Assembly: GCF_013391085.1 (NCBI RefSeq)
Contig: NZ_CP058334.1
Location: 3,100,001 to 3,164,000 of the forward strand
From: Natronomonas halophila
Lineage (GTDB): Archaea; Halobacteriota; Halobacteria; Halobacteriales; Haloarculaceae
DNA: 64,000 nt
Direction of reading: 5' to 3'
The notes beneath the pieces are model-generated. The model did no database searches, was not told the origin of the DNA, and worked only from the letters and a program-made list of their open reading frames with translations. The position numbers were made by a program, and so were the translations under genes. Positions 1 to 64,000 of the stretch are shown here, piece by piece; position 1 is the first letter of the stretch, and each line of letters starts with the position of its first letter.

Positions 1-630
1 GAGGCGGGCGGTTTCGCCGTCGACATCGACTCCGTGAACGGCGTCGGTGCGTGGCCATCCGGCCTCGTCGACGGCGGTGAGCGTCACGCGGTCGTAGGAA
101 GCGGCCTCCGCCGCATCGACGTCGTATGCGGGCCACGCTGGTAACGCACAGGCGTCCCCGGAGACCGATTCGATAGCAACCGGTTCGATTTCGACGAGGA
201 TTCGGAGGGCATACCACCCGAACAGGAACCGGCCGAGACGGGAATCGAGCGTCCCGCTGGTTTTCGTGAAGGCGTCCCTTTTCGGGGAGGGCGGTTCGGC
301 GGCGATGAGTTCCTGAAGGTATTCGGTGTTGGCTTCGAGGTCGTCGTCTCGGACGGTTGCCCGGCCGCGGAGCAGAAATGGGTCGTCGGCGTCGTAGAAC
401 AGCAGCGAGAGCCGTGGGTTCTCCTTGACTGCCTCGATTTTGCCGGCGAAGGCGGGCGCGGAGGTGACGACGACCCGGTCGGTCGACTCGTCGTAGAAGG
501 GACTCAACGGGAACGTCTGTGGCCGGCGGCCGGTCGCCGTCGCCACCTCGACGGCCGCCGAATCGTGGACGGCCTGCCGTATCCTGTCTCGGTCCGGCGC
601 ACCGAGCAGGTCCTTGTCCGCCCTGGGCAT
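1..630 (-). CDS. PPOX-family (pyridoxamine 5'-phosphate oxidase-like) FMN-binding protein, 3' end outside window
   Basis: An open frame runs from an ATG at 630 to the left edge without a stop, giving the first 210 residues. The N-terminus (MPRADKDLLGAPDRDRIR) is followed by a segment resembling the FMN-binding split barrel of PPOX-like proteins: a strand ending in TFPLSPFYDES, then DRVVVTSAPAFAGKIEAVKE and NPRLSLLFYDADDP. Proteins of this family bind FMN or F420 and reduce small molecules, or serve as flavin or haem binders; the substrate cannot be told from sequence. It is divergent from glpK, with 87 nt between the two start codons. The family call is made by eye and the C-terminus is missing, so this is only a family-level assignment. 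Confidence 0.65.
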   Translation of the reverse strand, partial: MPRADKDLLGAPDRDRIRQAVHDSAAVEVATATGRRPQTFPLSPFYDESTDRVVVTSAPAFAGKIEAVKENPRLSLLFYDADDPFLLRGRATVRDDDLEANTEYLQELIAAEPPSPKRDAFTKTSGTLDSRLGRFLFGWYALRILVEIEPVAIESVSGDACALPAWPAYDVDAAEAASYDRVTLTAVDEAGWPRTDAVHGVDVDGETARL

Positions 631-717
631 GGCTACCCTACCACCCGGCCCGCGCTTAAACCTTGGTCGCTCGTGCTCGCGAGTCACTTATTTGCCCCCG
701 GCGGCCGCCTCGCCGGT

Positions 718-2235
718 ATGGCATACGTCGCGGCTATCGACCAGGGGACGACGGGCACCCGAAGCATGGTCTTCGACCGCGAAGGGCGGGTCCACGGGCA
801 GGCCTACGAGACCCACGAGCAGCGCTATCCGGAACCGGGCTGGGTCGAACACGACCCCGAGGAGATCTACGATAACGCCGTTGCGACCCTGCAGGAAGCT
901 ATCGATGTCGCCGGCGTCGACCCCGCCGAAATCGCGGCCCTCGGCGTAACGAACCAGCGGGAAACGACGGTCCTCTGGGATGCCGAAACGGGCGACCCGG
1001 TCCACGACGCCATCGTCTGGCAGGACCGCCGAACGACCGAACGCGTCGAACGACTCCGCGAGGAGGGCCGGGCGGCGGCCATCCGCCGAAAGACCGGCCT
1101 CCAACCGGACGCCTACTTCTCGGCGACGAAACTGGAGTGGCTGCTGGACAACGCGGACCCTATTGCACCCGACCGCGGCCGCGGTGCCGACGTCCGCGAG
1201 CGGGCCGAGGCCGGTGACCTGTGTTTCGGCACCATCGACTCGTGGCTCATCTGGAACCTCACCGGCGAGCACGTCACCGACGTGACCAACGCCTCCCGGA
1301 CCCTGCTTTTTGACATCCACGAGATGGCGTGGGACGAGGACCTGCTCGCGGAGTTCGACGTTCCCGAGGCCGTCCTTCCCGAAGTCAGACCCTCCAGCGA
1401 TGCCGAAATATACGGCTACACCGACCACGACACCTTCGGTGCCGAAATCCCCGTGACCGCCGCGCTCGGCGACCAGCAGGCGGCCCTCTTCGGACAGACC
1501 TGCTTCGATGCCGGCGACGCCAAGAACACCTACGGCACCGGTTCGTTCCTCCTCCTCAACACCGGCGAGGAGGCCGTCGATTCGGACCACGGCCTCCTGA
1601 CGACGGTGGCCTTCCAGCGCTCCGGCGAACCCGTCCAGTACGCGCTGGAGGGGTCGATTTTCGTCACTGGTGCAGCCATCGGCTGGCTCGAAGACGTCGA
1701 CCTCATCGACGATGCCGCGGAAACCGAGCGACTGGCTCGGGAGGTGGATTCGACCGACGGCGTCTACTTCGTGCCCGCCTTCACCGGCCTCGGCGCGCCA
1801 CACTGGGACCAGCGCGCACGCGGGACGATGGTCGGCCTGACCCGCGGGACCGAACGCGCCCACATCGTCCGAGCGACGCTGGAGGCCATCGCCTACCAGA
1901 CCCGCGACGTCGTCGAGGCGATGGTCGAGGACAGCGGCCTCGAACTCACCGACCTCCGGGTCGACGGCGGCGCCGTCAAGAACAACTTCCTCTGTGGGTT
2001 GCAGGCGGACATCCTCGAAAGCGACATCGTCCGGCCGGTCGTCGACGAGACGACGGCCCTCGGCGCGGCCTACGCCGCCGGCCTCGCGGTCGACTACTGG
2101 GAGAGCGTCGACGAACTCCGCGAGAACTGGCGCGTCGACCGGGAGTTCGAACCGACCCCCAGCGAGGATATCGAGGACCGCTACGAGCGCTGGAGTGAGG
2201 CCGTCGAACGCGCGAAAGGCTGGGCGCGAGAATAG
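718..2235 (+). CDS. glpK: glycerol kinase
   Basis: Phosphorylates glycerol with ATP to sn-glycerol 3-phosphate in the cytoplasm. This is the entry step for glycerol, a major carbon source for haloarchaea. The 505-residue product has the usual length of the FGGY family. It starts with the phosphate-binding loop DQGTTGTRS (residues 8-16) and carries TNQRETTVLWD, the GDQQAALFGQ segment and the C-terminal DGGAVKNNFLCGLQADI region. The open frame extends upstream of 718, but those codons lie in the divergent promoter region, and MAYVAAIDQGTTG is where family members begin. No glpABC genes or glycerol facilitator gene are adjacent, so the kinase stands alone here. A minus-strand winged-helix gene ends 3 nt downstream. 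Confidence 0.96.
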   Translation: MAYVAAIDQGTTGTRSMVFDREGRVHGQAYETHEQRYPEPGWVEHDPEEIYDNAVATLQEAIDVAGVDPAEIAALGVTNQRETTVLWDAETGDPVHDAIVWQDRRTTERVERLREEGRAAAIRRKTGLQPDAYFSATKLEWLLDNADPIAPDRGRGADVRERAEAGDLCFGTIDSWLIWNLTGEHVTDVTNASRTLLFDIHEMAWDEDLLAEFDVPEAVLPEVRPSSDAEIYGYTDHDTFGAEIPVTAALGDQQAALFGQTCFDAGDAKNTYGTGSFLLLNTGEEAVDSDHGLLTTVAFQRSGEPVQYALEGSIFVTGAAIGWLEDVDLIDDAAETERLAREVDSTDGVYFVPAFTGLGAPHWDQRARGTMVGLTRGTERAHIVRATLEAIAYQTRDVVEAMVEDSGLELTDLRVDGGAVKNNFLCGLQADILESDIVRPVVDETTALGAAYAAGLAVDYWESVDELRENWRVDREFEPTPSEDIEDRYERWSEAVERAKGWARE

Positions 2236-2238
2236 CCG

Positions 2239-2889
2239 TCAGTCGTCGGCCGCCACGACGGGCGACGACAGCGCGTCACGCGTTTCGGGCGTCAGCCGCG
2301 TCAGTACGGCCTCCCCTGCCCGTTCCCGCTCGACGAGACCACGGTCGGCCAGCGTCGAGAGGTGATAGGACACCGTTGAGGGCGCCCGGCCGGTTACCTC
2401 AGCGACCGCTCGAACGGACGCAGGCTCGGTTTCGGCGACGGCTTCGAGAACCGCGTTGGTCGGTTCGGCACTCGTCGCGGCCGCGATGTCGGCGTCCATC
2501 TCGGCCGGCGCGACGCGAAGGGCGCCGCCGACTTCGACGGCCTCGACGAGGCCGGCGTCCCGGAGCACGTCGACGTGGTACCTGACGGTCGATTTCGTCA
2601 CGCCGACTGCATCGGCGAGCGCCGACAGCGTCGCCCCCGGCGACTCCCGAATCGCCTCGTACACCGCCGCTCGGGTGCGTTGGTTGAGGATACCCTCGGT
2701 GTCGGCTCGCAAGAGGCCGGATGAGACGACTACGGAGCGATAGCGGTCGATTTCGGGCAACTCGAAGCCCGTGGGAACGGTGAGGCTATTCCCCTCCTCG
2801 GGCGCGCTGGTGGTGGCGACGGCCGGCGGCGCGAACAGGCCGACGACGAGGAGGGCAACGAGGATGGCGACGAGCGGCCGGCGGTCCAT
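2239..2889 (-). CDS. tandem winged-helix protein with N-terminal signal or anchor segment
   Basis: The 216-residue product opens with MDRRP and then a hydrophobic stretch (about residues 6-25, ending in PPAVA) that looks like a signal peptide or membrane anchor. Two ArsR/MarR-like winged-helix domains follow. The first is near residues 65-125 (LSALADAVGVTKSTVRYHVD, then LRDAGLVEAVEVGG). The second is near 145-205 (VRAVAEVTGRAPSTVSYHLS, then LADRGLVERERAGE). The start is supported by a TATA-like ATACAT about 25 nt upstream. DNA-binding domains behind a secretory-type segment are odd: the protein is probably membrane-anchored with the helices in the cytoplasm, or the start is misplaced. I see no second membrane segment and no sensor domain. 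It converges on glpK, with stop codons 3 nt apart. Confidence 0.8.
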   Translation of the reverse strand: MDRRPLVAILVALLVVGLFAPPAVATTSAPEEGNSLTVPTGFELPEIDRYRSVVVSSGLLRADTEGILNQRTRAAVYEAIRESPGATLSALADAVGVTKSTVRYHVDVLRDAGLVEAVEVGGALRVAPAEMDADIAAATSAEPTNAVLEAVAETEPASVRAVAEVTGRAPSTVSYHLSTLADRGLVERERAGEAVLTRLTPETRDALSSPVVAADD

Positions 2890-3029
2890 ACCGTCGTTCG
2901 GCGGGCGTCGGATGTATGCCTTTTCCTGCGCGTGTCGAAGAGGTTCGGGGGCAGTGAGGGGCGGAGCGTAGCGAGATACTCGACTGGGAGCGGCGAACGG
3001 CGTGAGCCGCGACCGAATCGGTCGACTCG

Positions 3030-4064
3030 CTACTCGTCGAAGAAGCCCTCGACGCCGTCGAGGTCGAGGACGAACTCGGGGCCGAAGGCCGCGGCGGGCG
3101 TCTCGAAGCCGACCGGCCCGTCGGCCAGCACGCGCTCGGCGGCCGTCGTCGCCGAATCGACCGTCAGCGCGTAGGTCTCGGGCGTCTTCACCCGCGAGGT
3201 TACGGTCGTCTCGCCGTCGGTCGCCTCGCCCCAGACGTAGCAGGCACCTTCCTCGCGCTGGCGCTCGCTGGGGCCATCGACGAACGTCTTCGCGAGCGTC
3301 TGGAGCGTCTTCTTGACCGGCGGGAGGCCGAGAACGGGCGCGGTAAACCGACTGAGTTTCATGCTCGACCCGACCAGCGGTGGGACGGCGGTGAATACTT
3401 CGATGTTCTCGATGCCGGTGGTGTAGTAGGCTGTCGAGACGTCGCCCCAGGGGATAGTGACGGCGTTGCGCTTCCCGCGGCCGAAATCGATTTGCCGGCG
3501 CTCGTGGGCGGTCGGCACGTCGACGATGCGGCCATCGCGGCGAACCTTCCCGCCCTCGTCCATGTGTTCGATGACCGAGGCGAGGGTCCCCTTCGAGATG
3601 GTTCCCGACGGGTCGAAGCCGAGTCGGAGTTCGTCGGCCTCGGGCAGGCGGTCGTGGAGGTGGCCCGCCAGACAGTCGGTCGGCACCACGTCGAAACCGA
3701 CGCCGGGAAGCAGGCAGATGCCGGCTTTCTCGGCCTCGCGGTCGCGTTCGGCGATGGCCTCGAAGACCGACAGTTCGCCCGTGATGTCGAGGTAGTGGGT
3801 GCCGGTCTCCAGACACGCCTCCACGAGCGGTTCGTAGGTCTCGACGAACGGGCCCGCGCAGTTTAGCAGGACTTCGACGTCGTCGAGATGCTCGTCGGCC
3901 TCATCGACCTCGAAACTACGGCCCGGCACGTCGAGGCGGGCGGCGAGGTGGTCGGTTCGGACCTCGTCACGGCCGGCGACGACGGTATCGACGCCGCGGT
4001 CGACGGCTTCCTCGGCGATGAGTTCCCCGGTGTATCCGTAGGCGCCGTAAATCAGCAGGGACAT
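3030..4064 (-). CDS. saccharopine dehydrogenase-like NAD(P)-binding oxidoreductase
   Basis: The 344-residue product begins directly with a Rossmann fold (MSLLIYGAYGYTGELIAEEA), followed by LLNCAGPFVETYEPLVEAC and THYLDITGE. These are hallmarks of the saccharopine-dehydrogenase / trans-acting enoyl-reductase family. Known members reduce lipid or amino-acid intermediates with NAD(P)H, but the substrate of the haloarchaeal branch is not known to me. In-frame ATG and TTG codons exist at 4088 and 4091. I prefer 4064 because it starts at the Rossmann strand, has GAGG about 9 nt upstream, and lies about 28 nt from a TATA-like GGTATGGG (4093-4100). It is divergent from the sensor kinase gene and shares a short promoter region with it. 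Confidence 0.85.
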   Translation of the reverse strand: MSLLIYGAYGYTGELIAEEAVDRGVDTVVAGRDEVRTDHLAARLDVPGRSFEVDEADEHLDDVEVLLNCAGPFVETYEPLVEACLETGTHYLDITGELSVFEAIAERDREAEKAGICLLPGVGFDVVPTDCLAGHLHDRLPEADELRLGFDPSGTISKGTLASVIEHMDEGGKVRRDGRIVDVPTAHERRQIDFGRGKRNAVTIPWGDVSTAYYTTGIENIEVFTAVPPLVGSSMKLSRFTAPVLGLPPVKKTLQTLAKTFVDGPSERQREEGACYVWGEATDGETTVTSRVKTPETYALTVDSATTAAERVLADGPVGFETPAAAFGPEFVLDLDGVEGFFDE

Positions 4065-4091
4065 ATCGACGTCCTCGCCCGGCGTCATCAA

Positions 4092-4139
4092 AAACCCATA
4101 CCTCGGTTGATGGGTGGCGCCCCGGGACGAAAGTATATG
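4092..4139. promoter_or_regulatory. divergent promoter region
   Basis: Two TATA-like boxes lie back to back. AAAGTATATG (4130-4139) is 27-36 nt before the kinase ATG at 4166, and GGTATGGG on the minus strand (4093-4100) lies before the oxidoreductase start at 4064. The spacing suggests leaderless or nearly leaderless transcripts in both directions. Confidence 0.5.
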
Positions 4140-4165
4140 TCGACCACGGTGGTTACTTTAGTAAA

Positions 4166-6466
4166 ATGACGCTTCGTGCAGTCCACGTCGCCAGCGGCGA
4201 GGTCGGGTTGGGTGGCGGCCGTATCGATGCCGAGCGGGTCGATTCGTCCCGCGAGGTGCTCCGGCGCCTCGACGCGGGCGATGTCGACTGTATCGTCAGC
4301 GGCTACGACCTCGATAGTGCCGGTAGACGGGGGGAGACGGGCCTCGACGTGCTTCAGGCCGTCCGCGAGCGAAACGAGTCCGTCCCGTTTCTGCTGTATA
4401 CCGACCGAACCGACGGCGACGTGGCTATCGAGGCGACGCGGCACGGCGTGACCGAGTACGTTTCGCTGGAACGGTTACGGCGCGACGACATGACCCTCGG
4501 CGACCGGGTTCGCGCCCTGGCCGACAAGCGGGAGTCGCCGGCGCTGCCGTACGACCGAAACGCCATCGCGGAACTCACCCACATCGCCGCCAGCGACGAC
4601 GCGACCTTCGAGGACAAGGTGGACGAACTGCTCGACCTCGGGCGGGATTTCCTCGATCTGGATATCGGCTTCATCTCCCAAATCGAAGACGAGACCCACA
4701 CGATTACCCACGTCCGGGGAAACGAGGACCTCGCCGAACAGGGCCCGGTCGACCTTTCGACGACCTACTGCCATTACACCGTCCAGTCGGAGAGCCTCTT
4801 CGGCGTCCGCGACGCTGAGGCCGAGGGCTGGAGCGGCAACCCCGTCTACGAGCAGTCGGGCCTCAGTTGCTATCTCGGCGGGCGCATAACCATCGGCAAC
4901 GAACTCTACGGGACGCTCTGTTTCGCCGACGAAGACCCGCGTGCGCTGGCGTTTACGGACGTCGAGCGGACGTTCATCGAACTGCTGGTCGAGTGGCTCG
5001 GCCACGAAATCGCCCGCGAAAAGCGGGAGGCGTCGCTCCGCCGATATAAGGCCATCCACGAGACGGTCCGCCAGATGGTCTTCGTCATCGGCGAGGAGGC
5101 GACAATCGAGTTGCTCACCGAACCGCTGGCCGAACGGTTCGGCTACGACCGCGAGGAACTGCGCGGGAAGTCCGCCACGGCCTTGCTCGACGCCGACGCG
5201 GTGCAGGCGGGCTACGAGGCCCTCGACGAACTCCGGTCCGAACCCGGCGAATCGAGCCGAATCATCAAAACGGAGTTGCTGACGGCGGACGGCGATGCCG
5301 TCCCCGTCGATATCGAACTGTCGTTGCTCTCCCAGTCGACGGACTATCGCGGCCTCGTGGGCGTCATCCACGACCGGTCGGACCTCGCGGAGACGAAAGC
5401 CGAACTCGCCGCCGAACGCGACCGGTTCCGCTATCTCTTCGAGCACATCCCGGACCCCGTCGTCATCACGGAATCCAGCGACGGCGGCGACGTTATCCGG
5501 GCGGTCAATCCGGCCTTCGAGTCGGTGTTCGGCTACTCGGAACCGGCGGCGATAGACCGGCGTGTCACCGACCTCATCGTTCCCGAGGAGGCCCACGAGG
5601 AGAGCCTGAACCTCGGCGCCGAAATCCGACACGAGGGATCGGTCGTCACCGAAGTACGGCGCAACACCACCGACGGATATCGACGGTTCCTCCTCCGCGG
5701 GTTCGAATACCAGACGGGCGAGGGCGACCGCGCGTTCACCATCTACACCGATATCACCGAACGCGCCGAGCGCGAACAGTACCTGAAGGTCGTCAATCGC
5801 ATCCTCCGGCACAATCTCCGCAACGACCTCAGCATCATCATCGGGTTCGCGGACGTCCTCGCGGACGACCTCGAAGACGAGGTGCTGGCGGAACGCGCCG
5901 AAACCATCGAATCGACGGCGACGTCCCTCTCGGAGTTGGCCGAGAAGGCAAACGAGATGGCCCGTATCGTCGGCCAGCGGTCGACGACCACCAGTCACGG
6001 CATCGACCTCGTCGACCTCGTCGAGGACGTTCGGACCGACGCCGCCACGGCCCACGCGAACGCCGACATCGTCTCTACTCTCTCCGGGGAGTGTCACGTC
6101 CGGGCCGATTCGACGCTCGCTCGCGTCCTTCGCGAACTGGTCGATAACGCCGTCACCTACGCCGACGCCGAGACCCCACGTGTCGAGTTCGACCTTCGAC
6201 CGAGTGCGAGTTCCGAGAAGTACGTCACCCTCGCGGTCAGCGACAACGGCCCCGGGATTCCGGCCCCCGACCGCGAGCGCGTCCTCGGCGAGCGGGAGAT
6301 AACGCAACTCGACCACGCACAGGGCATCGGTCTGTGGCTGGTCAAATGGCTCACCGAATCCTACGGCGGCGACCTCAGTTTCGACGTCGACGAGGACGGC
6401 ACCACGGTCCTCCTTACGTTACCCAGACACGACGGCGACGAGGATGCCGCTCCGGATTCGGCCTGA
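4166..6466 (+). CDS. multi-domain soluble sensor histidine kinase (pseudo-receiver, GAF, two PAS, kinase core)
   Basis: The 766-residue protein has no membrane segment. The order is a receiver-like domain (1-110), a GAF domain (about 150-285), PAS domains (about 293-410 and 418-533), a dimerisation helix with the phospho-acceptor His549 in RILRHNLRNDL, and an HATPase domain. That domain has an N box (ELVDNAVTYA, about 657-666), DNGPGIP (693-699) and GIGLWLVK (720-727). The N-terminal receiver-like domain is degenerate: the phosphorylated Asp of the family motif (usually S-D-Y) is replaced in VSGYDLD, and the acidic pair near the N-terminus is absent. It is therefore likely a sensory or dimerisation module. 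The kinase probably senses an intracellular or redox/light cue and phosphorylates an unlinked regulator. No response regulator is adjacent. Confidence 0.92.
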   Translation: MTLRAVHVASGEVGLGGGRIDAERVDSSREVLRRLDAGDVDCIVSGYDLDSAGRRGETGLDVLQAVRERNESVPFLLYTDRTDGDVAIEATRHGVTEYVSLERLRRDDMTLGDRVRALADKRESPALPYDRNAIAELTHIAASDDATFEDKVDELLDLGRDFLDLDIGFISQIEDETHTITHVRGNEDLAEQGPVDLSTTYCHYTVQSESLFGVRDAEAEGWSGNPVYEQSGLSCYLGGRITIGNELYGTLCFADEDPRALAFTDVERTFIELLVEWLGHEIAREKREASLRRYKAIHETVRQMVFVIGEEATIELLTEPLAERFGYDREELRGKSATALLDADAVQAGYEALDELRSEPGESSRIIKTELLTADGDAVPVDIELSLLSQSTDYRGLVGVIHDRSDLAETKAELAAERDRFRYLFEHIPDPVVITESSDGGDVIRAVNPAFESVFGYSEPAAIDRRVTDLIVPEEAHEESLNLGAEIRHEGSVVTEVRRNTTDGYRRFLLRGFEYQTGEGDRAFTIYTDITERAEREQYLKVVNRILRHNLRNDLSIIIGFADVLADDLEDEVLAERAETIESTATSLSELAEKANEMARIVGQRSTTTSHGIDLVDLVEDVRTDAATAHANADIVSTLSGECHVRADSTLARVLRELVDNAVTYADAETPRVEFDLRPSASSEKYVTLAVSDNGPGIPAPDRERVLGEREITQLDHAQGIGLWLVKWLTESYGGDLSFDVDEDGTTVLLTLPRHDGDEDAAPDSA

Positions 6467-6498
6467 CCCTTATCAGGGACCGCCGCGCAGGGACGGGC

Positions 6499-7497
6499 AT
6501 GCCCGAACGCGACATCGTCGTCCCGAGCGGTATGGACGGCATCGACGATATCGCCGCGATGGCGACCCACGCCGAAGACCACGGTTATGACCGCATCTCG
6601 CTGCCCGAGGTGACCGGCCGCGACGGCGTGACGCTGTTGGCGATTCTCGCCGACCGGACCGACGACATCGGCCTCTCGAACGACGTCTTCTCGCCGTGGG
6701 GTCGTTCGCCCGCGGTTCTCGGACAGACCGGCGTCACCCTTCAGGAGGCCAGCGACGGCCGCTATCGGATGGGACTGGGCGCCTCCTCGCCCGATTTGAC
6801 CGAGAAGTGGCACCTCGCGGAGTTCGACCGGCCGCTCCGCAGGCTTCGGGAGACGGTCGAACTAGTCAAGCAGGTCACGAGCGGCGAGCGGGTCGACTAC
6901 GACGGCGAGTTCTTCGACGGCGGCGGCCTCCAGTTACGCGGCGTCGACTCCGCAGAGGTCCCCGTCGACGTCGCCGCCCTCGGCCCGAAGGCCGTCGAGT
7001 TGGCCGGTCGCTTCGCCGATGGGTGGGTGCCGCAACTGTTCACCCCCGAGGCTCTCGAAGACCGCCTTTCGGACTTCCGCCGCGGCGCCGAGTTGGGCGA
7101 CCGCGACCCCGCTGACCTTCGGGTGGCCGTCACCGTCCGCTCGTGCGTGCTCGACGACCCCGAACGCGCACGCGACGTGGCACGCCGGCAACTCGCCTTC
7201 ATGATCGGCGCTTACGGGCCTTACTACCGCCAATCCATCGCCGAACAGGGCTTTGCGGATGCCACGGAGACGATTCATGACGCATGGACCGACGGCGACC
7301 GCATCGAGGCCATCGATGCCGTCACCGACGGGATGGTCGACCGGTTGGTCGCCGTCGGGACGCGGGAAACCGCCGAGGAGCGTCTCCGATGCTACGAGGA
7401 CATCGACGGCGTCGACGCGGTTCGTCTCGGCTTCTTCGGGGAGATGACCGACGACGAGCGTCGGCGAACGACCGAGGCGCTGGCGCCGGCCCCGTAA
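6499..7497 (+). CDS. LLM-class F420-dependent oxidoreductase
   Basis: Belongs to the luciferase-like monooxygenase superfamily, which in haloarchaea usually uses coenzyme F420. The 332-residue product has the TIM-barrel signs of the family: an N-terminal segment ending in YDRISLPEVTGRDG, a central SDGRYRMGLGASSPDL, the stretch REEVELVKQV-like at RETVELVKQVTSGERVDY, and VDVAALGPKAVELAGRFADG. It resembles methylenetetrahydromethanopterin-reductase-type enzymes, but the substrate is not apparent. The start at 6499 is the first ATG giving a normal N-terminus; the frame opens upstream inside the kinase gene. It follows the kinase gene by 32 nt and may be co-transcribed with it. Confidence 0.88.
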   Translation: MPERDIVVPSGMDGIDDIAAMATHAEDHGYDRISLPEVTGRDGVTLLAILADRTDDIGLSNDVFSPWGRSPAVLGQTGVTLQEASDGRYRMGLGASSPDLTEKWHLAEFDRPLRRLRETVELVKQVTSGERVDYDGEFFDGGGLQLRGVDSAEVPVDVAALGPKAVELAGRFADGWVPQLFTPEALEDRLSDFRRGAELGDRDPADLRVAVTVRSCVLDDPERARDVARRQLAFMIGAYGPYYRQSIAEQGFADATETIHDAWTDGDRIEAIDAVTDGMVDRLVAVGTRETAEERLRCYEDIDGVDAVRLGFFGEMTDDERRRTTEALAPAP

Positions 7498-7752
7498 CTA
7501 CCCGTCGGCCAACTCAGCCGCGAGGCTGCGGGCCCGTTCGACGTGTTCGTCGGCTTCCTCGTTGCCTGTCTCTTCGACTTCCTCCAGCAACTCCAGAACG
7601 ACAGCAGCGCGTTCGGCCTGCACGTCCGGGTCGGCCGTACGGAGGTCACCAGCGACGGCTTCGGCCTCGCCGAGGAGCCTGCTCGCGGTCCGTTCGACGG
7701 GGAGTTCAGCGGTCGCCGACAGGTGTTCGTGAAGTCGGTCGGCGTCGCTCAT
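7498..7752 (-). CDS. small acidic helical protein, function unknown
   Basis: An 84-residue, Glu/Ala-rich protein (MSDADRLHEHLSATAELP at the start) predicted by eye to be almost entirely helical and soluble. Its ATG overlaps the stop of the upstream nucleotidyltransferase gene in an ATGA arrangement (7749-7752), so the two are translationally coupled and presumably made together. I recognise no domain. It abuts the stop codon of the convergent LLM oxidoreductase gene with no gap. Confidence 0.75.
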   Translation of the reverse strand: MSDADRLHEHLSATAELPVERTASRLLGEAEAVAGDLRTADPDVQAERAAVVLELLEEVEETGNEEADEHVERARSLAAELADG

Positions 7753-8447
7753 AGTCGGGCCTCCGCGCGGTCGATGTCGGCGTCGGTGTTGACGTTGACG
7801 CGCCACCCGTCCAGTCGAACGGTCTCGACGCGGCCGCCGTGGTCGAGCAGCCACCCGATTGCGTCGGGAAGTTCGAACTCGCCGCGCCCGGAGGGGGCGA
7901 TGGCACGGCACGCCTCGAAAACGCGCGGCGAGAAGGCGAAACAGCCGGTCGTCGCCAGCGTCGTCGGTGGGTCCTCGGGTTTCTCGACGAGGCCGACCAC
8001 ATCGCCGTTCTCGATGCGAACCACGCCGCCGCGTTTCGCACGCTCCCGGGAGACGTCGTCGACGAGGAGTGTCGCATCGGCGTCGCTCCCTCGATGGGTG
8101 CGGACTACGTCTCCCAGATTGCCATGCAGAACGTTATCGCCGTTCAGTTGGAGGAAGTCGCCATCGATGGCCGATTCGGCCTGTCTGACCGCGTGTGCGA
8201 GGCCGCGCTGGTCGGACTGTTCGACGTAGGTTATCGGTTGGCCGTCGTAGGCGTCGCCGTAGTGGTCACGAATCCGGTCGCCGAGGTAGCCGACCACGAC
8301 GACGTAGCCGTCGACGTGTGGCGCCAGCGTCTCGAAGACGTGTGTGAGAAGCGGTTCGCCGTCGACGCGGACGAGTGCCTTCGGTCGGTCGTCGGTGAGC
8401 GGTCGGAGTCGGGTACCGCGGCCGGCGGCGGGGACCACGCCATGCAT
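7749..8447 (-). CDS. sugar-phosphate nucleotidyltransferase
   Basis: Transfers a nucleotide from NTP to a sugar 1-phosphate, making an activated sugar for glycosylation or polysaccharide synthesis. The 232-residue product has the signature AAGRGTRLRPLTDDRPKAL (residues 6-24), then QLNGDNVLHGNL (metal-binding Asp) and VVGLVEKPEDPP, typical of the RmlA/GalU superfamily without a C-terminal left-handed helix domain. An upstream in-frame ATG at 8474 exists, but starting at 8447 (MHGVVPAAGRG) places the nucleotide-binding strand at the usual position. Which sugar and which NTP it uses cannot be judged. The downstream 84-residue gene overlaps it by 4 nt. Confidence 0.9.
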   Translation of the reverse strand: MHGVVPAAGRGTRLRPLTDDRPKALVRVDGEPLLTHVFETLAPHVDGYVVVVGYLGDRIRDHYGDAYDGQPITYVEQSDQRGLAHAVRQAESAIDGDFLQLNGDNVLHGNLGDVVRTHRGSDADATLLVDDVSRERAKRGGVVRIENGDVVGLVEKPEDPPTTLATTGCFAFSPRVFEACRAIAPSGRGEFELPDAIGWLLDHGGRVETVRLDGWRVNVNTDADIDRAEARL

Positions 8448-8493
8448 GGGTGGGGCTTCATCGCCGCCGAACAAACCGTTGTCCGTCCGAGCG

Positions 8494-8649
8494 TTAGGCG
8501 TCGGTGACGAGGAACGTGCGGCCGCCGCGTCGCTCGAAGTAGATGTCGCCTGCTTCCCGGGCGTACCGGCGGACGCGAGCGGTTTCGAGGTCGCTGACTT
8601 CGATAACGCCGTTGTGGGTCGGCTCGCTCGTTCGGGTTCCTGCTGACAT
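8494..8649 (-). CDS. small hypothetical protein (51 aa)
   Basis: A 51-codon frame from ATG 8649 to TAA 8494 encodes MSAGTRTSEPTHNGVIEVSD and ends in RRGGRTFLVTDA. It is too short for an automatic call but well supported. A TATA-like CTTTATGAA sits 21-29 nt upstream, as for a leaderless gene, codon use matches the neighbours (G/C at third positions), and the frame fits neatly between two genes. The last residues (GGRTFLVTDA) could form a beta hairpin. It shares a 17-bp upstream element with top6B (8692-8708). I recognise no function. Confidence 0.7.
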   Translation of the reverse strand: MSAGTRTSEPTHNGVIEVSDLETARVRRYAREAGDIYFERRGGRTFLVTDA

Positions 8650-8669
8650 ACGAACGGCTACGCTACGGA

Positions 8670-8708
8670 TTCATAAAGGAGCGAGCCACCCCCGGAGTGA
8701 AAGTGAAA
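8670..8708 (-). promoter_or_regulatory. TATA box plus upstream 17-bp element
   Basis: Minus-strand CTTTATGAA (8670-8678) is a TATA-like box 21-29 nt before ATG 8649. Minus-strand TTTCACTTTCACTCCGG (8692-8708) lies just upstream of it. The same 17 bases occur at the same relative place before top6B (30730-30746), which suggests a shared activator or promoter element. Confidence 0.5.
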
Positions 8709-8810
8709 GTAACGGACGGCGAACGGGTCCGCTCGTGGGTCGACTCGCGATTACGGCGCTCGAGTTGAACGGCGAAGCTACCCGAAGCCTATTATGGTCA
8801 TCCTACTCCG

Positions 8811-8908
8811 GTATTTTATACGAAGGGGTGTTTTCAGCGCCTGATAACGCTGAACGCTCCTTATGGGGGTAGGGGTAGGATAATCCGGTATGGTTGTCAC
8901 GACCGTGA
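8811..8908 (+). promoter_or_regulatory. candidate promoter and operators of the PadR regulator gene
   Basis: A TATA-like GTATTTTATA (8811-8820) is followed by a perfect inverted repeat, TTCAGCG (8833-8839) and CGCTGAA (8848-8854), which covers the expected transcription start. A second palindrome, TCACG-AC-CGTGA (8897-8908), lies 7 nt before the ATG, and a weaker TATA-like GGATAATCC sits at 8878-8886. Autoregulation through one of these palindromes is plausible, since PadR dimers bind such sites. Confidence 0.45.
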
Positions 8909-8915
8909 TGCAGGC

Positions 8916-9383
8916 ATGAACGCGGAGCGAACGCACGGTGCGTCCGTCGAGCAGTTGTACCGGGAGCTAACCGAGGCGGAATCGGCGGCAACGGACGAGG
9001 ACGCCACCGGGTCGGCAGCGGTCGTCGACGGCGTCACTGGCCAACTCTTCCCCGAGGAATCCTTCCAGTTCGACGAGGAACTGGTGAAACACTCCCTGGA
9101 GGAACTCCTCTTGGTACTCGTAGAACTGCGGGAAGCCGACACCCACGGCAAGGGCCTGATGGACGACCTGTCGACGCTGTTCGACGCCCGTCTCAGTCCC
9201 GGCACCGTCTACCCGCGGCTTCACGACCTCGAAGAAGAGGAACTCCTGGAGATGCACGAACTCGTCCGGACCAAGGAGTACCGCATCGACGACGCGGACG
9301 CCGCCCACGAACAGGTCGAAACGGCGATGCGACAGCATCTGGCTCTCGGTTTCGTCTTCTACTCCGCGCTGCAGGACCTCTGA
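8916..9383 (+). CDS. PadR-family transcriptional regulator
   Basis: The 155-residue protein has a variable acidic N-terminus (1-60) and then a PadR-type winged helix: SLEELLLVLVELREADTHGK, GLMDDLSTLFDARLSPGTVY and PRLHDLEEEELLEMHELVRT. The motif S-P-G-T-V-Y-P-R-L is the classic PadR recognition helix. The C-terminal helix (about 130-155) would dimerise. PadR proteins are usually repressors responding to small molecules or stress; the ligand is unknown. Two palindromes upstream are candidate operators. A run of five T at 9391-9395 just after the stop is a likely transcription end. The start at 8916 is the only ATG in a suitable position. Confidence 0.88.
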   Translation: MNAERTHGASVEQLYRELTEAESAATDEDATGSAAVVDGVTGQLFPEESFQFDEELVKHSLEELLLVLVELREADTHGKGLMDDLSTLFDARLSPGTVYPRLHDLEEEELLEMHELVRTKEYRIDDADAAHEQVETAMRQHLALGFVFYSALQDL

Positions 9384-9491
9384 CACCGCGTTTTTCTACT
9401 CGCGCGAAGCCGATAGCGACAGCACCGTCGCGGCGGTGGGTTTGAAGGGCCCGTCCTGCGTACCTTCGTCCATCGGGTGTTGTTTGATACC

Positions 9492-9701
9492 ATGAGTCAA
9501 TCCGATACCGCCCCGATCGAAGCAGGCGAAACTCACTACGTCGAAATCGAGGAGTTGGGCGACGAAGGCGACGGCATCGCCTACATCGAGGGGTTCGTGA
9601 TTTTCGTCCCGGAGACCGAACCCACCGACTCGGTGGACATCGAAATCGACAGCGTACAGGACTCCTTCGCGTCGGCCGAGGTCGTCGAGCGATACGACTG
9701 A
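9492..9701 (+). CDS. TRAM-domain protein
   Basis: A 69-residue protein made almost wholly of one TRAM domain (about residues 12-66): ETHYVEIEELGDEGDGIAYI followed by EGFVIFVPETEPTDSVDIEI. TRAM is a small OB-like RNA-binding fold. Free-standing TRAM proteins are abundant in methanogens and haloarchaea and are thought to act as RNA chaperones, comparable to bacterial cold-shock proteins. The domain call is clear; the RNA-chaperone role is inferred from the family. It is monocistronic, between the PadR gene and the convergent katG gene. Confidence 0.9.
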   Translation: MSQSDTAPIEAGETHYVEIEELGDEGDGIAYIEGFVIFVPETEPTDSVDIEIDSVQDSFASAEVVERYD

Positions 9702-9830
9702 CAGCCTACTCGGAGCGGGATTCGACGGTTGACGGTCCCGTGTCTCCCCGGTCAAGCGTCCCTGAAAAATACGAATCGTGTGTCGGGTAGCCGCGAACGC
9801 GCAGTGTCGCCCGTTAGCTTTCGACGGCGG

Positions 9831-12020
<2,190 letters not shown>

Positions 12021-12070
12021 TTAAGTTTGTCTTGTTGGAAGAGTATGGGGTGGTATTCACAAATAAAGTT

Positions 12071-12373
12071 CTACCTGACGCTATCGAGTCGCCACTCCCC
12101 GAAGGCTTCGAGCATGTCGCTCTCGTCGAAGCGCTCGATACACGGCACCTCGTAGGGATGGAGTTCCTCGACGCGAGCCTCTAGGTCCGCGTATCGCTCC
12201 TCGGTGGTCTTCGCCAGCAGGAGGACTTCGTCGTCGTGGACGATATCGCCCTCCCAGCGGAACGTCGACCGGCAGTCGAACCGGTTGACGCAGGCGGCGA
12301 GTCGTTCCTCGACGAGCGCCTCGGCGAGTTCCGGCGCCGCCGACGGTGGGGCGGTGATGTAGACGGTCGGCAT
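12071..12373 (-). CDS. cutA: divalent-cation tolerance protein CutA
   Basis: A 100-residue member of the CutA1 family, small ferredoxin-like proteins that form stable trimers. Diagnostic parts are TVYITAPPSAAPELAEALVE at the N-terminus, ERLAACVNRFDCRSTFRWEG in the middle (conserved Cys-Val-Asn and the aromatic strand), and ELHPYEVPCI near the C-terminus. Bacterial CutA has been linked to copper tolerance, but the molecular role is unsettled. It lies 3 nt downstream of the HEWD-family gene on the same strand, so the two are probably one transcript. Confidence 0.93.
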   Translation of the reverse strand: MPTVYITAPPSAAPELAEALVEERLAACVNRFDCRSTFRWEGDIVHDDEVLLLAKTTEERYADLEARVEELHPYEVPCIERFDESDMLEAFGEWRLDSVR

Positions 12374-12376
12374 CGG

Positions 12377-12589
12377 TCAGGCGTCGGCGTCCGCGTCGAC
12401 GTCGGCCTTCCCCTCGACGGGATTGTACTGGCCGTTGATGTCCCATTCGTGGATGCAGTGGCGGTTGCCGACCTGTCGTTCGCCGTCTTCCTCGGCGATG
12501 ACCCAGTTTTCGACCTCGGGGTCCCAGACGTCCATCCGACCGCACTTCTCGCAGGTCCGTTCCTTCGGGGGGACGATTTCCGTGCTCAT
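12377..12589 (-). CDS. HEWD-family small zinc-binding protein
   Basis: A 70-residue protein with one Cys-X2-Cys (TCEKCGRMDVWDPE) and a later CIHEWDINGQYNPVEG. The His-Glu-Trp-Asp string names the haloarchaeal HEWD family. The CxxC with the later Cys/His suggests one structural zinc site. The C-terminus is an acidic Asp/Ala tail. An ATG further upstream (12619) is in frame, but MSTEIVPPKERTCEKCG at 12589 gives the normal short N-terminus. Function is unknown. It precedes cutA by 3 nt. Confidence 0.85.
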   Translation of the reverse strand: MSTEIVPPKERTCEKCGRMDVWDPEVENWVIAEEDGERQVGNRHCIHEWDINGQYNPVEGKADVDADADA

Positions 12590-12709
12590 ATCCGTCCCCA
12601 CGTCCGCCTCCGTAATCAACTGCCCGCCACCAACCCGCGGGTGGACGTCCGTCCAGCGGTCGGCGACCGAACCCGGAGGGGTCTTGACGGCGAGGTACGA
12701 AAGGCGACT

Positions 12710-13285
12710 ATGCGACGGCGTGTGCTGTTGGCAACGGTCGGGGCCGCGGCAGTCGGCGGCTGTACCATCGGTGGCAACCCACCCACTCAGGACGGTTTAT
12801 CCCTCCGGGTGCCGACCTTCGAGGATGGCACCATTCCCGAACGATACACCTGCGACGGCGCGGGGGTCTCCCCGCCGCTGGTCGTCGAGAACCTCCCCGA
12901 CCGGACCGAATCGGTCGCCATCGCGGGCGAGTGGCTCCAGAGTTTCAATCCGGCCTCGGGGCCGTCGACCATCTGGTTGCTGTGGGGCCTCCCCGCGAAC
13001 CGACCGCTCGAAGTCCCCGAGAACATCGCTCCCGAACGGACTCCCGACGCTGTTCCGGGAGCGAAACAGGGTCGTAACGACGAGGGTGAACTCGGCTACC
13101 GCTCGCCGTGCCACGAATCGCCCGACGACAACGAATACCGCTTTATCGCGTTCGCCCTCTCGGAGTCGCCGGACGTCGAGGCCGGGGTAACTCGGGACAC
13201 CTTCGACGACGCCATCGAATCGACCATCGTTGCCAGCACCTCGACGCGTGCAACATACGAACGGTTTGATGGCTTAGAATTGTAA
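12710..13285 (+). CDS. YbhB/YbcL (PEBP)-family lipoprotein
   Basis: The 191-residue precursor starts MRRRVLLATVGAAAVGGC. The twin arginines and the lipobox before Cys18 suggest Tat export and lipid anchoring on the outer face of the membrane. The mature part is a phosphatidylethanolamine-binding-protein fold, with FEDGTIPERYTCDGAGVSPP and STIWLLWGLPA, the pocket residues of the YbhB family (Raf-kinase-inhibitor-like). The PEBP motif Y-x-G-P-x-P is changed here to YRSPCHESPDD. Ligands in prokaryotes are unknown. A perfect stem-loop covers the stop codon. It is divergent from the HEWD/cutA unit. Confidence 0.88.
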   Translation: MRRRVLLATVGAAAVGGCTIGGNPPTQDGLSLRVPTFEDGTIPERYTCDGAGVSPPLVVENLPDRTESVAIAGEWLQSFNPASGPSTIWLLWGLPANRPLEVPENIAPERTPDAVPGAKQGRNDEGELGYRSPCHESPDDNEYRFIAFALSESPDVEAGVTRDTFDDAIESTIVASTSTRATYERFDGLEL

Positions 13286-13301
13286 AATCGTAACCGATTT
13301 T
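13284..13301 (+). terminator. stem-loop at the end of the PEBP gene
   Basis: Perfect inverted repeat AAAATCG-TAAC-CGATTTT, with 7-bp arms and a 4-nt loop, overlapping the TAA of the PEBP gene. The T-rich right arm suits archaeal termination, although an operator role cannot be excluded. Confidence 0.45.
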
Positions 13302-13323
13302 CATATCCTAGCGACGTTTAAGG

Positions 13324-13366
13324 ACCTATTCTCGTTATAGGTTAACATAGGGAAACGGCTTTTACG
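13324..13366 (+). promoter_or_regulatory. promoter and inverted repeat upstream of the zinc-ribbon gene
   Basis: GCTTTTACG (13358-13366) lies 23-31 nt before ATG 13389, as expected for a leaderless TATA promoter. Just upstream is an inverted repeat, ACCTAT (13324-13329) and ATAGGT (13337-13342), a possible regulator site. Confidence 0.45.
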
Positions 13367-13388
13367 TGTGAACAAGTAACACGCGTAT

Positions 13389-13526
13389 ATGTTCCCCGAC
13401 CCGTACACTCCGGAGGAGTCGGTCTACGAGTGTTACAATTGCGGCGCCCGCATCACGAGCGACAGTCCCGGTCAGTGTCCGGAGTGTGACAGCACCGTCA
13501 AGAACATCGCCGTCCCGCGCGAATAG
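13389..13526 (+). CDS. rubrerythrin-like zinc-ribbon microprotein (45 aa)
   Basis: A 46-codon gene from ATG 13389 to TAG 13524-13526. Two CxxC knuckles (VYECYNCGARI and GQCPECDSTV) form a complete rubredoxin-type four-cysteine zinc ribbon. This matches the very small haloarchaeal proteins usually annotated as having a rubrerythrin-like domain. The TATA-like box at the right distance and clean codon use support expression. Such single zinc ribbons are thought to act as adaptors in protein or nucleic-acid complexes, but no partner is evident. It converges on the 150-residue hypothetical gene, with stops 3 nt apart. Confidence 0.85.
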   Translation: MFPDPYTPEESVYECYNCGARITSDSPGQCPECDSTVKNIAVPRE

Positions 13527-13528
13527 GC

Positions 13529-13981
13529 TCAGAAATCCGGGAGGTCCTCGGGGGCCTCGTACTCGGCCTCCCAGTCGATATACTCCGCTTTGAGCGTGCT
13601 GCTTACCGATTCGCCGAACTCCGCCATCGACGCGTTGATGCCTGAGACGGTCTCCCAGGAATCGAGTTCGGGATGGAGGTCCCGTTCCCGCCAGTCCTCG
13701 GGGATGCCGGGCGCGTGATACCCTACGCGGTCGGCGAAATCGTCCCAGAAGAAGTCGAACTCCTCGAACATCCCGAGGTCGACCGCGATTTCGAACTCCG
13801 CTTCGTCGAGGTCCGTCTCGTCGGCCCACGCCTCGAAGGCGTCCTCCCAGGCGCCTTCCGCCAGCAACGCCTCGATTTCCTCACGCCGGTATTCGTCGCC
13901 CTGTACCTCCACGTCGTCGTAAGCGTCCGCGTCCAGTTCCGGCAGGTCCGGTACTGGCGGCGTGTCGACGTCCAGTCCCAT
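13529..13981 (-). CDS. acidic soluble hypothetical protein
   Basis: A 150-residue, strongly acidic protein starting MGLDVDTPPVPDLPELDADA. It is rich in Trp, Phe and Asp/Glu (for example EEFDFFWDDFADRVG) with no Cys, signal peptide or membrane segment. It looks helical and soluble and is probably a haloarchaea-specific family, but I do not recognise a named domain. The gene is monocistronic, divergent from the universal stress protein gene with 121 nt between the starts. Confidence 0.75.
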   Translation of the reverse strand: MGLDVDTPPVPDLPELDADAYDDVEVQGDEYRREEIEALLAEGAWEDAFEAWADETDLDEAEFEIAVDLGMFEEFDFFWDDFADRVGYHAPGIPEDWRERDLHPELDSWETVSGINASMAEFGESVSSTLKAEYIDWEAEYEAPEDLPDF

Positions 13982-14102
13982 ACTCCCCGTTCGGTCGCCG
14001 GCCCCTAAACAGTAGTCGGTGCCGAGCGACGGCCGGTCGGGTCCGCCACTAACCTATCACTCATCGCTCATTTTTAAGGGGCCCCCGGGCGAACCGCCGC
14101 GT

Positions 14103-14522
14103 ATGCGCGTAGTAGTCCCCTACGATGGTTCGGAGTTAGCGAAGGATGCGCTGGAGTTCGCGGTCGAACACCACGAGGACGCGGATATCGCGTTGGTCCA
14201 CGTACTGGACTTCGTCGAGGCCGGCTACGACGCCCCGCCGGAGGCGGCCCTGCCCGGCTACTGGCAGGACTGGCATGAGGAAGCCGAGAAGGCCGCCGAG
14301 GAGATGTTCGCGGAAGCCGAGGACCTCGTCGATGTCGACTTCGAAACCGAGACCATCGTCGGCCGGCCGGCCCGCGCCATCGTGGAGTACGTAGACGAGA
14401 CCGACGCCGACGCCATCGTCATGGGGAGTCACGGCCGAGAAGGGGTTTCCCGGATTCTACTCGGCAGCGTCGCGGAGACGGTGGTCCGCCGGGCCGAAGT
14501 CCCCGTTACGGTCGTCCGGTAA
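14103..14522 (+). CDS. universal stress protein (UspA family)
   Basis: The 139-residue single-domain Usp starts MRVVVPYDGSELAKDALEFA and has the ATP-binding signature Gly-2X-Gly-9X-Gly-Ser as GSHGREGVSRILLGS near the C-terminus, followed by RRAEVPVTVVR. ATP-binding Usp proteins form dimers and raise stress tolerance; the exact target is not known. The gene has a strong TATA-like TTTTTAAGGG (14071-14080) 23-32 nt before the start, so it is probably leaderless. The upstream codons of the longer frame lie in this promoter and are excluded. It converges on the thioesterase gene. Confidence 0.93.
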   Translation: MRVVVPYDGSELAKDALEFAVEHHEDADIALVHVLDFVEAGYDAPPEAALPGYWQDWHEEAEKAAEEMFAEAEDLVDVDFETETIVGRPARAIVEYVDETDADAIVMGSHGREGVSRILLGSVAETVVRRAEVPVTVVR

Positions 14523-14540
14523 GCCCCGTAGTTCGGCCCG

Positions 14541-15020
14541 CTAGTCCGCGGCTTCGAGCCGTTCGATGATGTCCTCGAGTTGGTCGCGACGGTCCTCGAT
14601 GGCCTCCTGTCGGAGCGCTTCCTCGGCGGCCGTCGGGCATTCGAGGTCCGGCACCTCAGTGGGTCTGCCGTCGTCGTCGACGGCGACGAAGGTGAAAAAC
14701 GACGAGGTCGCGAGACGCCGTTCGTCGTTTCGGGGGTCCTCGGCGTGAACGTCGACCTTCACGTCGATGCTCGTCGTCCCCGTGTTGAAGACGTAACTTT
14801 CGATGACGGCGACCTCACCGAGGTCGATGGGACTGACGAAATCGACGTGGTCCATCGAGGCGGTGACACACTGGTTCCCTGCAAAGCGCATACTCGAGAT
14901 GGCCGCACAGATGTCCATCCAGTGGAGGACGGTTCCACCCAGCGCGCGTCCGAGATTGTTCGTCTCGTTGGGGAGCAGCATCTCCGTCATCTCGGTTTTG
15001 GATTCGGCGAGCGTCGTCAT
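14541..15020 (-). CDS. acyl-CoA thioesterase (hotdog fold, YciA/BACH-like)
   Basis: Hydrolyses acyl-CoA thioesters. The 159-residue product has the hotdog-domain motif GRALGGTVLHWMDICAAISS (about residues 24-43) and TASMDHVDFVSPIDLGEVAV, the YciA/acyl-CoA hydrolase signature. After the single hotdog domain the C-terminus (about 125-159) becomes a charged helix, EEALRQEAIEDRRDQLED, likely for oligomerisation. An upstream in-frame start (15047) exists, but MTTLAESKTEMTEMLLPNE at 15020 matches the family start. Acyl-chain preference is unknown. It has its own promoter region, facing the kinase gene at 15292. Confidence 0.9.
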   Translation of the reverse strand: MTTLAESKTEMTEMLLPNETNNLGRALGGTVLHWMDICAAISSMRFAGNQCVTASMDHVDFVSPIDLGEVAVIESYVFNTGTTSIDVKVDVHAEDPRNDERRLATSSFFTFVAVDDDGRPTEVPDLECPTAAEEALRQEAIEDRRDQLEDIIERLEAAD

Positions 15021-15291
15021 GGTCGAACAGTGGCCTGTGGGCGGCAAGGGCCCTTTGGTCTCCGGTTTTCCGTTCGTATTGGGGAGATATCAAGCACAAT
15101 ACTGACAAATGAGGAGTACGAATCTCGAGACACGAGGACGGGCCGTTCGTCCGTATCGTTGACGGTCCCGGAACTTTCGAGGGGCCGATTGTAATCGAGA
15201 GAACGGGGACGGTCGGGGGGGTTGGTTCCGTCGCGCGGATGTATCAGCCGGCCGTCGAGTCGACTGCGTGGAACGCCAAGGTGGATCTCGA

Positions 15292-16719
15292 ATGAACGAA
15301 CGCTCTCCGGTTCTCGAATCGCTGCCTGAAAGCGTCATTATTATCGATACTGATGGTCGAATCAGCTACGCGAACGCTTTCGCGGCCGACCTCTTCGAAT
15401 ACGACCGCGAAGACCTCGAAGGCATAGAGGTGACGAAACTCCTCCCCGGCATCGATATCGGGTCGGAACCGACTGGCCCACGGCGAGGGCGGAAAGCCGA
15501 CGGCGAACCGCTCGAAGTCGCCGTCCGGTTTCGGACCCACGGGGACGAGTACATCGCCGTCGTCAACGACCTCTCCGAGCGGACGTGGTACGAGCGGACG
15601 CTGGAACGGCTCCAGACCGTCGCGGCACAGTTGCTCGGCGCCGACACCGTCGAGGAACTCGCCGAGGCGTGCGTGAACGCCGTCGTCGACGTGCTCGATT
15701 TACGCATCGCTGCCGTGCATCTCTACGACGAAGCCTCCAACACGCTCGAACCGGCGGCTGTTTCGCCGACGCTGAACAAACTCGTCGATGGGTCGCCGTC
15801 GGTCGATGGTCCCGAGAGTATCGCGTGGAAAGCCTTCACCGAGGGCGAACCACGGGGGGCTATCGATTCCGACGAGACACGGTCCTACACCGAGGATACG
15901 GCCGTCTACTCCGAACTGGTCTTCCCGCTCGGCGAGTGGGGCGTCCTCATCGTCGGCACGACCGAGGCCCGCCCCTTCACCGAACGGGAACACCGCATGG
16001 CGGGGTTGCTCGCGACGACGGTCACCGTCGCCATCGAACGCGTCGACCACGAGGCGTCGCTCCGCAAGCAGAACGAACGGCTCGAACAGTTGGCGGGCAC
16101 CCTGAGCCATGACCTCCGTGACCCGCTGAACACGGCCCAGATGACGACGAAACTGGCGCGGAACGCCGCGGAAAACGACGAGACTACCGACTACATCGAC
16201 GACCTCGAAGACGTCCTCGACCGCATGGAGCAACTCATCGAGGACTTGCTAACGCTGGCCCGCGAGGGCCGGGCCGTCGGCGAGCGCCAGCCGGTCGAAC
16301 TACGGGATGCGGTCAACGCGGCGTGGGATACGGTCGGCAGCGACGCGGCGACGCTCGCCGTCGAATCGAGCGCGACGATTAGCGCCGACCCCGAGCGGTT
16401 ACGAACGCTCTTCGAGAACCTCCTCGGCAACGCCGTCCGCCACGGCGGCGACGACGTCACCGTCCGCATCGGCATGTTCGATACGGGTACCGGCTTCTAC
16501 GTCGCCGACGACGGTCCGGGCATCCCCGAGGACGACCGCGAGGATGTCTTCAACCACGGCGTGACCACCCGTGAGAACGGGACGGGGTTCGGGCTGAGTA
16601 TCGTCCGGACCATCGCCGACGCCCACGGCTGGTCGGTTCGTGCGACCGACAGCGAATCCGACGGTGCCCGCCTCGAAATAACTGGGCTGACGGGGATGGC
16701 AAGACCTCACGAACCCTGA
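15292..16719 (+). CDS. soluble sensor histidine kinase (PAS, GAF, HisKA, HATPase)
   Basis: The 475-residue kinase has a PAS domain (about 8-95; ESVIIIDTDGRISYANAFA), a GAF domain (about 105-250), a HisKA domain with the phospho-acceptor His273 in LSHDLRDPLNTAQMT, and an HATPase domain with FENLLGNAVRHG, DDGPGIP and TGFGLSIV. It has no membrane segment, so it senses an intracellular signal. GTG codons upstream (for example 15268) are in frame, but the ATG at 15292 gives the cleanest PAS N-terminus. It converges on a HalX response regulator gene 61 nt away, which may be its partner; this is inferred only from proximity. The 271-nt region before it (15021-15291) holds no gene I can support. Confidence 0.92.
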   Translation: MNERSPVLESLPESVIIIDTDGRISYANAFAADLFEYDREDLEGIEVTKLLPGIDIGSEPTGPRRGRKADGEPLEVAVRFRTHGDEYIAVVNDLSERTWYERTLERLQTVAAQLLGADTVEELAEACVNAVVDVLDLRIAAVHLYDEASNTLEPAAVSPTLNKLVDGSPSVDGPESIAWKAFTEGEPRGAIDSDETRSYTEDTAVYSELVFPLGEWGVLIVGTTEARPFTEREHRMAGLLATTVTVAIERVDHEASLRKQNERLEQLAGTLSHDLRDPLNTAQMTTKLARNAAENDETTDYIDDLEDVLDRMEQLIEDLLTLAREGRAVGERQPVELRDAVNAAWDTVGSDAATLAVESSATISADPERLRTLFENLLGNAVRHGGDDVTVRIGMFDTGTGFYVADDGPGIPEDDREDVFNHGVTTRENGTGFGLSIVRTIADAHGWSVRATDSESDGARLEITGLTGMARPHEP

Positions 16720-16780
16720 TAGACGGCCGAACCAGCCGCGTACGGAATAGACGCCGACTCGCGGGAAGGGTTCGGAGAAA

Positions 16781-17338
16781 TTACAGGTCCCGCACGGTCG
16801 AACTGAACGTCTCGTGGTCCATCGACCCAACGAGGTCGGTGGTGGTCTCTTCGAGTTCCGCCAGTCGTTCGGTCAGTTCCTCGTATTCCGCGCTCTCTTC
16901 GAGTTCCGAGCGCGGTTTCTTCATTTCGAGGGTCGCCCGTTTTTCGGCGAGCTGGAACTGTTCTTGGACCGCTTCGTCGTACTCCGAGAGGGTAAGCAGT
17001 TGGTCGACGGCCGCTTGAAGGTCCTCGCGTTCGACGGGTTTCGTGAGGTACGCGTCGAACGGCATATCGATGATATCGAAGTCCGGGTCGACGGCGGTGA
17101 CCATCGCGACCCGACAGTCGTAGCCCCCTCCACGGATCCGTTCGAGAACCTCGTCGCCGCTCATGCCGGGCATCCGACGGTCCAGCAGAACTGCGTCAAC
17201 GTCGGGGAGTTTTTCGAGTGCCTCCTCGCCGCCGGTCGCGACGCGCACGTCGTATTCGTCCTCCAGCCAGAGGGCATACCCCTCCGCAACGTTGGGTTCG
17301 TCGTCGACGACCAGTACCGTGTTCGTGTTCTCCGACAT
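16781..17338 (-). CDS. HalX-domain response regulator
   Basis: The 185-residue protein has a receiver domain at 1-115 with the acidic pocket VVDDEP and phospho-acceptor Asp53 in AVLLDRRMPGMSGDEVL, plus the conserved Thr in AMVTAVDPD and Lys in YLTKPVERED. A C-terminal HalX domain (about 117-185) is an all-helical output module of haloarchaeal regulators whose target is not known. The frame opens further upstream (17428), but MSENTNTVLVVDDEPNVAEG at 17338 is the proper start. It is divergent from the TraB gene, and its neighbour at 15292 is a plausible cognate kinase. Confidence 0.92.
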   Translation of the reverse strand: MSENTNTVLVVDDEPNVAEGYALWLEDEYDVRVATGGEEALEKLPDVDAVLLDRRMPGMSGDEVLERIRGGGYDCRVAMVTAVDPDFDIIDMPFDAYLTKPVEREDLQAAVDQLLTLSEYDEAVQEQFQLAEKRATLEMKKPRSELEESAEYEELTERLAELEETTTDLVGSMDHETFSSTVRDL

Positions 17339-17499
17339 CCTATCACCATCCCCGACCCCGACTCCCAGCGTCATCGCCGGAGAATCGGTACCGGATACGA
17401 TTCCGATAACGCGGCGCTGGCTAATCAAACCCTGTGACTGCCGGTGAGATTCGGCTCAATCCCGACACACGTAAGCCGCTCGGCCGATTGAAGCCGACA

Positions 17500-18999
17500 A
17501 TGAGCGACGAGGTGGGGTCCGTGCGCGTGGTCGGTACCGCGCACGTCTCCGAGGCGAGCGTGACGGAAGTCGAAGAGGTCATCGACGCCGAGCAGCCCGA
17601 CGTCGTCGCCGTCGAACTCGACGAAGGGCGCTATCGCCAGATGAAAGGCGAAACCCCCGATAACCTCGATGCCGGTGACCTCCTCCGCGGGAACACGGTG
17701 TATCAGTTCCTCGCGTACTGGATGCTCTCCTACGTGCAGGCCCGCCTCGGCGAGCGGTTCGATATCGAGCCGGGTGCGGACATGAAAGCCGCCATCGACA
17801 GCGCGGAGGGCCACGGCATCGACGTCGCACTGGTCGACCGAGACATTCAGGTGACGATACAGCGGTTCTGGGCGCGGCTTTCCTTCTTCGAGAAGGTGAA
17901 ACTCATCGGCAGTCTCGCGGTCGGCCTCGGCGACCCCCGCGAGGTCGGGATGGGTGTCGGCGTCGGGATCGCCCTCATGATTTCCATCGTCGCGGGCGCC
18001 GTCGCCGGCCCCTTTGTCGTCCCCAGCGCCCTCGGCCCCGGCGTGCTGGTCGGCATCCTCGATACCCTCATCGTCGGCCTCGGCCTCGGGCTTTTGCTCG
18101 GCGGCCTCATCGTCGTCGGTCTCCTGCGGTTGGCGCCGGACGACGAGGACATCGACGAGTTCGACATCGAGAAGATGACCGATACCGACGTCGTCGGCGC
18201 GATGATGGAGGAGTTCCGTCGCTTCTCCCCGGGCGGCGCGGAGGCGCTCATCGACGAACGCGACGCCTACATCGCCCACCAACTCGTCGCATTGCGCGAT
18301 CAGGGCAAACACGTCGTCGCCATCGTCGGTGCGGGCCACCGCGAGGGCATCGAGCAGTATCTGGAGCGGCCGGCAACGCTCCCCGACATGAGCGAATTGA
18401 CGGGTCGAGCGTCGGGCAGCCGGTTTTCGGTCTACAAACTCTTCGGCTATCTGTTCACGCTCGGCTTTCTCGCCTTCTTCGTCCTGCTCGCTATCGCGAC
18501 GTACACGGGCGTCGAAGGGGCCTCCAGCGAACTGCTCTTCCGGCTGTTCGCCGCGTGGTTCCTCGTCAACGGCATCCTCGCGTTCGGGCTGGCGAAACTC
18601 GCCGGTGCCCACTGGAGTTCGGCGGGCGTCGGCGGGGGCGTCGCCTGGCTGACGAGCGTGAACCCGCTTCTCGCCCCCGGCTGGTTTGCCGGCTACGTCG
18701 AACTGCGATACCTCGACGTCAACGTCGGTGACATCAATACCCTCAACGAGATTATGAGCGACGAGGAAGCGCCGATTCGGGAACTGTGGGCCAATCTCAA
18801 GTCGGTACCCCTGTTCCGGCTCATCATGATCGTCGCGCTGACCAATATCGGGAGCTTCGTCGGCAGCGTCGTCTTCGCGACCGTGCTGTTGCCGTACCTG
18901 TTCGCCGGCTCCGGCATCGAGGGCGCCAGCGGCGTCGCACGGCTGATGATCGAAGCCGCCCGTAACAGCCTCGACCTCCTCGTGGAGGTGCTCCAGTGA
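17500..18999 (+). CDS. TraB-family membrane protein
   Basis: A 499-residue protein of the TraB/PrgY family. The N-terminal domain holds the GTAHVS motif (residues 12-17), AVELDEGRYRQM and DRDIQVTIQR, the conserved His/Glu/Arg set of the Tiki/TraB/erythromycin-esterase superfamily. At least six hydrophobic segments follow from about residue 145. In Enterococcus TraB suppresses pheromone activity and Tiki proteins are metalloproteases, but the archaeal function is unknown. The frame opens at 17434, yet MSDEVGSVRVVGTAHVS at 17500 matches the family start. The stop overlaps the start of the M50 protease gene, so the two are translationally coupled. Confidence 0.88.
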   Translation: MSDEVGSVRVVGTAHVSEASVTEVEEVIDAEQPDVVAVELDEGRYRQMKGETPDNLDAGDLLRGNTVYQFLAYWMLSYVQARLGERFDIEPGADMKAAIDSAEGHGIDVALVDRDIQVTIQRFWARLSFFEKVKLIGSLAVGLGDPREVGMGVGVGIALMISIVAGAVAGPFVVPSALGPGVLVGILDTLIVGLGLGLLLGGLIVVGLLRLAPDDEDIDEFDIEKMTDTDVVGAMMEEFRRFSPGGAEALIDERDAYIAHQLVALRDQGKHVVAIVGAGHREGIEQYLERPATLPDMSELTGRASGSRFSVYKLFGYLFTLGFLAFFVLLAIATYTGVEGASSELLFRLFAAWFLVNGILAFGLAKLAGAHWSSAGVGGGVAWLTSVNPLLAPGWFAGYVELRYLDVNVGDINTLNEIMSDEEAPIRELWANLKSVPLFRLIMIVALTNIGSFVGSVVFATVLLPYLFAGSGIEGASGVARLMIEAARNSLDLLVEVLQ

Positions 19000-19646
19000 G
19001 CGGCCTCACGCTCGGCGGGATTCGGTTCTACGCCGACGAACTCCGCGACCTCGCCATCGCATGGGTCGTCCTCGGGGCGGCCTTCAGCGTCTTCTTTTTC
19101 CGGTCGACCGGTCGGCCGGTCTTCCCGAACATCGCGGACGTCATCTCCTCGCCCGCGTTCGGTCGTCTGTTCGTCGTGAGCATGCTCACCGTCGGGGTCG
19201 GCTTCCTGCTGCACGAACTGGCGCACAAGGTCGTCGCGGTGCGGTTCGGGCAGGTGGCGGCGTTCCGGGCCGATTACCCGATGCTGGCGCTGTGTCTCGG
19301 CGCCGCGCTGGCTGGCTTCCTCTTTGCTGCGCCTGGTGCGGTCCACCATCGGGGCCGCATCACCGCTCGCGAGAACGGACTGGTGTCGGTCGCCGGGCCG
19401 CTGACGAACGTCGCCCTCGTTGCGGTGTTCGTACCGCTCTATTTCCTCGACGGCTTCCTCGGCGACGTCGGCCAACTCGGTATCATCATCAACGCCGTCC
19501 TCGCGGCGTTCAACATGATCCCGTTCGGGCCGCTCGACGGTCGGAAGGTGCTGGGCTGGAGCAAGGTGGTTTTCGCCGTCGTCTTCCTCGGCACCGCCCT
19601 GCTCGCGGTCGGCAGTTTCCTCGCGGTCGGGTTCCCCTCGTTCTGA
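18996..19646 (+). CDS. M50-family (site-2-type) zinc metalloprotease
   Basis: A 216-residue integral membrane protein with about six hydrophobic segments and the zinc motif HELAHK (His73, Glu74, His77) inside a membrane helix. The second metal-ligand region is FNMIPFGPLDGRKVLGWSKV, the N-P-x-x-x-x-D-G-type motif of site-2 proteases. It would cleave membrane proteins within or near the bilayer. There is no PDZ domain. It begins with GTG in a GTGA overlap with the stop of the TraB-family gene (18996-18999), so both proteins are probably made together and may act in one membrane process. Confidence 0.9.
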   Translation: MSGLTLGGIRFYADELRDLAIAWVVLGAAFSVFFFRSTGRPVFPNIADVISSPAFGRLFVVSMLTVGVGFLLHELAHKVVAVRFGQVAAFRADYPMLALCLGAALAGFLFAAPGAVHHRGRITARENGLVSVAGPLTNVALVAVFVPLYFLDGFLGDVGQLGIIINAVLAAFNMIPFGPLDGRKVLGWSKVVFAVVFLGTALLAVGSFLAVGFPSF

Positions 19647-19693
19647 GGGCTGGAACCGACGCGCTTTTGCTCCGGTCGGACACCCGTTCGGGT

Positions 19694-20680
19694 ATGACCG
19701 AGGACACCGGCGAGGACGAGGAGGGACTCACCTACGCGGAGACGGGCGTCGATATCGAGGCCAGCGAAGCGGCGACGGCGGCGCTCATCGGTGCTGTCGG
19801 CGAGTTCGAGGGCGACTACGCCGGACTCGTCGATATCGGTGACCGCTATCTCGCCTTGGCGACCGACGGTGTCGGGACGAAACTTCTCGTCGCCGAGGCG
19901 CTGGACGACTACTCGACTATCGGCATCGACTGCATCGCGATGAACGCCAACGACCTCATCGCGACGGGCGTGACGCCAGTTGCGTTCGTCGACTACCTCG
20001 CCATCGAGGAACCGAACGACGCGACGGCCGAGCAGATCGGCGACGGGCTTTCGGCGGGCGCCGAACAAGCCGAAATCGCTCTCGTCGGCGGCGAGACGGC
20101 CGTCATGCCCGAGGTCATCAAGGGCCTGGACCTCGCGGGTGCCTGCGTGGGGCTTGCGACCGAGGACGAACTCTTCGACGGTGAAGCCGAGGCTGGCGAC
20201 GCGTTGGTCGGCCTGCAGTCTTCGGGTATCCACTCCAACGGGCTGACGCTGGCCCGGGAAGCGGCGACGCAAAACCACGAGTATACGGACCCGTTCCCGT
20301 ACGGCGAGGACCGTTCCATCGGCGAAGTGCTTCTGGAACCGACTCGCATCTACCGGGAGGTTCTCGGACCGCTTCACGACGCAGAGACACACGCTGCGGC
20401 CCACGTCACTGGCGGCGGCTGGACCAACCTCCCGCGGATGGGCGAGTTCCGCTACGAAATCGAAGACCCCTTCGAGGCCCAACCGGTCTTCGAGTTCGTT
20501 CAGGAGGAAGGCGACGTGAGCGACGAGGAGATGCACCGGACGTTCAACATGGGGACCGGTTTCGTCGCTGCGCTGCCGGACGAGGACGCCGATGCCGTCG
20601 TCGACGAACTGGACGATGCGCGGGTCATCGGCCACGTCGAAGATGGCGATAGCGTCGCCGTGCGCGGACTGGAACTGTAG
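19694..20680 (+). CDS. purM: phosphoribosylformylglycinamidine cyclo-ligase
   Basis: Fifth step of purine synthesis: ATP-dependent ring closure of FGAM to aminoimidazole ribotide (AIR). The 328-residue product has the expected length and motifs: TYAETGVDIEASEAATAAL, ALATDGVGTKLLVA, DCIAMNANDLIATGVTPVAF, LVGGETAVMPEVI, SSGIHSNGLTLAR and HVTGGGWTNLPRM. The start MTEDTGEDEEG at 19694 is preceded by a CGCTTTTGC stretch about 27 nt upstream. No other pur gene is adjacent. A GC-rich hairpin at 20703-20741 follows the stop. Confidence 0.97.
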   Translation: MTEDTGEDEEGLTYAETGVDIEASEAATAALIGAVGEFEGDYAGLVDIGDRYLALATDGVGTKLLVAEALDDYSTIGIDCIAMNANDLIATGVTPVAFVDYLAIEEPNDATAEQIGDGLSAGAEQAEIALVGGETAVMPEVIKGLDLAGACVGLATEDELFDGEAEAGDALVGLQSSGIHSNGLTLAREAATQNHEYTDPFPYGEDRSIGEVLLEPTRIYREVLGPLHDAETHAAAHVTGGGWTNLPRMGEFRYEIEDPFEAQPVFEFVQEEGDVSDEEMHRTFNMGTGFVAALPDEDADAVVDELDDARVIGHVEDGDSVAVRGLEL

Positions 20681-20702
20681 GCGAACAGGCGGGGCCCCAG
20701 TT

Positions 20703-20741
20703 GGCCAGCCCGTCCCCGCGCTCCCGCCTCGGGGGCTGGCC
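20703..20741 (+). terminator. GC-rich stem-loop after purM
   Basis: GGCCAGCCC (20703-20711) pairs perfectly with GGGCTGGCC (20733-20741) around a 21-nt loop, 22 nt after the purM stop. No T-run follows, so it may stabilise the mRNA end rather than terminate transcription. Confidence 0.4.
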
Positions 20742-20806
20742 GCTGCTCGTTATCGCATACGGCCGCTGGCCCCGTGTTGGTATTTCAATGCTCGGTCGGG
20801 GGAAGG

Positions 20807-20818
20807 TTTTTGTATAAC
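20807..20818 (+). promoter_or_regulatory. TATA promoter of the HTH-CBS gene
   Basis: TTTTTGTATAAC lies 19-30 nt before ATG 20837, the standard spacing for a leaderless haloarchaeal transcript. This supports the 20837 start over the longer frame that opens at 20774. Confidence 0.55.
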
Positions 20819-20836
20819 TCAAGGTTATTGTCGGAT

Positions 20837-21385
20837 ATGGGTATGGACCTGCCGACGCCGGCGGACCTCCGGGAGCGGCGGACGAATCTCGGATTGACAC
20901 AGAGCGACCTCGCCAACCGGGCTGACGTCTCACAGCCGCTTATCGCGCGTATCGAGGGCGGCGACGTCGACCCGCGGCTCTCGACGCTTCGGCGCATCGT
21001 CAACGCGCTCGACGAGGCCGAAAGCGCCGTTATGCACGCGGAGGATATCATGCACGAGGGCGTCGTCACGGTCGCTCCGGACGACAGCCTCCGGGAGGCT
21101 ATCGACGTGATGGTCAAGGAAGGCTACTCCCAGCTGCCGGTCGTTCGGGACGGCCGCCCGCAGGGCATCATCTCGAACTCCGACATCCGGCAACTGGAGG
21201 AGGAAAGCGCCGGGGAGTTGCCGGTCGCCGACGCTATGCGAGAAGCGATTACGACGGTCGAACCGACCGCCACGATGGACGAGGTAAACGCCCACCTCAA
21301 TCATCAGGACGCGGTGATGGTCGTCGAGGACGGACAGCTACTGGGTATCATCACCGAGGCGGACGTCGCCGCCCATATGTCCTAG
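20837..21385 (+). CDS. XRE-type HTH regulator with two CBS domains
   Basis: The 182-residue protein joins an XRE/Cro helix-turn-helix (about 8-62; LGLTQSDLANRADVSQPLIA then RIEGGDVDPRLSTLRRIV) to a CBS pair (about 67-180; MHEGVVTVAPDDSLREAIDV, SQLPVVRDGRPQGIISNSDI, and a second copy ending in GIITEADVAAHMS). CBS pairs bind adenine nucleotides or S-adenosylmethionine, so this is probably a regulator responding to energy or SAM state. Targets are unknown. ATG 20843 is an alternative start two codons later. The stop overlaps the stop of the convergent UPF0212 gene. Confidence 0.9.
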   Translation: MGMDLPTPADLRERRTNLGLTQSDLANRADVSQPLIARIEGGDVDPRLSTLRRIVNALDEAESAVMHAEDIMHEGVVTVAPDDSLREAIDVMVKEGYSQLPVVRDGRPQGIISNSDIRQLEEESAGELPVADAMREAITTVEPTATMDEVNAHLNHQDAVMVVEDGQLLGIITEADVAAHMS

Positions 21386-21750
21386 TTGTCGGGTTCTTCG
21401 ACTTCTTCTTCCTTCTCGAAGGTCTCGATGACCTTCAGCGGCACGTCCCGGAGGGCGCCGCCGACTTCGCTTTTGGCGATACGGGAGGCGTGTTGGTCGC
21501 TGTCCGCGTTGAAGACCTTCATCTCCAGCAGGAGACCGACGAGTGCGGTGTCGGCGGCGATGAAGGCCGAATCGAAGGCCTCACCGCAGGCGGGACACGG
21601 CGTCGCGCCGACTTCGACCTCGACGTAGTCCATGTCGGCGTTGTTGAGGCGCTTGCCGGCCTCGCTGACGGCGACACCGATAGCGTCGTCAATCTCTTCG
21701 ACATCACGGACCAACCATGCGGCTTCCATCGCGACGACGTAGTTGCTCAT
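21382..21750 (-). CDS. UPF0212 (DUF555) family protein
   Basis: A 122-residue protein matching UPF0212, conserved across Euryarchaeota. The N-terminus is MSNYVVAMEAAWLVRDVEEI, followed by AIGVAVSEAGKRLN and a CxxC knuckle in TPCPACGEAFDSAFIAADTA. Its function is unknown; the single CxxC suggests metal binding, perhaps across a dimer. The C-terminus is acidic (EKEEEVEEPDN). The frame opens at 21807, but 21750 gives the family start. It converges on the HTH-CBS gene with overlapping stop codons. Confidence 0.85.
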   Translation of the reverse strand: MSNYVVAMEAAWLVRDVEEIDDAIGVAVSEAGKRLNNADMDYVEVEVGATPCPACGEAFDSAFIAADTALVGLLLEMKVFNADSDQHASRIAKSEVGGALRDVPLKVIETFEKEEEVEEPDN

Positions 21751-21856
21751 ATACGTTGCAAACGGTCCGTGACGGATAGCCCTATTGTTTCCGGCCCGAC
21801 CTTCCACGAGCGCACGTGACCCGAATCCTCGCCATAACTTATGAGAATCCCCGCTC

Positions 21857-21870
21857 GTAGGTACCTACGT
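21857..21870. promoter_or_regulatory. perfect 14-bp palindrome between UPF0212 and the small membrane gene
   Basis: CGTAGGTACCTACG is a perfect palindrome with no spacer in a 277-nt intergenic region. An AACTTATG stretch lies about 20 nt to its left. It resembles a homodimeric regulator site, but no regulator can be assigned. Confidence 0.35.
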
Positions 21871-21994
21871 TATCCGTTCCTGTAGCCTCGTTCACGCTTT
21901 GAGAGGGTACCAACACAAGCGTAGTTGAATCGCAAGAGGGCGGCGGTGCTGTCCCTCATAATCTATCATACGATTCGCCGATACGAGGAGAAGA

Positions 21995-22004
21995 TATTTA
22001 TATA
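21995..22004 (+). promoter_or_regulatory. strong TATA box
   Basis: TATTTATATA, one of the best TATA boxes in the window, lies 24-33 nt before ATG 22028. It probably drives both the small membrane gene and psmB, which starts 40 nt after that gene ends. Confidence 0.65.
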
Positions 22005-22027
22005 CCCAACGGATTGGGACTGTCGAG

Positions 22028-22210
22028 ATGGCATCCCAGGTGTACCGGGCGTTCGTCTTCGCTCTGTACCAGTTCAGCATCGTCCTCGGTATCGCACTCC
22101 TCCCCGTCGCGCTGGCGACGAGCAGAGTCGGCTTCACGCTTCCCATCGGTCGTATCGTCGACCGACTCGGCGCCGCGTACGAAAACGCGACACCGGAAGC
22201 GACGGCCTGA
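22028..22210 (+). CDS. small membrane protein upstream of the proteasome gene
   Basis: A 60-residue protein, MASQVYRAFVFALYQFSIVL at the start, with one hydrophobic segment (about 8-32) and an Arg-containing amphipathic region after it (GRIVDRLGAAYENA). The strong TATA box at the leaderless distance and clean codon use make it a real gene. I do not recognise a family. It is followed by psmB after 40 nt and the pair may be co-transcribed. A role in proteasome function is only a guess from position. Confidence 0.75.
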   Translation: MASQVYRAFVFALYQFSIVLGIALLPVALATSRVGFTLPIGRIVDRLGAAYENATPEATA

Positions 22211-22250
22211 CCGAAAGGATTTATCAGCGGTCGGTTTCTACCAGCAGGCA

Positions 22251-22970
22251 ATGCGACAACCAGATTCCTCCCTGCCGCGAACCGGTCAGGACCACACGCT
22301 CTCGCCGTACGAACCCGAACTCGGCGAGGTCCCCTCCAACGACCTCACCGCGGACGACCTCGAAAGCGTCAACAAAACCGGGACGACGACCATCGGCATC
22401 TCCACGTCCGAAGGCGTCGTCATCGCTACCGACATGCGTGCCTCCCTCGGTGGCCGCTTCGTCTCCAACAAGGACGTCCAGAAGGTCGAACAGATCCACC
22501 CCAACGCCGCCCTGACTCTCGTTGGCTCCGTCGGCGGTGCCCAGTCCTTCATCCGTTCGCTTCGCGCCGAGGTCAACCTCTACGAGGCCCGCCGTGGCGA
22601 CGACATCTCCATCGAGGCGCTGGCCACCCTCGCGGGCAACTTCGCCCGCGGCGGTCCCTTCTTCGCTATCAATCCCATCCTCGGTGGCGTCGACGACGAC
22701 GGCCACCACGTCTACTCCATCGACCCCGCCGGCGGCGTCATGAAGGACGACTACACCGTCACCGGCTCCGGCCTCACCGTCGCCTACGGTACCCTCGAAC
22801 GCGAGTACGAGGACGACATGACCAACGAAGAAGCCAAGAAAGTCGCCGCCTCCGGTATCAAGGCCGCCGTCGAACGCGACACCGGCTCCGGTAACGGTGT
22901 CTTCCTCGCTACGGTCACCGACGAAGGTGTCGACATCAAGGGTCACAAGAACTTCGACGACGTGCTCTAG
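22251..22970 (+). CDS. psmB: proteasome beta subunit
   Basis: Catalytic subunit of the archaeal 20S proteasome, an N-terminal-threonine hydrolase. The 239-residue precursor carries a propeptide of 44 residues ending in NKTG. Self-cleavage before TTTIGI makes Thr45 the nucleophile. GSVGGAQSFIRSLRAEVNLY and PAGGVMKDDYTVTGSGLTVA are typical. Codon use is markedly biased (C-ending codons), which suits high expression. The start at 22251 gives the known propeptide form; the longer frame reads through the neighbouring gene. A T5 run (22980-22984) just after the stop is a probable terminator. The alpha subunit gene is not in the window. Confidence 0.96.
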   Translation: MRQPDSSLPRTGQDHTLSPYEPELGEVPSNDLTADDLESVNKTGTTTIGISTSEGVVIATDMRASLGGRFVSNKDVQKVEQIHPNAALTLVGSVGGAQSFIRSLRAEVNLYEARRGDDISIEALATLAGNFARGGPFFAINPILGGVDDDGHHVYSIDPAGGVMKDDYTVTGSGLTVAYGTLEREYEDDMTNEEAKKVAASGIKAAVERDTGSGNGVFLATVTDEGVDIKGHKNFDDVL

Positions 22971-22993
22971 AACACCCTCTTTTTACTCCCTCG

Positions 22994-23112
22994 GGTTTCC
23001 TCGCTCGCTTCGCGCGCTGCGGGAACCTCTCGGTCGCAAAAACGTGGGGAAAAACGTAGCCGGCGGCTCACTCCGTTCGCCGCCGGGAACCGCTCGCACG
23101 CCTTCGGCGTGC
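22994..23112. repeat. two hairpins between psmB and the ligase gene
   Basis: In this 220-nt gap, GGTTTCC (22994-23000) pairs with GGGAACC (23021-23027, one G-T pair) around a loop of CTCGCT/TTCGCG type. GCACGCC-TTC-GGCGTGC (23096-23112) is a perfect 7-bp hairpin. The first has the same design as the hairpin inside the gene at 25298-25332. The rest of the gap (to about 23150) shows no gene. Confidence 0.5.
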
Positions 23113-23190
23113 TCGCGGATGCTTTCTCTCTATTCTGCCTCCTATCTCGATTCGCACCTTTTAATCAGGCCACTCGCATAGGGGAAGGCG

Positions 23191-24843
23191 ATGGAATTCG
23201 CCGAGTTCGCCGTCCGTGCCGCCGAGATGGAGGAAGAGCCTGCGGACCTCGAAACCATCGGCTTGGTCGCCGAGTTGTTCGAGGACGCGGGCGAGGACCT
23301 CGCTATCGTGACGCGGTTCGTTCAGGGGCGCGTGTTTCCGGCCCACGACGGCACGAAACTCGATATCGGTCCGAACCTCTGCTATGGGGCGCTGGCGAAG
23401 GCTGCCGGGCAGAACGTCTCGGCCGACGATATCGAGGACCGACTGGCAGAGGTCGGCGAAATCGGCGCGGTCGCGGAGGAACTCGATTTGGGAGGCCAGC
23501 AGGGCCTCGCCGCCTTCGGTGGTGGCGGCAGCGATGCCCTGACCGTCGCCGAAGTGGACGACACGCTCCGGAGTCTCGCCGCCGCTGCGGGCTCGGGCAG
23601 TACGGATACCAAACTCGATACGCTGTTCGGCCTGTTCAACCGCGCCGAACCGCAGGAAGCGCGCTTCCTCGCCCGACTCGTCTTGGGCGAGATGCGCGTC
23701 GGCGTCGGCGAGGGGACGGTTCGCGACGCGATAGCGGAGGCCTTCGACGTACCGACCGACGCCGTCGAACGCGCGATTCAGGTATCGAACGACTGCGGCC
23801 TCGTCGCCGAAACCGCTCGCGATGAGGGCGAAGATGGACTGGCGGACGTTCACCTCGAAGTCGGCCGGCCGGTTCAGGCCATGCTCGCGCAGGCTGGCAC
23901 CGCTGTCGACGCCCTCGAAGAATGGGAGGAAGCCGCCGTCGAGACCAAATACGACGGCGCCCGCGTGCAGGTCCACCACGACGGCGAAACGACGCAACTC
24001 TTCTCGCGAAACCTCGAGGACGTGACCGACCCGCTGCCCGAAGTCGTGGAGTTCGTCGACGACGAACTCGACGTGCCCGCAATTTTAGACGGCGAAGTCG
24101 TCGCCGTCGACGAGGAGGGCGAACCCCTGCCGTTTCAGGAAATCCTCCGGCGCTTCCGTCGGAAACACGACGTGGCGGCGGCCCGCGAGGACGTGGCGGT
24201 CGAACTGCACGCCTTCGACTGTCTGCACGCCGACGGCGACGACCTGCTGGACGCACCGCTGGTCGAGCGGCACGACCGACTGTCGGGCCTGCTGTCGGAG
24301 GGCGTCTCCGAACTCGTCGTCACGGACGACGCCGACGAAATCGCGGATCTGGAAGCCGATGCGCTGGAGGCGGGCCACGAGGGCATCATGCTCAAAAACC
24401 CCGAGTCGACCTATACGCCGGGCAACCGCGGGAAGAACTGGCTGAAGCGCAAACCCGACGTCGAAACGCTCGATTTGGTCGTCACCGGCGCCGAGTGGGG
24501 CGAAGGCCGCCGAGCGAACCTGCTCGGGACGTTCCTGCTTTCGGCCCGCGACGGCGACGACTACGAGACTATCGGCAAGGTGGCGACGGGAATCACCGAC
24601 GAGAAACTCGAAGAGTTAGACGGGTTGCTGGAACCGCACATACGTTCGGAATCAGGCACCGAGGTAGACATCGCTCCCAAAATCGTCTTCGAGGTAGGCT
24701 ACGAGGAAATCCAGCGGTCGCCGACCTATTCGTCGGGGTACGCGCTTCGCTTTCCCCGATTTGTCGGCGTCAGGGAGGACAAGAACCCGGCCAACGCCGA
24801 CAGTCTCGACCGCGTCGAGCGACTGGCCGAGGCCCAGCGCTAA
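23191..24843 (+). CDS. lig: ATP-dependent DNA ligase
   Basis: Seals nicks in replication and repair using ATP. The 550-residue protein has the archaeal/eukaryal ligase I layout: an N-terminal DNA-binding domain (1-215), a nucleotidyltransferase core with the adenylated Lys253 in ETKYDGARVQVHH, ILDGEVVAVD, LHAFDCLHADG, HEGIMLKNPES and GKNWLKRKPD, then an OB domain to the C-terminus. Start 23191 has a TATA-like CCTTTTAATC 25-34 nt upstream. The stop overlaps that of a convergent coiled-coil gene. Confidence 0.96.
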   Translation: MEFAEFAVRAAEMEEEPADLETIGLVAELFEDAGEDLAIVTRFVQGRVFPAHDGTKLDIGPNLCYGALAKAAGQNVSADDIEDRLAEVGEIGAVAEELDLGGQQGLAAFGGGGSDALTVAEVDDTLRSLAAAAGSGSTDTKLDTLFGLFNRAEPQEARFLARLVLGEMRVGVGEGTVRDAIAEAFDVPTDAVERAIQVSNDCGLVAETARDEGEDGLADVHLEVGRPVQAMLAQAGTAVDALEEWEEAAVETKYDGARVQVHHDGETTQLFSRNLEDVTDPLPEVVEFVDDELDVPAILDGEVVAVDEEGEPLPFQEILRRFRRKHDVAAAREDVAVELHAFDCLHADGDDLLDAPLVERHDRLSGLLSEGVSELVVTDDADEIADLEADALEAGHEGIMLKNPESTYTPGNRGKNWLKRKPDVETLDLVVTGAEWGEGRRANLLGTFLLSARDGDDYETIGKVATGITDEKLEELDGLLEPHIRSESGTEVDIAPKIVFEVGYEEIQRSPTYSSGYALRFPRFVGVREDKNPANADSLDRVERLAEAQR

Positions 24844-25085
24844 AGCCGCGATTCGAGGTCGTCGAGTCGCGCTTCGAGTTGTTCGAGCCGTTCGACGACG
24901 TCCGCGAGGTCTGCTTCCTCGGCCGCGTTCTCGTCGACGCGTTCGATACGGCGTGCGAGTTCGTTGTGTATCTCCCCTGCTGCTTCCCGATATTCGTCGA
25001 GTTCCTCGACCGCCGACCCGCCTCCGTGCCCCCGACATCCCTCTACCTTGGAGACGTGTCGTGCGAGTTCTTCGTCACTCGCCAT
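24840..25085 (-). CDS. small coiled-coil protein
   Basis: An 81-residue, highly charged protein. The second half (VDENAAEEADLADVVERLEQ, then LEARLDDLESRL) has a clear leucine heptad pattern, so it should form a coiled coil. The N-terminal half contains GCRGHGGGSAVEE. A very good TATA box (minus-strand ATTTATATAT, 25107-25116) 22-31 nt upstream fixes the start at 25085 and shows a leaderless gene; the longer frame opens at 25190. Its stop overlaps the ligase stop. Function is unknown. Confidence 0.8.
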   Translation of the reverse strand: MASDEELARHVSKVEGCRGHGGGSAVEELDEYREAAGEIHNELARRIERVDENAAEEADLADVVERLEQLEARLDDLESRL

Positions 25086-25178
25086 ACTCTCAGATAGCGT
25101 AACCCGATATATAAATCCGGGACACCGTTCGACTATCGAAACCGCCGGGCTTGAGGCGGGCCCCCACGTAGAGAAAGT

Positions 25179-25916
25179 ATGCTCAACCACGACGGCCTCG
25201 ATATCGCGTGGCTCGGCTACGCGACGCTCCGACTCGACGACGCCGACACGGTCGTCTACATCGACCCCGGCCGATACGGCGTCCTCGATGGCTACGAGGT
25301 TTGCTCGCGGACTTCGTCCGCTCGCTCAAACCGGGACCCGCCGGGTCCCGCGGGTGACGTCATCTGCGTCTCCCACGACCACCACTACGACACCGACGCC
25401 ATCCGGAAGGTCGCCGACGACGACGCCACCGTCGTCCTCTTCGAGGGCATCAACACCCATCTCATCGACCGCGACGTCGAACGACCGGCCGACCTGCCCT
25501 ACGACATCCGGAAGGTCGACATGGAAGCGGACATCGCCGTCGACGACGCAATCATCCGAACGACCGCCGCCTACAACGAACCCGACGGCCCGCATACCCG
25601 ACCGACCGGCGAACCGTATCATCCCGAGGGCCGGGGCTGTGGCTTCCATATCACCCTCGACGGCGTCTCGGTCTACTGGCCCGGCGACACCGACGTACTG
25701 GATGGCCACGAACACCTCGACGTCGACGTGTTCTGCCCACCCATCGGCGGCACGTTCACGATGGACCGCCACGAGGCTGCCGACCTCGCGGAGGCAATGG
25801 ACCCGAGCCTCGTCGTGCCGATTCACTACGACACCTTCGAGGCCATCGAAACCGACGCCGAGGCGTTCGTCGAGGACCTCGAATCGCGGGACGTACCGGT
25901 CGCCCTCGATGGCTGA
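25179..25916 (+). CDS. metallo-beta-lactamase-fold hydrolase (UlaG-like) with an inserted palindromic segment
   Basis: The 245-residue protein has the metal-binding motif SHDHHYD, VYWPGDTDVLDGHEHLDVDV and PIHYDTFEA, placing it among UlaG-like metal-dependent hydrolases. The substrate is unknown. Between the N-terminal strands (VVYIDPGRYGVLDGYE) and VICVSHDHHYD lies a low-complexity stretch, VCSRTSSARSNRDPPGPAGD. Its DNA (25298-25350) consists of two palindromes like those in intergenic regions, so a hairpin element appears to have settled in frame at a surface loop. The reading frame is intact and all metal ligands are present, so the protein is probably functional. Confidence 0.88.
   Translation: MLNHDGLDIAWLGYATLRLDDADTVVYIDPGRYGVLDGYEVCSRTSSARSNRDPPGPAGDVICVSHDHHYDTDAIRKVADDDATVVLFEGINTHLIDRDVERPADLPYDIRKVDMEADIAVDDAIIRTTAAYNEPDGPHTRPTGEPYHPEGRGCGFHITLDGVSVYWPGDTDVLDGHEHLDVDVFCPPIGGTFTMDRHEAADLAEAMDPSLVVPIHYDTFEAIETDAEAFVEDLESRDVPVALDG
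25298..25350. repeat. palindromic element inside a coding sequence
   Basis: GGTTTG (25298-25303) pairs with CAAACC (25327-25332) around an inner hairpin, GCGGAC-TTC-GTCCGC (25307-25321). Directly after it, CGGGACCC (25332-25339) pairs with GGGTCCCG (25343-25350). Hairpins of this form otherwise lie between genes in this window. Confidence 0.6.
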
Positions 25917-25931
25917 ATCGGACGGCTCGTT

Positions 25932-26195
25932 TCAGAGAACGAACCCAACGACGAGCAGGAGAACACAGAAGACGGCGACGGCGAATAGAATCCGAAACGC
26001 CAGCGAGACGTAGGGTTCGTCGCGGACGAGGCTCCGGTCGGCGTTTTTCGGGTCCAGCAGGCGTTCCCGAAGCGCGAGCAGCGAGTAGCGTGACCGGTCG
26101 CTTCCCTCGTCTGGAAGCAGGTTCGCCGACCCACAGACGCACGTCTCGGGGGGGTCGTCATAGACTCGGTCACAGTCGCCGCAGCGCCACTTCAC
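25932..26195 (-). CDS. zinc-ribbon membrane protein
   Basis: An 87-residue protein with an N-terminal four-cysteine zinc ribbon (KWRCGDCDRVYDDPPETCVC) and a C-terminal transmembrane helix (about residues 66-87, FRILFAVAVFCVLLLVVGFVL). The ribbon would face the cytoplasm if the tail is inserted C-out. It starts with GTG at 26193-26195. The family is common in haloarchaea as small tail-anchored zinc-ribbon proteins, but function is unknown. It converges on the metallo-beta-lactamase-fold gene, with 15 nt between the stops. Confidence 0.78.
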   Translation of the reverse strand: MKWRCGDCDRVYDDPPETCVCGSANLLPDEGSDRSRYSLLALRERLLDPKNADRSLVRDEPYVSLAFRILFAVAVFCVLLLVVGFVL

Positions 26196-26238
26196 GGGCG
26201 TAATTCGAGTCGGGGCGAGAAAAGCGTATGGCCGACAG

Positions 26239-27138
26239 TCACGGCTCGGGGGTGTCGGATTCGACGTCGAGGACCTGCGTCTCGCTGACCTCGCCGTCGG
26301 CGTCGAGCGTCTCGATTTCCACCGTCGACGGCATCGCTTCCGGTTCCGTGATGTCGACGCTCGCCGTCCAGGCGGTTCGGAGGCACTCGCCCCGACGGAA
26401 TCGGGGTGCCGTTCGAAGCCCGATTGTCGCTGTCAGTCGGTCCCCATCGGGTTGTAGGTCCGAGAGGAACGGATGGTAGTGTTCGGCCGGAAGCGTCCGC
26501 TGGCCGCTGAACGTCAGGTGGACGTTCGTCCGGGCTTCGGCATGCGTCTCGCGGTCCTCGCAGATGAGCGGTCCCGCGTTGAACCGCGCGTCCTGAACCG
26601 GCGAGCCGTATTCGATTTTATCGGACGATACTCCGAAACTCTCGAAGTCGACCATCTCGTAGTCGTCGGGAGAAACTTCGCCGTTCGGCGTCCCGTCAGA
26701 AAACGTCGAAACGGTCGTCGATTCGTCGAAGCCCGTCCGGTATTCGTCGAATCGGAGACCGACCACCTTCGGAAACCGGTCGCTTTCGAGCGTCGCCTCG
26801 CGGCGTACCGTGGCGTACTCCCCACAGTCGTCGGATTTTCGGGCCGCTTCCGGCACGTCGCTCCACGTCAGGTCATCGACCGGTACCTCCGTCAGCAGGG
26901 CGCCGTCACGACCGAACAGCGCCAATGCTGGCGCGAGGATACCGTAGCCCTCCCGAGCGAAATTGAAATTCACCGTCAGTTGTGCATCGACGCGCCAGCC
27001 GTCCGTCCGCTCGATAGTCGTCGGTTCGACGTGGAAGCCGACGCCGGTCCACGTCTCGCCGCAGGGCGAACAGCCGGCGAGCGCCGGAGCAACGCCGGTT
27101 GCAGCGAGCGCAAGCACCTGTCGCCTGCGGAGGTTCAT
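26239..27138 (-). CDS. Tat-exported lipoprotein, function unknown
   Basis: The 299-residue precursor starts MNLRRRQVLALAATGVAPAL, with a twin-arginine motif followed by hydrophobic residues and a lipobox Cys in LAGCSPCGE. It should be exported by Tat and lipid-anchored outside. The mature part is beta-rich and acidic with scattered Cys; no known domain is recognised. The TATA-like CCTTTTTAAG (minus strand, 27159-27168) 21-30 nt upstream supports the start. It lies downstream of top6A on the same strand but has its own promoter. Confidence 0.8.
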   Translation of the reverse strand: MNLRRRQVLALAATGVAPALAGCSPCGETWTGVGFHVEPTTIERTDGWRVDAQLTVNFNFAREGYGILAPALALFGRDGALLTEVPVDDLTWSDVPEAARKSDDCGEYATVRREATLESDRFPKVVGLRFDEYRTGFDESTTVSTFSDGTPNGEVSPDDYEMVDFESFGVSSDKIEYGSPVQDARFNAGPLICEDRETHAEARTNVHLTFSGQRTLPAEHYHPFLSDLQPDGDRLTATIGLRTAPRFRRGECLRTAWTASVDITEPEAMPSTVEIETLDADGEVSETQVLDVESDTPEP

Positions 27139-27178
27139 GGACGGGCCACGAAGGCCGACTTAAAAAGGATTCAGCCGA

Positions 27179-28285
27179 TTACAGTACGCCCATATCCGTG
27201 AGGCGTTCGGGGAGGTAGGTGTCAGTCACGAAGTCGAGGCCGCGGGAGGCAAGCGCCTGCTGTTCGGCCTTCTTGCCGATATCGAGCTGGAGTTCGATTT
27301 GTTCGGTCCAGTAGTCGTCCTGGAACCGCGGGTCGTCGAGTTCGCTTTCCAGCGCGTTGATGTCCGAGTCGCTGAGCGGGTCGGTCGGCAGGTCGTACTC
27401 GACGATGTCCGCCGGCTGGATGCCGATGTATTCGGCCTCCGGCGTCGCGAGGTACTCCGAGAGGTGGGCTGACTTGATAGAGCCGTAGGAGACCGAGGCG
27501 TAGATGCGGTACGACCACGGGTCGCCGTCACAGAAGACGACCACCGGCAGGTCGAGTTCGTCGTGGAGTCGCTTCGTGATACGGCGGGTCGCCCGTGCGG
27601 GCTGGCCCTTGAGGTGGACGATGATGGCGTTGTACTCCTCGTCGAAGCCGTTCTCGACGAGACGGTCGCGCATACCACCGGTCTCCACGCACAGCACGAA
27701 ATCGGCGTCGTTGTCGAGGAACTCGATGGTGTCAGGGTTGTTCGGAATCTGGTAGCCCCCCTCGCCGACGTCCTTCTGGCAGTGGATTTCCCGCTCGCCG
27801 CGGCGGGTCTGCTCACGGAGGAACAGCGGGCCCATAATCGTCGCCCCGGATTCCTCCGGGCGCATGTGGAAGTCCTCGCGGGTGACGTCGGAGACGATTT
27901 CGAGGTCCTCGACCAGTTGGTTGGATTCGTCCTGGCCGTTGAACTGCGCGCGCTCCTCGTCCCACGATTCGGAGAGGTAGTAGAGCTCACGCAGGGTCGA
28001 CGAGCGGCCCTCCTTGAGCTGGTTTTCGAGGAACTCGATGGTGTAAATCGCCTTGAGGAGCTTCTGGGCGCCGCTGACGGTATTTGCGGAGCGGGTTGAG
28101 GTACGGTCGCCGTAGACCCAGACGTCCTTGTCCTCGTCGAAGACGATGTTGCTTTTCGTCCGGGTCGGGATTTCCATGGTCGGAACGTCCCCCTCGGCGA
28201 ACTGGTCGTAGAACTCGCTTGCGAGGTCGATAAGCCGCTCGCGGGCGAGGTCGTCCTGAATCTCGTAGTCGTCGTTTGCGCTCAT
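27179..28285 (-). CDS. top6A: DNA topoisomerase VI subunit A
   Basis: Cleavage subunit of the type IIB topoisomerase, related to Spo11. The 368-residue protein has the catalytic tyrosine region in [16 protein letters not shown] and the Toprim motifs VLCVETGGM and [14 protein letters not shown]. It forms an A2B2 enzyme that relaxes and decatenates DNA using ATP. The start is 1 nt after the top6B stop (28287), so the two are one operon with the B subunit first. Confidence 0.97.
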
Positions 28286-28286
28286 G

Positions 28287-30686
28287 TTATGCGTTGATGG
28301 TCAGCCGCTCGTTTTCGATGCCCTCCACGGAGACGTCGAAGTCGGCGTCGCCGTCGATGTCGTATTCGAGGGTCGCTTTCTCGCCGCCAGAAACCGTTGG
28401 GGACCACTTGAGGAACCACTCGCCGTCCATTTCGACGACGGTGGCGTCCTCGTGGTCGCCGGGGTCGGCGGTGACGATCTCCGTAATCTCGGGGTCGACG
28501 TTCGTGTCGCCGTGATTGTGGATGGTCAACTCCACCGTCGAACCGTTGACGGACCGCTCGATGAGCACGTTGTTCATGATGCGTGCCAGCGAGTCGTCGA
28601 TATCGAGCGGTTCGCGGTCGGTCACCTCCGACAGTTTGTCGGCCATCTCCGGCAGGATGTCGGCGATGACGTTCTGCTTGCGGCGGCGCTTTTCGAGGGA
28701 CTGCTGCTTGCTGAGATAGGAGTTCATCTCCCGGCCGGCCTCCTGCAGAGCCAGTCGGAGTTGCTTCTCGATTTCGGGGATGTTGGCGACGGCGTCCTTC
28801 GATTCGCTGGTGAAGGGGACGCTCGTCGAGGCGACGTGGGCCATGATGACCGCAGGCCCGCTCGGCATCCCGGAGCCGCCGGGCTGGTCGAGGCCGTAGT
28901 TCCGCCAGTTGACGTCCTTGATGACGTCGACGGTGGCACAGGCGCCGCGCTGGTAGACCAGCGGAACGCGGTTGGCGAACCGGAGGATTTCGGCCGAGCC
29001 CTCGGCGGACAGGTCGCCGCCGTAGGCGATGCCCACCTCGACGACGAAGGGGTCGCCGCCGTGGACCGCCGCATCGCGGGTGACGGAGGTGTAGAAGTCA
29101 GCCTCGTATTCCTTTTCGAGGCCGGCCTGCACGAGGTCCTCGGAGATGGGGGCCAGACAGTCGGTCGGCGGCGCGAGGATGTCCGTCTCGCGCATCGCTT
29201 CGAGGAACTTCGCGGCGGTGTCCCGGTCGTCGGCGACCGAATTGACGTTCGGCACGTCGTCGGGAACGCGGGCGGCCTCCGACCAGAAGGCGTCGACGAT
29301 GTTCTCGCGGGCCGTGTCGCCGAAACTGGCGTCGTCCCGGTCTTCAGTCATGTCCGCCGCACGGTCGACGAACTCCCGGAGTCCCGACTGCGTGACGCGG
29401 TTGCGCGTGTCTTCCTGCTCGTCGAACTTGTCGGCGAGTCGGCGGGCCATCCCTTCGACGGCAGCGTCGTCCTTGCGGGTCGTGGTCGCCTCGTCGACGA
29501 GTTCGTAACAGTCGGCGCGGCGGTCGACGATTATCCCGTCCCACGCGGCGTCGACGGCGTTGTCACGGACCGTGGACCCGAACGTCTCGTCGAACTCGTC
29601 TTCGACGTCGTCGGCGAGTTCGTCGGCGAGTTTGGCGACCTCGGTGTGGGCGATGCGGTCGTGGTCCTTGATTCCGTCGGCAAGTCGCTCGGCGAAGGCT
29701 TCGGTGGCGTCGGCGCTTTTGTTCGCGACGGCGTCGGTGACGGCGCTTTCGATGTCGGCGTCCTCGTGGGCCTGCGGCGGCCGCCAGGCCATCTCGCGAC
29801 CGAAGTGTCGGTCTCGGAAATTGTCGACGACTTCGTCGGCCGTCTTGGCGCCCACGCGGGTGAACTCGCCCTGCAGGAACCCGGAGATAGAATACGAGTC
29901 CGTCGCGTCGAGCATCTTCAGAAGCGTCCCGAGTTCGACGCCGTGGGGGTGTGGGCGGATTTCCTCGGTTTCGGGCGGCAGTTGGTCGGTCGCCCGCTCG
30001 AACTTGAAGGACTCCTTGGGTTCGTGGAACTCGATGCGGGCGTGCGGATTGACGACCGCCGTGTACTTGATGTAGTCGTGGAGTTGCTGGCGGGCGCGCA
30101 TGTTGCCCTCCATCTCCAGTTCGATGCGGGTCCCGTGGGGTCGTTCCCACGATGCGGACTCGTCGACGTCGATTTCGGGTTCGTTGGTGTCCGTATCGAT
30201 GGTTAACTCGAAGTACTGGGCGTCGCCGCCGTTCTCGGTCTTCGAGGTGATTTTCGCGGGCTTGCCGGAGGTGAGCTGCGAGTAGAGGACCGCCGCGGAG
30301 ATACCGATACCCTGCTGGCCGCGGGTCTGCTCGCGGGCGTGGAACCGGGAGCCATAGAGGAGTTTCCCGAAAACTTTCGGGAGTTGCTCTTTCGTGATGC
30401 CGGGGCCGTTGTCCTCGATGGTGAGCCGATAGTAGTTGCCCACCTCTTCGATTTCGACGTAGATGTCCGGGAGGATGCTGGCTTCCTCGGTGGCGTCTAA
30501 GGCGTTGTCGACGGCTTCCTTGACGGCCGTGACGAGTGCCTTGGCCCCGCTGTCGAAGCCCAGCATCTGCTTGTTCTTCTCGAAGAACTCGGCGATGGAG
30601 ATGGAGCGCTGACTTTCGGCCAACTGCTCGGCCGTCGCAGGCTCGCTACCGCCGCCTTCCCCGAGTTGCGACTGAAACGAGGTCAT
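28287..30686 (-). CDS. top6B: DNA topoisomerase VI subunit B
   Basis: ATPase subunit of Topo VI. The 799-residue protein has the GHKL motifs [16 protein letters not shown] and [20 protein letters not shown], then [18 protein letters not shown] helix-two-turn-helix and transducer domain follow (conserved Lys near [12 protein letters not shown]). An acidic, charge-rich segment in the middle (around 290-480) is longer than in Sulfolobus, as is common in haloarchaea. The C-terminal domain (about 700-799) is a beta-rich extension. The leaderless promoter includes a TATA-like box and a 17-bp upstream element shared with the gene at 8494-8649. Confidence 0.97.
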
Positions 30687-30712
30687 TCGTTTTGACGTAA
30701 ATCCCCACCCAC

Positions 30713-30746
30713 GTAAAACCTCGTCGCTACCGGAGTGAAAGTGAAA
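30713..30746 (-). promoter_or_regulatory. top6B promoter with shared upstream element
   Basis: Minus-strand GGTTTTAC (30713-30720) is a TATA-like box 27-34 nt before ATG 30686. TTTCACTTTCACTCCGG on the minus strand (30730-30746) lies about 10 nt further upstream and is identical to 8692-8708. A separate, strong TATATAAAT (30801-30811) in the same gap has no assigned gene. Confidence 0.5.
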
Positions 30747-30830
30747 CCGGCCGACAGCACGCCTCCGATGACGGATGTCGGACAGATCGGTAACTATACG
30801 GTATATAAATGAATCCGGCGATGCGTCCGC

Positions 30831-31346
30831 TCAATCGGTGTACGGTTTCTCGATATCCGGGTCGACGCTGATGAGTGCGTTCATCCGGCGCGTAATCGCG
30901 TCGAAAAGCGAGATGAGCGGCGACAGCGCGCGTTCGACGAACCGGACGGGCGAGGCGATGGTCAGCGACCACTGTTGAGCGTTGCCGAGGCCGTAGGCCT
31001 TCGGCACGATTTCGCCGAAAATCAGGATGAGGAAACTGGTGATAACCGTCGTCACGGCGACGCCGGGGCCGGCCGAGAGGCGACTGGTGATGAGGACGGT
31101 CAGGATGCTCGAAATCGCGATGTTCACGACGTTGTTGCCGACGAGCAGCGTCACCAGCAGGCGGTGGGGGTCATCCCGGAGTTCCTTCAGGACGTCCGCA
31201 CGGGGGTCGCCCGAGGCCGCCTGCTCGTCTATCCACTGGGTCGGCAGCGAGAAGACGGCCGTCTCGGAACTGGAGAAGAAGGCGCTACAACAGAGGAGTA
31301 GAACTGTCGCCACGATTCCGACAACCGTTATTGAGGCGCTTACCAT
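30831..31346 (-). CDS. CNNM/DUF21-domain membrane protein without CBS domains
   Basis: A 171-residue protein consisting only of the DUF21 (CNNM) transmembrane domain: four hydrophobic segments with CSAFFSSSETAVFSLPTQWI, LLVTLLVGNNVVNIAISSIL and LILIFGEIVPKAYGLGNAQQ. DUF21 occurs in CorC/CNNM-type transporters linked to Mg2+/Na+ movement and is normally followed by two CBS domains and a CorC_HlyC domain, which are absent here. It stops cleanly after KPYTD, so it is a natural short form or a stable truncation. The frame opens at 31385, but MVSASITVVGIV at 31346 is the likely start. Confidence 0.82.
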   Translation of the reverse strand: MVSASITVVGIVATVLLLCCSAFFSSSETAVFSLPTQWIDEQAASGDPRADVLKELRDDPHRLLVTLLVGNNVVNIAISSILTVLITSRLSAGPGVAVTTVITSFLILIFGEIVPKAYGLGNAQQWSLTIASPVRFVERALSPLISLFDAITRRMNALISVDPDIEKPYTD

Positions 31347-31402
31347 AGGAACCGGTTCACGGCCGTGGTGAAAGAAGCCACTCACTCAGCAAAGCGTCCC
31401 TT

Positions 31403-32191
31403 CTACACCACGACGGCGGCGTCGACGACCACCAATATCGCGAATCCCACGAGGAAGGCCGCAGTGGCCTCGTCGGCGTAGCCGTGGCCGTGACTGGAGG
31501 GAACCATCTCCCGGAAGACGACGCCGAGCATAGCCCCGGCCGCGAAGCCGGCAGCAATCGGGAAGACACCCTGTGCGACGGAGACGAGACCGTAGCCGAA
31601 TATCGAGGCCGCGACCTGCGGGACCGCCCCCGAGAGGGTCGTATAGAGGAACACGCGGACGCCCGAGACGCCCGCCTGACTGACGGGGATGGCGAAGGCG
31701 AAGCCGTCGGGGACGTTCTGGAGGCCGATGACGATGGCCAACACGAGCGCGACGTCTTCGAGGCCGGAGGCGAAGGCGATGCCCATCGCCAGTCCCTCGG
31801 GCGCGTTGTGGAGCGTGATGGCGCCGCCGACGAGGACGGCCCGGCGGATGCGGTCGTCGAGACTCGCGTCGCTTGAGGTATCCTCGGCGCCACCCTCGCC
31901 CCGCCAGCGCGTGTACCGGACGTGGAGATGCGGGATGACGCGGTTGCCGGCCAACAGCGTGAAGCCGCCGATGAAGACGCCGGCCATCACCGCCGATAGG
32001 GTTCCCTGTTCCATGCCCGGGATGATGAGGCCGAACACCGACGCGGCGACCATGATGCCGCCGGCCAGTCCGAGGGCTGCATCGTAGACCCGGTGGCTGA
32101 TGCGCGCGCCGAGCAGCGTGGGCAGCGCGCCGAGGCCGGTCAGCAGTCCCGCGACCGTGGTGACCAGCAGCATCGTGAAAAACGCCGACAT
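31403..32191 (-). CDS. ZIP-family metal transporter
   Basis: Imports divalent metal such as Zn2+ or Fe2+ across the membrane. The 262-residue product has eight hydrophobic segments. Helix 4 carries the metal site GGAITLHNAPEGLAMGI and helix 5 has GLQNVPDGFAFAIPVSQAG. A charged loop sits at about 92-112 (RYTRWRGEGGAEDTSSDAS). No metal regulator is adjacent. It runs in the same direction as the DUF21 gene with a 56-nt gap, so the two membrane genes may share a transcript. Confidence 0.92.
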   Translation of the reverse strand: MSAFFTMLLVTTVAGLLTGLGALPTLLGARISHRVYDAALGLAGGIMVAASVFGLIIPGMEQGTLSAVMAGVFIGGFTLLAGNRVIPHLHVRYTRWRGEGGAEDTSSDASLDDRIRRAVLVGGAITLHNAPEGLAMGIAFASGLEDVALVLAIVIGLQNVPDGFAFAIPVSQAGVSGVRVFLYTTLSGAVPQVAASIFGYGLVSVAQGVFPIAAGFAAGAMLGVVFREMVPSSHGHGYADEATAAFLVGFAILVVVDAAVVV

Positions 32192-32267
32192 TCCCCGGAA
32201 CGTCGTCGCGCCATCGTATAAATCATGTCGGGGAACCCTTTTGCCGCAGGGCTCCGGGAAGGCGGAT

Positions 32268-32813
32268 ATGGTGGCTGATTTCGTTCTCCGAATCGTCGAC
32301 AGTACGATTCGCGGGCTCGTGAGTGGCGTCGAGGCGGCGCTTCCCCGACTCGTTGCGGGCCTCGTTTTCGCCGCCGTCGCCTATCTCGGGGTGCGGCTCA
32401 TTCTGGCGGCCCTCGGCGCGTCGCTCCGTCGGTACTACGGGGAGCGACAGGAACTGGTCGCACAGCTTTTCGTCACTGTCGTCGGCATCTTCCTGTGGTT
32501 CGCTGCGGGATTGACGTTCCTGAAAATCGTCGGAATGGGCGATATCGCCGCCAGCCTCGGGACGGCCGTCGGCTTCATCGCCTTGGGCGTCTCGTATGCG
32601 CTCTCGGAGATGATCGAGGACACCGTCGCTGGCGTCTATCTGCTCCGGGACCCCGACTTCGAGGTCGGTGACGAAATCAAGGTCGGCAGCACGGAAGGGA
32701 CCGTTGCGGCCATCGAACTGCGCAAGAGTCGGTTCACGCTCGAAAACGGTGATACGTGGATCGCCGCCAACCGAAAGGTCGAGGCGGAATGGACGAAACT
32801 GGCCGAGGAGTAA
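32268..32813 (+). CDS. small MscS-family mechanosensitive channel protein
   Basis: A 181-residue membrane protein with three predicted helices, then the MscS pore helix and beta domain: MGDIAASLGTAVGFIALGVS, ALSEMIEDTVAGVYLLRDPD and FEVGDEIKVGSTEGTVAAIE. It lacks the large C-terminal vestibule of E. coli MscS, as is usual for short haloarchaeal members. It would act as an osmotic safety valve. Start 32268 is preferred over the frame opening at 32100, which overlaps the divergent ZIP gene. It is followed by gyrB after 149 nt. Confidence 0.88.
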   Translation: MVADFVLRIVDSTIRGLVSGVEAALPRLVAGLVFAAVAYLGVRLILAALGASLRRYYGERQELVAQLFVTVVGIFLWFAAGLTFLKIVGMGDIAASLGTAVGFIALGVSYALSEMIEDTVAGVYLLRDPDFEVGDEIKVGSTEGTVAAIELRKSRFTLENGDTWIAANRKVEAEWTKLAEE

Positions 32814-32920
32814 TCGTCCAATACGGTCGGTAAGTCGGCGTTTCGATGCGCCGCAGTAACCGGGTTCCACTCGCCGAATAGCCTGCTTCATCTTCGCTCA
32901 CGCGCGGGCGCGTGTGGGGG

Positions 32921-32929
32921 TTTTATACC
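32921..32929 (+). promoter_or_regulatory. gyrase operon TATA box
   Basis: TTTTATACC lies 34-42 nt before ATG 32963, so the gyrB-gyrA mRNA should start near 32950 with a short leader of roughly 10-15 nt. Confidence 0.5.
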
Positions 32930-32953
32930 TGCCCGGTGGCTAGGGGTGGATAG

Positions 32954-34882
<1,929 letters not shown>

Positions 34883-34883
34883 T

Positions 34884-37397
34884 ATGAGTTCTGAAACACC
34901 CGACGCGCCGGACGTTCCGGCAGACAAGGTAGAGCCCGTCCGCATCGAGGACGAGATGGAGCAGTCGTACATCGACTACGCGATGAGCGTCATCGTCGGG
35001 CGTGCGCTGCCCGACGCCCGTGACGGCCTCAAGCCCGTCCAGCGGCGCATCCTCTATGCGATGGAGGAGATGAGCCTCACGCCCCGGTCCGGCCACCGGA
35101 AGTCCTCCTCCATCGTCGGCGAGACGATGGGTAACTACCACCCGCACGGCGACAAGGCCATCTACGACGCGCTGGCGCGGATGGCCCAGGACTTCTCGCT
35201 GCGCTACCCGCTCGTCGACGGACAGGGGAACTTCGGGTCTATCGACGGCGACCCGCCCGCCGCGATGCGGTATACCGAGGCCCGGATGGCCCCGCTCGCT
35301 CAGGAGTTGCTGGCGGACATCGACAAGGATACGGTCGATTTCACGAGCAACTACGACGACCGACTGACCGAACCCGACGTCCTGCCGTCGAAGGTGCCGA
35401 ACCTCCTTCTGAACGGCGCCTCCGGTATCGCCGTCGGGATGTCGACCAACATCCCGCCGCACAACCTCGGTGAGGTCGTTGACGCGGCAATCCACCTCAT
35501 CGACAATCCCGACTGTTCGGTGTCGGACCTCATCGACACGCCCGAATCGGACGGCTACATCAAAGGGCCGGACTTCCCGACCGGCGCGAACATCGTCAAC
35601 CGCGAGGGCCTGTGGGACGCCTACACCGAGGGCCGCGGGCGCCTCCGCGTTCGCGCCGACCTCGACGTCGAGTACAGCGAGAAGGGCGGCGACCGTATCA
35701 TCATCAACGAACTCCCATATCAGGAGAACAAGGCCCGCCGCATCGAGCGCATCGCCGAGGACGTCAAGGACGGCAAGATAGAGGGTATCAGCGACATTCG
35801 CGACGAGTCCGACCGGAACGGCATCCGCGTCGTCATCGACTGTAAGCGCGGCGCTAACGTCGATGTCGTCAAGAACCAGCTCATCGAGAACCACCTCGAA
35901 AACACGTTCTCGGTCATCTCGCTGGCGCTTGTCGACGAGCAGCCCCGGGTGCTGAACCTGAAGGAACTGCTCGAACAGTTCGTCGACCACCGCCGCGAAG
36001 TGGTCCGCCGACGCTCGCAGTTCGAACTCGGCGAGGCCGAGGACCGCGCACACATCCTCGAAGGCCGACTGGTCGCGCTCGACAACGTCGACAGCGTCGT
36101 CGACCTGATTCAGAACAGCGAGGACCGCGATGCAGCCATCGGTACCCTTCAGGAGGACTTCGACCTCTCGGAGACCCAGGCCGAACACATCGTTCGGATG
36201 CAGTTGGGTTCGCTGACCTCGATGGAGGCCGGCGAAATCCAGACCGAATACGAGGAGGTTCAGGCCGAAATCGAACGGCTCGAAACCATCCTCGGCGACG
36301 AAGAGGAACTGCTCGACGTCATCAAGGACGAACTCCGCGAGGTCAAGGAGGAGTACGACGACGAGCGCCGGACCCACATCATCGAGGACGCGGGTGCGGT
36401 CACCCGCGAGGACCTCATCGCCGAGGAGGAGGTCGTCGTCGTCGTCACCGAGGACGACTACGTCAAGCGGATGCCGCTGGCCGATTTCGACCCCCAGCAC
36501 CGCGGCGGCAAGGGCATCATCGGCTCCCGACCCAAGGAAGGCGACCAGGTGTCGACGGTCTTCACCGCCTCGACACACGATTACCTGCTCTGCTTCACGA
36601 ATCAGGGGCAGGTCTACCGCCTGAAGGTCTTCGAGTTGCCCGAAATGGGCCGGACCGCCCGCGGTACCTCGGCAGTCAACATCATCGACCTCGACGACGG
36701 CGAGGAGATTACGGCCGTCGTCAACACGGACGACATCGACGAGGGCTACCTCGCGATGGCGACCGAAGGCGGCTACGTCAAGCGAACCGCCGTCTCCGAG
36801 TTCGAGAACGTCCACTCGGGCGGCATCCGCGCCGTCAGCCTCGAAGACGAGGACTCGCTGGTCGACGTCGAGGTGACCTCCGGCGACGGGGACCTGTTCG
36901 TCGGTACCCGACAGGGTATGACCATTCGCTTCGCCGAGGAGGACGCCCGACCGATGGGCCGGACGGCCCGCGGTGTCAACGGCATCAAACTCGAAGGCGA
37001 CGACAAGGTCGCCGGCCTCGTCGCCGCCGAAAGCGAGGACGACCGCGACCTGCTGACGGTCACCAAACACGGATACGGCAAGCGGACAGCGCTCGAGGAA
37101 TACCGCCAGCAGTCCCGCTACGGCAAGGGTCTCATCGACATCAAGACCGACGAGCGCAACGGCCCCGTCTGCTCCATCAACACGGTTTCGGCGGGCGACG
37201 GCCTCGTCATCATGAGCGAGTCCGGCCAGATTATGCGCACCCACGTCGACGAGGTGTCGGAAGTCGGCCGGAACACCAAGGGCGTCGTCGTGATGAAAGT
37301 CGATGACGACGACCAGGTCGCTGGCGTCGACGTCGTCCCCGCCGAAGCGATGGACGAGGACGGCGACGCCGACGACGCGGACGGCGACGAGGAGTAA
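34884..37397 (+). CDS. gyrA: DNA gyrase subunit A
   Basis: Cleavage subunit of gyrase. The 837-residue protein carries the active-site Tyr130 in [15 protein letters not shown], the winged-helix stretch [20 protein letters not shown], the GyrA-box-like QHRGGKGI and a six-bladed beta-pinwheel C-terminal domain, ending in an acidic tail ([13 protein letters not shown]). At the position equivalent to E. coli Ser83 it has Lys91 (His-Pro-His-Gly-Asp-Lys). ATG 34884 is set by the single-nucleotide gap after gyrB; the longer frame is not used. It ends 64 nt before trpB. Confidence 0.98.
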
Positions 37398-37461
37398 CTC
37401 CCTCACGTCCCGATTCTGGCCATCCGCCAACTCTTTTATACACCACCGAACAGGTACGGGT

Positions 37462-38625
37462 ATGTCCGATTCCGACGACCACCAGTTCGGCGAGTTCGGC
37501 GGACGGTACGTCCCCGAACCGATGCAGGAGCCGCTCGAACAGTTGGCGGGCGCCTTCGAGGAAATCGCCCAATCCGAGGCGTTCAAAGAAGAGTTCCGCC
37601 ACGCCCTCGAACAGTACGCCGGGCGGCCGACGCCGCTGTTCCACGCCGAGAACCTCAGCGAGGCTTACGGCGCCGATATCTACCTCAAACGGGAGGACCT
37701 GCTCCACGGCGGCGCGCACAAGATTAACAACTGCGTCGGGCAGGCGCTTTTGGCCGAGAAGGCGGGCAAGGACCGCCTTATCGCCGAAACCGGCGCCGGC
37801 CAACACGGCGTCGCGACGGCGATGGTTGGCGCGCTCTTCGACCTCGATACGGAGATTTACATGGGGAAGAAGGACGTCGAGCGGCAGAAGATGAACGTCT
37901 TCCGCATGCGCCTGATGGGCGCGGAAGTTAACGAAGTCACGCGCGGCGGCGAGGGCCTTGCCGACGCCGTCGACGCCGCTCTGGAGGACTTCGCCGAGAA
38001 CATGGAGGATACCCACTACCTCGTCGGCAGCGTGGTCGGCCCCGACCCCTTCCCGCGGATGGTCCGGGAGTTCCAGTCGGTCATCGGCACGGAGGCCCGC
38101 GAACAAATCATCGACCAGATTGGAGGCCTTCCAGACGCCTGCGTGGCCTGCGTCGGCGGCGGGTCCAACGCCATCGGTCTGTTCCACGCCTTCCGGGACG
38201 ACCCCGTCGAGTTCTACGGCGGCGAAGGCGGCGGCAAGGGCTCCGAATCGACCCAGCACGCTGCGCCGCTGGCCGAGGGCGAAGAGGACGTCCTTCACGG
38301 CATGAAAACGCGCGTCATCGGCGAGGGCGTCGACGTCCATAGCGTCTCCGCTGGCCTCGATTACCCGAGCGTCGGCCCGGAACACGCCATGTTCCGCGAG
38401 GTCGGCCGCTGTGAGTACCGCGGGATTACGGACGACGAGGCGCTGGCAGCGTTCCGCGACCTTTCGGAACTCGAAGGCATCATCCCGGCGCTCGAATCGG
38501 CCCACGCTGTCGCGCTGGCCGGGGAACTCGCCGACGAGGGCGACCACGACACCATCGTCGTGAACCTCTCGGGCCGCGGCGACAAGGACATGCAGCAGGT
38601 CGCCGAGATGCTCGAATTGGATTAA
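37462..38625 (+). CDS. trpB: tryptophan synthase beta chain
   Basis: PLP enzyme that joins indole and serine to make tryptophan. The 387-residue product has [19 protein letters not shown] at the N-terminus, the PLP lysine Lys87 in [15 protein letters not shown] (same number as E. coli Lys87), [23 protein letters not shown] and [12 protein letters not shown]. These are signs of the TrpB1 type rather than TrpB2. The COMM-type loop after LHGMKTRV is shortened. A TATA-like CTTTTATACA (37433-37442) lies 20-29 nt before the ATG. No trpA or other trp gene is adjacent, so this copy is unlinked or a second copy. Confidence 0.93.
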
Positions 38626-38642
38626 AAGAGTATCCGTCGCGC

Positions 38643-39542
38643 TCAGAGAATCCGCTTGCCGAGCCCGCTGGCGATGAGTTCGACCGCGAGGTCGGCGGTC
38701 TTGTTGTGCGAGTCGAGAATTGGGTTGACTTCGACGACTTCCATCGAGCAGACGGCGTCGGTGTCGGCGACCAGTTCCATCGCGGCGTGGGCTTCCCGAT
38801 AGCTGGCGCCGCCGCGGACGGGCGTCCCGACGCCGGGCGCTTCGTTGGGATCCAGAAAGTCCATGTCGAGGCTGACGTGGAGTGCGTCGACGCCGTCGAG
38901 GGCGGCCTCGATTGCGTCTTCGACGATGGGTGTCAGGCCGCGACTATCGACGTCGCTCATCGTGTAGGCGTTCACGTCGCTGCTGTTGATGGCGGTTCGT
39001 TCCTCGGCGTCGATATCGCGGAGACCGACCATGGCGATGTTCTCCTCGTCGATGTTGGCCGTCGCCCAACTCTTGTCGGCGAAGGAGCCATGGCCGAGCA
39101 TCGCGGCGATGGGCATCCCGTGGATGTTGCCGCTCGGCGAGGTTTCGGAGGTGTTGAAATCTCCGTGGGCGTCCAGCCAAAGGAGGCCGATATCCTGTTC
39201 CTTGCTCGCACCGCCGACGCTCCCGATGGCGATGGAGTGGTCCCCACCCAACACGAGGGGGAAATCGCCGTCGTTGATGGCGTCGGCGACGGCGCTTTCG
39301 ACGCGACGGCAGACCCACCGGGTTTCACGGAGGTACTTCGCGTTGCCGCCGTCGGGGCGTTCGGCGTTCGGGTTCCGACCTTCCGGTCGCGGGACGGGCA
39401 GGTCGCCGGTGTCGTCGTAGGAGTAGCCGACGTCCCTGACGGCGTCCGAGAGGCCAGCATACCGGATGGCCGACGGTCCCATGTCGACGCCACGGCGGTC
39501 CGCACCGAGGTCCATCGGCGCACCGATGACTCGCAGGTCCAT
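38643..39542 (-). CDS. arginase (ureohydrolase family)
   Basis: Hydrolyses arginine to ornithine and urea. The 299-residue product has the di-manganese ligands His102 (LGGDHSIAIG), Asp124, His126 and Asp128 (WLDAHGDFNTSE), and Asp226 and Asp228 (SLDMDFLDPNEAPG). The loop THxTSP-like FNTSETSPSGNIHGMP points to arginase rather than agmatinase. The start MDLRVIGAPMDLGADRRG at 39542 has minus-strand GTTTTTATC 22-30 nt upstream. The stop is 17 nt from the convergent trpB stop. Distinguishing arginase from other ureohydrolases by eye is moderately certain. Confidence 0.88.
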   Translation of the reverse strand: MDLRVIGAPMDLGADRRGVDMGPSAIRYAGLSDAVRDVGYSYDDTGDLPVPRPEGRNPNAERPDGGNAKYLRETRWVCRRVESAVADAINDGDFPLVLGGDHSIAIGSVGGASKEQDIGLLWLDAHGDFNTSETSPSGNIHGMPIAAMLGHGSFADKSWATANIDEENIAMVGLRDIDAEERTAINSSDVNAYTMSDVDSRGLTPIVEDAIEAALDGVDALHVSLDMDFLDPNEAPGVGTPVRGGASYREAHAAMELVADTDAVCSMEVVEVNPILDSHNKTADLAVELIASGLGKRIL

Positions 39543-39726
39543 ATCGACTCCTCCGCCGCCAGCGATAAAAACGGTCGCAATCGTTGCCGGAAGAGTGGGT
39601 CCGAAACGCCGGGGGAGGCGAGCGTGTGCGAGTCCGGCCGACCGAATATGGCCGTAGACCGGCCGTACGCGTTCTTCGACGGTACACCGGGTAGAACGCA
39701 CTCTCAACGGCATCTCCCCACCGTCG

Positions 39727-39758
39727 GGTTTAAGGATGAAACTACCAAATGCTAGTTT
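39727..39758 (+). promoter_or_regulatory. TATA box and perfect operator-like repeat before the HTH gene
   Basis: A TATA-like GGTTTAAGG (39727-39735) is 24-32 nt before ATG 39759. Inverted repeat AAACTA (39739-39744) and TAGTTT (39753-39758), spacer 8, ends directly at the ATG and covers the expected transcription start, a position suited to repression, possibly by the encoded regulator. Confidence 0.5.
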
Positions 39759-40298
39759 ATGTCATCAATCGAGTTGACTCCCAGTCAGAAGACGATTCTG
39801 CAGGAACTCGTCAATCTCTACCGGGAGTCCGAAAGTGCGGTTAAAGGCGAGGACATCGCCGAGCAGGTAGATCGCAATCCGGGGACCATCCGCAACCAGA
39901 TGCAGAGCCTCAAGGCGCTGCAGTTGGTCGAGGGCGTACCGGGGCCGAAGGGCGGCTACAAGCCGACGGCCAACGCGTATGACGCACTGAAGATTCAGGA
40001 GATGGAGCAGGCCGCAGACGTTCCCTTCCGCCACAACGGCGAACTCATCGAGGGCGCGAACGTTCAGGAAATCGACCTCACGAGCGTCCATCATCCGGAA
40101 CTCTGTCGTGCTGAAATCAAACTGCAGGGCTCTATCGCGGACTTCGACGAGGGCGACAAAATCAGCGTCGGCCCGACGCCGCTATCGAAGCTCCTCATCG
40201 AGGGCGAACTCGAAGGCAAGGACGACACGAACAACAGCCTCATTCTCACTATCGACAACATGGAGGCGCCCGCGGGCAACGCCGACCCGCTCCACTAA
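39759..40298 (+). CDS. winged-helix transcriptional regulator with unknown C-terminal domain
   Basis: The 179-residue protein has an N-terminal winged helix (about 5-75) with LTPSQKTILQELVNLYRESE, SAVKGEDIAEQVDRNPGTIR and LQLVEGVPGPKGGYKPTANA. This resembles the HTH half of archaeal HTH-CBS regulators (COG2524-like), but no CBS domains follow. The C-terminal half (about 85-179) contains EIDLTSVHHPELCRAEIKLQ and ISVGPTPLSKLLIEGELEGK, a beta-rich domain I cannot name. The perfect inverted repeat at its start codon suggests autoregulation. It stands alone between arginase (divergent) and the NDH-like gene. Confidence 0.82.
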   Translation: MSSIELTPSQKTILQELVNLYRESESAVKGEDIAEQVDRNPGTIRNQMQSLKALQLVEGVPGPKGGYKPTANAYDALKIQEMEQAADVPFRHNGELIEGANVQEIDLTSVHHPELCRAEIKLQGSIADFDEGDKISVGPTPLSKLLIEGELEGKDDTNNSLILTIDNMEAPAGNADPLH

Positions 40299-40382
40299 GG
40301 CGCCGTTTTCCGTCGGTATAGCAATATTCGCCGAGAATCCAGTTCCAACACCTTTGTATCGGTGGATTACCCATCGTACCAT

Positions 40383-41549
40383 ATGACGGATGACGTCGTC
40401 GTGCTCGGGTCCGGTTACGCCGGCACCGGCGCGGTCAAGAAACTCGAATCGGAACTCGACGAGACGGCGGACCTCACGTGGGTCTCGGACGTCGACCACC
40501 ACCTCGTTCTCCACGAGTCCCACCGCTGTATCCGGGACCCCGACATCAAGGAGAAGATCACCTTCGACATCGACGAAATCAAGTCGCCCTCCACGCGCTT
40601 CGTGCAGGGCCGCGTCGAGGAAGTCGACGAGGACGCCCGCGAAATCACGCTCGCGGACGACTCGACCATCGAATACGACTACCTGCTCGTCGGCTTCGGT
40701 TCCCAGACGGCCTTCTTCGGCATCGACGGCCTTGAGGAACACTCGCTGACGCTCAAGAGCCTCGAAGACGCCCTCGAAATCCACGACGCGGTCAGCGAGG
40801 CCGCACGCGAGGCCTCCCGAAACGATCCCGCCCAGATTATCGTCGGCGGTGCCGGCCTCTCCGGTATCCAGTCGGCCGGCGAAATCGCGGAGTTCCGCGA
40901 CAAGCACCGCGCGCCGCTTGAAATCCACCTCGTCGAGGGGCTGGACAACGTCTTCCCGAACAACGACCCGGTCGTGCAGGCCAAACTCCGCAAACTGCTG
41001 GAGGACAAGGACGTCGAAATCCACACCGGCGAGTTCATCGGCGAAGTCGACGAGGAGACGGTCTACGTCGGCGAGGAGAAGGAACTCGACTACGACGTGC
41101 TCCTGTGGACCGGCGGCATCACCGGTCAGGACGCCGCCGAAACCGTCGACGTCGACAAGGACGAACGCAGCAACCGCATCGAGGCTGCCTCGAACTTCCA
41201 GACGACCGACGAGCGCATCTTCGCGCTGGGCGACGCCGCCCTCGTCGACCAGCCCGACCAGGACAACCCCGCACCGCCGACCGCACAGGCCGCCTGGCAG
41301 GCCGCCGAAGTCGCCGGCGAGAACATCGCCCGTGACATTCGCGGCCAGCCGCTCAAGGAATGGACCTACGACGACAAAGGGACGCTCATCTCCGTCGGCA
41401 GCAAGGCCGTCGCCCACGACGTCAAGGGCCTGCCCGTCGACACCTTCGGCGGCTCCGCCGCGAAGGCGCTCAAGAAGACCGTTGCCGCACGCTGGATCAA
41501 AAAGGTCAACGGCTTCGCCGACGCCGCGAAAGCCTTCCCCGATATGTAA
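40383..41549 (+). CDS. NDH-2-like FAD-dependent pyridine nucleotide oxidoreductase
   Basis: The 388-residue flavoprotein starts with the FAD-binding Rossmann motif VVVLGSGYAGTGAVKKLE, has the NAD-binding motif IIVGGAGLSGIQSAGEIAEF, the ATG-like DVLLWTGGITGQDAA and the C-terminal FAD motif IFALGDAALVDQP. This is the architecture of type II NADH:quinone dehydrogenases. The C-terminal membrane-binding helices are weak, consistent with a peripheral enzyme. It probably passes electrons from NADH to menaquinone, but other disulfide-reductase-like roles are possible. A TATA-like CTTTGTATCGG (40352-40362) and a terminator hairpin frame it as a single-gene transcript. Confidence 0.9.
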   Translation: MTDDVVVLGSGYAGTGAVKKLESELDETADLTWVSDVDHHLVLHESHRCIRDPDIKEKITFDIDEIKSPSTRFVQGRVEEVDEDAREITLADDSTIEYDYLLVGFGSQTAFFGIDGLEEHSLTLKSLEDALEIHDAVSEAAREASRNDPAQIIVGGAGLSGIQSAGEIAEFRDKHRAPLEIHLVEGLDNVFPNNDPVVQAKLRKLLEDKDVEIHTGEFIGEVDEETVYVGEEKELDYDVLLWTGGITGQDAAETVDVDKDERSNRIEAASNFQTTDERIFALGDAALVDQPDQDNPAPPTAQAAWQAAEVAGENIARDIRGQPLKEWTYDDKGTLISVGSKAVAHDVKGLPVDTFGGSAAKALKKTVAARWIKKVNGFADAAKAFPDM

Positions 41550-41553
41550 GGTG

Positions 41554-41572
41554 ACGGCGCCTCTAGCGCCGT
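41554..41572 (+). terminator. stem-loop terminator
   Basis: Perfect 7-bp hairpin ACGGCGC-CTCTA-GCGCCGT, starting 5 nt after the stop of the NDH-like gene and followed by an AT-richer GTATTAAGAG stretch. It also lies 42 nt downstream of the convergent pyrF stop. Confidence 0.5.
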
Positions 41573-41613
41573 ATTAAGAGTGGAATAACCCGAAACCGTT
41601 CTCGAACTGCTTT

Positions 41614-42423
41614 CTATCGGTATTTATTCAGTCGCTTCTTGAGTCGCTTCGCCGACTGGCCGGCGGCGCCGAAGTATTCCGTCTCCGTGTCGGCGCCTTC
41701 GCCGGCGAAGATGATGCCACGCGAGGAGTTGACGAGGCCGACTCCGTCTGCGAGTCCGTATTCGACGGCCGCTTCGGCGTCGCCACCCTGTGCGCCGACG
41801 CCGGGCACGAGGAATGGGAGGTCAACGAGGTTACGGACGGATTCGAGTTCTTCGGGGGCCGTCGCACCGACGACGAGGCCGACGTTGTCGTTGTCGTTCC
41901 ACTCCTCGCAGCGCTGGGCGACGTACTCGTAGAGGGGCTTTCCGTTGCCGACGTTGAGGTTCTGGAAGTCCGCGCCCCCCTCGTTGGAGGTCCGACAGAG
42001 GACGATGACGCCCTTGTCCTCCATCGAGAGATAGGGTTCGAGGGTGTCCCGGCCCATATAGGGGTTGACAGTCATCGCGTCCGCGCCGAGGCCGTCGTCG
42101 GCCAGCAGGTCGGCGTACTGGCGGGCCGTGTTGCCGATATCGCCGCGTTTGGCGTCCAGCAGGACGGGGACGCCCTTCCCGTGGGCGTAGGCAATCGTCT
42201 CTTCGAGCGCACGCCAGCCGTCGGCGTCCTCGTAGAAGGCGGCGTTCGGCTTGTAGCAGGCGGCGTGTTCGTGAGTCGCGTCGATAACCCGTCGGTTGAA
42301 CTGCCAGCGCGGCAGGTCGCCGTCGAGGAACTCCGGCAGGCGGTCGAGGTCGGGGTCCAACCCGACGGAGACGACGCTATCGGTCGAGTCGATGCGGTCG
42401 GCGAGGTCGTCGAAGAAACCCAT
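41614..42423 (-). CDS. pyrF: orotidine 5'-phosphate decarboxylase
   Basis: Last step of UMP synthesis: decarboxylation of orotidine 5'-phosphate. The 269-residue length and motifs (SVGLDPDLDRLPEFL, YKPNAAFYEDADGW, catalytic LLDAKRGDIGNTA, VNPYMGRDTLEPYL, VPGVGAQGGDAEAAV) mark the longer type-2 form found in haloarchaea and some bacteria rather than the short archaeal type. A strong TTTATAA (minus strand, 42447-42453) is 24-30 nt before the start, so the gene is leaderless. No other pyr gene is close. Confidence 0.96.
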   Translation of the reverse strand: MGFFDDLADRIDSTDSVVSVGLDPDLDRLPEFLDGDLPRWQFNRRVIDATHEHAACYKPNAAFYEDADGWRALEETIAYAHGKGVPVLLDAKRGDIGNTARQYADLLADDGLGADAMTVNPYMGRDTLEPYLSMEDKGVIVLCRTSNEGGADFQNLNVGNGKPLYEYVAQRCEEWNDNDNVGLVVGATAPEELESVRNLVDLPFLVPGVGAQGGDAEAAVEYGLADGVGLVNSSRGIIFAGEGADTETEYFGAAGQSAKRLKKRLNKYR

Positions 42424-42475
42424 TTACCGGCGTGTAGCGGGCGGTGTTTATAAGCGCACCCGTTTGGCCGGTCAC

Positions 42476-42901
42476 TCAGTTGTCGGCAGTAAGCGTTTCT
42501 GCAACCGTGCGAATCACCCGCAGGGTGCCCTTGACTTCGGCGCCGTTCTCGACGAACACGAGCGTCCGTGGTGGTTCGACGGCCCTCGGGCGGACGCGAA
42601 GCCCCTCAGATTCGCCCGTTTCGGCGGCGATATCGACGCCTTCCCGGAACTCCACGTGGGCGCGGTCCGGATGGACGTACACCTCGGCGATGCGCGTCGG
42701 TTCGCCGTCCTTGGTGTCCGCGGGCCCGTCTCCAGTCTCGTACTCGATGGCGTAGGCGAACGCCCCTGCCTCGGTGGGTTCGACCTCGGTGTCGGCGTCG
42801 ACGACCGAGAGGCGGCCCAGGGCGCCGCGTTCGTAGCCGTGAATCTCCGAGGAGAGTAACTGCCCGATGCGCTTGCCGTCGGTGAGTTCGTCGTTGACCA
42901 T
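42476..42901 (-). CDS. hypothetical protein
   Basis: A 141-residue, soluble, beta-rich acidic protein beginning MVNDELTDGKRIGQLLSSEI, with HGYERGALGRLSVVDAD and IAEVYVHPDRAHVEFREGVD. No domain is recognised. Its ATG follows the stop codon of the DUF2240 gene without any gap (42901/42902), so the two are surely co-transcribed and probably work together. The end is 53 nt upstream of the pyrF start, so pyrF is downstream in the same direction but has its own promoter. Confidence 0.78.
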   Translation of the reverse strand: MVNDELTDGKRIGQLLSSEIHGYERGALGRLSVVDADTEVEPTEAGAFAYAIEYETGDGPADTKDGEPTRIAEVYVHPDRAHVEFREGVDIAAETGESEGLRVRPRAVEPPRTLVFVENGAEVKGTLRVIRTVAETLTADN

Positions 42902-43342
42902 TTATAACTCCGAGCGGGCGACATCCGCGATTTCCTGAACGTCGATTCCCTGCCGGTGTGCGTAGAGGACCGCCGCGGCCTCGATGGTGACCGCCATGTC
43001 CGACTGGAGGGTGTTGACGGCCGCGACGGCCTCCTGTTTGTCGTGGCCGGCATCGACCAGCGCGCCGAGGACCCGCTCGAAGGTCGACCGTTCCTGCAGG
43101 ATTGATTCGTCGGGGACGAAATCCTCGGGCACGTCGACATCGCTCGGGTCGAACTGGGCGACCAGTTGGCCCTCGGCCCGGTCGACCATCCCCTCGCTGG
43201 CGGCGACGTCGACCAGTCGCTTCGCCTGGTCCGGCGAGAACCAGTCGCGGTCCAGAGAGAGGGCGACGACGAAGGCGCTTTCCCCCATTTCGCGGCTCCC
43301 CTCCTGTCGGAAGGGGGCGGCGACGGCCGTCCGGAGGCTCAT
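42902..43342 (-). CDS. DUF2240-family protein
   Basis: The 146-residue protein starts MSLRTAVAAPFRQEGSREMG and contains ESAFVVALSLDRDWFSPDQA, KRLVDVAASEGMVDRAEGQL and DVDVPEDFVPDESILQERST. These match the archaeal DUF2240 family, whose N-terminal half looks like a winged helix and whose C-terminal half is helical. Function is unknown; nucleic-acid binding is a guess from the fold. An upstream in-frame start (43369) is less likely. It is the first gene of a unit with the 141-residue hypothetical gene. Confidence 0.8.
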   Translation of the reverse strand: MSLRTAVAAPFRQEGSREMGESAFVVALSLDRDWFSPDQAKRLVDVAASEGMVDRAEGQLVAQFDPSDVDVPEDFVPDESILQERSTFERVLGALVDAGHDKQEAVAAVNTLQSDMAVTIEAAAVLYAHRQGIDVQEIADVARSEL

Positions 43343-43395
43343 GATAAATCGCTGTCGTGGCGCGGCCAAATACCCGTCGGTCCGCTAGGTGTTTG

Positions 43396-43532
43396 TTTAT
43401 AAAGGAAGCTTGGCGACTGCTTGACCGCTAACGGTCGGAAAGCCCTCGGCCCGGTGGCGGTCGCTGAGGAGGATACCCTCGCTCTGCTCGGGTAGTGCCT
43501 CCTCAGCGACTCCCCACCGGCGCCACCGGGCC
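43396..43532 (+). ncRNA. candidate structured RNA with long three-part hairpin
   Basis: A TATA box (TTTATAAA, 43396-43403) is followed at the right distance by a small stem-loop (43423-43436) and a long hairpin. The hairpin has an outer GGCCCGGTGGCG (43448-43459) with CGCCACCGGGCC (43521-43532), a middle TCGCTGAGGAGG (43461-43472) with CCTCCTCAGCGA (43498-43509), and an inner TACCC/GGGTA (43474-43494): 29 base pairs in 85 nt. I found none of the conserved sequence hallmarks of RNase P or SRP RNA. Transcription is inferred only. Confidence 0.35.
43460..43510 (+). repeat. hairpin element, copy A
   Basis: A 51-nt hairpin starting GTCGCTGAGGAGG and ending CCTCCTCAGCGAC, with loop ATACCCTCGCTCTGCTCGGG then TAGTG. 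It is the partner of copy B at 43870-43921 in opposite orientation: loops are nearly identical, stems differ but remain paired. Confidence 0.6.
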
Positions 43533-43869
43533 TCGCCCTTTCAGTCCACCAGGGACCACACGACGCCTGCCCTTCCCCGGGTCGCGAGGGCCGCCACGGG
43601 CGGCCACTCGCTCCCGGCCAATTGGTTTTTATAAATGGCGCACGCTGGCCGACCGCCGCGAACACCCCGTGAGCGGCGGTCGGACGAAACCGTGCGAGGG
43701 ACGACTGACCGAACGAAGTGAGGGAGAGCGAGGGTCGGAGCGAAGCGAGACCCTCGGATGCCGAACGGCGACCGGAGGGAGCCGTGAGGGAGGGAGTCGG
43801 TTGGGGAGGTTCGTGGTGCGGTGCTGTCCTGGCGGACTCGAAGGGCGAAGCCGGGTGGCGTTTATTTTA

Positions 43870-43921
43870 GTCGCCTCAGCGGGCACTATCCGAGCGAAGC
43901 GAGGGTATCCCGCTGAGCGAC
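43870..43921 (-). repeat. hairpin element, copy B
   Basis: Read on the minus strand it starts GTCGCTCAGCGGG and ends CCCGCTGAGGCGAC, with the loop ATACCCTCGCTTCGCTCGGA then TAGTG. Stem positions changed relative to copy A (GAGGAGG/CCTCCTC becomes CAGCGGG/CCCGCTG) keep pairing. One unpaired base interrupts the stem. Confidence 0.6.
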
Positions 43922-44053
43922 CGCCAGCCGGCTGAGGGCTTCGGAGGTGTTGCAGTCGAGAGAGACACCTAGCCAACATCGACTGAAACCTACGTTTCAT
44001 CCATCCACTCCAACCCGAGGCATTGAAGTACGCGCCCGGGATAGCTAACGCAT

Positions 44054-44425
44054 ATGAACAGTCACGGACGGTCCGAGAAGAAACGGACTGGCGGTCGACG
44101 ACGCAACGTACGCAAAAAGCGCAAGCACGAACTCGGCAACGAGCCGACCGAGACCCGCGTCGGCGAGGACAAACTGAAAGTCGTCGATTCCCACGGCAAC
44201 ACGACGAAGGTCCGTGCGGTCGCCCGCGCAGTCGCCAGCGTCGCCACCGACGACGGCGTCGTCAGCGCCGACATCGAGGACGTCGTCGAGAACGCCTCGA
44301 ACCCCAACTACGTCCGACGGAACATCATCACGAAGGGCGCCATCGTCGAAACGACCGAAGGCCGCGCCCGCGTTACCTCCCGCCCCGGTCAAGACGGACA
44401 GGTCAACGCGGTTCTCGTCGAGTAA
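44054..44425 (+). CDS. rps8e: 30S ribosomal protein S8e
   Basis: Component of the small ribosomal subunit. The 123-residue protein has the S8e/NSA2 features GRSEKKRTGGRRRNVRKKRK at the basic N-terminus, HGNTTKVRAVARAVASVATD, and ASNPNYVRRNIITKGAIVET followed by GRARVTSRPGQDG. It is strongly C-biased in codon use, as expected for a ribosomal protein. A T5 run at 44435-44439 shortly after the stop is a probable terminator. It lies alone, right of the hairpin-rich region, and not in a ribosomal operon. Confidence 0.97.
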   Translation: MNSHGRSEKKRTGGRRRNVRKKRKHELGNEPTETRVGEDKLKVVDSHGNTTKVRAVARAVASVATDDGVVSADIEDVVENASNPNYVRRNIITKGAIVETTEGRARVTSRPGQDGQVNAVLVE

Positions 44426-44596
44426 CGTCGCTCGTTTTTCTTCGGATTCCCGCCCCCGTAGCACTCGCGTTCGGTATCGTTCGATAGGGGGCTTCATATA
44501 GTTGTGATATGCGTTGTCGCATGACGCAGAGGTGGCGTATGAAGGGGCTTAAGTGACCTTCCTCGGTGATTACTGGTAGCAGGGTTCCGTTATAGA

Positions 44597-45934
44597 ATGT
44601 CCGAGGAATACGAACTAGTCATCATTGGTGGCGGAATATCGGGTGCGTCGCTTCTCTACACTGTTGCGAACTTTACCGACATAGAGAACGTCGCGCTCAT
44701 CGAAAAGGAAGACGAGATTGCGGCCATCAACTCTCATCATACGAACAACTCCCAGACGCTTCACTTCGGGGACATCGAGACGAACTACTCCCTCGAAAAG
44801 GCCGAGGAGGTAAAGGAGGGCGCCGAACTGCTGGCCGGCTATCTCGAAAACGTCGATTCGGACCGCGAGATGCACAGCAAGCGCAGCAAGATGGTGCTCG
44901 CGGTCGGCGACGAAGAGGTCGACAAACTCGACGCCCGATACCACGACGAGGGCTTCGGCGACCTCTTCCCGAAACTCGAACCCATCGGCCGCGAGGAAAT
45001 CGCCGAGCACGAACCGGCGGTCGTCGAGGGTCGTGACCCCAACAAGGAACTGCTCGCGCTCCAGACGCCCGACGGCTATACGGTCGACTACGGCCAGACC
45101 TCCAAGTCCTTCGTCGACGACGTCCGCGACGACTCCGGCGTCGACGTCTTCACCGGCACCGAGGTCAAGGACATCAAGGAGACCGACGACGGCTTCGACA
45201 TCTGGACCGACGAGGGTTCGTTCTCGGCGGACACCACCGTCGTCGCCGCTGGCTCCCACAGCCTCCAGATAGCCCAGGAGATGGGCTATGCCGAACACCT
45301 CTCGCTTCTGCCGGTCGCCGGGAGCTTCTTCCTCGCCGATGACCTCCTGAACGGGAAGGTCTACACCCTCCAGATGAAGAAACTCCCCTTCGCGGCCGTC
45401 CACGGCGACGCGGACGTCCACGACGATTCCATCACGCGGTTCGGCCCGACGGCGAAACTCGTGCCGGCCCTCGAACGCGGTCGCATCTCGACGGTCAACG
45501 ATTTCTTCGACGTCTTCGGCCTTCGGGCCAGCGCGTTCCTGAGTTACGCGAACATCCTCGCGGACCGCGTTCTCCTGCCGTATGTGCTCCAGAACCTCGT
45601 CTACGACCTGCCGGAGGTCGGCAAGCGCTCCTTCCTCCCGCACGTCCAGAAGGTCGTGCCGAACGTCGATGCCTCCGATATCGACCGTGCGAAGGGCTAC
45701 GGCGGTGTCCGACCCCAGATCGTCAACACGCGCAAGAAGTCCCTCGAAATGGGCGAGGCGAAAATCGTCGAGGACGATATCATCTACAACATCACGCCCT
45801 CGCCGGGCGCCTCGACCTGTCTGAAGAACGCGATGCGCGACACCCACCAGATCGTCGAGTTCCTCGACGGCGACTACGAGTTCGACGAGGAGTCGTTCCG
45901 CAGCGAAACTATCGACAACTTCCCGCGCGCCTGA
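44597..45934 (+). CDS. FAD-dependent oxidoreductase, malate:quinone oxidoreductase-like
   Basis: The 445-residue flavoprotein starts with the FAD fold MSEEYELVIIGGGISGASLL, has an ADP-binding Glu (VALIEKEDEIA) and the early motif NNSQTLHFGDIETNYS. This resembles the equivalent NAGTGH..NYT region of malate:quinone oxidoreductases. It continues with TVVAAGSHSLQIAQEMGYAE and a C-terminal NITPSPGASTCLKNAMRD. If it is an MQO it would oxidise malate to oxaloacetate and reduce menaquinone at the membrane. A 2-hydroxyacid oxidase of the DAO family is the alternative. The 171-nt upstream gap contains the palindrome ATGCG-TTGT-CGCAT (44509-44522) and TATA-like stretches at 44494-44503 and 44547-44556. 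Confidence 0.82.
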   Translation: MSEEYELVIIGGGISGASLLYTVANFTDIENVALIEKEDEIAAINSHHTNNSQTLHFGDIETNYSLEKAEEVKEGAELLAGYLENVDSDREMHSKRSKMVLAVGDEEVDKLDARYHDEGFGDLFPKLEPIGREEIAEHEPAVVEGRDPNKELLALQTPDGYTVDYGQTSKSFVDDVRDDSGVDVFTGTEVKDIKETDDGFDIWTDEGSFSADTTVVAAGSHSLQIAQEMGYAEHLSLLPVAGSFFLADDLLNGKVYTLQMKKLPFAAVHGDADVHDDSITRFGPTAKLVPALERGRISTVNDFFDVFGLRASAFLSYANILADRVLLPYVLQNLVYDLPEVGKRSFLPHVQKVVPNVDASDIDRAKGYGGVRPQIVNTRKKSLEMGEAKIVEDDIIYNITPSPGASTCLKNAMRDTHQIVEFLDGDYEFDEESFRSETIDNFPRA

Positions 45935-45943
45935 GACGGCTCC

Positions 45944-46648
45944 TCACGGGAACTCCCGGAGTGCGGCCAGTATTTCTTCCAGCGGTTTCGTCGTCGTCGC
46001 CAGAGAGACGCCGTCGGCACGGGCCAGCGCCGGCGCGTGCTCCCAGAGGTCGTCCGACTCGATGCCGTGCAGGACGACGGCGGATGGCGTCGGCGTGACG
46101 ACTCGCAGCGCCACCAGCGGCGACTCCCCGCGGGTCACGTCCGTGAAGACGAGCGCGCGGTTCGTCGACTGGCCGTAGAGACGGTAGAACTCCTCGCTGG
46201 AGAGGCGTTTGATGGCCTCGACGCTGTTGATGACGGTGTGGCCGGCGATGGTGTCGGCCTGACCGTTCGTGACGGGTTTGGCGTCGATGGTCCGATGAAA
46301 ACGGGTAATCGGGACGGTCGCGGAGTACTCCCGAAGGTCGTAGACGACGTCGGATTCGAAGCCGGCCGAGATGACGCGGGCGTGCTGGCGGACGCGGTCG
46401 CCGCCGCGGCGTTCGTCGACCGACAACAGCGCCTCGACGACGCGGCGAACGACGCGGACGCCGGGGTTCTCGCGGCGACCGCTCTCGTAATCGGAGACGA
46501 CGGAGGCCGAGACGTCGAGTTCCTCGGCCAGCGTCGTCTGGGCGACGTCGAACTCCTCGCGCCACTTCCGTAGCGTCGCGCCGGGGTCTTCGGAGAGGGT
46601 CACCTCGCCGGCGATGCGTTCGGCGAGTTCCTCGCGGGGGTCGCGCAT
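45944..46648 (-). CDS. XRE-type HTH regulator with conserved C-terminal domain
   Basis: The 234-residue protein has an XRE helix-turn-helix at about 25-80 (LRKWREEFDVAQTTLAEELD, VSASVVSDYESGRRENPGVR). A C-terminal domain follows, with FESDVVYDLREYSATVPITR, AGHTVINSVEAIKRLSSEEF and RALVFTDVTRGESPLVALRV. This resembles a family of archaeal predicted regulators (COG1709-like) whose ligand is unknown. A TATA-like CTTATACC (minus strand, 46672-46679) 24-31 nt upstream marks a leaderless start. It is divergent from the tandem hydrolase genes and could regulate them. Confidence 0.86.
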   Translation of the reverse strand: MRDPREELAERIAGEVTLSEDPGATLRKWREEFDVAQTTLAEELDVSASVVSDYESGRRENPGVRVVRRVVEALLSVDERRGGDRVRQHARVISAGFESDVVYDLREYSATVPITRFHRTIDAKPVTNGQADTIAGHTVINSVEAIKRLSSEEFYRLYGQSTNRALVFTDVTRGESPLVALRVVTPTPSAVVLHGIESDDLWEHAPALARADGVSLATTTKPLEEILAALREFP

Positions 46649-46671
46649 ACCCCAAGCCAGCGCGCCGACGG

Positions 46672-46752
46672 GTATAAGCGTGCCTTCGTGGGCCCGCCGT
46701 TCTGGCGACCGACTGTCTTCAGTCGTGCCATATGCCCGCCCGCGAATTTAAG
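46672..46752. promoter_or_regulatory. divergent leaderless promoters
   Basis: Minus-strand CTTATACC (46672-46679) precedes ATG 46648 by 24-31 nt, and plus-strand AATTTAAG (46745-46752) precedes ATG 46777 by 25-32 nt, leaving a compact divergent control region. Confidence 0.55.
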
Positions 46753-46776
46753 CGGGTTCGGACGAAGGGGCTGGTA

Positions 46777-47424
46777 ATGCCGCCGACCCTCGTGAACGTC
46801 GCCGTCGGCGTCCTGTTGGGCGTCGCCCTGCTGGGTGCGGCCTTCGACTGGCGGTCGCTCGGCCTCGCCGCCGTCGCGGCCGCGCTGCCGGATTTCGACG
46901 CCGTGTTGAGCCTGTTCGTCCACGGGGCGACGAACGCCGCGCTCCACTCGGCGTTCATCCCGCTTGCGGCCGCCGGCCTCCTCTACTGGGACACCGAGCG
47001 CCGTGAGGAATCGTGGCTTCGTTCCCGTCACGGCTGGTACGGCGTCCGCGTCGCGTGGGTCGCCATCGCCGCCTACGCCGTCGCCGGTATCGGGCTTGAC
47101 CTCTTCAATATCGAGAGCGCAGCGGTGCTATATCCCCTCTCGACGGACTACTACGCCATCGTCGGCAAGTTCGTCCTCTCGACACAGGAGGGCATCGTCC
47201 AGAGTTACGTGGAGTTCGGCAATAGCCTGCTGTCGGTTCGAACGGTCGGCACGACCGAGGGTCGCCATATCGCGACGTGGGTTAACCCGACGCCGGGAAC
47301 CGGAATCCCGGCCGACGCCGAGCGAACGGTCCGTGTCGTCGATTCGGCGTGGCAACTCGTCCTCGTGTTGGGGGCGATTGCCGCGATTCCGGCCAAGTTC
47401 GCGGTCGAAGGGGGGCGACACTGA
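46777..47424 (+). CDS. YdjM/DUF457-type membrane hydrolase-like protein, motif-poor paralogue
   Basis: A 215-residue membrane protein with about five hydrophobic segments. It contains AAALPDFDAVLSLFVHGATN and [20 protein letters not shown], homologous to the following gene and to membrane-bound metal-dependent hydrolases of the YdjM family. The second metal-site helix, HLFAHVFLDWTHLEGVN in its neighbour, is here AGIGLDLFNIESAAV, so two His and the Trp-Thr-His part are lost. It may be inactive and act with the neighbour. A TATA box supports ATG 46777 over the frame start at 46732. The stop overlaps the next start (TGATG). Confidence 0.82.
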   Translation: MPPTLVNVAVGVLLGVALLGAAFDWRSLGLAAVAAALPDFDAVLSLFVHGATNAALHSAFIPLAAAGLLYWDTERREESWLRSRHGWYGVRVAWVAIAAYAVAGIGLDLFNIESAAVLYPLSTDYYAIVGKFVLSTQEGIVQSYVEFGNSLLSVRTVGTTEGRHIATWVNPTPGTGIPADAERTVRVVDSAWQLVLVLGAIAAIPAKFAVEGGRH

Positions 47425-48104
47425 TGCCGTCGACCATCGTTCAGGTCGGCCTCGCCTTTCTCGTCGGTGTCGGCCTTCTCGGAAGCTACTACGACCGGCG
47501 GGCCGGGGTGTTCCTGCTGGCGGTCGTCCTGCTGCCGGACGCCGACACGCTCGTCGGGTTCGTCATGGACGGCGCCCACCGGACGCTGTTGCACAACGCC
47601 GTCCTGCCGGCGGCCGGCATGGGCGTCCTGTACTGGGAGACCCACTACCGCGAGGTATCGTGGATACGTCTGCAGGTCGGCAACTACGGCACTCGCCTGC
47701 TGTGGGTCGGCTTTTTCGTTCACCTCTTTGCGCACGTCTTCCTCGACTGGACGCATCTCGAGGGCGTCAACATGCTGTGGCCGCTCCACGACCAGTTCTT
47801 CAAACTGGAGGGGGACGCCTACTACTCGACGGCTGAGGGGTTCGTCCAGACGTTCGTCGAAGTCTTCGAGGACCCCGAAACCGGCCAGCAGTCCGTCGAC
47901 GTCGGCGGCGGCGAGAGCAGCCAGAACACCCACGTCGCGAACCCGGCCCAGCCATCGGCGGACCCCTCGCCGGACGAACCGGTCGACCGACGGTTCCCCA
48001 TCGCGGTACAGGGCTGGCAACTCTACCTCGTGGCGACCGGGGTCTTTGCGGCCGTAGCGAAGACGTTTCAGTCCTCGCCCGACTCGGAACGAACCGATGA
48101 GTGA
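47424..48104 (+). CDS. YdjM/DUF457-type membrane-bound metal-dependent hydrolase
   Basis: A 226-residue membrane protein, paralogue of the preceding gene, with intact putative metal-binding motifs: AVVLLPDADTLVGFVMDGAH, RTLLHNAVLPAAGMGVLYWE and HLFAHVFLDWTHLEGVNMLW. The loop before the last helix is long and Ser/Asp-rich (GGGESSQNTHVANPAQPSAD). Bacterial homologues are poorly defined; the substrate is unknown. Its ATG overlaps the previous stop by one base and its end overlaps the GNAT gene by 8 nt, so three genes form a tight operon. Confidence 0.84.
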   Translation: MPSTIVQVGLAFLVGVGLLGSYYDRRAGVFLLAVVLLPDADTLVGFVMDGAHRTLLHNAVLPAAGMGVLYWETHYREVSWIRLQVGNYGTRLLWVGFFVHLFAHVFLDWTHLEGVNMLWPLHDQFFKLEGDAYYSTAEGFVQTFVEVFEDPETGQQSVDVGGGESSQNTHVANPAQPSADPSPDEPVDRRFPIAVQGWQLYLVATGVFAAVAKTFQSSPDSERTDE

Positions 48105-48636
48105 CCTTCCGGCGGCAATCACCCTTCGGCCGTACGACCCACGGGACGACGCCGACCGGCGCGGCCTGTGGGCGCTGAAAACCGCTTTCGAGACCGGTCT
48201 CGGGACGGGAACCGGCGGCGACGAGAAAGCCGAGAAGTACGCGGCCAAACTGGACGACACCTATCGGGAGCGGTGGCTCTCGTGGGTCGACCGCTGTATC
48301 GCCGACGAGGAACGATGTCTCCTTCTGGCGGAGGGGGAGGCCGATGCCGGAACTGACCGCGAGGACGGCATCGTGGGTTATCTCTTCCTCTTGCCGGAAC
48401 GACTCGCCTTCATCTGGGATGCGGCCGTCGTCAACGAACTCTACGTGGCGCCCGCGTGGCGGGGCGAGGGCGTCGCCGACGGCCTCATGGACGCCGCCGT
48501 CGCCGTGGCCCGCCAGCAGGACCTGCCGCTGGACCGTCTCCTCCTCGACGTCGACCCGGATAACGAGCGTGCCTACGCCTTCTACGAGCGGCACGACTTC
48601 GAACCGTGGGGAGAAATCGTTGCTCGGCAGCTATAA
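48097..48636 (+). CDS. GNAT-family N-acetyltransferase
   Basis: Transfers an acetyl group from acetyl-CoA to an amine. The 179-residue product has the GNAT motif A region VVNELYVAPAWRGEGVADGL (Arg-x-x-Gly-x-Gly/Ala loop) and the C-terminal NERAYAFYERHDFEPWGEI. The middle (about 75-105) includes VGYLFLLPERLAF. The substrate is unknown. It overlaps the upstream membrane hydrolase gene by 8 nt, so translation is likely coupled. The next gene is convergent. Confidence 0.9.
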   Translation: MSDLPAAITLRPYDPRDDADRRGLWALKTAFETGLGTGTGGDEKAEKYAAKLDDTYRERWLSWVDRCIADEERCLLLAEGEADAGTDREDGIVGYLFLLPERLAFIWDAAVVNELYVAPAWRGEGVADGLMDAAVAVARQQDLPLDRLLLDVDPDNERAYAFYERHDFEPWGEIVARQL

Positions 48637-48670
48637 CGCGCGAAAAGTGTGGGTTCGTTGGATTGAGCTA

Positions 48671-49231
48671 TCAGGAGGTTAGACCGCCGACGGCGCCGCC
48701 GATGGCGCCGAAGACGACCGGATAGAGGATGCCGGCGACGACGATTGCCGGCAGGAGGTCCGGTGCCCCGGCGGCGTCACCGACGCTCACCTCGAAGAGG
48801 AAGGCGCCGATGACCGACAACACGAGATAGCCGGGCACCACGAGCGCACCCGCGACGGCCCCGTCGCTGAGGTCGTCGATGCCCTGAAATCGGGTGATAG
48901 CCAGTCCCGCGATGAAGAGGAAGGCGGGCGGCAGGACGTACAGGGCGACCGTAAAGCCGTTATCGCCGCCGATGAAGGCCGCCGGTGGTTCGAAAAAGCC
49001 GACGTTCTCGTAGGTGATGTCGACGAAGTGGGCGTTGTAAAACACCCACCCGACGAGTTCGTAGGTCGCGGATTCGCCCTCGAAGCCCTCGACGATGCGG
49101 TTCAACGCCGAGTCTTGGAGGTCCGTCGCTGCGATGAGGTACGTCACGACGTAACCGAGCAGCCAGGCGACCGCACCGGCTACCGCACCTACTCCGAACG
49201 GGAGGTCGTTCGTATCGACGCTTGCTGACAT
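48671..49231 (-). CDS. multi-pass membrane protein, unknown function
   Basis: A 186-residue protein with about four or five hydrophobic segments (FGVGAVAGAVAWLLGYVVTY near the start; LYVLPPAFLFIAGLAI; ALVVPGYLVLSVIGAFLFEV; LPAIVVAGILYPVVFGAIGG). The first loop (about 38-85) is outside and acidic. It resembles families of haloarchaeal transporter-like membrane proteins with no assigned role. There are no charged residues in the helices that would suggest ion transport. It is monocistronic. Confidence 0.75.
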   Translation of the reverse strand: MSASVDTNDLPFGVGAVAGAVAWLLGYVVTYLIAATDLQDSALNRIVEGFEGESATYELVGWVFYNAHFVDITYENVGFFEPPAAFIGGDNGFTVALYVLPPAFLFIAGLAITRFQGIDDLSDGAVAGALVVPGYLVLSVIGAFLFEVSVGDAAGAPDLLPAIVVAGILYPVVFGAIGGAVGGLTS

Positions 49232-49294
49232 GTCATTCGTTCGTTCACAGTCGGATTAAAAGATAGTTCCGGCCGTCCGGTCCTCGGTCAGTTC

Positions 49295-50131
49295 TCACTC
49301 CAGCGTCGCTTCGGTGTCGACGCCGTAGACGCGGGCGGGCGTCTCGACGTGTGCGCGATAGAGCGACTCCTCGTAGCCCTCTTCGGCGAGCCACTTCGTT
49401 CGGTTGGGAACGGTCTTGGGGCCGAAGACGGCGCCCGGTCGGTCGGGGTCGTCGATGAAGTCCGTCTCCATGAAGAAGGGCCAGTCGCCGCCGCAGGCGC
49501 GTTCGAGTTCGTCCTTGTCGCAGATGACGCTCGGAATCGGCCCCTCGATATGGCCGTTCGCGTAGTGTTTGACGACCCGCTCGCGGGGCAGCCCCTCGGC
49601 TTCGGCCCACTCCGCTACCTCCTCGAAGTCCTCGCCGCCTTCCGTGTGCAACTGGACGGCACAGCCGACCTCCGCCGCGCGCTCGAAGGCATAGCGCATC
49701 ACCTCGTTGGAGGCCTCCCAGACCGCGTCGCTGACGTCGTAGTGCGGGCGGCCGGATTTGATAGCTAGCGCCGGCCCCTCGGCGACGTACTCCGCGGCGA
49801 CTTCGATACCGGTCTTCATCAGGTCGGCGGCTTCCTGCGCGTCGTAGCCGCGGTCGACGAGTTGGGAGACGAGTCCCGGATGGACGCCGAGGACGGGCCA
49901 GGCCCGGCCGGGCAGAATCTCGTCTGCCTCCTCGGTCACCTCGATGGTGATATCGAACGTCTCGTGGAACCCCTCGGCGTCGTCGAACTCGCCGACCAGA
50001 TGCCAGGAGGGCTTGTTGAGGACGTTCAGGTGCGTGCCGCCGACGTTGGCGAACTCCTCGGCGGCCTCGGCACCGCGGCCGTTGACGGGGTCTAGGTGGA
50101 GATGGTTATCGAGAATCGGACCGTCGTACAT
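49295..50131 (-). CDS. TatD-related metal-dependent hydrolase
   Basis: The 278-residue product has the amidohydrolase opening LDNHLHLDPVNG (HxH metal site), PVLGVHPGLVSQLVDRG, VGCAVQLHTEGGEDFEEVAE (metal His), RVVKHYANGHIEG and a C-terminal METDFIDDPDRPG (metal Asp). This is a TIM-barrel hydrolase like TatD DNases and related phosphotriesterase-like enzymes; the substrate is unproven. It lies 75 nt downstream of the exchanger gene at 50206-51216 and runs in the same direction. Confidence 0.86.
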   Translation of the reverse strand: MYDGPILDNHLHLDPVNGRGAEAAEEFANVGGTHLNVLNKPSWHLVGEFDDAEGFHETFDITIEVTEEADEILPGRAWPVLGVHPGLVSQLVDRGYDAQEAADLMKTGIEVAAEYVAEGPALAIKSGRPHYDVSDAVWEASNEVMRYAFERAAEVGCAVQLHTEGGEDFEEVAEWAEAEGLPRERVVKHYANGHIEGPIPSVICDKDELERACGGDWPFFMETDFIDDPDRPGAVFGPKTVPNRTKWLAEEGYEESLYRAHVETPARVYGVDTEATLE

Positions 50132-50205
50132 GGCCGTGGTTTCGACTGGCGTTCGGAAAAACGGTGCGGGAACGGCCGGCGGGTGACGGCCCGTGGGGTG
50201 GCCCC

Positions 50206-51216
50206 TCAGACGTAGTTCACGGCGCCGACGCTTTCCAGCAGGAGCCAGCCGACGAAGACGGCATACATCGCGAGCATCGCGCTCGCCTCCCCGTCGGAGA
50301 TTTCCATGCCCGTTCGCGCGAAGGCAAAGAGGACGATGGTTGCGACGACCAGAAACGCCATCATCGGAACGGCGGCGGTGAAGGAAACGGTCGTCGCGCC
50401 CGCCAGCAGGACGCCCGCGGGAACCGCCACGAGCAGGTCGAAAATGTTGCTCCCGAGGACGTTCCCCAGACTCACTGCGGGTTCATCGAGGCGTGCAGCG
50501 GCGACGCTGATGAGGGCGTCCGGCAGGCTCGTCGCCGCGGCGACGACGGTCAGCCCCCAGAGGAACGAGGGCGTCCCGAAGGCATCACCGAGGCCGACCG
50601 CGGACCACACCAGCGCCTCGACGCCGGCGATGATAAGCGCGATGCCGCCGATGAGTTGGGCCCACTGAATCGCGAGCGCCCGGGGGGTCAGCGTCACCGG
50701 CGTCACGTTCGACTCGCTGACGTCGAGATACTGGATGAAGACGTAGAGGCCGTACAGCGCGAGCAGTGACAGGGCCAGCGGTCTGGTGAGGTTGCCCCGG
50801 AGGTCGGCCCCCTCGACGGGGTTGTAGATGACCGCAAACGAGAGGACGAGGAACAGCGAGGCGACCGACAGCATGTAGAACTGGGCCTCCTTGTAGACGA
50901 CGTCCCGGCCGGTATCGAGCGGTCCGTCGGACAGCAGGACCGACAGTGCGGGAATCACGAGGATGTTGAAGACGGCCGAGCCGACGATGATACCGACGCC
51001 GAGTTCGAACTCGCCGTACCGAATCGTCGAGATGACAGCGCTGGCGAGTTCGGGTGCTGACGACCCGATAGCGGCGATGAGCGCGCCCTGAATCAGCCGC
51101 GGGAGCGCGTAGTGTTCGGCGAGTTGGCCCGAGGAGCGTTCGAGCCACGTCGAACCGGCCCAGACGAGAGCCGTCGCGACGATACCGACGCCGGCGAGGA
51201 CGGGCACGCCCGCCAT
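50206..51216 (-). CDS. CaCA-superfamily cation exchanger (sodium:calcium antiporter)
   Basis: The 336-residue membrane protein has two homologous halves with the alpha-repeat signatures GALIAAIGSSAPELASAVIS and GLTVVAAATSLPDALISVAA, the acidic Glu/Asp of which carry ions in this family. About ten helices are predicted. It likely exports Ca2+ in exchange for Na+ or H+. The start overlaps the stop of the NYN gene by one base (TAATG), so these are one operon. Confidence 0.9.
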   Translation of the reverse strand: MAGVPVLAGVGIVATALVWAGSTWLERSSGQLAEHYALPRLIQGALIAAIGSSAPELASAVISTIRYGEFELGVGIIVGSAVFNILVIPALSVLLSDGPLDTGRDVVYKEAQFYMLSVASLFLVLSFAVIYNPVEGADLRGNLTRPLALSLLALYGLYVFIQYLDVSESNVTPVTLTPRALAIQWAQLIGGIALIIAGVEALVWSAVGLGDAFGTPSFLWGLTVVAAATSLPDALISVAAARLDEPAVSLGNVLGSNIFDLLVAVPAGVLLAGATTVSFTAAVPMMAFLVVATIVLFAFARTGMEISDGEASAMLAMYAVFVGWLLLESVGAVNYV

Positions 51217-51665
51217 TATTCGAGGGTTACCTCCTCGTGGGCGGCGTTCCGCAGCGCGTCCGAGCGACCGTAGGTGCCGGGGGCGACGGCGATGGTGTTT
51301 AGTCCCCGCTTCTTCGCCGTCTCGATGACTGGCTTGAAATCCGTGTCCCGTGAGACGATAAGGAGCGTATCGATGCGGCCCTCAACGGCGGCTTCGACGG
51401 CATCGACGGCGAGTTTGACGTCCACGTCACCGCTGGTCGTGACGACTTCGAAGCCGCGCGCCTCGGCGGCCTGAATGAGGCCGCCGCCGGCGTTCTCGTC
51501 GACGTAGACGCGGGCGATGGTGCTGGTGCCTTCGGCCTCGGTTAGCGCCCGCAGGTCGTCGAGGTCGACGTCGAACTCCTCGCGGAAGACGTTCGGCCCG
51601 TCGACGAAGATACCGACGTTGGCGGGGGCCGACGGCCCGCCTCGAAGTCGGTCGAACAGTCCCAT
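51216..51665 (-). CDS. NYN-domain protein (PIN-like nuclease fold)
   Basis: A 149-residue protein with a short N-terminal stretch (MGLFDRLRGGPSAPANVG) and a NYN domain. The acidic active-site residues sit in IFVDGPNVFREEF, SGDVDVKLAVDAVEAA and LLIVSRDTDFKPVIETAK, followed by GLNTIAVAPG. NYN proteins related to TIGR00288 are predicted metal-dependent RNases. The upstream frame start at 51692 is less likely than 51665. It lies between two cation-exchanger genes, overlapping the downstream one by a base, which is an unusual partnership. Confidence 0.88.
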   Translation of the reverse strand: MGLFDRLRGGPSAPANVGIFVDGPNVFREEFDVDLDDLRALTEAEGTSTIARVYVDENAGGGLIQAAEARGFEVVTTSGDVDVKLAVDAVEAAVEGRIDTLLIVSRDTDFKPVIETAKKRGLNTIAVAPGTYGRSDALRNAAHEEVTLE

Positions 51666-51746
51666 ATCGCCGATTCCGACCGGCCGCATCAAATCGCTGT
51701 TGGTCCGTCCCGCAGGCGCACGCTCCCGCAGCGGTTCCGTGGGTTC

Positions 51747-53102
51747 CTATCGGCCGGCCGCGCTGCGTATCGTCTCCCCGGTCCGCCGGAGAATCGCTCC
51801 GAAATCCCGCCAGCGATAGGCGAACAGCGCGGTTCCAAGCACGACGTAGACGGCGCTGAACGCCAGCAGGAACTCGTAGCTCGACAGCGGGAGCGCGACG
51901 TACTCGCGGATGAGGACGAACTCGATGAGCACCTGCGAGAGGAAAAGTACGAGGAGGACGACAGCCTCCCGGACGGACATCTCGAAGTTGATGAGAATCG
52001 CGATGGCGAAGAACGACTGGGCGGCGGTCAGCCAAATTTCGGCGCTCTGCTTGGGGTCGAACGGAAGCGCCCCGTAGCGCCCGAGCGCGACGGAGTAGAC
52101 GACCACGAGCGTCCCGATGAGCAGCGTCCACTGGTTGAGTTTCGAGGAGATGAGCGCGTTGAACCCCGCCGTCGAGCGGGCCTTGTTCACCAGATAGGCG
52201 ACGACGATGAGTTCCGGCGATTCGGAGGCAAGCGGCGCAATCCACTGAATCATGAAGAACGACGGGATGCCGACGTTCTTGCCCAACTCTTCGAGGCCGT
52301 GGGCGAACGGTTCGACAGCGATGAAGATTACCAGCCCGGAGTACACGAAGAGCAAAAGCACCGTCGCGATTCGGGAGCGTTTCGGGAACTGCTGGAGGCG
52401 GGCCGGAACGCCGACGTGTTCGAGGTGTGGGTCTATGTCGCCTTTGAGAATGATGGCGATGTACGTGACGTAGATGCCGACGAGAACGACCATATCGACG
52501 ATGTCGATACCGCCGTTCAGCGGGATGAAGAACGCCCACAGCGTCGCCGCGAGCAGGAAGACTATTTCGAGGCCGACGTCGTGGTCGAGCGTGACGGCGT
52601 CCTGCAGGAACCCGGACCGCTTCTCGACGGCGGGGTCCTTCGTCGTCTGACTCCGCCAGATGGTAAACAGCGCGATGCCGGCCCACCCGAGGCCGATGAG
52701 GATGCGGTTGGCGCCGGTCATGTTCGCGACGGCGAGGTTGCCCGCCTCGATACCACGGGTCGTGCCCGCGAACTGGCCGGCGTCCCATGCGTAGAGGGCG
52801 TCGACGGCGTACTCGGGAGCGACGGCGAGCACCGCGAGCACCGCGATGGCGAAGGCGCGCGGAACGTCCTTTTCGGCGGTTTCGGCACCCCACGCGAGGA
52901 GGAAGGATGCCCCGAGGATGGAGACCCCGCTGACGAAGACGACGGCCAGCGTCGAGGGGTCGAGCAGTACTGCAGGCACCGCATACGGGATGCCGAGGAC
53001 GCCCGCGATTGCGGGCAGGAGGGTCGTCACAGCCCAGACGGCGACCCAGGGGACCGTCGCGCCGACGACGATGGCGATTGCCTTCCGATACCCGTCACTC
53101 AT
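51747..53102 (-). CDS. CaCA-superfamily sodium/calcium exchanger, second copy
   Basis: A 451-residue membrane protein with twelve or so hydrophobic segments. The alpha-repeat regions appear as VLAVLAVAPEYAVDALYAWD and MIQWIAPLASESPELIVVAY, with the Pro-Glu in each resembling the GNxxPEx motif of Na+/Ca2+ exchangers. It is longer than its neighbour at 50206-51216 and diverges from it strongly, so the two are not recent duplicates. It lies 81 nt upstream of the NYN gene. A divergent gap of 205 nt separates it from gcvT. Confidence 0.86.
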   Translation of the reverse strand: MSDGYRKAIAIVVGATVPWVAVWAVTTLLPAIAGVLGIPYAVPAVLLDPSTLAVVFVSGVSILGASFLLAWGAETAEKDVPRAFAIAVLAVLAVAPEYAVDALYAWDAGQFAGTTRGIEAGNLAVANMTGANRILIGLGWAGIALFTIWRSQTTKDPAVEKRSGFLQDAVTLDHDVGLEIVFLLAATLWAFFIPLNGGIDIVDMVVLVGIYVTYIAIILKGDIDPHLEHVGVPARLQQFPKRSRIATVLLLFVYSGLVIFIAVEPFAHGLEELGKNVGIPSFFMIQWIAPLASESPELIVVAYLVNKARSTAGFNALISSKLNQWTLLIGTLVVVYSVALGRYGALPFDPKQSAEIWLTAAQSFFAIAILINFEMSVREAVVLLVLFLSQVLIEFVLIREYVALPLSSYEFLLAFSAVYVVLGTALFAYRWRDFGAILRRTGETIRSAAGR

Positions 53103-53307
53103 GGCTTTGGGACCACCGAGCGTTCGGCTCCCGAGCCGTCAGAAGGCCCTCCCGTCCGCGCAATTGGCTACGTTCCACGTCGAACCGACTCGTTCGATAA
53201 TACGCGGCGAACGAACTACAAGGTACTGGTGGCCTGGAAGAAGCGAAAACCGGCGACAGGTCATCGAGTGCGGAACTACTTACTCCCCGCCCAACGAGGA
53301 AGTAGGT

Positions 53308-54396
53308 ATGTCCCTTCGAACCCCACCGCTCGGCGAGGTCCACGCCGACGCGGACGCGAAACTCACCGAATTCGGCGGGTGGGAGATGCCCGTCGAGTTC
53401 GATTCCATCCGCGAAGAACACGAGGCCGTCCGCACCGCCGCCGGGAAGTTCGACGTCTCCCACATGGGCGAAATCGAGGTGTCGGGGCCCGACGCGACCG
53501 AACTGATGAACCGCCTGACGAGCAACGACGTCACCGAGTTGGGGTCGGGCGACGCCCAGTATTCGACCATCACCGACGAGAACGGCGACATCATCGACGA
53601 TACGGTCGTCTATCGGCTGCCGGCCCGCGACGACGCGGACTACCTCTTCATCCCGAACGCGGGCCACGACGGCCAGCTGTACGACCGCTGGACCGACCAC
53701 GCCGAGGCGTGGGACCTCGACGCCACCATCGAGAACGCGACGACCGAGTACGGGATGATTGCCGTACAGGGTCCCGATGCCCTCCCGTTGCTGGCCGACC
53801 TGTGTGAGAACCCGAGCGACATCGCGCGCTTTACCGCCGAACACCGAGACGTGGCGGGAACCGATTGCCTCGTCGCTCGCACGGGATATACGGGCGAGGA
53901 CGGCGTCGAGTTGCTCTTCGCCGCCGACGATTCCGAGGCGGTCTGGTCGGCGCTGGATTGCCAGCCCTGCGGCCTCGGCTCGCGTGACACCCTCCGGCTG
54001 GAAGCCGGCTTCCTGCTTTCCGGGCAGGATTTCGATATCGAGGAAAACCCCCGGAACCCCTACGAGACCGGCATCTCCTTCGTCGTCGACCTGGAGACGG
54101 AGTTCGTCGGCCGGGATGCGCTCGCCGAGGTAGACGAGCAGGGCGTCGACGAGACGTTGGTCGGCTTCCGCCTGCAGGAGCGCGGTATCGCCCGGCATGG
54201 CTACGAAATCGCCGTCGACGGCGAGACGGTCGGCGAAGTCACGAGCGGGACGATGAGCCCGACGCTCGGCGACGCCATCGGCCTCGGCTACGTGCCCGTC
54301 GAATACGCCAACCCCGGGACCGAACTGGCTGTCCTCGTTCGGGGTCGCGAAAAGCAGGCAGAAGTAGTGTCGCTGCCGTTCTACGAGCGGGAGTGA
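53308..54396 (+). CDS. gcvT: aminomethyltransferase (glycine cleavage T protein)
   Basis: T protein of the glycine cleavage system: transfers the aminomethyl group from lipoyl-H protein to the C1 carrier, releasing ammonia. The 362-residue product shows LTEFGGWEMPVEFDSIREEH, GKFDVSHMGEIEVSGPDATE, VARTGYTGEDGVELLF, LGSRDTLRLEAGFLL and RGIARHGYEI, all family landmarks. ATG 53308 starts MSLRTPPLGEVHADADA; the longer frame reads through the promoter region. gcvH follows after a 626-nt interval that contains a small membrane gene and a minisatellite. The P protein genes are not in the window. Confidence 0.96.
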   Translation: MSLRTPPLGEVHADADAKLTEFGGWEMPVEFDSIREEHEAVRTAAGKFDVSHMGEIEVSGPDATELMNRLTSNDVTELGSGDAQYSTITDENGDIIDDTVVYRLPARDDADYLFIPNAGHDGQLYDRWTDHAEAWDLDATIENATTEYGMIAVQGPDALPLLADLCENPSDIARFTAEHRDVAGTDCLVARTGYTGEDGVELLFAADDSEAVWSALDCQPCGLGSRDTLRLEAGFLLSGQDFDIEENPRNPYETGISFVVDLETEFVGRDALAEVDEQGVDETLVGFRLQERGIARHGYEIAVDGETVGEVTSGTMSPTLGDAIGLGYVPVEYANPGTELAVLVRGREKQAEVVSLPFYERE

Positions 54397-54520
54397 ACAC
54401 CCCGCCCGACGGAGGCCTATCCCGAGGGGATGTCGACCCCGGTCCCTCGAAGAGGCGAGAAGACGCGAAATCCGACAGAGAGTCGGCGTAGCGGCGTTCC
54501 GTTCTTCGGCAGGCTACACG

Positions 54521-54530
54521 TTATTTATAC
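54521..54530 (+). promoter_or_regulatory. TATA promoter of the small membrane gene
   Basis: TTATTTATAC is 19-28 nt before GTG 54549, the leaderless spacing, supporting the unusual GTG start. Confidence 0.55.
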
Positions 54531-54548
54531 GGGGCTCGTAAGACTGGC

Positions 54549-54734
54549 GTGGCCACGCTGAGTCAGGAGAAATTGAAGCATCTGTTCCTCGGGTTACTGG
54601 CGGGTCTGGTCTTGCTCATGCTGGTCGTTCTCGCGACGGAGTTGATAGCGAACATCTTCCTCCCGGAGTATCTCGTCGGGGGAGCCCAAGACGCGTTCCC
54701 GGCCGATGGCCGTAGCGTGCCCGGTACTGGGTGA
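54549..54734 (+). CDS. small membrane protein between gcvT and gcvH
   Basis: A 61-residue protein starting at GTG (read as Met): MATLSQEKLKHLFLGLLAGL, then a hydrophobic segment to about residue 36 (LVLLMLVVLATELIANIFLP). The TATA box at the leaderless distance makes the GTG start credible. It has one transmembrane helix with an amphipathic N-terminus and a Gly/Ala-rich C-terminal tail. I do not recognise the family. Its separate promoter suggests it is not part of glycine cleavage. Confidence 0.6.
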   Translation: MATLSQEKLKHLFLGLLAGLVLLMLVVLATELIANIFLPEYLVGGAQDAFPADGRSVPGTG

Positions 54735-54780
54735 ACCCTCCGACCAACGGAGGTATCGTTTCGTTCGGTACGTCGCCGGT

Positions 54781-54987
54781 ATGTCCCGTGCGTTTTTGAA
54801 GACGGATCGGAGTGACCCCAATACGGAACTCCGAAAGCCCGTCCTCTCCGTCGGTGGCACGTCCCTCCTTGCTACGAGCGGTCTCGGTTTGAGCGTGTTC
54901 GTCGTCAGCGTGTTCGTCGTCAGCGTGTTCGTCGTCAGCGTGTTCGTCGTCAGCGTGTTCGTCGGGACCCCCACGAGCGGGGCATAG
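54781..54987 (+). CDS. possible microprotein with a repeat-coded hydrophobic tail
   Basis: An open frame of 68 residues ([20 protein letters not shown] at the start) whose last third is five copies of Ser-Val-Phe-Val-Val made by the 15-bp minisatellite, forming one strongly hydrophobic helix. No TATA box lies upstream at the expected distance and the codon use of the first part is not distinctive, so this may be chance. The opposite strand also has an open frame across the repeat (Thr-Thr-Asn-Thr-Leu units). Confidence 0.25.
54892..54964. repeat. 15-bp minisatellite, about 4.9 copies
   Basis: The unit AGCGTGTTCGTCGTC occurs four times without a mismatch (54892-54951), followed by a fifth unit that matches for 13 nt. 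Exact identity of units suggests recent expansion or contraction by slippage. The unit is a multiple of three, so copy change keeps any reading frame. Confidence 0.9.
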
Positions 54988-55022
54988 AAAGCACTACATT
55001 CCCGACCCCGAATACCACACGT

Positions 55023-55406
55023 ATGAGCTTTGAGGTTCCCGAGGACTGTCGCTATCTGGAATCCCACGAGTGGGCACGGCGCGAGGACGGAACGGCGCGT
55101 ATCGGTATCACCGACTTCGCACAGGACGAACTCGGCGACGTCGTCTTCGTCGAATTACCCGAGGTCGGTGACGCCATCGACAAGGACGCGGAGTTCGGCG
55201 TCATCGAATCCATCAAGGCCGTTTCGGACCTCTATGCGCCGGTTTCCGGCGAAGTGACGGCGGTCAACGAGGACCTCTTCGACGCGCCGGAGTTGGTCAA
55301 CGAAGCCCCCTTCGGTGACGGCTGGATGCTGGAAATCGACCTCGCCGACGAGAGCGAGTACGAGGACCTGTTGTCGCCCGACGAGTACGAAGGCCAGCTG
55401 GGGTAA
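55023..55406 (+). CDS. gcvH: glycine cleavage system H protein
   Basis: The lipoyl-carrying shuttle of glycine cleavage. The 127-residue product has [38 protein letters not shown] and the lipoylated lysine in [20 protein letters not shown] (Lys in ESIKAVSD). The C-terminus [14 protein letters not shown] is standard. It needs the T protein encoded at 53308 and P protein from elsewhere. A 170-nt gap with no clear gene follows before crtB. Confidence 0.96.
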
Positions 55407-55577
55407 CCGTTCGTTACGGCGTTTGCTGTCGGTCCCGAACCAGCTCTTCTTGTCAGAAGAATGTACTTTCCGTGCGGAATGGCTACCTCTCGTTTTGCAG
55501 CGGCCGCTCGTGGCGTTGATGGAGATGCCGGCTCACAAACACCTAAGATGTGGGAAGCCCTGATATTGGGTAGCCGA

Positions 55578-56531
55578 ATGGTCGACCGAACCCAGCTCGC
55601 GGAGAGCAAGTCCATCCACAAACGGACTGGGAAGACCTTTTACTACGCGACACGGTTGCTTCCGGAACGAGTCCGAGAGGCGACGTACGTCCTGTACGCC
55701 TTCTTCCGGGTCGCCGACGAGGTCGTCGACAATCCGAAGGGGATGGCTCCCAGCGAACAGCGCGACCGACTGATGGCGATTCGACGGGCGGCTCTCGGCG
55801 AGGACCCCACCGACGACCCCGTCCTGTCGGCGTTTTCCGAACTCCGGGAGACCTACGACATCCCGGACGAGGAAGTCGACGTGTTCATCGACGCGATGGT
55901 GGCTGACATCGACACCGACCGCTACGAGACCTACGAGGACCTCGAAACCTACATGCGCGGGTCGGCGTCGGCCGTCGGCGTCATGATGACGATAATCATG
56001 GATACCGACGACCGGGGGACGGCCGTTCCGCACGCCCGAAAACTCGGCGAGGCCTTCCAGTTGACGAACTTCCTCCGCGACGTTCGGGAGGACATCGTCG
56101 ACCTCGACCGGATTTACCTCCCGCGGGAGACGCTGCAAACCTACGATGCCGACCCCGAGGACATCGAGAACCTCCGGTTTACCGACGAAATCGGCGACGC
56201 GATTCGCCACGAACTCCGTCGTGCCGAGGGACTCTATCGCGAGGGCGTGGCCGGCATCAAGTACCTCCCCCGTGATTGCCAACTCCCTGTCCTGACGGCG
56301 GCGGTGCTGTACGCCGAACACCATCGCCTGATTCGTGAGCAGGGATACGATACGGTTTCCGAACAGCCATCGCTCGGCACGCTCCGGAAAATATCGCTGC
56401 TGGTCCGAACGCGATGGCACTGGATGCGCCACGGCGACCCCGAAACCGTCTTCGCGAAGGTTAGCGCGGTCCCGATGTCCGACGAGCGGTCGTCCCGTTC
56501 CCGCTCCGAGGGCCCGCTGCCGACGCACTGA
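55578..56531 (+). CDS. crtB: phytoene synthase
   Basis: Condenses two geranylgeranyl diphosphates to phytoene, the first committed step of carotenoids including bacterioruberin. The 317-residue product has the two Asp-rich motifs, RVADEVVDN (residues 45-52) and LRDVREDIVDLDRIYLP. The longer frame has ATGs upstream (for example 55548), but a TATA-like CCTAAGAT (55542-55549) at the leaderless distance supports 55578 (MVDRTQLAESKSIHKRT). A carotenoid oxygenase gene starts 3 nt after the stop, giving a crtB-oxygenase operon. Confidence 0.95.
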   Translation: MVDRTQLAESKSIHKRTGKTFYYATRLLPERVREATYVLYAFFRVADEVVDNPKGMAPSEQRDRLMAIRRAALGEDPTDDPVLSAFSELRETYDIPDEEVDVFIDAMVADIDTDRYETYEDLETYMRGSASAVGVMMTIIMDTDDRGTAVPHARKLGEAFQLTNFLRDVREDIVDLDRIYLPRETLQTYDADPEDIENLRFTDEIGDAIRHELRRAEGLYREGVAGIKYLPRDCQLPVLTAAVLYAEHHRLIREQGYDTVSEQPSLGTLRKISLLVRTRWHWMRHGDPETVFAKVSAVPMSDERSSRSRSEGPLPTH

Positions 56532-56533
56532 CC

Positions 56534-57949
56534 GTGGCGTCATCCGACCGCGCCTACGAACTCGGGTTTCGGTCCCTCGACGAGGAGGTATCGGCCCGCG
56601 AACTCCCCGTCGAAGGGTCGGTCCCGACGTGGCTCTCCGGCGCCCTGATACGGAACGGCCCCGGCTCCTTCGAGTTCGGCGACGAGCGAGCGACTCACTG
56701 GTTCGACGGCCTCGCCATGCTCCGCCGATACGCGTTTTCGGACGGCACCGTCCGGTATACGAACCGCTTTCTCCGAACCGAGGCCTACGAGGACGCCGAG
56801 TCGGGAGCCACGGCCGGCGAGTTCGCCAGCGGCGGCGGGCCGCTCCGAGAAGCACTCCGCTGGCTTCGCGCGCTCGGCCCGCCGGAACCGACCGACAACG
56901 CGAACGTCCACGTCGCCCGTTTCGGTGGCCACCACGTCGCGCTGACCGAAGCGCCACGCCGTATCGCCTTCGACGCCGAAACGCTCGAAACGCGCGGGGA
57001 GTTCCGCTGGAACGACGACATCCCGGAGCACCTCGCGACCGCGCATTTCGCGGTCGACCCCCATCGCGACGAGACGGTCGGCTACGCGACGGCGTTCGGC
57101 CGGCAGTCGACGTACCACTTCTACCGTATCCCCGACGGGTCGGCCGAACGCGAACGGTTCGCCTCCGTCGACGCCGAGGGGCCGGGATACGTCCACGACT
57201 GTGCCATCACGGAAAACTACGCCATCCTCGTCGAACCGCCGCTCAGAATCGCCCTGCTGCGAGCGCTGGCGCCGTGGCAGGAGGGCCTGCTGGATATGCT
57301 GGAGTACGACGAGGACCGACGGGCCAGATTCATCGTCGTCGACCGCGATTCCGGCGACCTCGTTGCGGACCTGCGAACGGCCCCCTTCTTCGTCTTCCAC
57401 CACATCAACGCTTACGAGGACGGCGACGACGTCGTGGTCGACCTCGTGGCTTTCGAAAACGCCGATATCGTCGAGGCGCTGGGATTCGACGCACTCTCGG
57501 GGGACGCCTTCGATGCGGCGCCGGACGGCCGACTGGTCAGATTCCGACTCTCACCGGAGACGGGCGAGGTGTCCCGAAGCCGCCAGTACGACGGTGGTCT
57601 GGAGTTGCCGACAGTCCCACGAGCGGTCAGGGGTCGTCCCTACCGCTACGCCTACGCGCAGGCGACGGACAGACGCGGCGCCAACGGCCTCGCGAAAATT
57701 GACGTCGAATCAGGCACGGCCACCGAGTGGTGGGAGCGTGGCGTCTACGTCGAGGAACCGCGCATGGTCCAGCATCCCGAGGCCGAGGGCGAAGACGAGG
57801 GCGTCGTCTTGGCGCCCGCGCTGGATACCGAGGCCGAACGCTCGATACTCCTGATTTTCGACGCCGAGACGCTGACCGAACTGGCGCGAGCCCCGCTCCC
57901 GCACGTCGTCCCGTTCGGGTTCCACGGGCGGTATCTCCCCGAGGCCTAA
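56534..57949 (+). CDS. carotenoid cleavage oxygenase (RPE65 family)
   Basis: Non-haem iron enzyme that splits carotenoid double bonds with O2. The 471-residue product has the four iron-binding His: His171 (ATAHFAVDPH), His221 (GPGYVHDCAITEN), His289 (FVFHHINAYED) and His464 (PFGFHGRYLPE), and an N-terminal GALIRNGPGSFEFG. It may make retinal or an apocarotenoid; the haloarchaeal retinal enzyme is usually the unrelated Brp/Blh type. It starts with GTG 2 nt after the crtB stop, so both are made from one message. The stop overlaps that of the convergent cruF gene. Confidence 0.9.
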   Translation: MASSDRAYELGFRSLDEEVSARELPVEGSVPTWLSGALIRNGPGSFEFGDERATHWFDGLAMLRRYAFSDGTVRYTNRFLRTEAYEDAESGATAGEFASGGGPLREALRWLRALGPPEPTDNANVHVARFGGHHVALTEAPRRIAFDAETLETRGEFRWNDDIPEHLATAHFAVDPHRDETVGYATAFGRQSTYHFYRIPDGSAERERFASVDAEGPGYVHDCAITENYAILVEPPLRIALLRALAPWQEGLLDMLEYDEDRRARFIVVDRDSGDLVADLRTAPFFVFHHINAYEDGDDVVVDLVAFENADIVEALGFDALSGDAFDAAPDGRLVRFRLSPETGEVSRSRQYDGGLELPTVPRAVRGRPYRYAYAQATDRRGANGLAKIDVESGTATEWWERGVYVEEPRMVQHPEAEGEDEGVVLAPALDTEAERSILLIFDAETLTELARAPLPHVVPFGFHGRYLPEA

Positions 57950-58797
57950 CGCTCCGGGAAGTCGAAGCGGTCGACGCGCCACAGTGCGGCCCCGTAGCCG
58001 ACGGCCAAGGCCGCGGGCACCCAGTTGCCGTAGAAGACGTTGACGAACCCCCAGAGGATGACGAAGCTCACGAGGTCATCGAGCATGAACGGGCAGGCGT
58101 TGACGCGGGCCAGCAGGCCGGCCCGGTCGAAGGCGTAATCGAAGAGGAGGACGGCGACGGTGGCCGACAGCACCCAACCAGCGTAGTTCAGCCACGGAAC
58201 GCCGTAGTAGAGGCCGCCCGCATCGTAACTCCAGAAGCCGATAGCGACGGCACCCGGGTCCAGAATGAGGTCCATTCCGACGACGGCAGCGATGACGGCC
58301 GGCACCCGAAACACGGCGTTGCGGGCCGACTCGCCCAAGAGGAGCAGACAGAGCAGGTAGGCGTTGAGCACGAGCGGCAGGAAGAAGAGCGGCAGCGCCG
58401 CCGGTATCGCATCCGCAATCATCGGTCCGAGGTCGACGCCGTACTCGAAGTGGCCATAGGGATAGCCGGTAGAGACGCCGACGAGTTCGATGCCGTAGGT
58501 GTAGGCACACAGCGCCAGCAGGCCGAAGCCGGCCTTTCGGGTCAGAAGCGGGGCGACGCCGGCGATGAGCGGCAATCGCATGATCGCGACGCCGAACAGC
58601 ACCAGATATGGGTTGAACGACAGGGGTTCGGGGAGCAACCCTTCGGCGGAGGCCAAGAGCATGATTGCCCCGATAGTCGGGAAGACGACAGCGATAGTAA
58701 ATCGGTTGTCGTCGACAAGGGCATCGAGGCGACGCTCAACGCGCTGGCGGGTTGGAACCTCCGCCGGTGTCGCGACCGCGCTATCGCCGTCAGCCAT
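57946..58797 (-). CDS. cruF: bisanhydrobacterioruberin hydratase (CruF)
   Basis: Last hydration step of bacterioruberin synthesis: adds water to the ends of bisanhydrobacterioruberin. The 283-residue product is an integral membrane protein with seven or more helices and carries TYGIELVGVSTGYPYGHFEY, VVGMDLILDPGAVAIGFWSY and GLYYGVPWLNYAGWVL, the conserved face of the CruF/DUF422 family. It overlaps the end of lyeJ by 8 nt, so the set crtD-lyeJ-cruF is a coupled operon. Confidence 0.9.
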   Translation of the reverse strand: MADGDSAVATPAEVPTRQRVERRLDALVDDNRFTIAVVFPTIGAIMLLASAEGLLPEPLSFNPYLVLFGVAIMRLPLIAGVAPLLTRKAGFGLLALCAYTYGIELVGVSTGYPYGHFEYGVDLGPMIADAIPAALPLFFLPLVLNAYLLCLLLLGESARNAVFRVPAVIAAVVGMDLILDPGAVAIGFWSYDAGGLYYGVPWLNYAGWVLSATVAVLLFDYAFDRAGLLARVNACPFMLDDLVSFVILWGFVNVFYGNWVPAALAVGYGAALWRVDRFDFPER

Positions 58798-59662
58798 ACA
58801 GCATCACCCACAGAGCACCCAGCGTGAGGACCATCCCTGCGGCGGTGTTGAGAAACGGGAACCACCAGTAGGCGCGGTCGACGCTGATGTCGCTGGCGAC
58901 GATACCCGCGATGAAGACGGGATAGACCCCCAGTACCGCGATAAAGAATGGGTGGACGAGGCCGAAGACGACCGCCGCCGCGAGCCAGCAGACCGCACAG
59001 TAGGCGTAGGTTCGGGACTCGCCGAGGAAGGTGGCGGTCGTCTCGATGCCAGCCTCGCGGTCCGGTTCGATATCGGGAATCGCCGAGAAGGTGTGCATCC
59101 CCATTGCCCACAGCCACCCGCCGGCGACGGCGGCGAGGGGCGGCCCTTGTCCTGTCAGGCCGGCATAGGCGATGACACCCGGGAGGATGTAGAGGCCGTT
59201 CGACAGCGAATCGAGAAACGGCGTCGTCTTGAATCGGAGCGGCGGCGCGCTGTATTCGACCGATAGCAGGAGGAAGGCACCCATCGCGGCGACGCCGACC
59301 GTCGGCAGGAACGGTACGAAGGCGACGCCCAGCAGTCCCGAAACGACGACGGCCGCAGGCACCAGTCGGTCGCCCTGATAGCGGACCTCGCGGTCCTTCT
59401 TTTTTGGATTCTCCTCGTCGATATCTGCGTCGAAGACGTCGTTGACGCCGTAGAGGAAGACGTTCGCCGGCAGGAGGAAGTAGGCGAACAGCGCGACGGC
59501 GAGCGGCGAGAACAGGTCACCGACCCCAGCCGCGGCATAGGCGACGCCGACGATGACTGGGCCGGCGAGGTAGAGCCAAAACCGGGGTCGGGAGGCTCGC
59601 AGCAGATAGCCCGTCGGCGTTGATTCGCTCGGCAGCAGTCGGTCCAGCGCGTGGTCGGTCAT
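58790..59662 (-). CDS. lyeJ: lycopene elongase/hydratase (UbiA-type prenyltransferase)
   Basis: Adds isopentenyl units to lycopene (with hydration) to begin the C50 bacterioruberin skeleton. The 290-residue UbiA-superfamily protein has the prenyl-diphosphate site NDVFDADIDEENPKKKDR (N74xxxD78xxxD82) and a second Asp region IPDIEPDREAGIETTATF. About nine helices are predicted. The start is 1 nt after the crtD stop and the end overlaps cruF, matching the conserved haloarchaeal gene order. The assignment rests on this order together with the family. Confidence 0.9.
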   Translation of the reverse strand: MTDHALDRLLPSESTPTGYLLRASRPRFWLYLAGPVIVGVAYAAAGVGDLFSPLAVALFAYFLLPANVFLYGVNDVFDADIDEENPKKKDREVRYQGDRLVPAAVVVSGLLGVAFVPFLPTVGVAAMGAFLLLSVEYSAPPLRFKTTPFLDSLSNGLYILPGVIAYAGLTGQGPPLAAVAGGWLWAMGMHTFSAIPDIEPDREAGIETTATFLGESRTYAYCAVCWLAAAVVFGLVHPFFIAVLGVYPVFIAGIVASDISVDRAYWWFPFLNTAAGMVLTLGALWVMLYG

Positions 59663-59663
59663 G

Positions 59664-61139
59664 TCAGGAGGCGTCGTCGATGAGCGCGTCGGCGGCGTGT
59701 TCGCCGCTGATGAGACACATCGGCACGCCGATTCCGGGGGTGGTGTAGGAACCGGTGAAATACAGTCCGGGACAGGCCTCAGAGCGGTGCGGTGGCCGGA
59801 AGACGGCTGTCTGTCGGAGGGTGTGAGCGAGGCCGAGGGCCGTCCCCGCGCGACTGTTGTAGCGGTCGGCGAACTCCGAGACGCTGAATGTCTCCTCGAA
59901 GACGATGCGGTCGCGCAACTCCACGCCGGTGTTCTCGGCGATGTCGTCGAGGACGAGGTCGCGATACCACGTCCGAACCTCCTCGCTGTCGTCGAGGCCG
60001 GGGGCGACCGGCACGAGCGCGAAGAGGTTGCTGTGGCCCTCGGGTGCGACGTCTTCGTCGGTCTTGGAGGGGACACAGAGGTAGTAGGCCGGGTTCTCGG
60101 GCCATTCGGGGTCGTCGAAAATCTGCTCGAAGTGGTGGTTCCAGTCTTCGGGCAGCACGAGGGTGTGGTGTTCCAGCGGTTCGACGTCCCCCTCGACGCC
60201 CATGTACATGAGGAACGCCGACGGGGCGTAGGTCCGGGAGTCCCAGTACTCTTCGTCGTACTGGCGTTCATGCTCGGGAAGGAGTTCCTGCTCGGTGTGG
60301 GCGTAGTCGGCGTCGCTGACGACGTAATCGACCTCGAAGGTGCCGGCGGCCGATTCCACCTCGAAGCCCCGCTTTCGATTTATAATCTCGCCGACTTCGG
60401 CGTCGGTGACGTAATCGACGCCCATCGACTCGCCCAACTCGACGCAGGCGTCGACGACCGACTGCATCCCGTTTTCGGGGTAGTGGACGCCGAGGTTGAA
60501 ATCGACGTGGCTCATCATGTTGTAGAGCGCGGGCGTGTTGGAGGGCGCGCCGCCGAGGAAGACAAGCGAGTACTGGGTGATTTGCCGGAGTTTCGGGTGG
60601 TCGAAGTAGTCGGCGACGTAGTCGTCCATCGTCCCGAGCAACTGGAGGCCGATGGGTGCCGCCCGCATCACGTCGAGGTCGACCCAATCGCGGAGGTTCG
60701 GCCGGTCCTCGTAGACGAAGTTCTCCATGGCCGTCTCGTAGTGGGTCTCGGAGGTGTCGAGATACGATTCCAGCGCCTTGCCAGCGCCGTCCTCGTAGGA
60801 CTCGAAGAGGTCGTACATCTCCTCGCGGTCCGAGGTAATCGCCGCGGAGTCGCCGTCCTTGAAGAAGATGCGGTAGTGTGGGTCCAGCGCTTCGAGGTCG
60901 TAGAAATCACTCGGCCGGTGGTCGAAATGGCCGAAGAATCGCTCGAAGACGTCGGGCATCAGATACCACGACGGGCCCATGTCGAATTTGAAGCCCTCGG
61001 CCTCAAGCACGGAGGCGCGGCCGCCCAACTGCTCGTTCTTTTCGAGGACGGTCACGTCGTAGCCCGCGTCGCCGAGATAGCAGGCCGTCGAGAGGCCGCC
61101 GAAGCCCGATCCCACGACGATGACCCGGTCGGTAGACAT
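59664..61139 (-). CDS. crtD: carotenoid 3,4-desaturase (CrtI-type)
   Basis: FAD enzyme that introduces double bonds at the 3,4-positions in bacterioruberin synthesis. The 491-residue product starts with the FAD fold VIVVGSGFGGLSTACYLGDA, has LGGRASVLEAEGFKFDMGPS and the C-terminal CrtI motif GLYFTGSYTTPGIGVPMCLI. By sequence alone it is a phytoene-desaturase-type enzyme. Its place before lyeJ and cruF points to CrtD rather than CrtI. A TATA-like CGTTTTAAT (minus strand, 61165-61173) precedes the start by 26-34 nt. No other CrtI-like gene is in the window. Confidence 0.9.
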   Translation of the reverse strand: MSTDRVIVVGSGFGGLSTACYLGDAGYDVTVLEKNEQLGGRASVLEAEGFKFDMGPSWYLMPDVFERFFGHFDHRPSDFYDLEALDPHYRIFFKDGDSAAITSDREEMYDLFESYEDGAGKALESYLDTSETHYETAMENFVYEDRPNLRDWVDLDVMRAAPIGLQLLGTMDDYVADYFDHPKLRQITQYSLVFLGGAPSNTPALYNMMSHVDFNLGVHYPENGMQSVVDACVELGESMGVDYVTDAEVGEIINRKRGFEVESAAGTFEVDYVVSDADYAHTEQELLPEHERQYDEEYWDSRTYAPSAFLMYMGVEGDVEPLEHHTLVLPEDWNHHFEQIFDDPEWPENPAYYLCVPSKTDEDVAPEGHSNLFALVPVAPGLDDSEEVRTWYRDLVLDDIAENTGVELRDRIVFEETFSVSEFADRYNSRAGTALGLAHTLRQTAVFRPPHRSEACPGLYFTGSYTTPGIGVPMCLISGEHAADALIDDAS

Positions 61140-61236
61140 ACACGCCTCTAGCGGCGGCGCCATCATTAAAACGGGTGTGGCGGCCATCCACACGGGCGAG
61201 GGAAACGGCCTTGGCGACGCCGCGTGTGGACGGGTT

Positions 61237-61932
61237 ATGAACACGGCAGTCGTCACCGGCGCCTCCCGGGGCATCGGCGAGGCAGTCGCGAGACTGTTCG
61301 CCGAACAGGGTGTCCACGTCGTCATCTGCGCGCGGGACGAAGCGTCGATTACGGCCGTCGCCGAGGATATCGAAGCAGAGGGCGGCTCGGCGACGGCGAT
61401 GCGGGCCGACGTCCGTGACGAGTTCGACGTCGAACGCCTGATGGAAACCGCCTCCCGAGCGAGCGAGGAGACGGGCATCGACTGTGTCGTCGCCAACGCG
61501 GGTGTCTATCACGGAGCGCCCGGCGAAACGCCGCTGGCCGAGGAATCCTACGCGGCCTTCGACGATACGCTCCGCAGCAACGCCCGCGGCGTCTTCGCGA
61601 CGATTCGGGAGGCCGTCCCGCATCTGAACGAAGGTGCCCGCGCCCTCGTTCCCTCCGGGGGAATCGCCCGCGAGGCGAAACCGGGATTCGGCGCCTATGC
61701 GGTCTCGAAAGCCGCGGCGGAAGCCGTCGCCCGGCAGTTCGCTGCCGACCTCGACGCGGCCGTCGGCGTACTCGATTTGGGTCAGGTCGAAACCGAACTG
61801 ACGAACCACGCCGAGGGCCGCGCCCCCGAAGACGTCGCGCCGATGGTCTGGTGGGCCGCCGGCGAGGCGGACGCCGAAACCGTCGACGGAGCGGTTGTCG
61901 GCCTCGGAGAATGGAAGCAGGCGACGCGCTGA
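61237..61932 (+). CDS. short-chain dehydrogenase/reductase
   Basis: The 231-residue NAD(P)-dependent oxidoreductase has the classical motifs VVTGASRGIGEAVARLF (cofactor loop), NAG in VVANAGVYHG, a Ser in ALVPSGGIAREA and the catalytic YAVSK in FGAYAVSKAAAEAV. The substrate-binding C-terminal part is short. ATG 61237 begins MNTAVVTGASRGIG; the frame opening at 61120 overlaps the crtD promoter. Whether it belongs to carotenoid metabolism or is only a neighbour cannot be told. Confidence 0.92.
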   Translation: MNTAVVTGASRGIGEAVARLFAEQGVHVVICARDEASITAVAEDIEAEGGSATAMRADVRDEFDVERLMETASRASEETGIDCVVANAGVYHGAPGETPLAEESYAAFDDTLRSNARGVFATIREAVPHLNEGARALVPSGGIAREAKPGFGAYAVSKAAAEAVARQFAADLDAAVGVLDLGQVETELTNHAEGRAPEDVAPMVWWAAGEADAETVDGAVVGLGEWKQATR

Positions 61933-62640
61933 TTACTCGCCGAGGGATTCGGCGGCGGTCTGGCCGCCGCGGACGACGAGGACGGGGCCCACGGAGGCTG
62001 CGGCCACCCGTTCGGCTTCGTCGCCGCGGAGGAACGTCGACAGCGAGGGGGCTCGCTCGCCGATGACGATGGCGTCGTGGCCCGGGACGGCCTCTATCAG
62101 GGCCTCGAACGGCTGGCCCGAAACGACGACGTCCGTCTCGGTGGTGATGCCTGCCTCTCCGAGGCGGGTAGCCGCCTTTTCCAGCAGGGCGTCGGCGCCG
62201 TCGGCCTCGCTGGCAAGGAAGAGCGTGACCGTAATGTCGCGGTCCCCGACGAGTTCGGTGACGAAATCGAGGATGCGGTCGACGGCCACGTCGCCGGCCA
62301 GCGGCACGAGCAGGCGGTCGACGTCGCCGGTCGCGCCCGTGAGGGCATAGGCCCGAGCGTTCACGTCGTCGGCGACCCGGTCGACCGTCTGCTCTCGGTC
62401 GTGAGTGAACACGAGGCGGGATTCGGCGGCGCCGCCAGCCTCGCGGAACTCCTCGGCGAGGTCATCCAGCGCCGAGACGGCCCGCTCTTCGAACTGCTCG
62501 CGGGCCTGGTCGGGCGGCGTCTGCTCCGGCAGGACGTGGTAGCCGAGGACGGTCACGTCCATCGTGCCGAGCAGGTTCATGAGGCCGTACGACACCGATT
62601 CGCCCTCGAGAATCTCGACCGGAACGAGTACGCGTGTCAT
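61933..62640 (-). CDS. UspA-like protein with two Usp-type halves
   Basis: The 235-residue protein begins MTRVLVPVEILEGESVSYGL and looks like two degenerate Usp-fold halves: about 1-140 and 125-235, with DRLLVPLAGDVAVDRILDFV starting the second. The ATP signature Gly-2X-Gly-9X-Gly-Ser is not intact; the last part reads AIVIGERAPSLSTFLRGDEA. It probably does not bind ATP and instead acts with its neighbour. Its ATG directly follows the stop of the amino-acid permease gene. In haloarchaea such a Usp protein is often paired with an APC permease and could regulate it. Confidence 0.85.
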   Translation of the reverse strand: MTRVLVPVEILEGESVSYGLMNLLGTMDVTVLGYHVLPEQTPPDQAREQFEERAVSALDDLAEEFREAGGAAESRLVFTHDREQTVDRVADDVNARAYALTGATGDVDRLLVPLAGDVAVDRILDFVTELVGDRDITVTLFLASEADGADALLEKAATRLGEAGITTETDVVVSGQPFEALIEAVPGHDAIVIGERAPSLSTFLRGDEAERVAAASVGPVLVVRGGQTAAESLGE

Positions 62641-64000
62641 CTATAGTGCCCCCTTGAGTTCGATATCGCGCGCATAGTAGAAGTACCACACGGCGCTGCC
62701 GGCCATGATGGCGAGGCCGAGAATCTGCGAGATTAGTTGCATGAACCCGATGAGCGCGAAACTGGCGACGGCGCCGATGCCCGCCACGAGCGGGTAGGCC
62801 GGGACCCGGAAATCGGGGTCGTACCACTCCGGTTCGTCGCGGCGCAACGCGATGAGCGCGACGCAGATGAGGCTGTACATGATGAGATGGAGGAACGAGG
62901 CCACTTCGGCGAGGATTTCGACGCGTCCGGTCGCGGTCAACGCGAGAATCGGGCCGCCGGCCATTCCCAGCGCGACGTGTGGCGTGCCGTATTTCAGATT
63001 GATACGGCTGGCCCACTTCGGAAGCAGGGCGTCCTTCGAGACGGCGTAGATGGCCCGTGACGTCGAGAGAATCGACGCGTTCGCGCTCGACATCGTCGCC
63101 AGCAGGCCGCCGAAGAGGATGGCGAGGGCGCCCGCCGGACCAAGCAAGTCCCGTCCGACGGCGACCATCGCGGTTTCGCCCTCCGCGGCCAGTCGCTCGG
63201 CGCCGAAGGCACTCGTCGCGACGAAGATGGTCATCACGTAGAGGACGCCGACGACGAGGACAGACCCGACCATCGCCAGCGGGAGGTTCCGGCCGGGGTC
63301 CTTCATCTCGCCGGCGACGGTGGCGACTTGCGCGAAGCCGAGATACGAGGTAAAGACCAGCGCCGCCGTCGAGAAGACCGGGCCGTAGCCGAACGGGGTG
63401 AAGTCTTCCGGGGCGGTCGGTTGGCCGACGATGCCGACGGCGTCGAGGACGCCGAAGCCGAGGAAGACCGCGAGAATCGACAGTAGCAGTGCGACGACGC
63501 CGTTCTGGAGTTTGGCGGCGTTTTCGGTCCCGGTCAAGTTCAGAACGGTGAACGCCGCGCCGAAGACGATAGCCAGCGGAATGACCCAATCGGCGCCGAC
63601 CGAGACGCCGATTTCGGCCAGCGAGTCCACGGCGTAGTAGCCGAACCCGACGAGGTAGAAGGCCGTCGCAAAGACCAGGCCGAACCACAGCGACAGGCCG
63701 ACGATGGCGCCCGCAAGCGCGCCGAGACCGCGGGAGATGAAGTAGTAGCCGCCGCCGGATTTCGGCATCGCCGTCGCCAGTTCGGAGGCCGGAAGCGCGA
63801 CGAGGAGTGCAATAATCGCACCGATGCCGAAGGAAAGCGCCGCCGCGGGGCCGGCGTTGCCGGCGGCCAACCCCGGGAAGACGAAAATACCGGCGCCAAT
63901 CATCGTCCCGATACCGATGGCGAGACCGCCCGACAACCCGAGCGTCCGTTCGAGTTCGGCGTTTTCCGTGACCGTCGCCTCTTCGGTTTCGACGACGGTC
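62641..64000 (-). CDS. APC-family amino-acid/cationic permease, 5' end outside window
   Basis: The frame reaches the right edge and lacks its start; about 453 residues are seen. It is a twelve-helix-type amino acid-polyamine-organocation permease, with the first helix [20 protein letters not shown], helix 2-3 [20 protein letters not shown] and a later [20 protein letters not shown]. An N-terminal charged stretch ([20 protein letters not shown]) precedes helix 1, as in haloarchaeal members. Substrate is unknown. It is co-transcribed with the downstream Usp-like gene, which starts without a gap after its stop. Confidence 0.9.

Follow-up and report, generated by a model that had tools for sequence, protein, structure and literature searches.

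Two facing hairpins in a gene-free interval of the Natronomonas halophila genome raise the question of what kind of element they belong to. An initial annotation of the 64,000-nucleotide stretch analysed here (the window) proposed a family of small structured RNAs, the ends of a small non-autonomous cassette, or a protein-binding hairpin repeat. Hairpins A (plus strand; GTCGCTGAGGAGGATACCC..GGGTAGTGCCTCCTCAGCGAC) and B (minus strand; GTCGCTCAGCGGGATACCC..GGATAGTGCCCGCTGAGGCGAC) were both found where that annotation had placed them, and each proved to be the distal part of a larger module of about 106 nt with three stacked helices. They belong to the two ends of a single element copy of about 580 bp, which runs from 43396 to about 43975 (Table 1). 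Neither inspection of the ORFs nor a coding-score gene caller revealed a defensible ORF between A and B, in agreement with the first reading of the interval. A loosely similar stretch that had been listed at 2962-2981 is unrelated, as neither blastn nor the covariance model matches there.

Table 1. Parts of the element copy in the window and its flanking genes.
Feature	Positions	Strand	Basis
Flanking gene, DUF2240 (PF09999), outside the element	42902-43342	-	Gene caller, Pfam
Left terminal inverted-repeat motif TTTATAA-NNN-GAGCTTGGCGAC, here TTTATAAAGGAAGCTTGGCGAC	43396-43417	+	Own-genome pattern search; 20-copy alignment
Left hairpin module, includes copy A	43437-43542	+	Fold, covariation, covariance model
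Conserved tail AGTCCACCAGG, 3' of left module	43543-43553	+	Copy alignment
Centre hairpin 1: CCTGCCCTTCCCCGGGTCG - variable hairpin - CTCCCGGCC	43566-43619		Flanks nearly invariant among full-length copies
Central TATA-like TTTTATAAATGG, junction of left and right halves	43627-43638		Sequence, copy alignment
Centre hairpin 2: CCGACCGCCGC / GCGGCGGTCGG	43649-43683		Sequence, copy alignment
Right centre: CGAGGGACGAC ... GGGAGTCGGTTGGGGAGG	43695-43809		Copy alignment
Conserved tail of right module (CCTGGCGGACT on plus strand)	43828-43838	-	Copy alignment
Right hairpin module, inverted, includes copy B	43839-43944	-	Fold, covariation, covariance model
Right leader and end	43945-43975	-	TTTATAA motif not recognisable in window copy
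Flanking gene, ribosomal protein S8e (PF01201), outside the element	44054-44425	+	Gene caller, Pfam

Each module leads from a basal stem (P1) through a 5 x 5 internal loop (CCCTC/TCGCC), a second stem (P2), a bulge on the 3' side, a third stem (P3) and an A/G-N-G loop to an apical hairpin. P1 is either GAAAG/CTTTC, as in the left module of the window, or CGAAG/CTTCG; P3 is the covarying stem described initially, and the apical hairpin is exchangeable. Alignment of 24 modules from the same genome gave 35 base pairs, 19 of which have undergone double changes, and in 105 distinct modules from many genera this number rises to 32 of 35, with 96.3% of pair cells paired. When the partners were slid out of register in these 105 modules, paired cells fell to 37-45%, and the covariation score, 0.416 in register, did not exceed 0.055. 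The pairing-preserving changes first noted between two copies thus extend far beyond them, and copy number together with covariation against these controls rules out chance palindromy. While the stems covary, the internal loop CCCTC/TCGCC is nearly invariant. Co-evolution of the left and right modules within one element left no sign in five within-element pairs (identity 0.707 within and 0.717 between elements), so the element halves seem to fold locally. Five loci (L013, L015, L016, L024 and L025) each hold one module of a second type, which keeps P1 and the CCCTC/TCGCC loop and has an unrelated distal arm.

Use of the element as a query against its own Natronomonas genome revealed about 20 copies, all of them intergenic, usually with gaps of 10-140 bp to the neighbouring genes, and none of the 20 with a convincing ORF. 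The covariance-model search suggested by the initial annotation, trained on the 24 own-genome modules, returned about 33 modules in that genome, of which only the two known ones lie within the window. Its matches are patchily distributed over 21 of 60 relatives and, more widely, 71 of 292 haloarchaeal genomes (31 of 77 genera). Facing pairs are common: 14 of 18 modules in the host genome and 19 of 21 in Halomicrobium stand in inverted doublets, and doublets also occur in HArc-gm2, where centre hairpin 1 is found as well. An exact-pattern scan of GTDB contigs gave at least 120 stretches; among the matches listed, all are haloarchaeal, and the genera are Halosimplex, Halorussus, Halonotius, Haloparvum, Natronomonas, Natronolimnohabitans, Halomicrobium, Halapricum and Salinarchaeum. 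The nearest neighbour of 28 of 30 modules comes from the same genome, a count in which sampling favours the host genome, and amplification appears to be lineage-specific. A viral source found no support in an exact-pattern search of IMG/VR or a blastn search of phages, neither of which gave a match; a few diverged modules are present on plasmids of Haloarcula and Halorussus. No recurrent gene was found beside the copies, and no description of the element was found in the open-licence literature.

That the element is mobile is well supported: it has many copies, all intergenic, and has entered new sites in the host lineage. For 10 copies, the flanking sequence was compared with up to seven sister or family genomes; in three cases the two neighbouring genes are also adjacent in sisters, and in each of the three the sister site is empty. 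The spacer at L010 measures about 680 bp here and 17-22 bp in four sisters, that at L011 about 717 bp compared with 143-204 bp in five sisters, and that at L020, between convergent stop codons, about 490 bp compared with about 9-18 bp in three sisters. G000 and G015, the latter a genome of the host's genus with a single module there, share one occupied site, which indicates that not every copy is recent and that some insertions are older. The same comparison at the window site, proposed at the outset for the rps8e-DUF2240 interval, could be carried out across the genus without yielding presence or absence. DUF2240 and rps8e (42902-44425) are adjacent here and non-adjacent in the other 19 genus genomes searched, with 25-37 kb between them in some genomes of the genus; the window copy therefore sits at a gene-order breakpoint, where its own empty site is unreadable.

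Analysis of the element ends revealed differences between lineages. Halomicrobium has near-identical copies that end in inverted GGTNGTGTTCAGATAAG motifs, which form terminal inverted repeats of about 17 bp. They measure 184-532 bp (mostly about 320-400 bp), nearly all contain module motifs, and 9 of the 17 copies fetched from the module-bearing set are flanked by exact 8-bp target duplications, with 7 of 8 positions matching in six more. The GGTNGTGTTCAGATAAG motif occurs 85 times in the Halomicrobium genome G153, often in facing pairs, compared with 0 occurrences of the reversed control. These repeats and duplications indicate that, in Halomicrobium at least, a cut-and-insert (DDE-type) transposase acts in trans. 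In the host genome, the ends carry a different inverted repeat, TTTATAANNNGAGCTTGGCGAC, which is present at both ends of some copies and at only the left end of the window copy; a search with the left-end pattern gave 21 sites, of which almost all mark the ends of element copies. The own-genome copies have eroded ends, and no target duplication was recognised beside them. In further genomes, tandem copies of the 5' arm, repeating about every 57 bp (range about 48-70), stand ahead of the module, and one core is thus combined with three kinds of ends. The roughly 20 copies, their paired inverted modules, the empty sister sites and the Halomicrobium repeats with 8-bp duplications together give good support to the early suggestion that the hairpins mark the ends of a small non-autonomous cassette.

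Several further parts vary among loci. Arrays of the 5' arm with periods of 57-63 bp lie directly upstream of a full module at L093 (1460-1720), L098 (1502-1718) and L069 (1530-1690). An optional hairpin insert follows CCACCAGG and has a second CCAGG at its end (L022, L024, L074, L150, L270, L271 and L290); its position is identical in four genomes, which represent at least three genera. A double hairpin of about 52 bp (GAGAGAGCGAAGCTCTCTCGTCATCACGAAAGGCGC..) is common to several genera, either inside elements or free (L017 1756 on the minus strand, L195, L216 and L264 886).

Searches of the host genome and of the fetched Halomicrobium regions turned up no autonomous partner whose ends match, and a few isolated own-genome sites of the end pattern have no transposase; the element is thus classed as MITE-like and is not assigned to any named IS. 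One candidate mobiliser, an IS1595 transposase located close to a GTGTTCAGATACG site, was rejected because the ends of ISHsi1 differ. In Halomicrobium katesii, the IS5-family transposase gene that directly adjoins a module (L270 60-985) appears to be a nested insertion.

The fold could be conserved in RNA or in DNA. An RNA selected on one strand is expected to tolerate G-U pairs, and not A-C. In the 105 modules, G-U accounts for just 0.8% of pairs (host genome, 0.1%). The corresponding figure for RNase P RNA from this genus is 10.4%, a control derived from 17 sequences whose de novo consensus is itself weak; one-sided and double changes number 14 and 508 in the modules and 56 and 42 in RNase P RNA. 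A-C cells (50) are commoner in the modules than G-U cells (28). As G-U is not tolerated above A-C, the constraint looks strand-symmetric, which would reflect either DNA folding or a function required in both strands, and we consider it moderately supported that the constraint acts at the DNA level. The near-absence of G-U and the excess of A-C over it also make it improbable that the modules are structured small-RNA genes, transcribed inward from a TTTATAA box as convergent pairs and spread by duplication. Such genes would account for the TTTATAA that lies about 40 nt before P1 in most own-genome copies, and the nearly invariant loop nucleotides and consistent fold would suit them; in other genera, however, the box is missing and transposon ends or arrays stand in its place, and no Rfam family scored above its gathering threshold.

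A need on both strands could also arise if the hairpins were bidirectional transcription terminators or insulators, required in the RNA of both strands at gene borders and spread as an element. All copies sit snugly between genes, a both-strand need would account for the missing G-U, and an inverted pair could serve two directions. We nevertheless regard this function as unlikely, since convergent, divergent and tandem sites are used alike with no clear preference among the copies, termination does not require conserved internal loops, and a U-tract common to the hairpins is absent. Double changes without G-U intermediates are what neutral copying would leave, in which intra-strand template switching at quasi-palindromes keeps the arms complementary with no selection on the fold. 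Under such copying the unpaired loops ought to be lost, but they are nearly invariant, which disfavours purely neutral palindrome copying and favours recognition; moreover, one-sided changes separate both the near-identical Halomicrobium copies and the L089/L095 orthologues, and the neutral account is thus distinctly unlikely. Inverted pairs of conserved intergenic hairpins with DNA-type covariation are also reminiscent of REP, BIME and REPIN elements, which would rely on a Y1 (HUH) transposase of the TnpA-REP (RAYT) type and travel as single-stranded DNA. However, the modules here are much longer (106 nt), Y1_Tnp (PF01797) was not found in the element-rich genomes G012, G014 and G010 or in the near-complete single-contig G059, and a Y1/RAYT partner was rejected because Y1 presence does not track element presence. 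The terminal inverted repeats and target duplications of Halomicrobium are not products of Y1 transposition, which makes this route very improbable.

Known haloarchaeal elements offer parallels as well. MITEs such as MITEHsal2 of Halobacterium salinarum (about 411 bp) and the HqIRS MITEs of Haloquadratum walsbyi (PMC10264941, PMC3119063) are likewise short, non-coding and multi-copy, and the Halomicrobium copies share with MITEs their terminal inverted repeats and 8-bp duplications. Compared by description, the present family differs in its covarying hairpin core, which is common to many genera behind unrelated ends, and its own-genome copies have no recognisable partner transposon or target duplication. 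SMR-A of Haloquadratum walsbyi inserts into PATE/IS605 palindromes without target duplication (PMC3119063); it is similar, again by description, in its size of about 110 bp, its inverted repeats and its mobility without an enzyme of its own. PATEs, which lack terminal repeats and target duplications and derive from IS605-type ends (PMC3119063), share subterminal palindromes with the element, as do IS200-IS605 ends in general, but differ from it in that the element bears DDE-type hallmarks in one genus.

The region from 43396 to about 43975 is probably one copy of a non-coding, non-autonomous, MITE-like doublet from a haloarchaea-wide family with a mosaic hairpin core. In Halomicrobium, a DDE-type transposase supplied in trans moves the copies. 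The modules stay complementary through double Watson-Crick changes, and the selected form would be a DNA cruciform or a single-strand hairpin at the replication fork; something required equally on both strands could take the place of folded DNA in this scheme. A putative protein may read the CCCTC/TCGCC and A/GNG loops and help to mobilise or tolerate the element, and the third initial proposal, that of a protein-binding hairpin repeat, would be plausible for the hairpin core. The outer ends would serve the transposase and be swapped between lineages, with the core retained. More tentatively, and with considerable doubt, the heritable unit of a class-wide haloarchaeal mobile DNA might be the folded-DNA hairpin core itself, which a dedicated host protein would read through its unpaired loops and which would pass from one kind of transposon end to other, unrelated ones. 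If the MITE-like reading is right, a mobile element that has apparently not been described before is widespread in haloarchaeal genomes, and the part it conserves is a structure in DNA; it would provide a natural test bed for the recognition of cruciforms or single-strand hairpins in archaea. The case also cautions that strong covariation by itself is no proof of RNA.

The copies may also affect neighbouring genes. The left end box of the window copy, TTTATAAA, lies 54-61 nt upstream of the start codon of DUF2240 and is possibly its TATA box. Because new copies insert among co-linear genes and may carry TATA boxes with them, they could rewire promoters, at DUF2240 and at an lldD-like/thrC pair, and it is possible that element copies supply promoters to their neighbours. 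The latter pair, to judge from the flanking sequence, would be the genes on either side of L010 (1258-1941), where the insertion parts two genes that lie 17-22 bp apart in sisters and TTTATAAA is now about 40 nt upstream of thrC.
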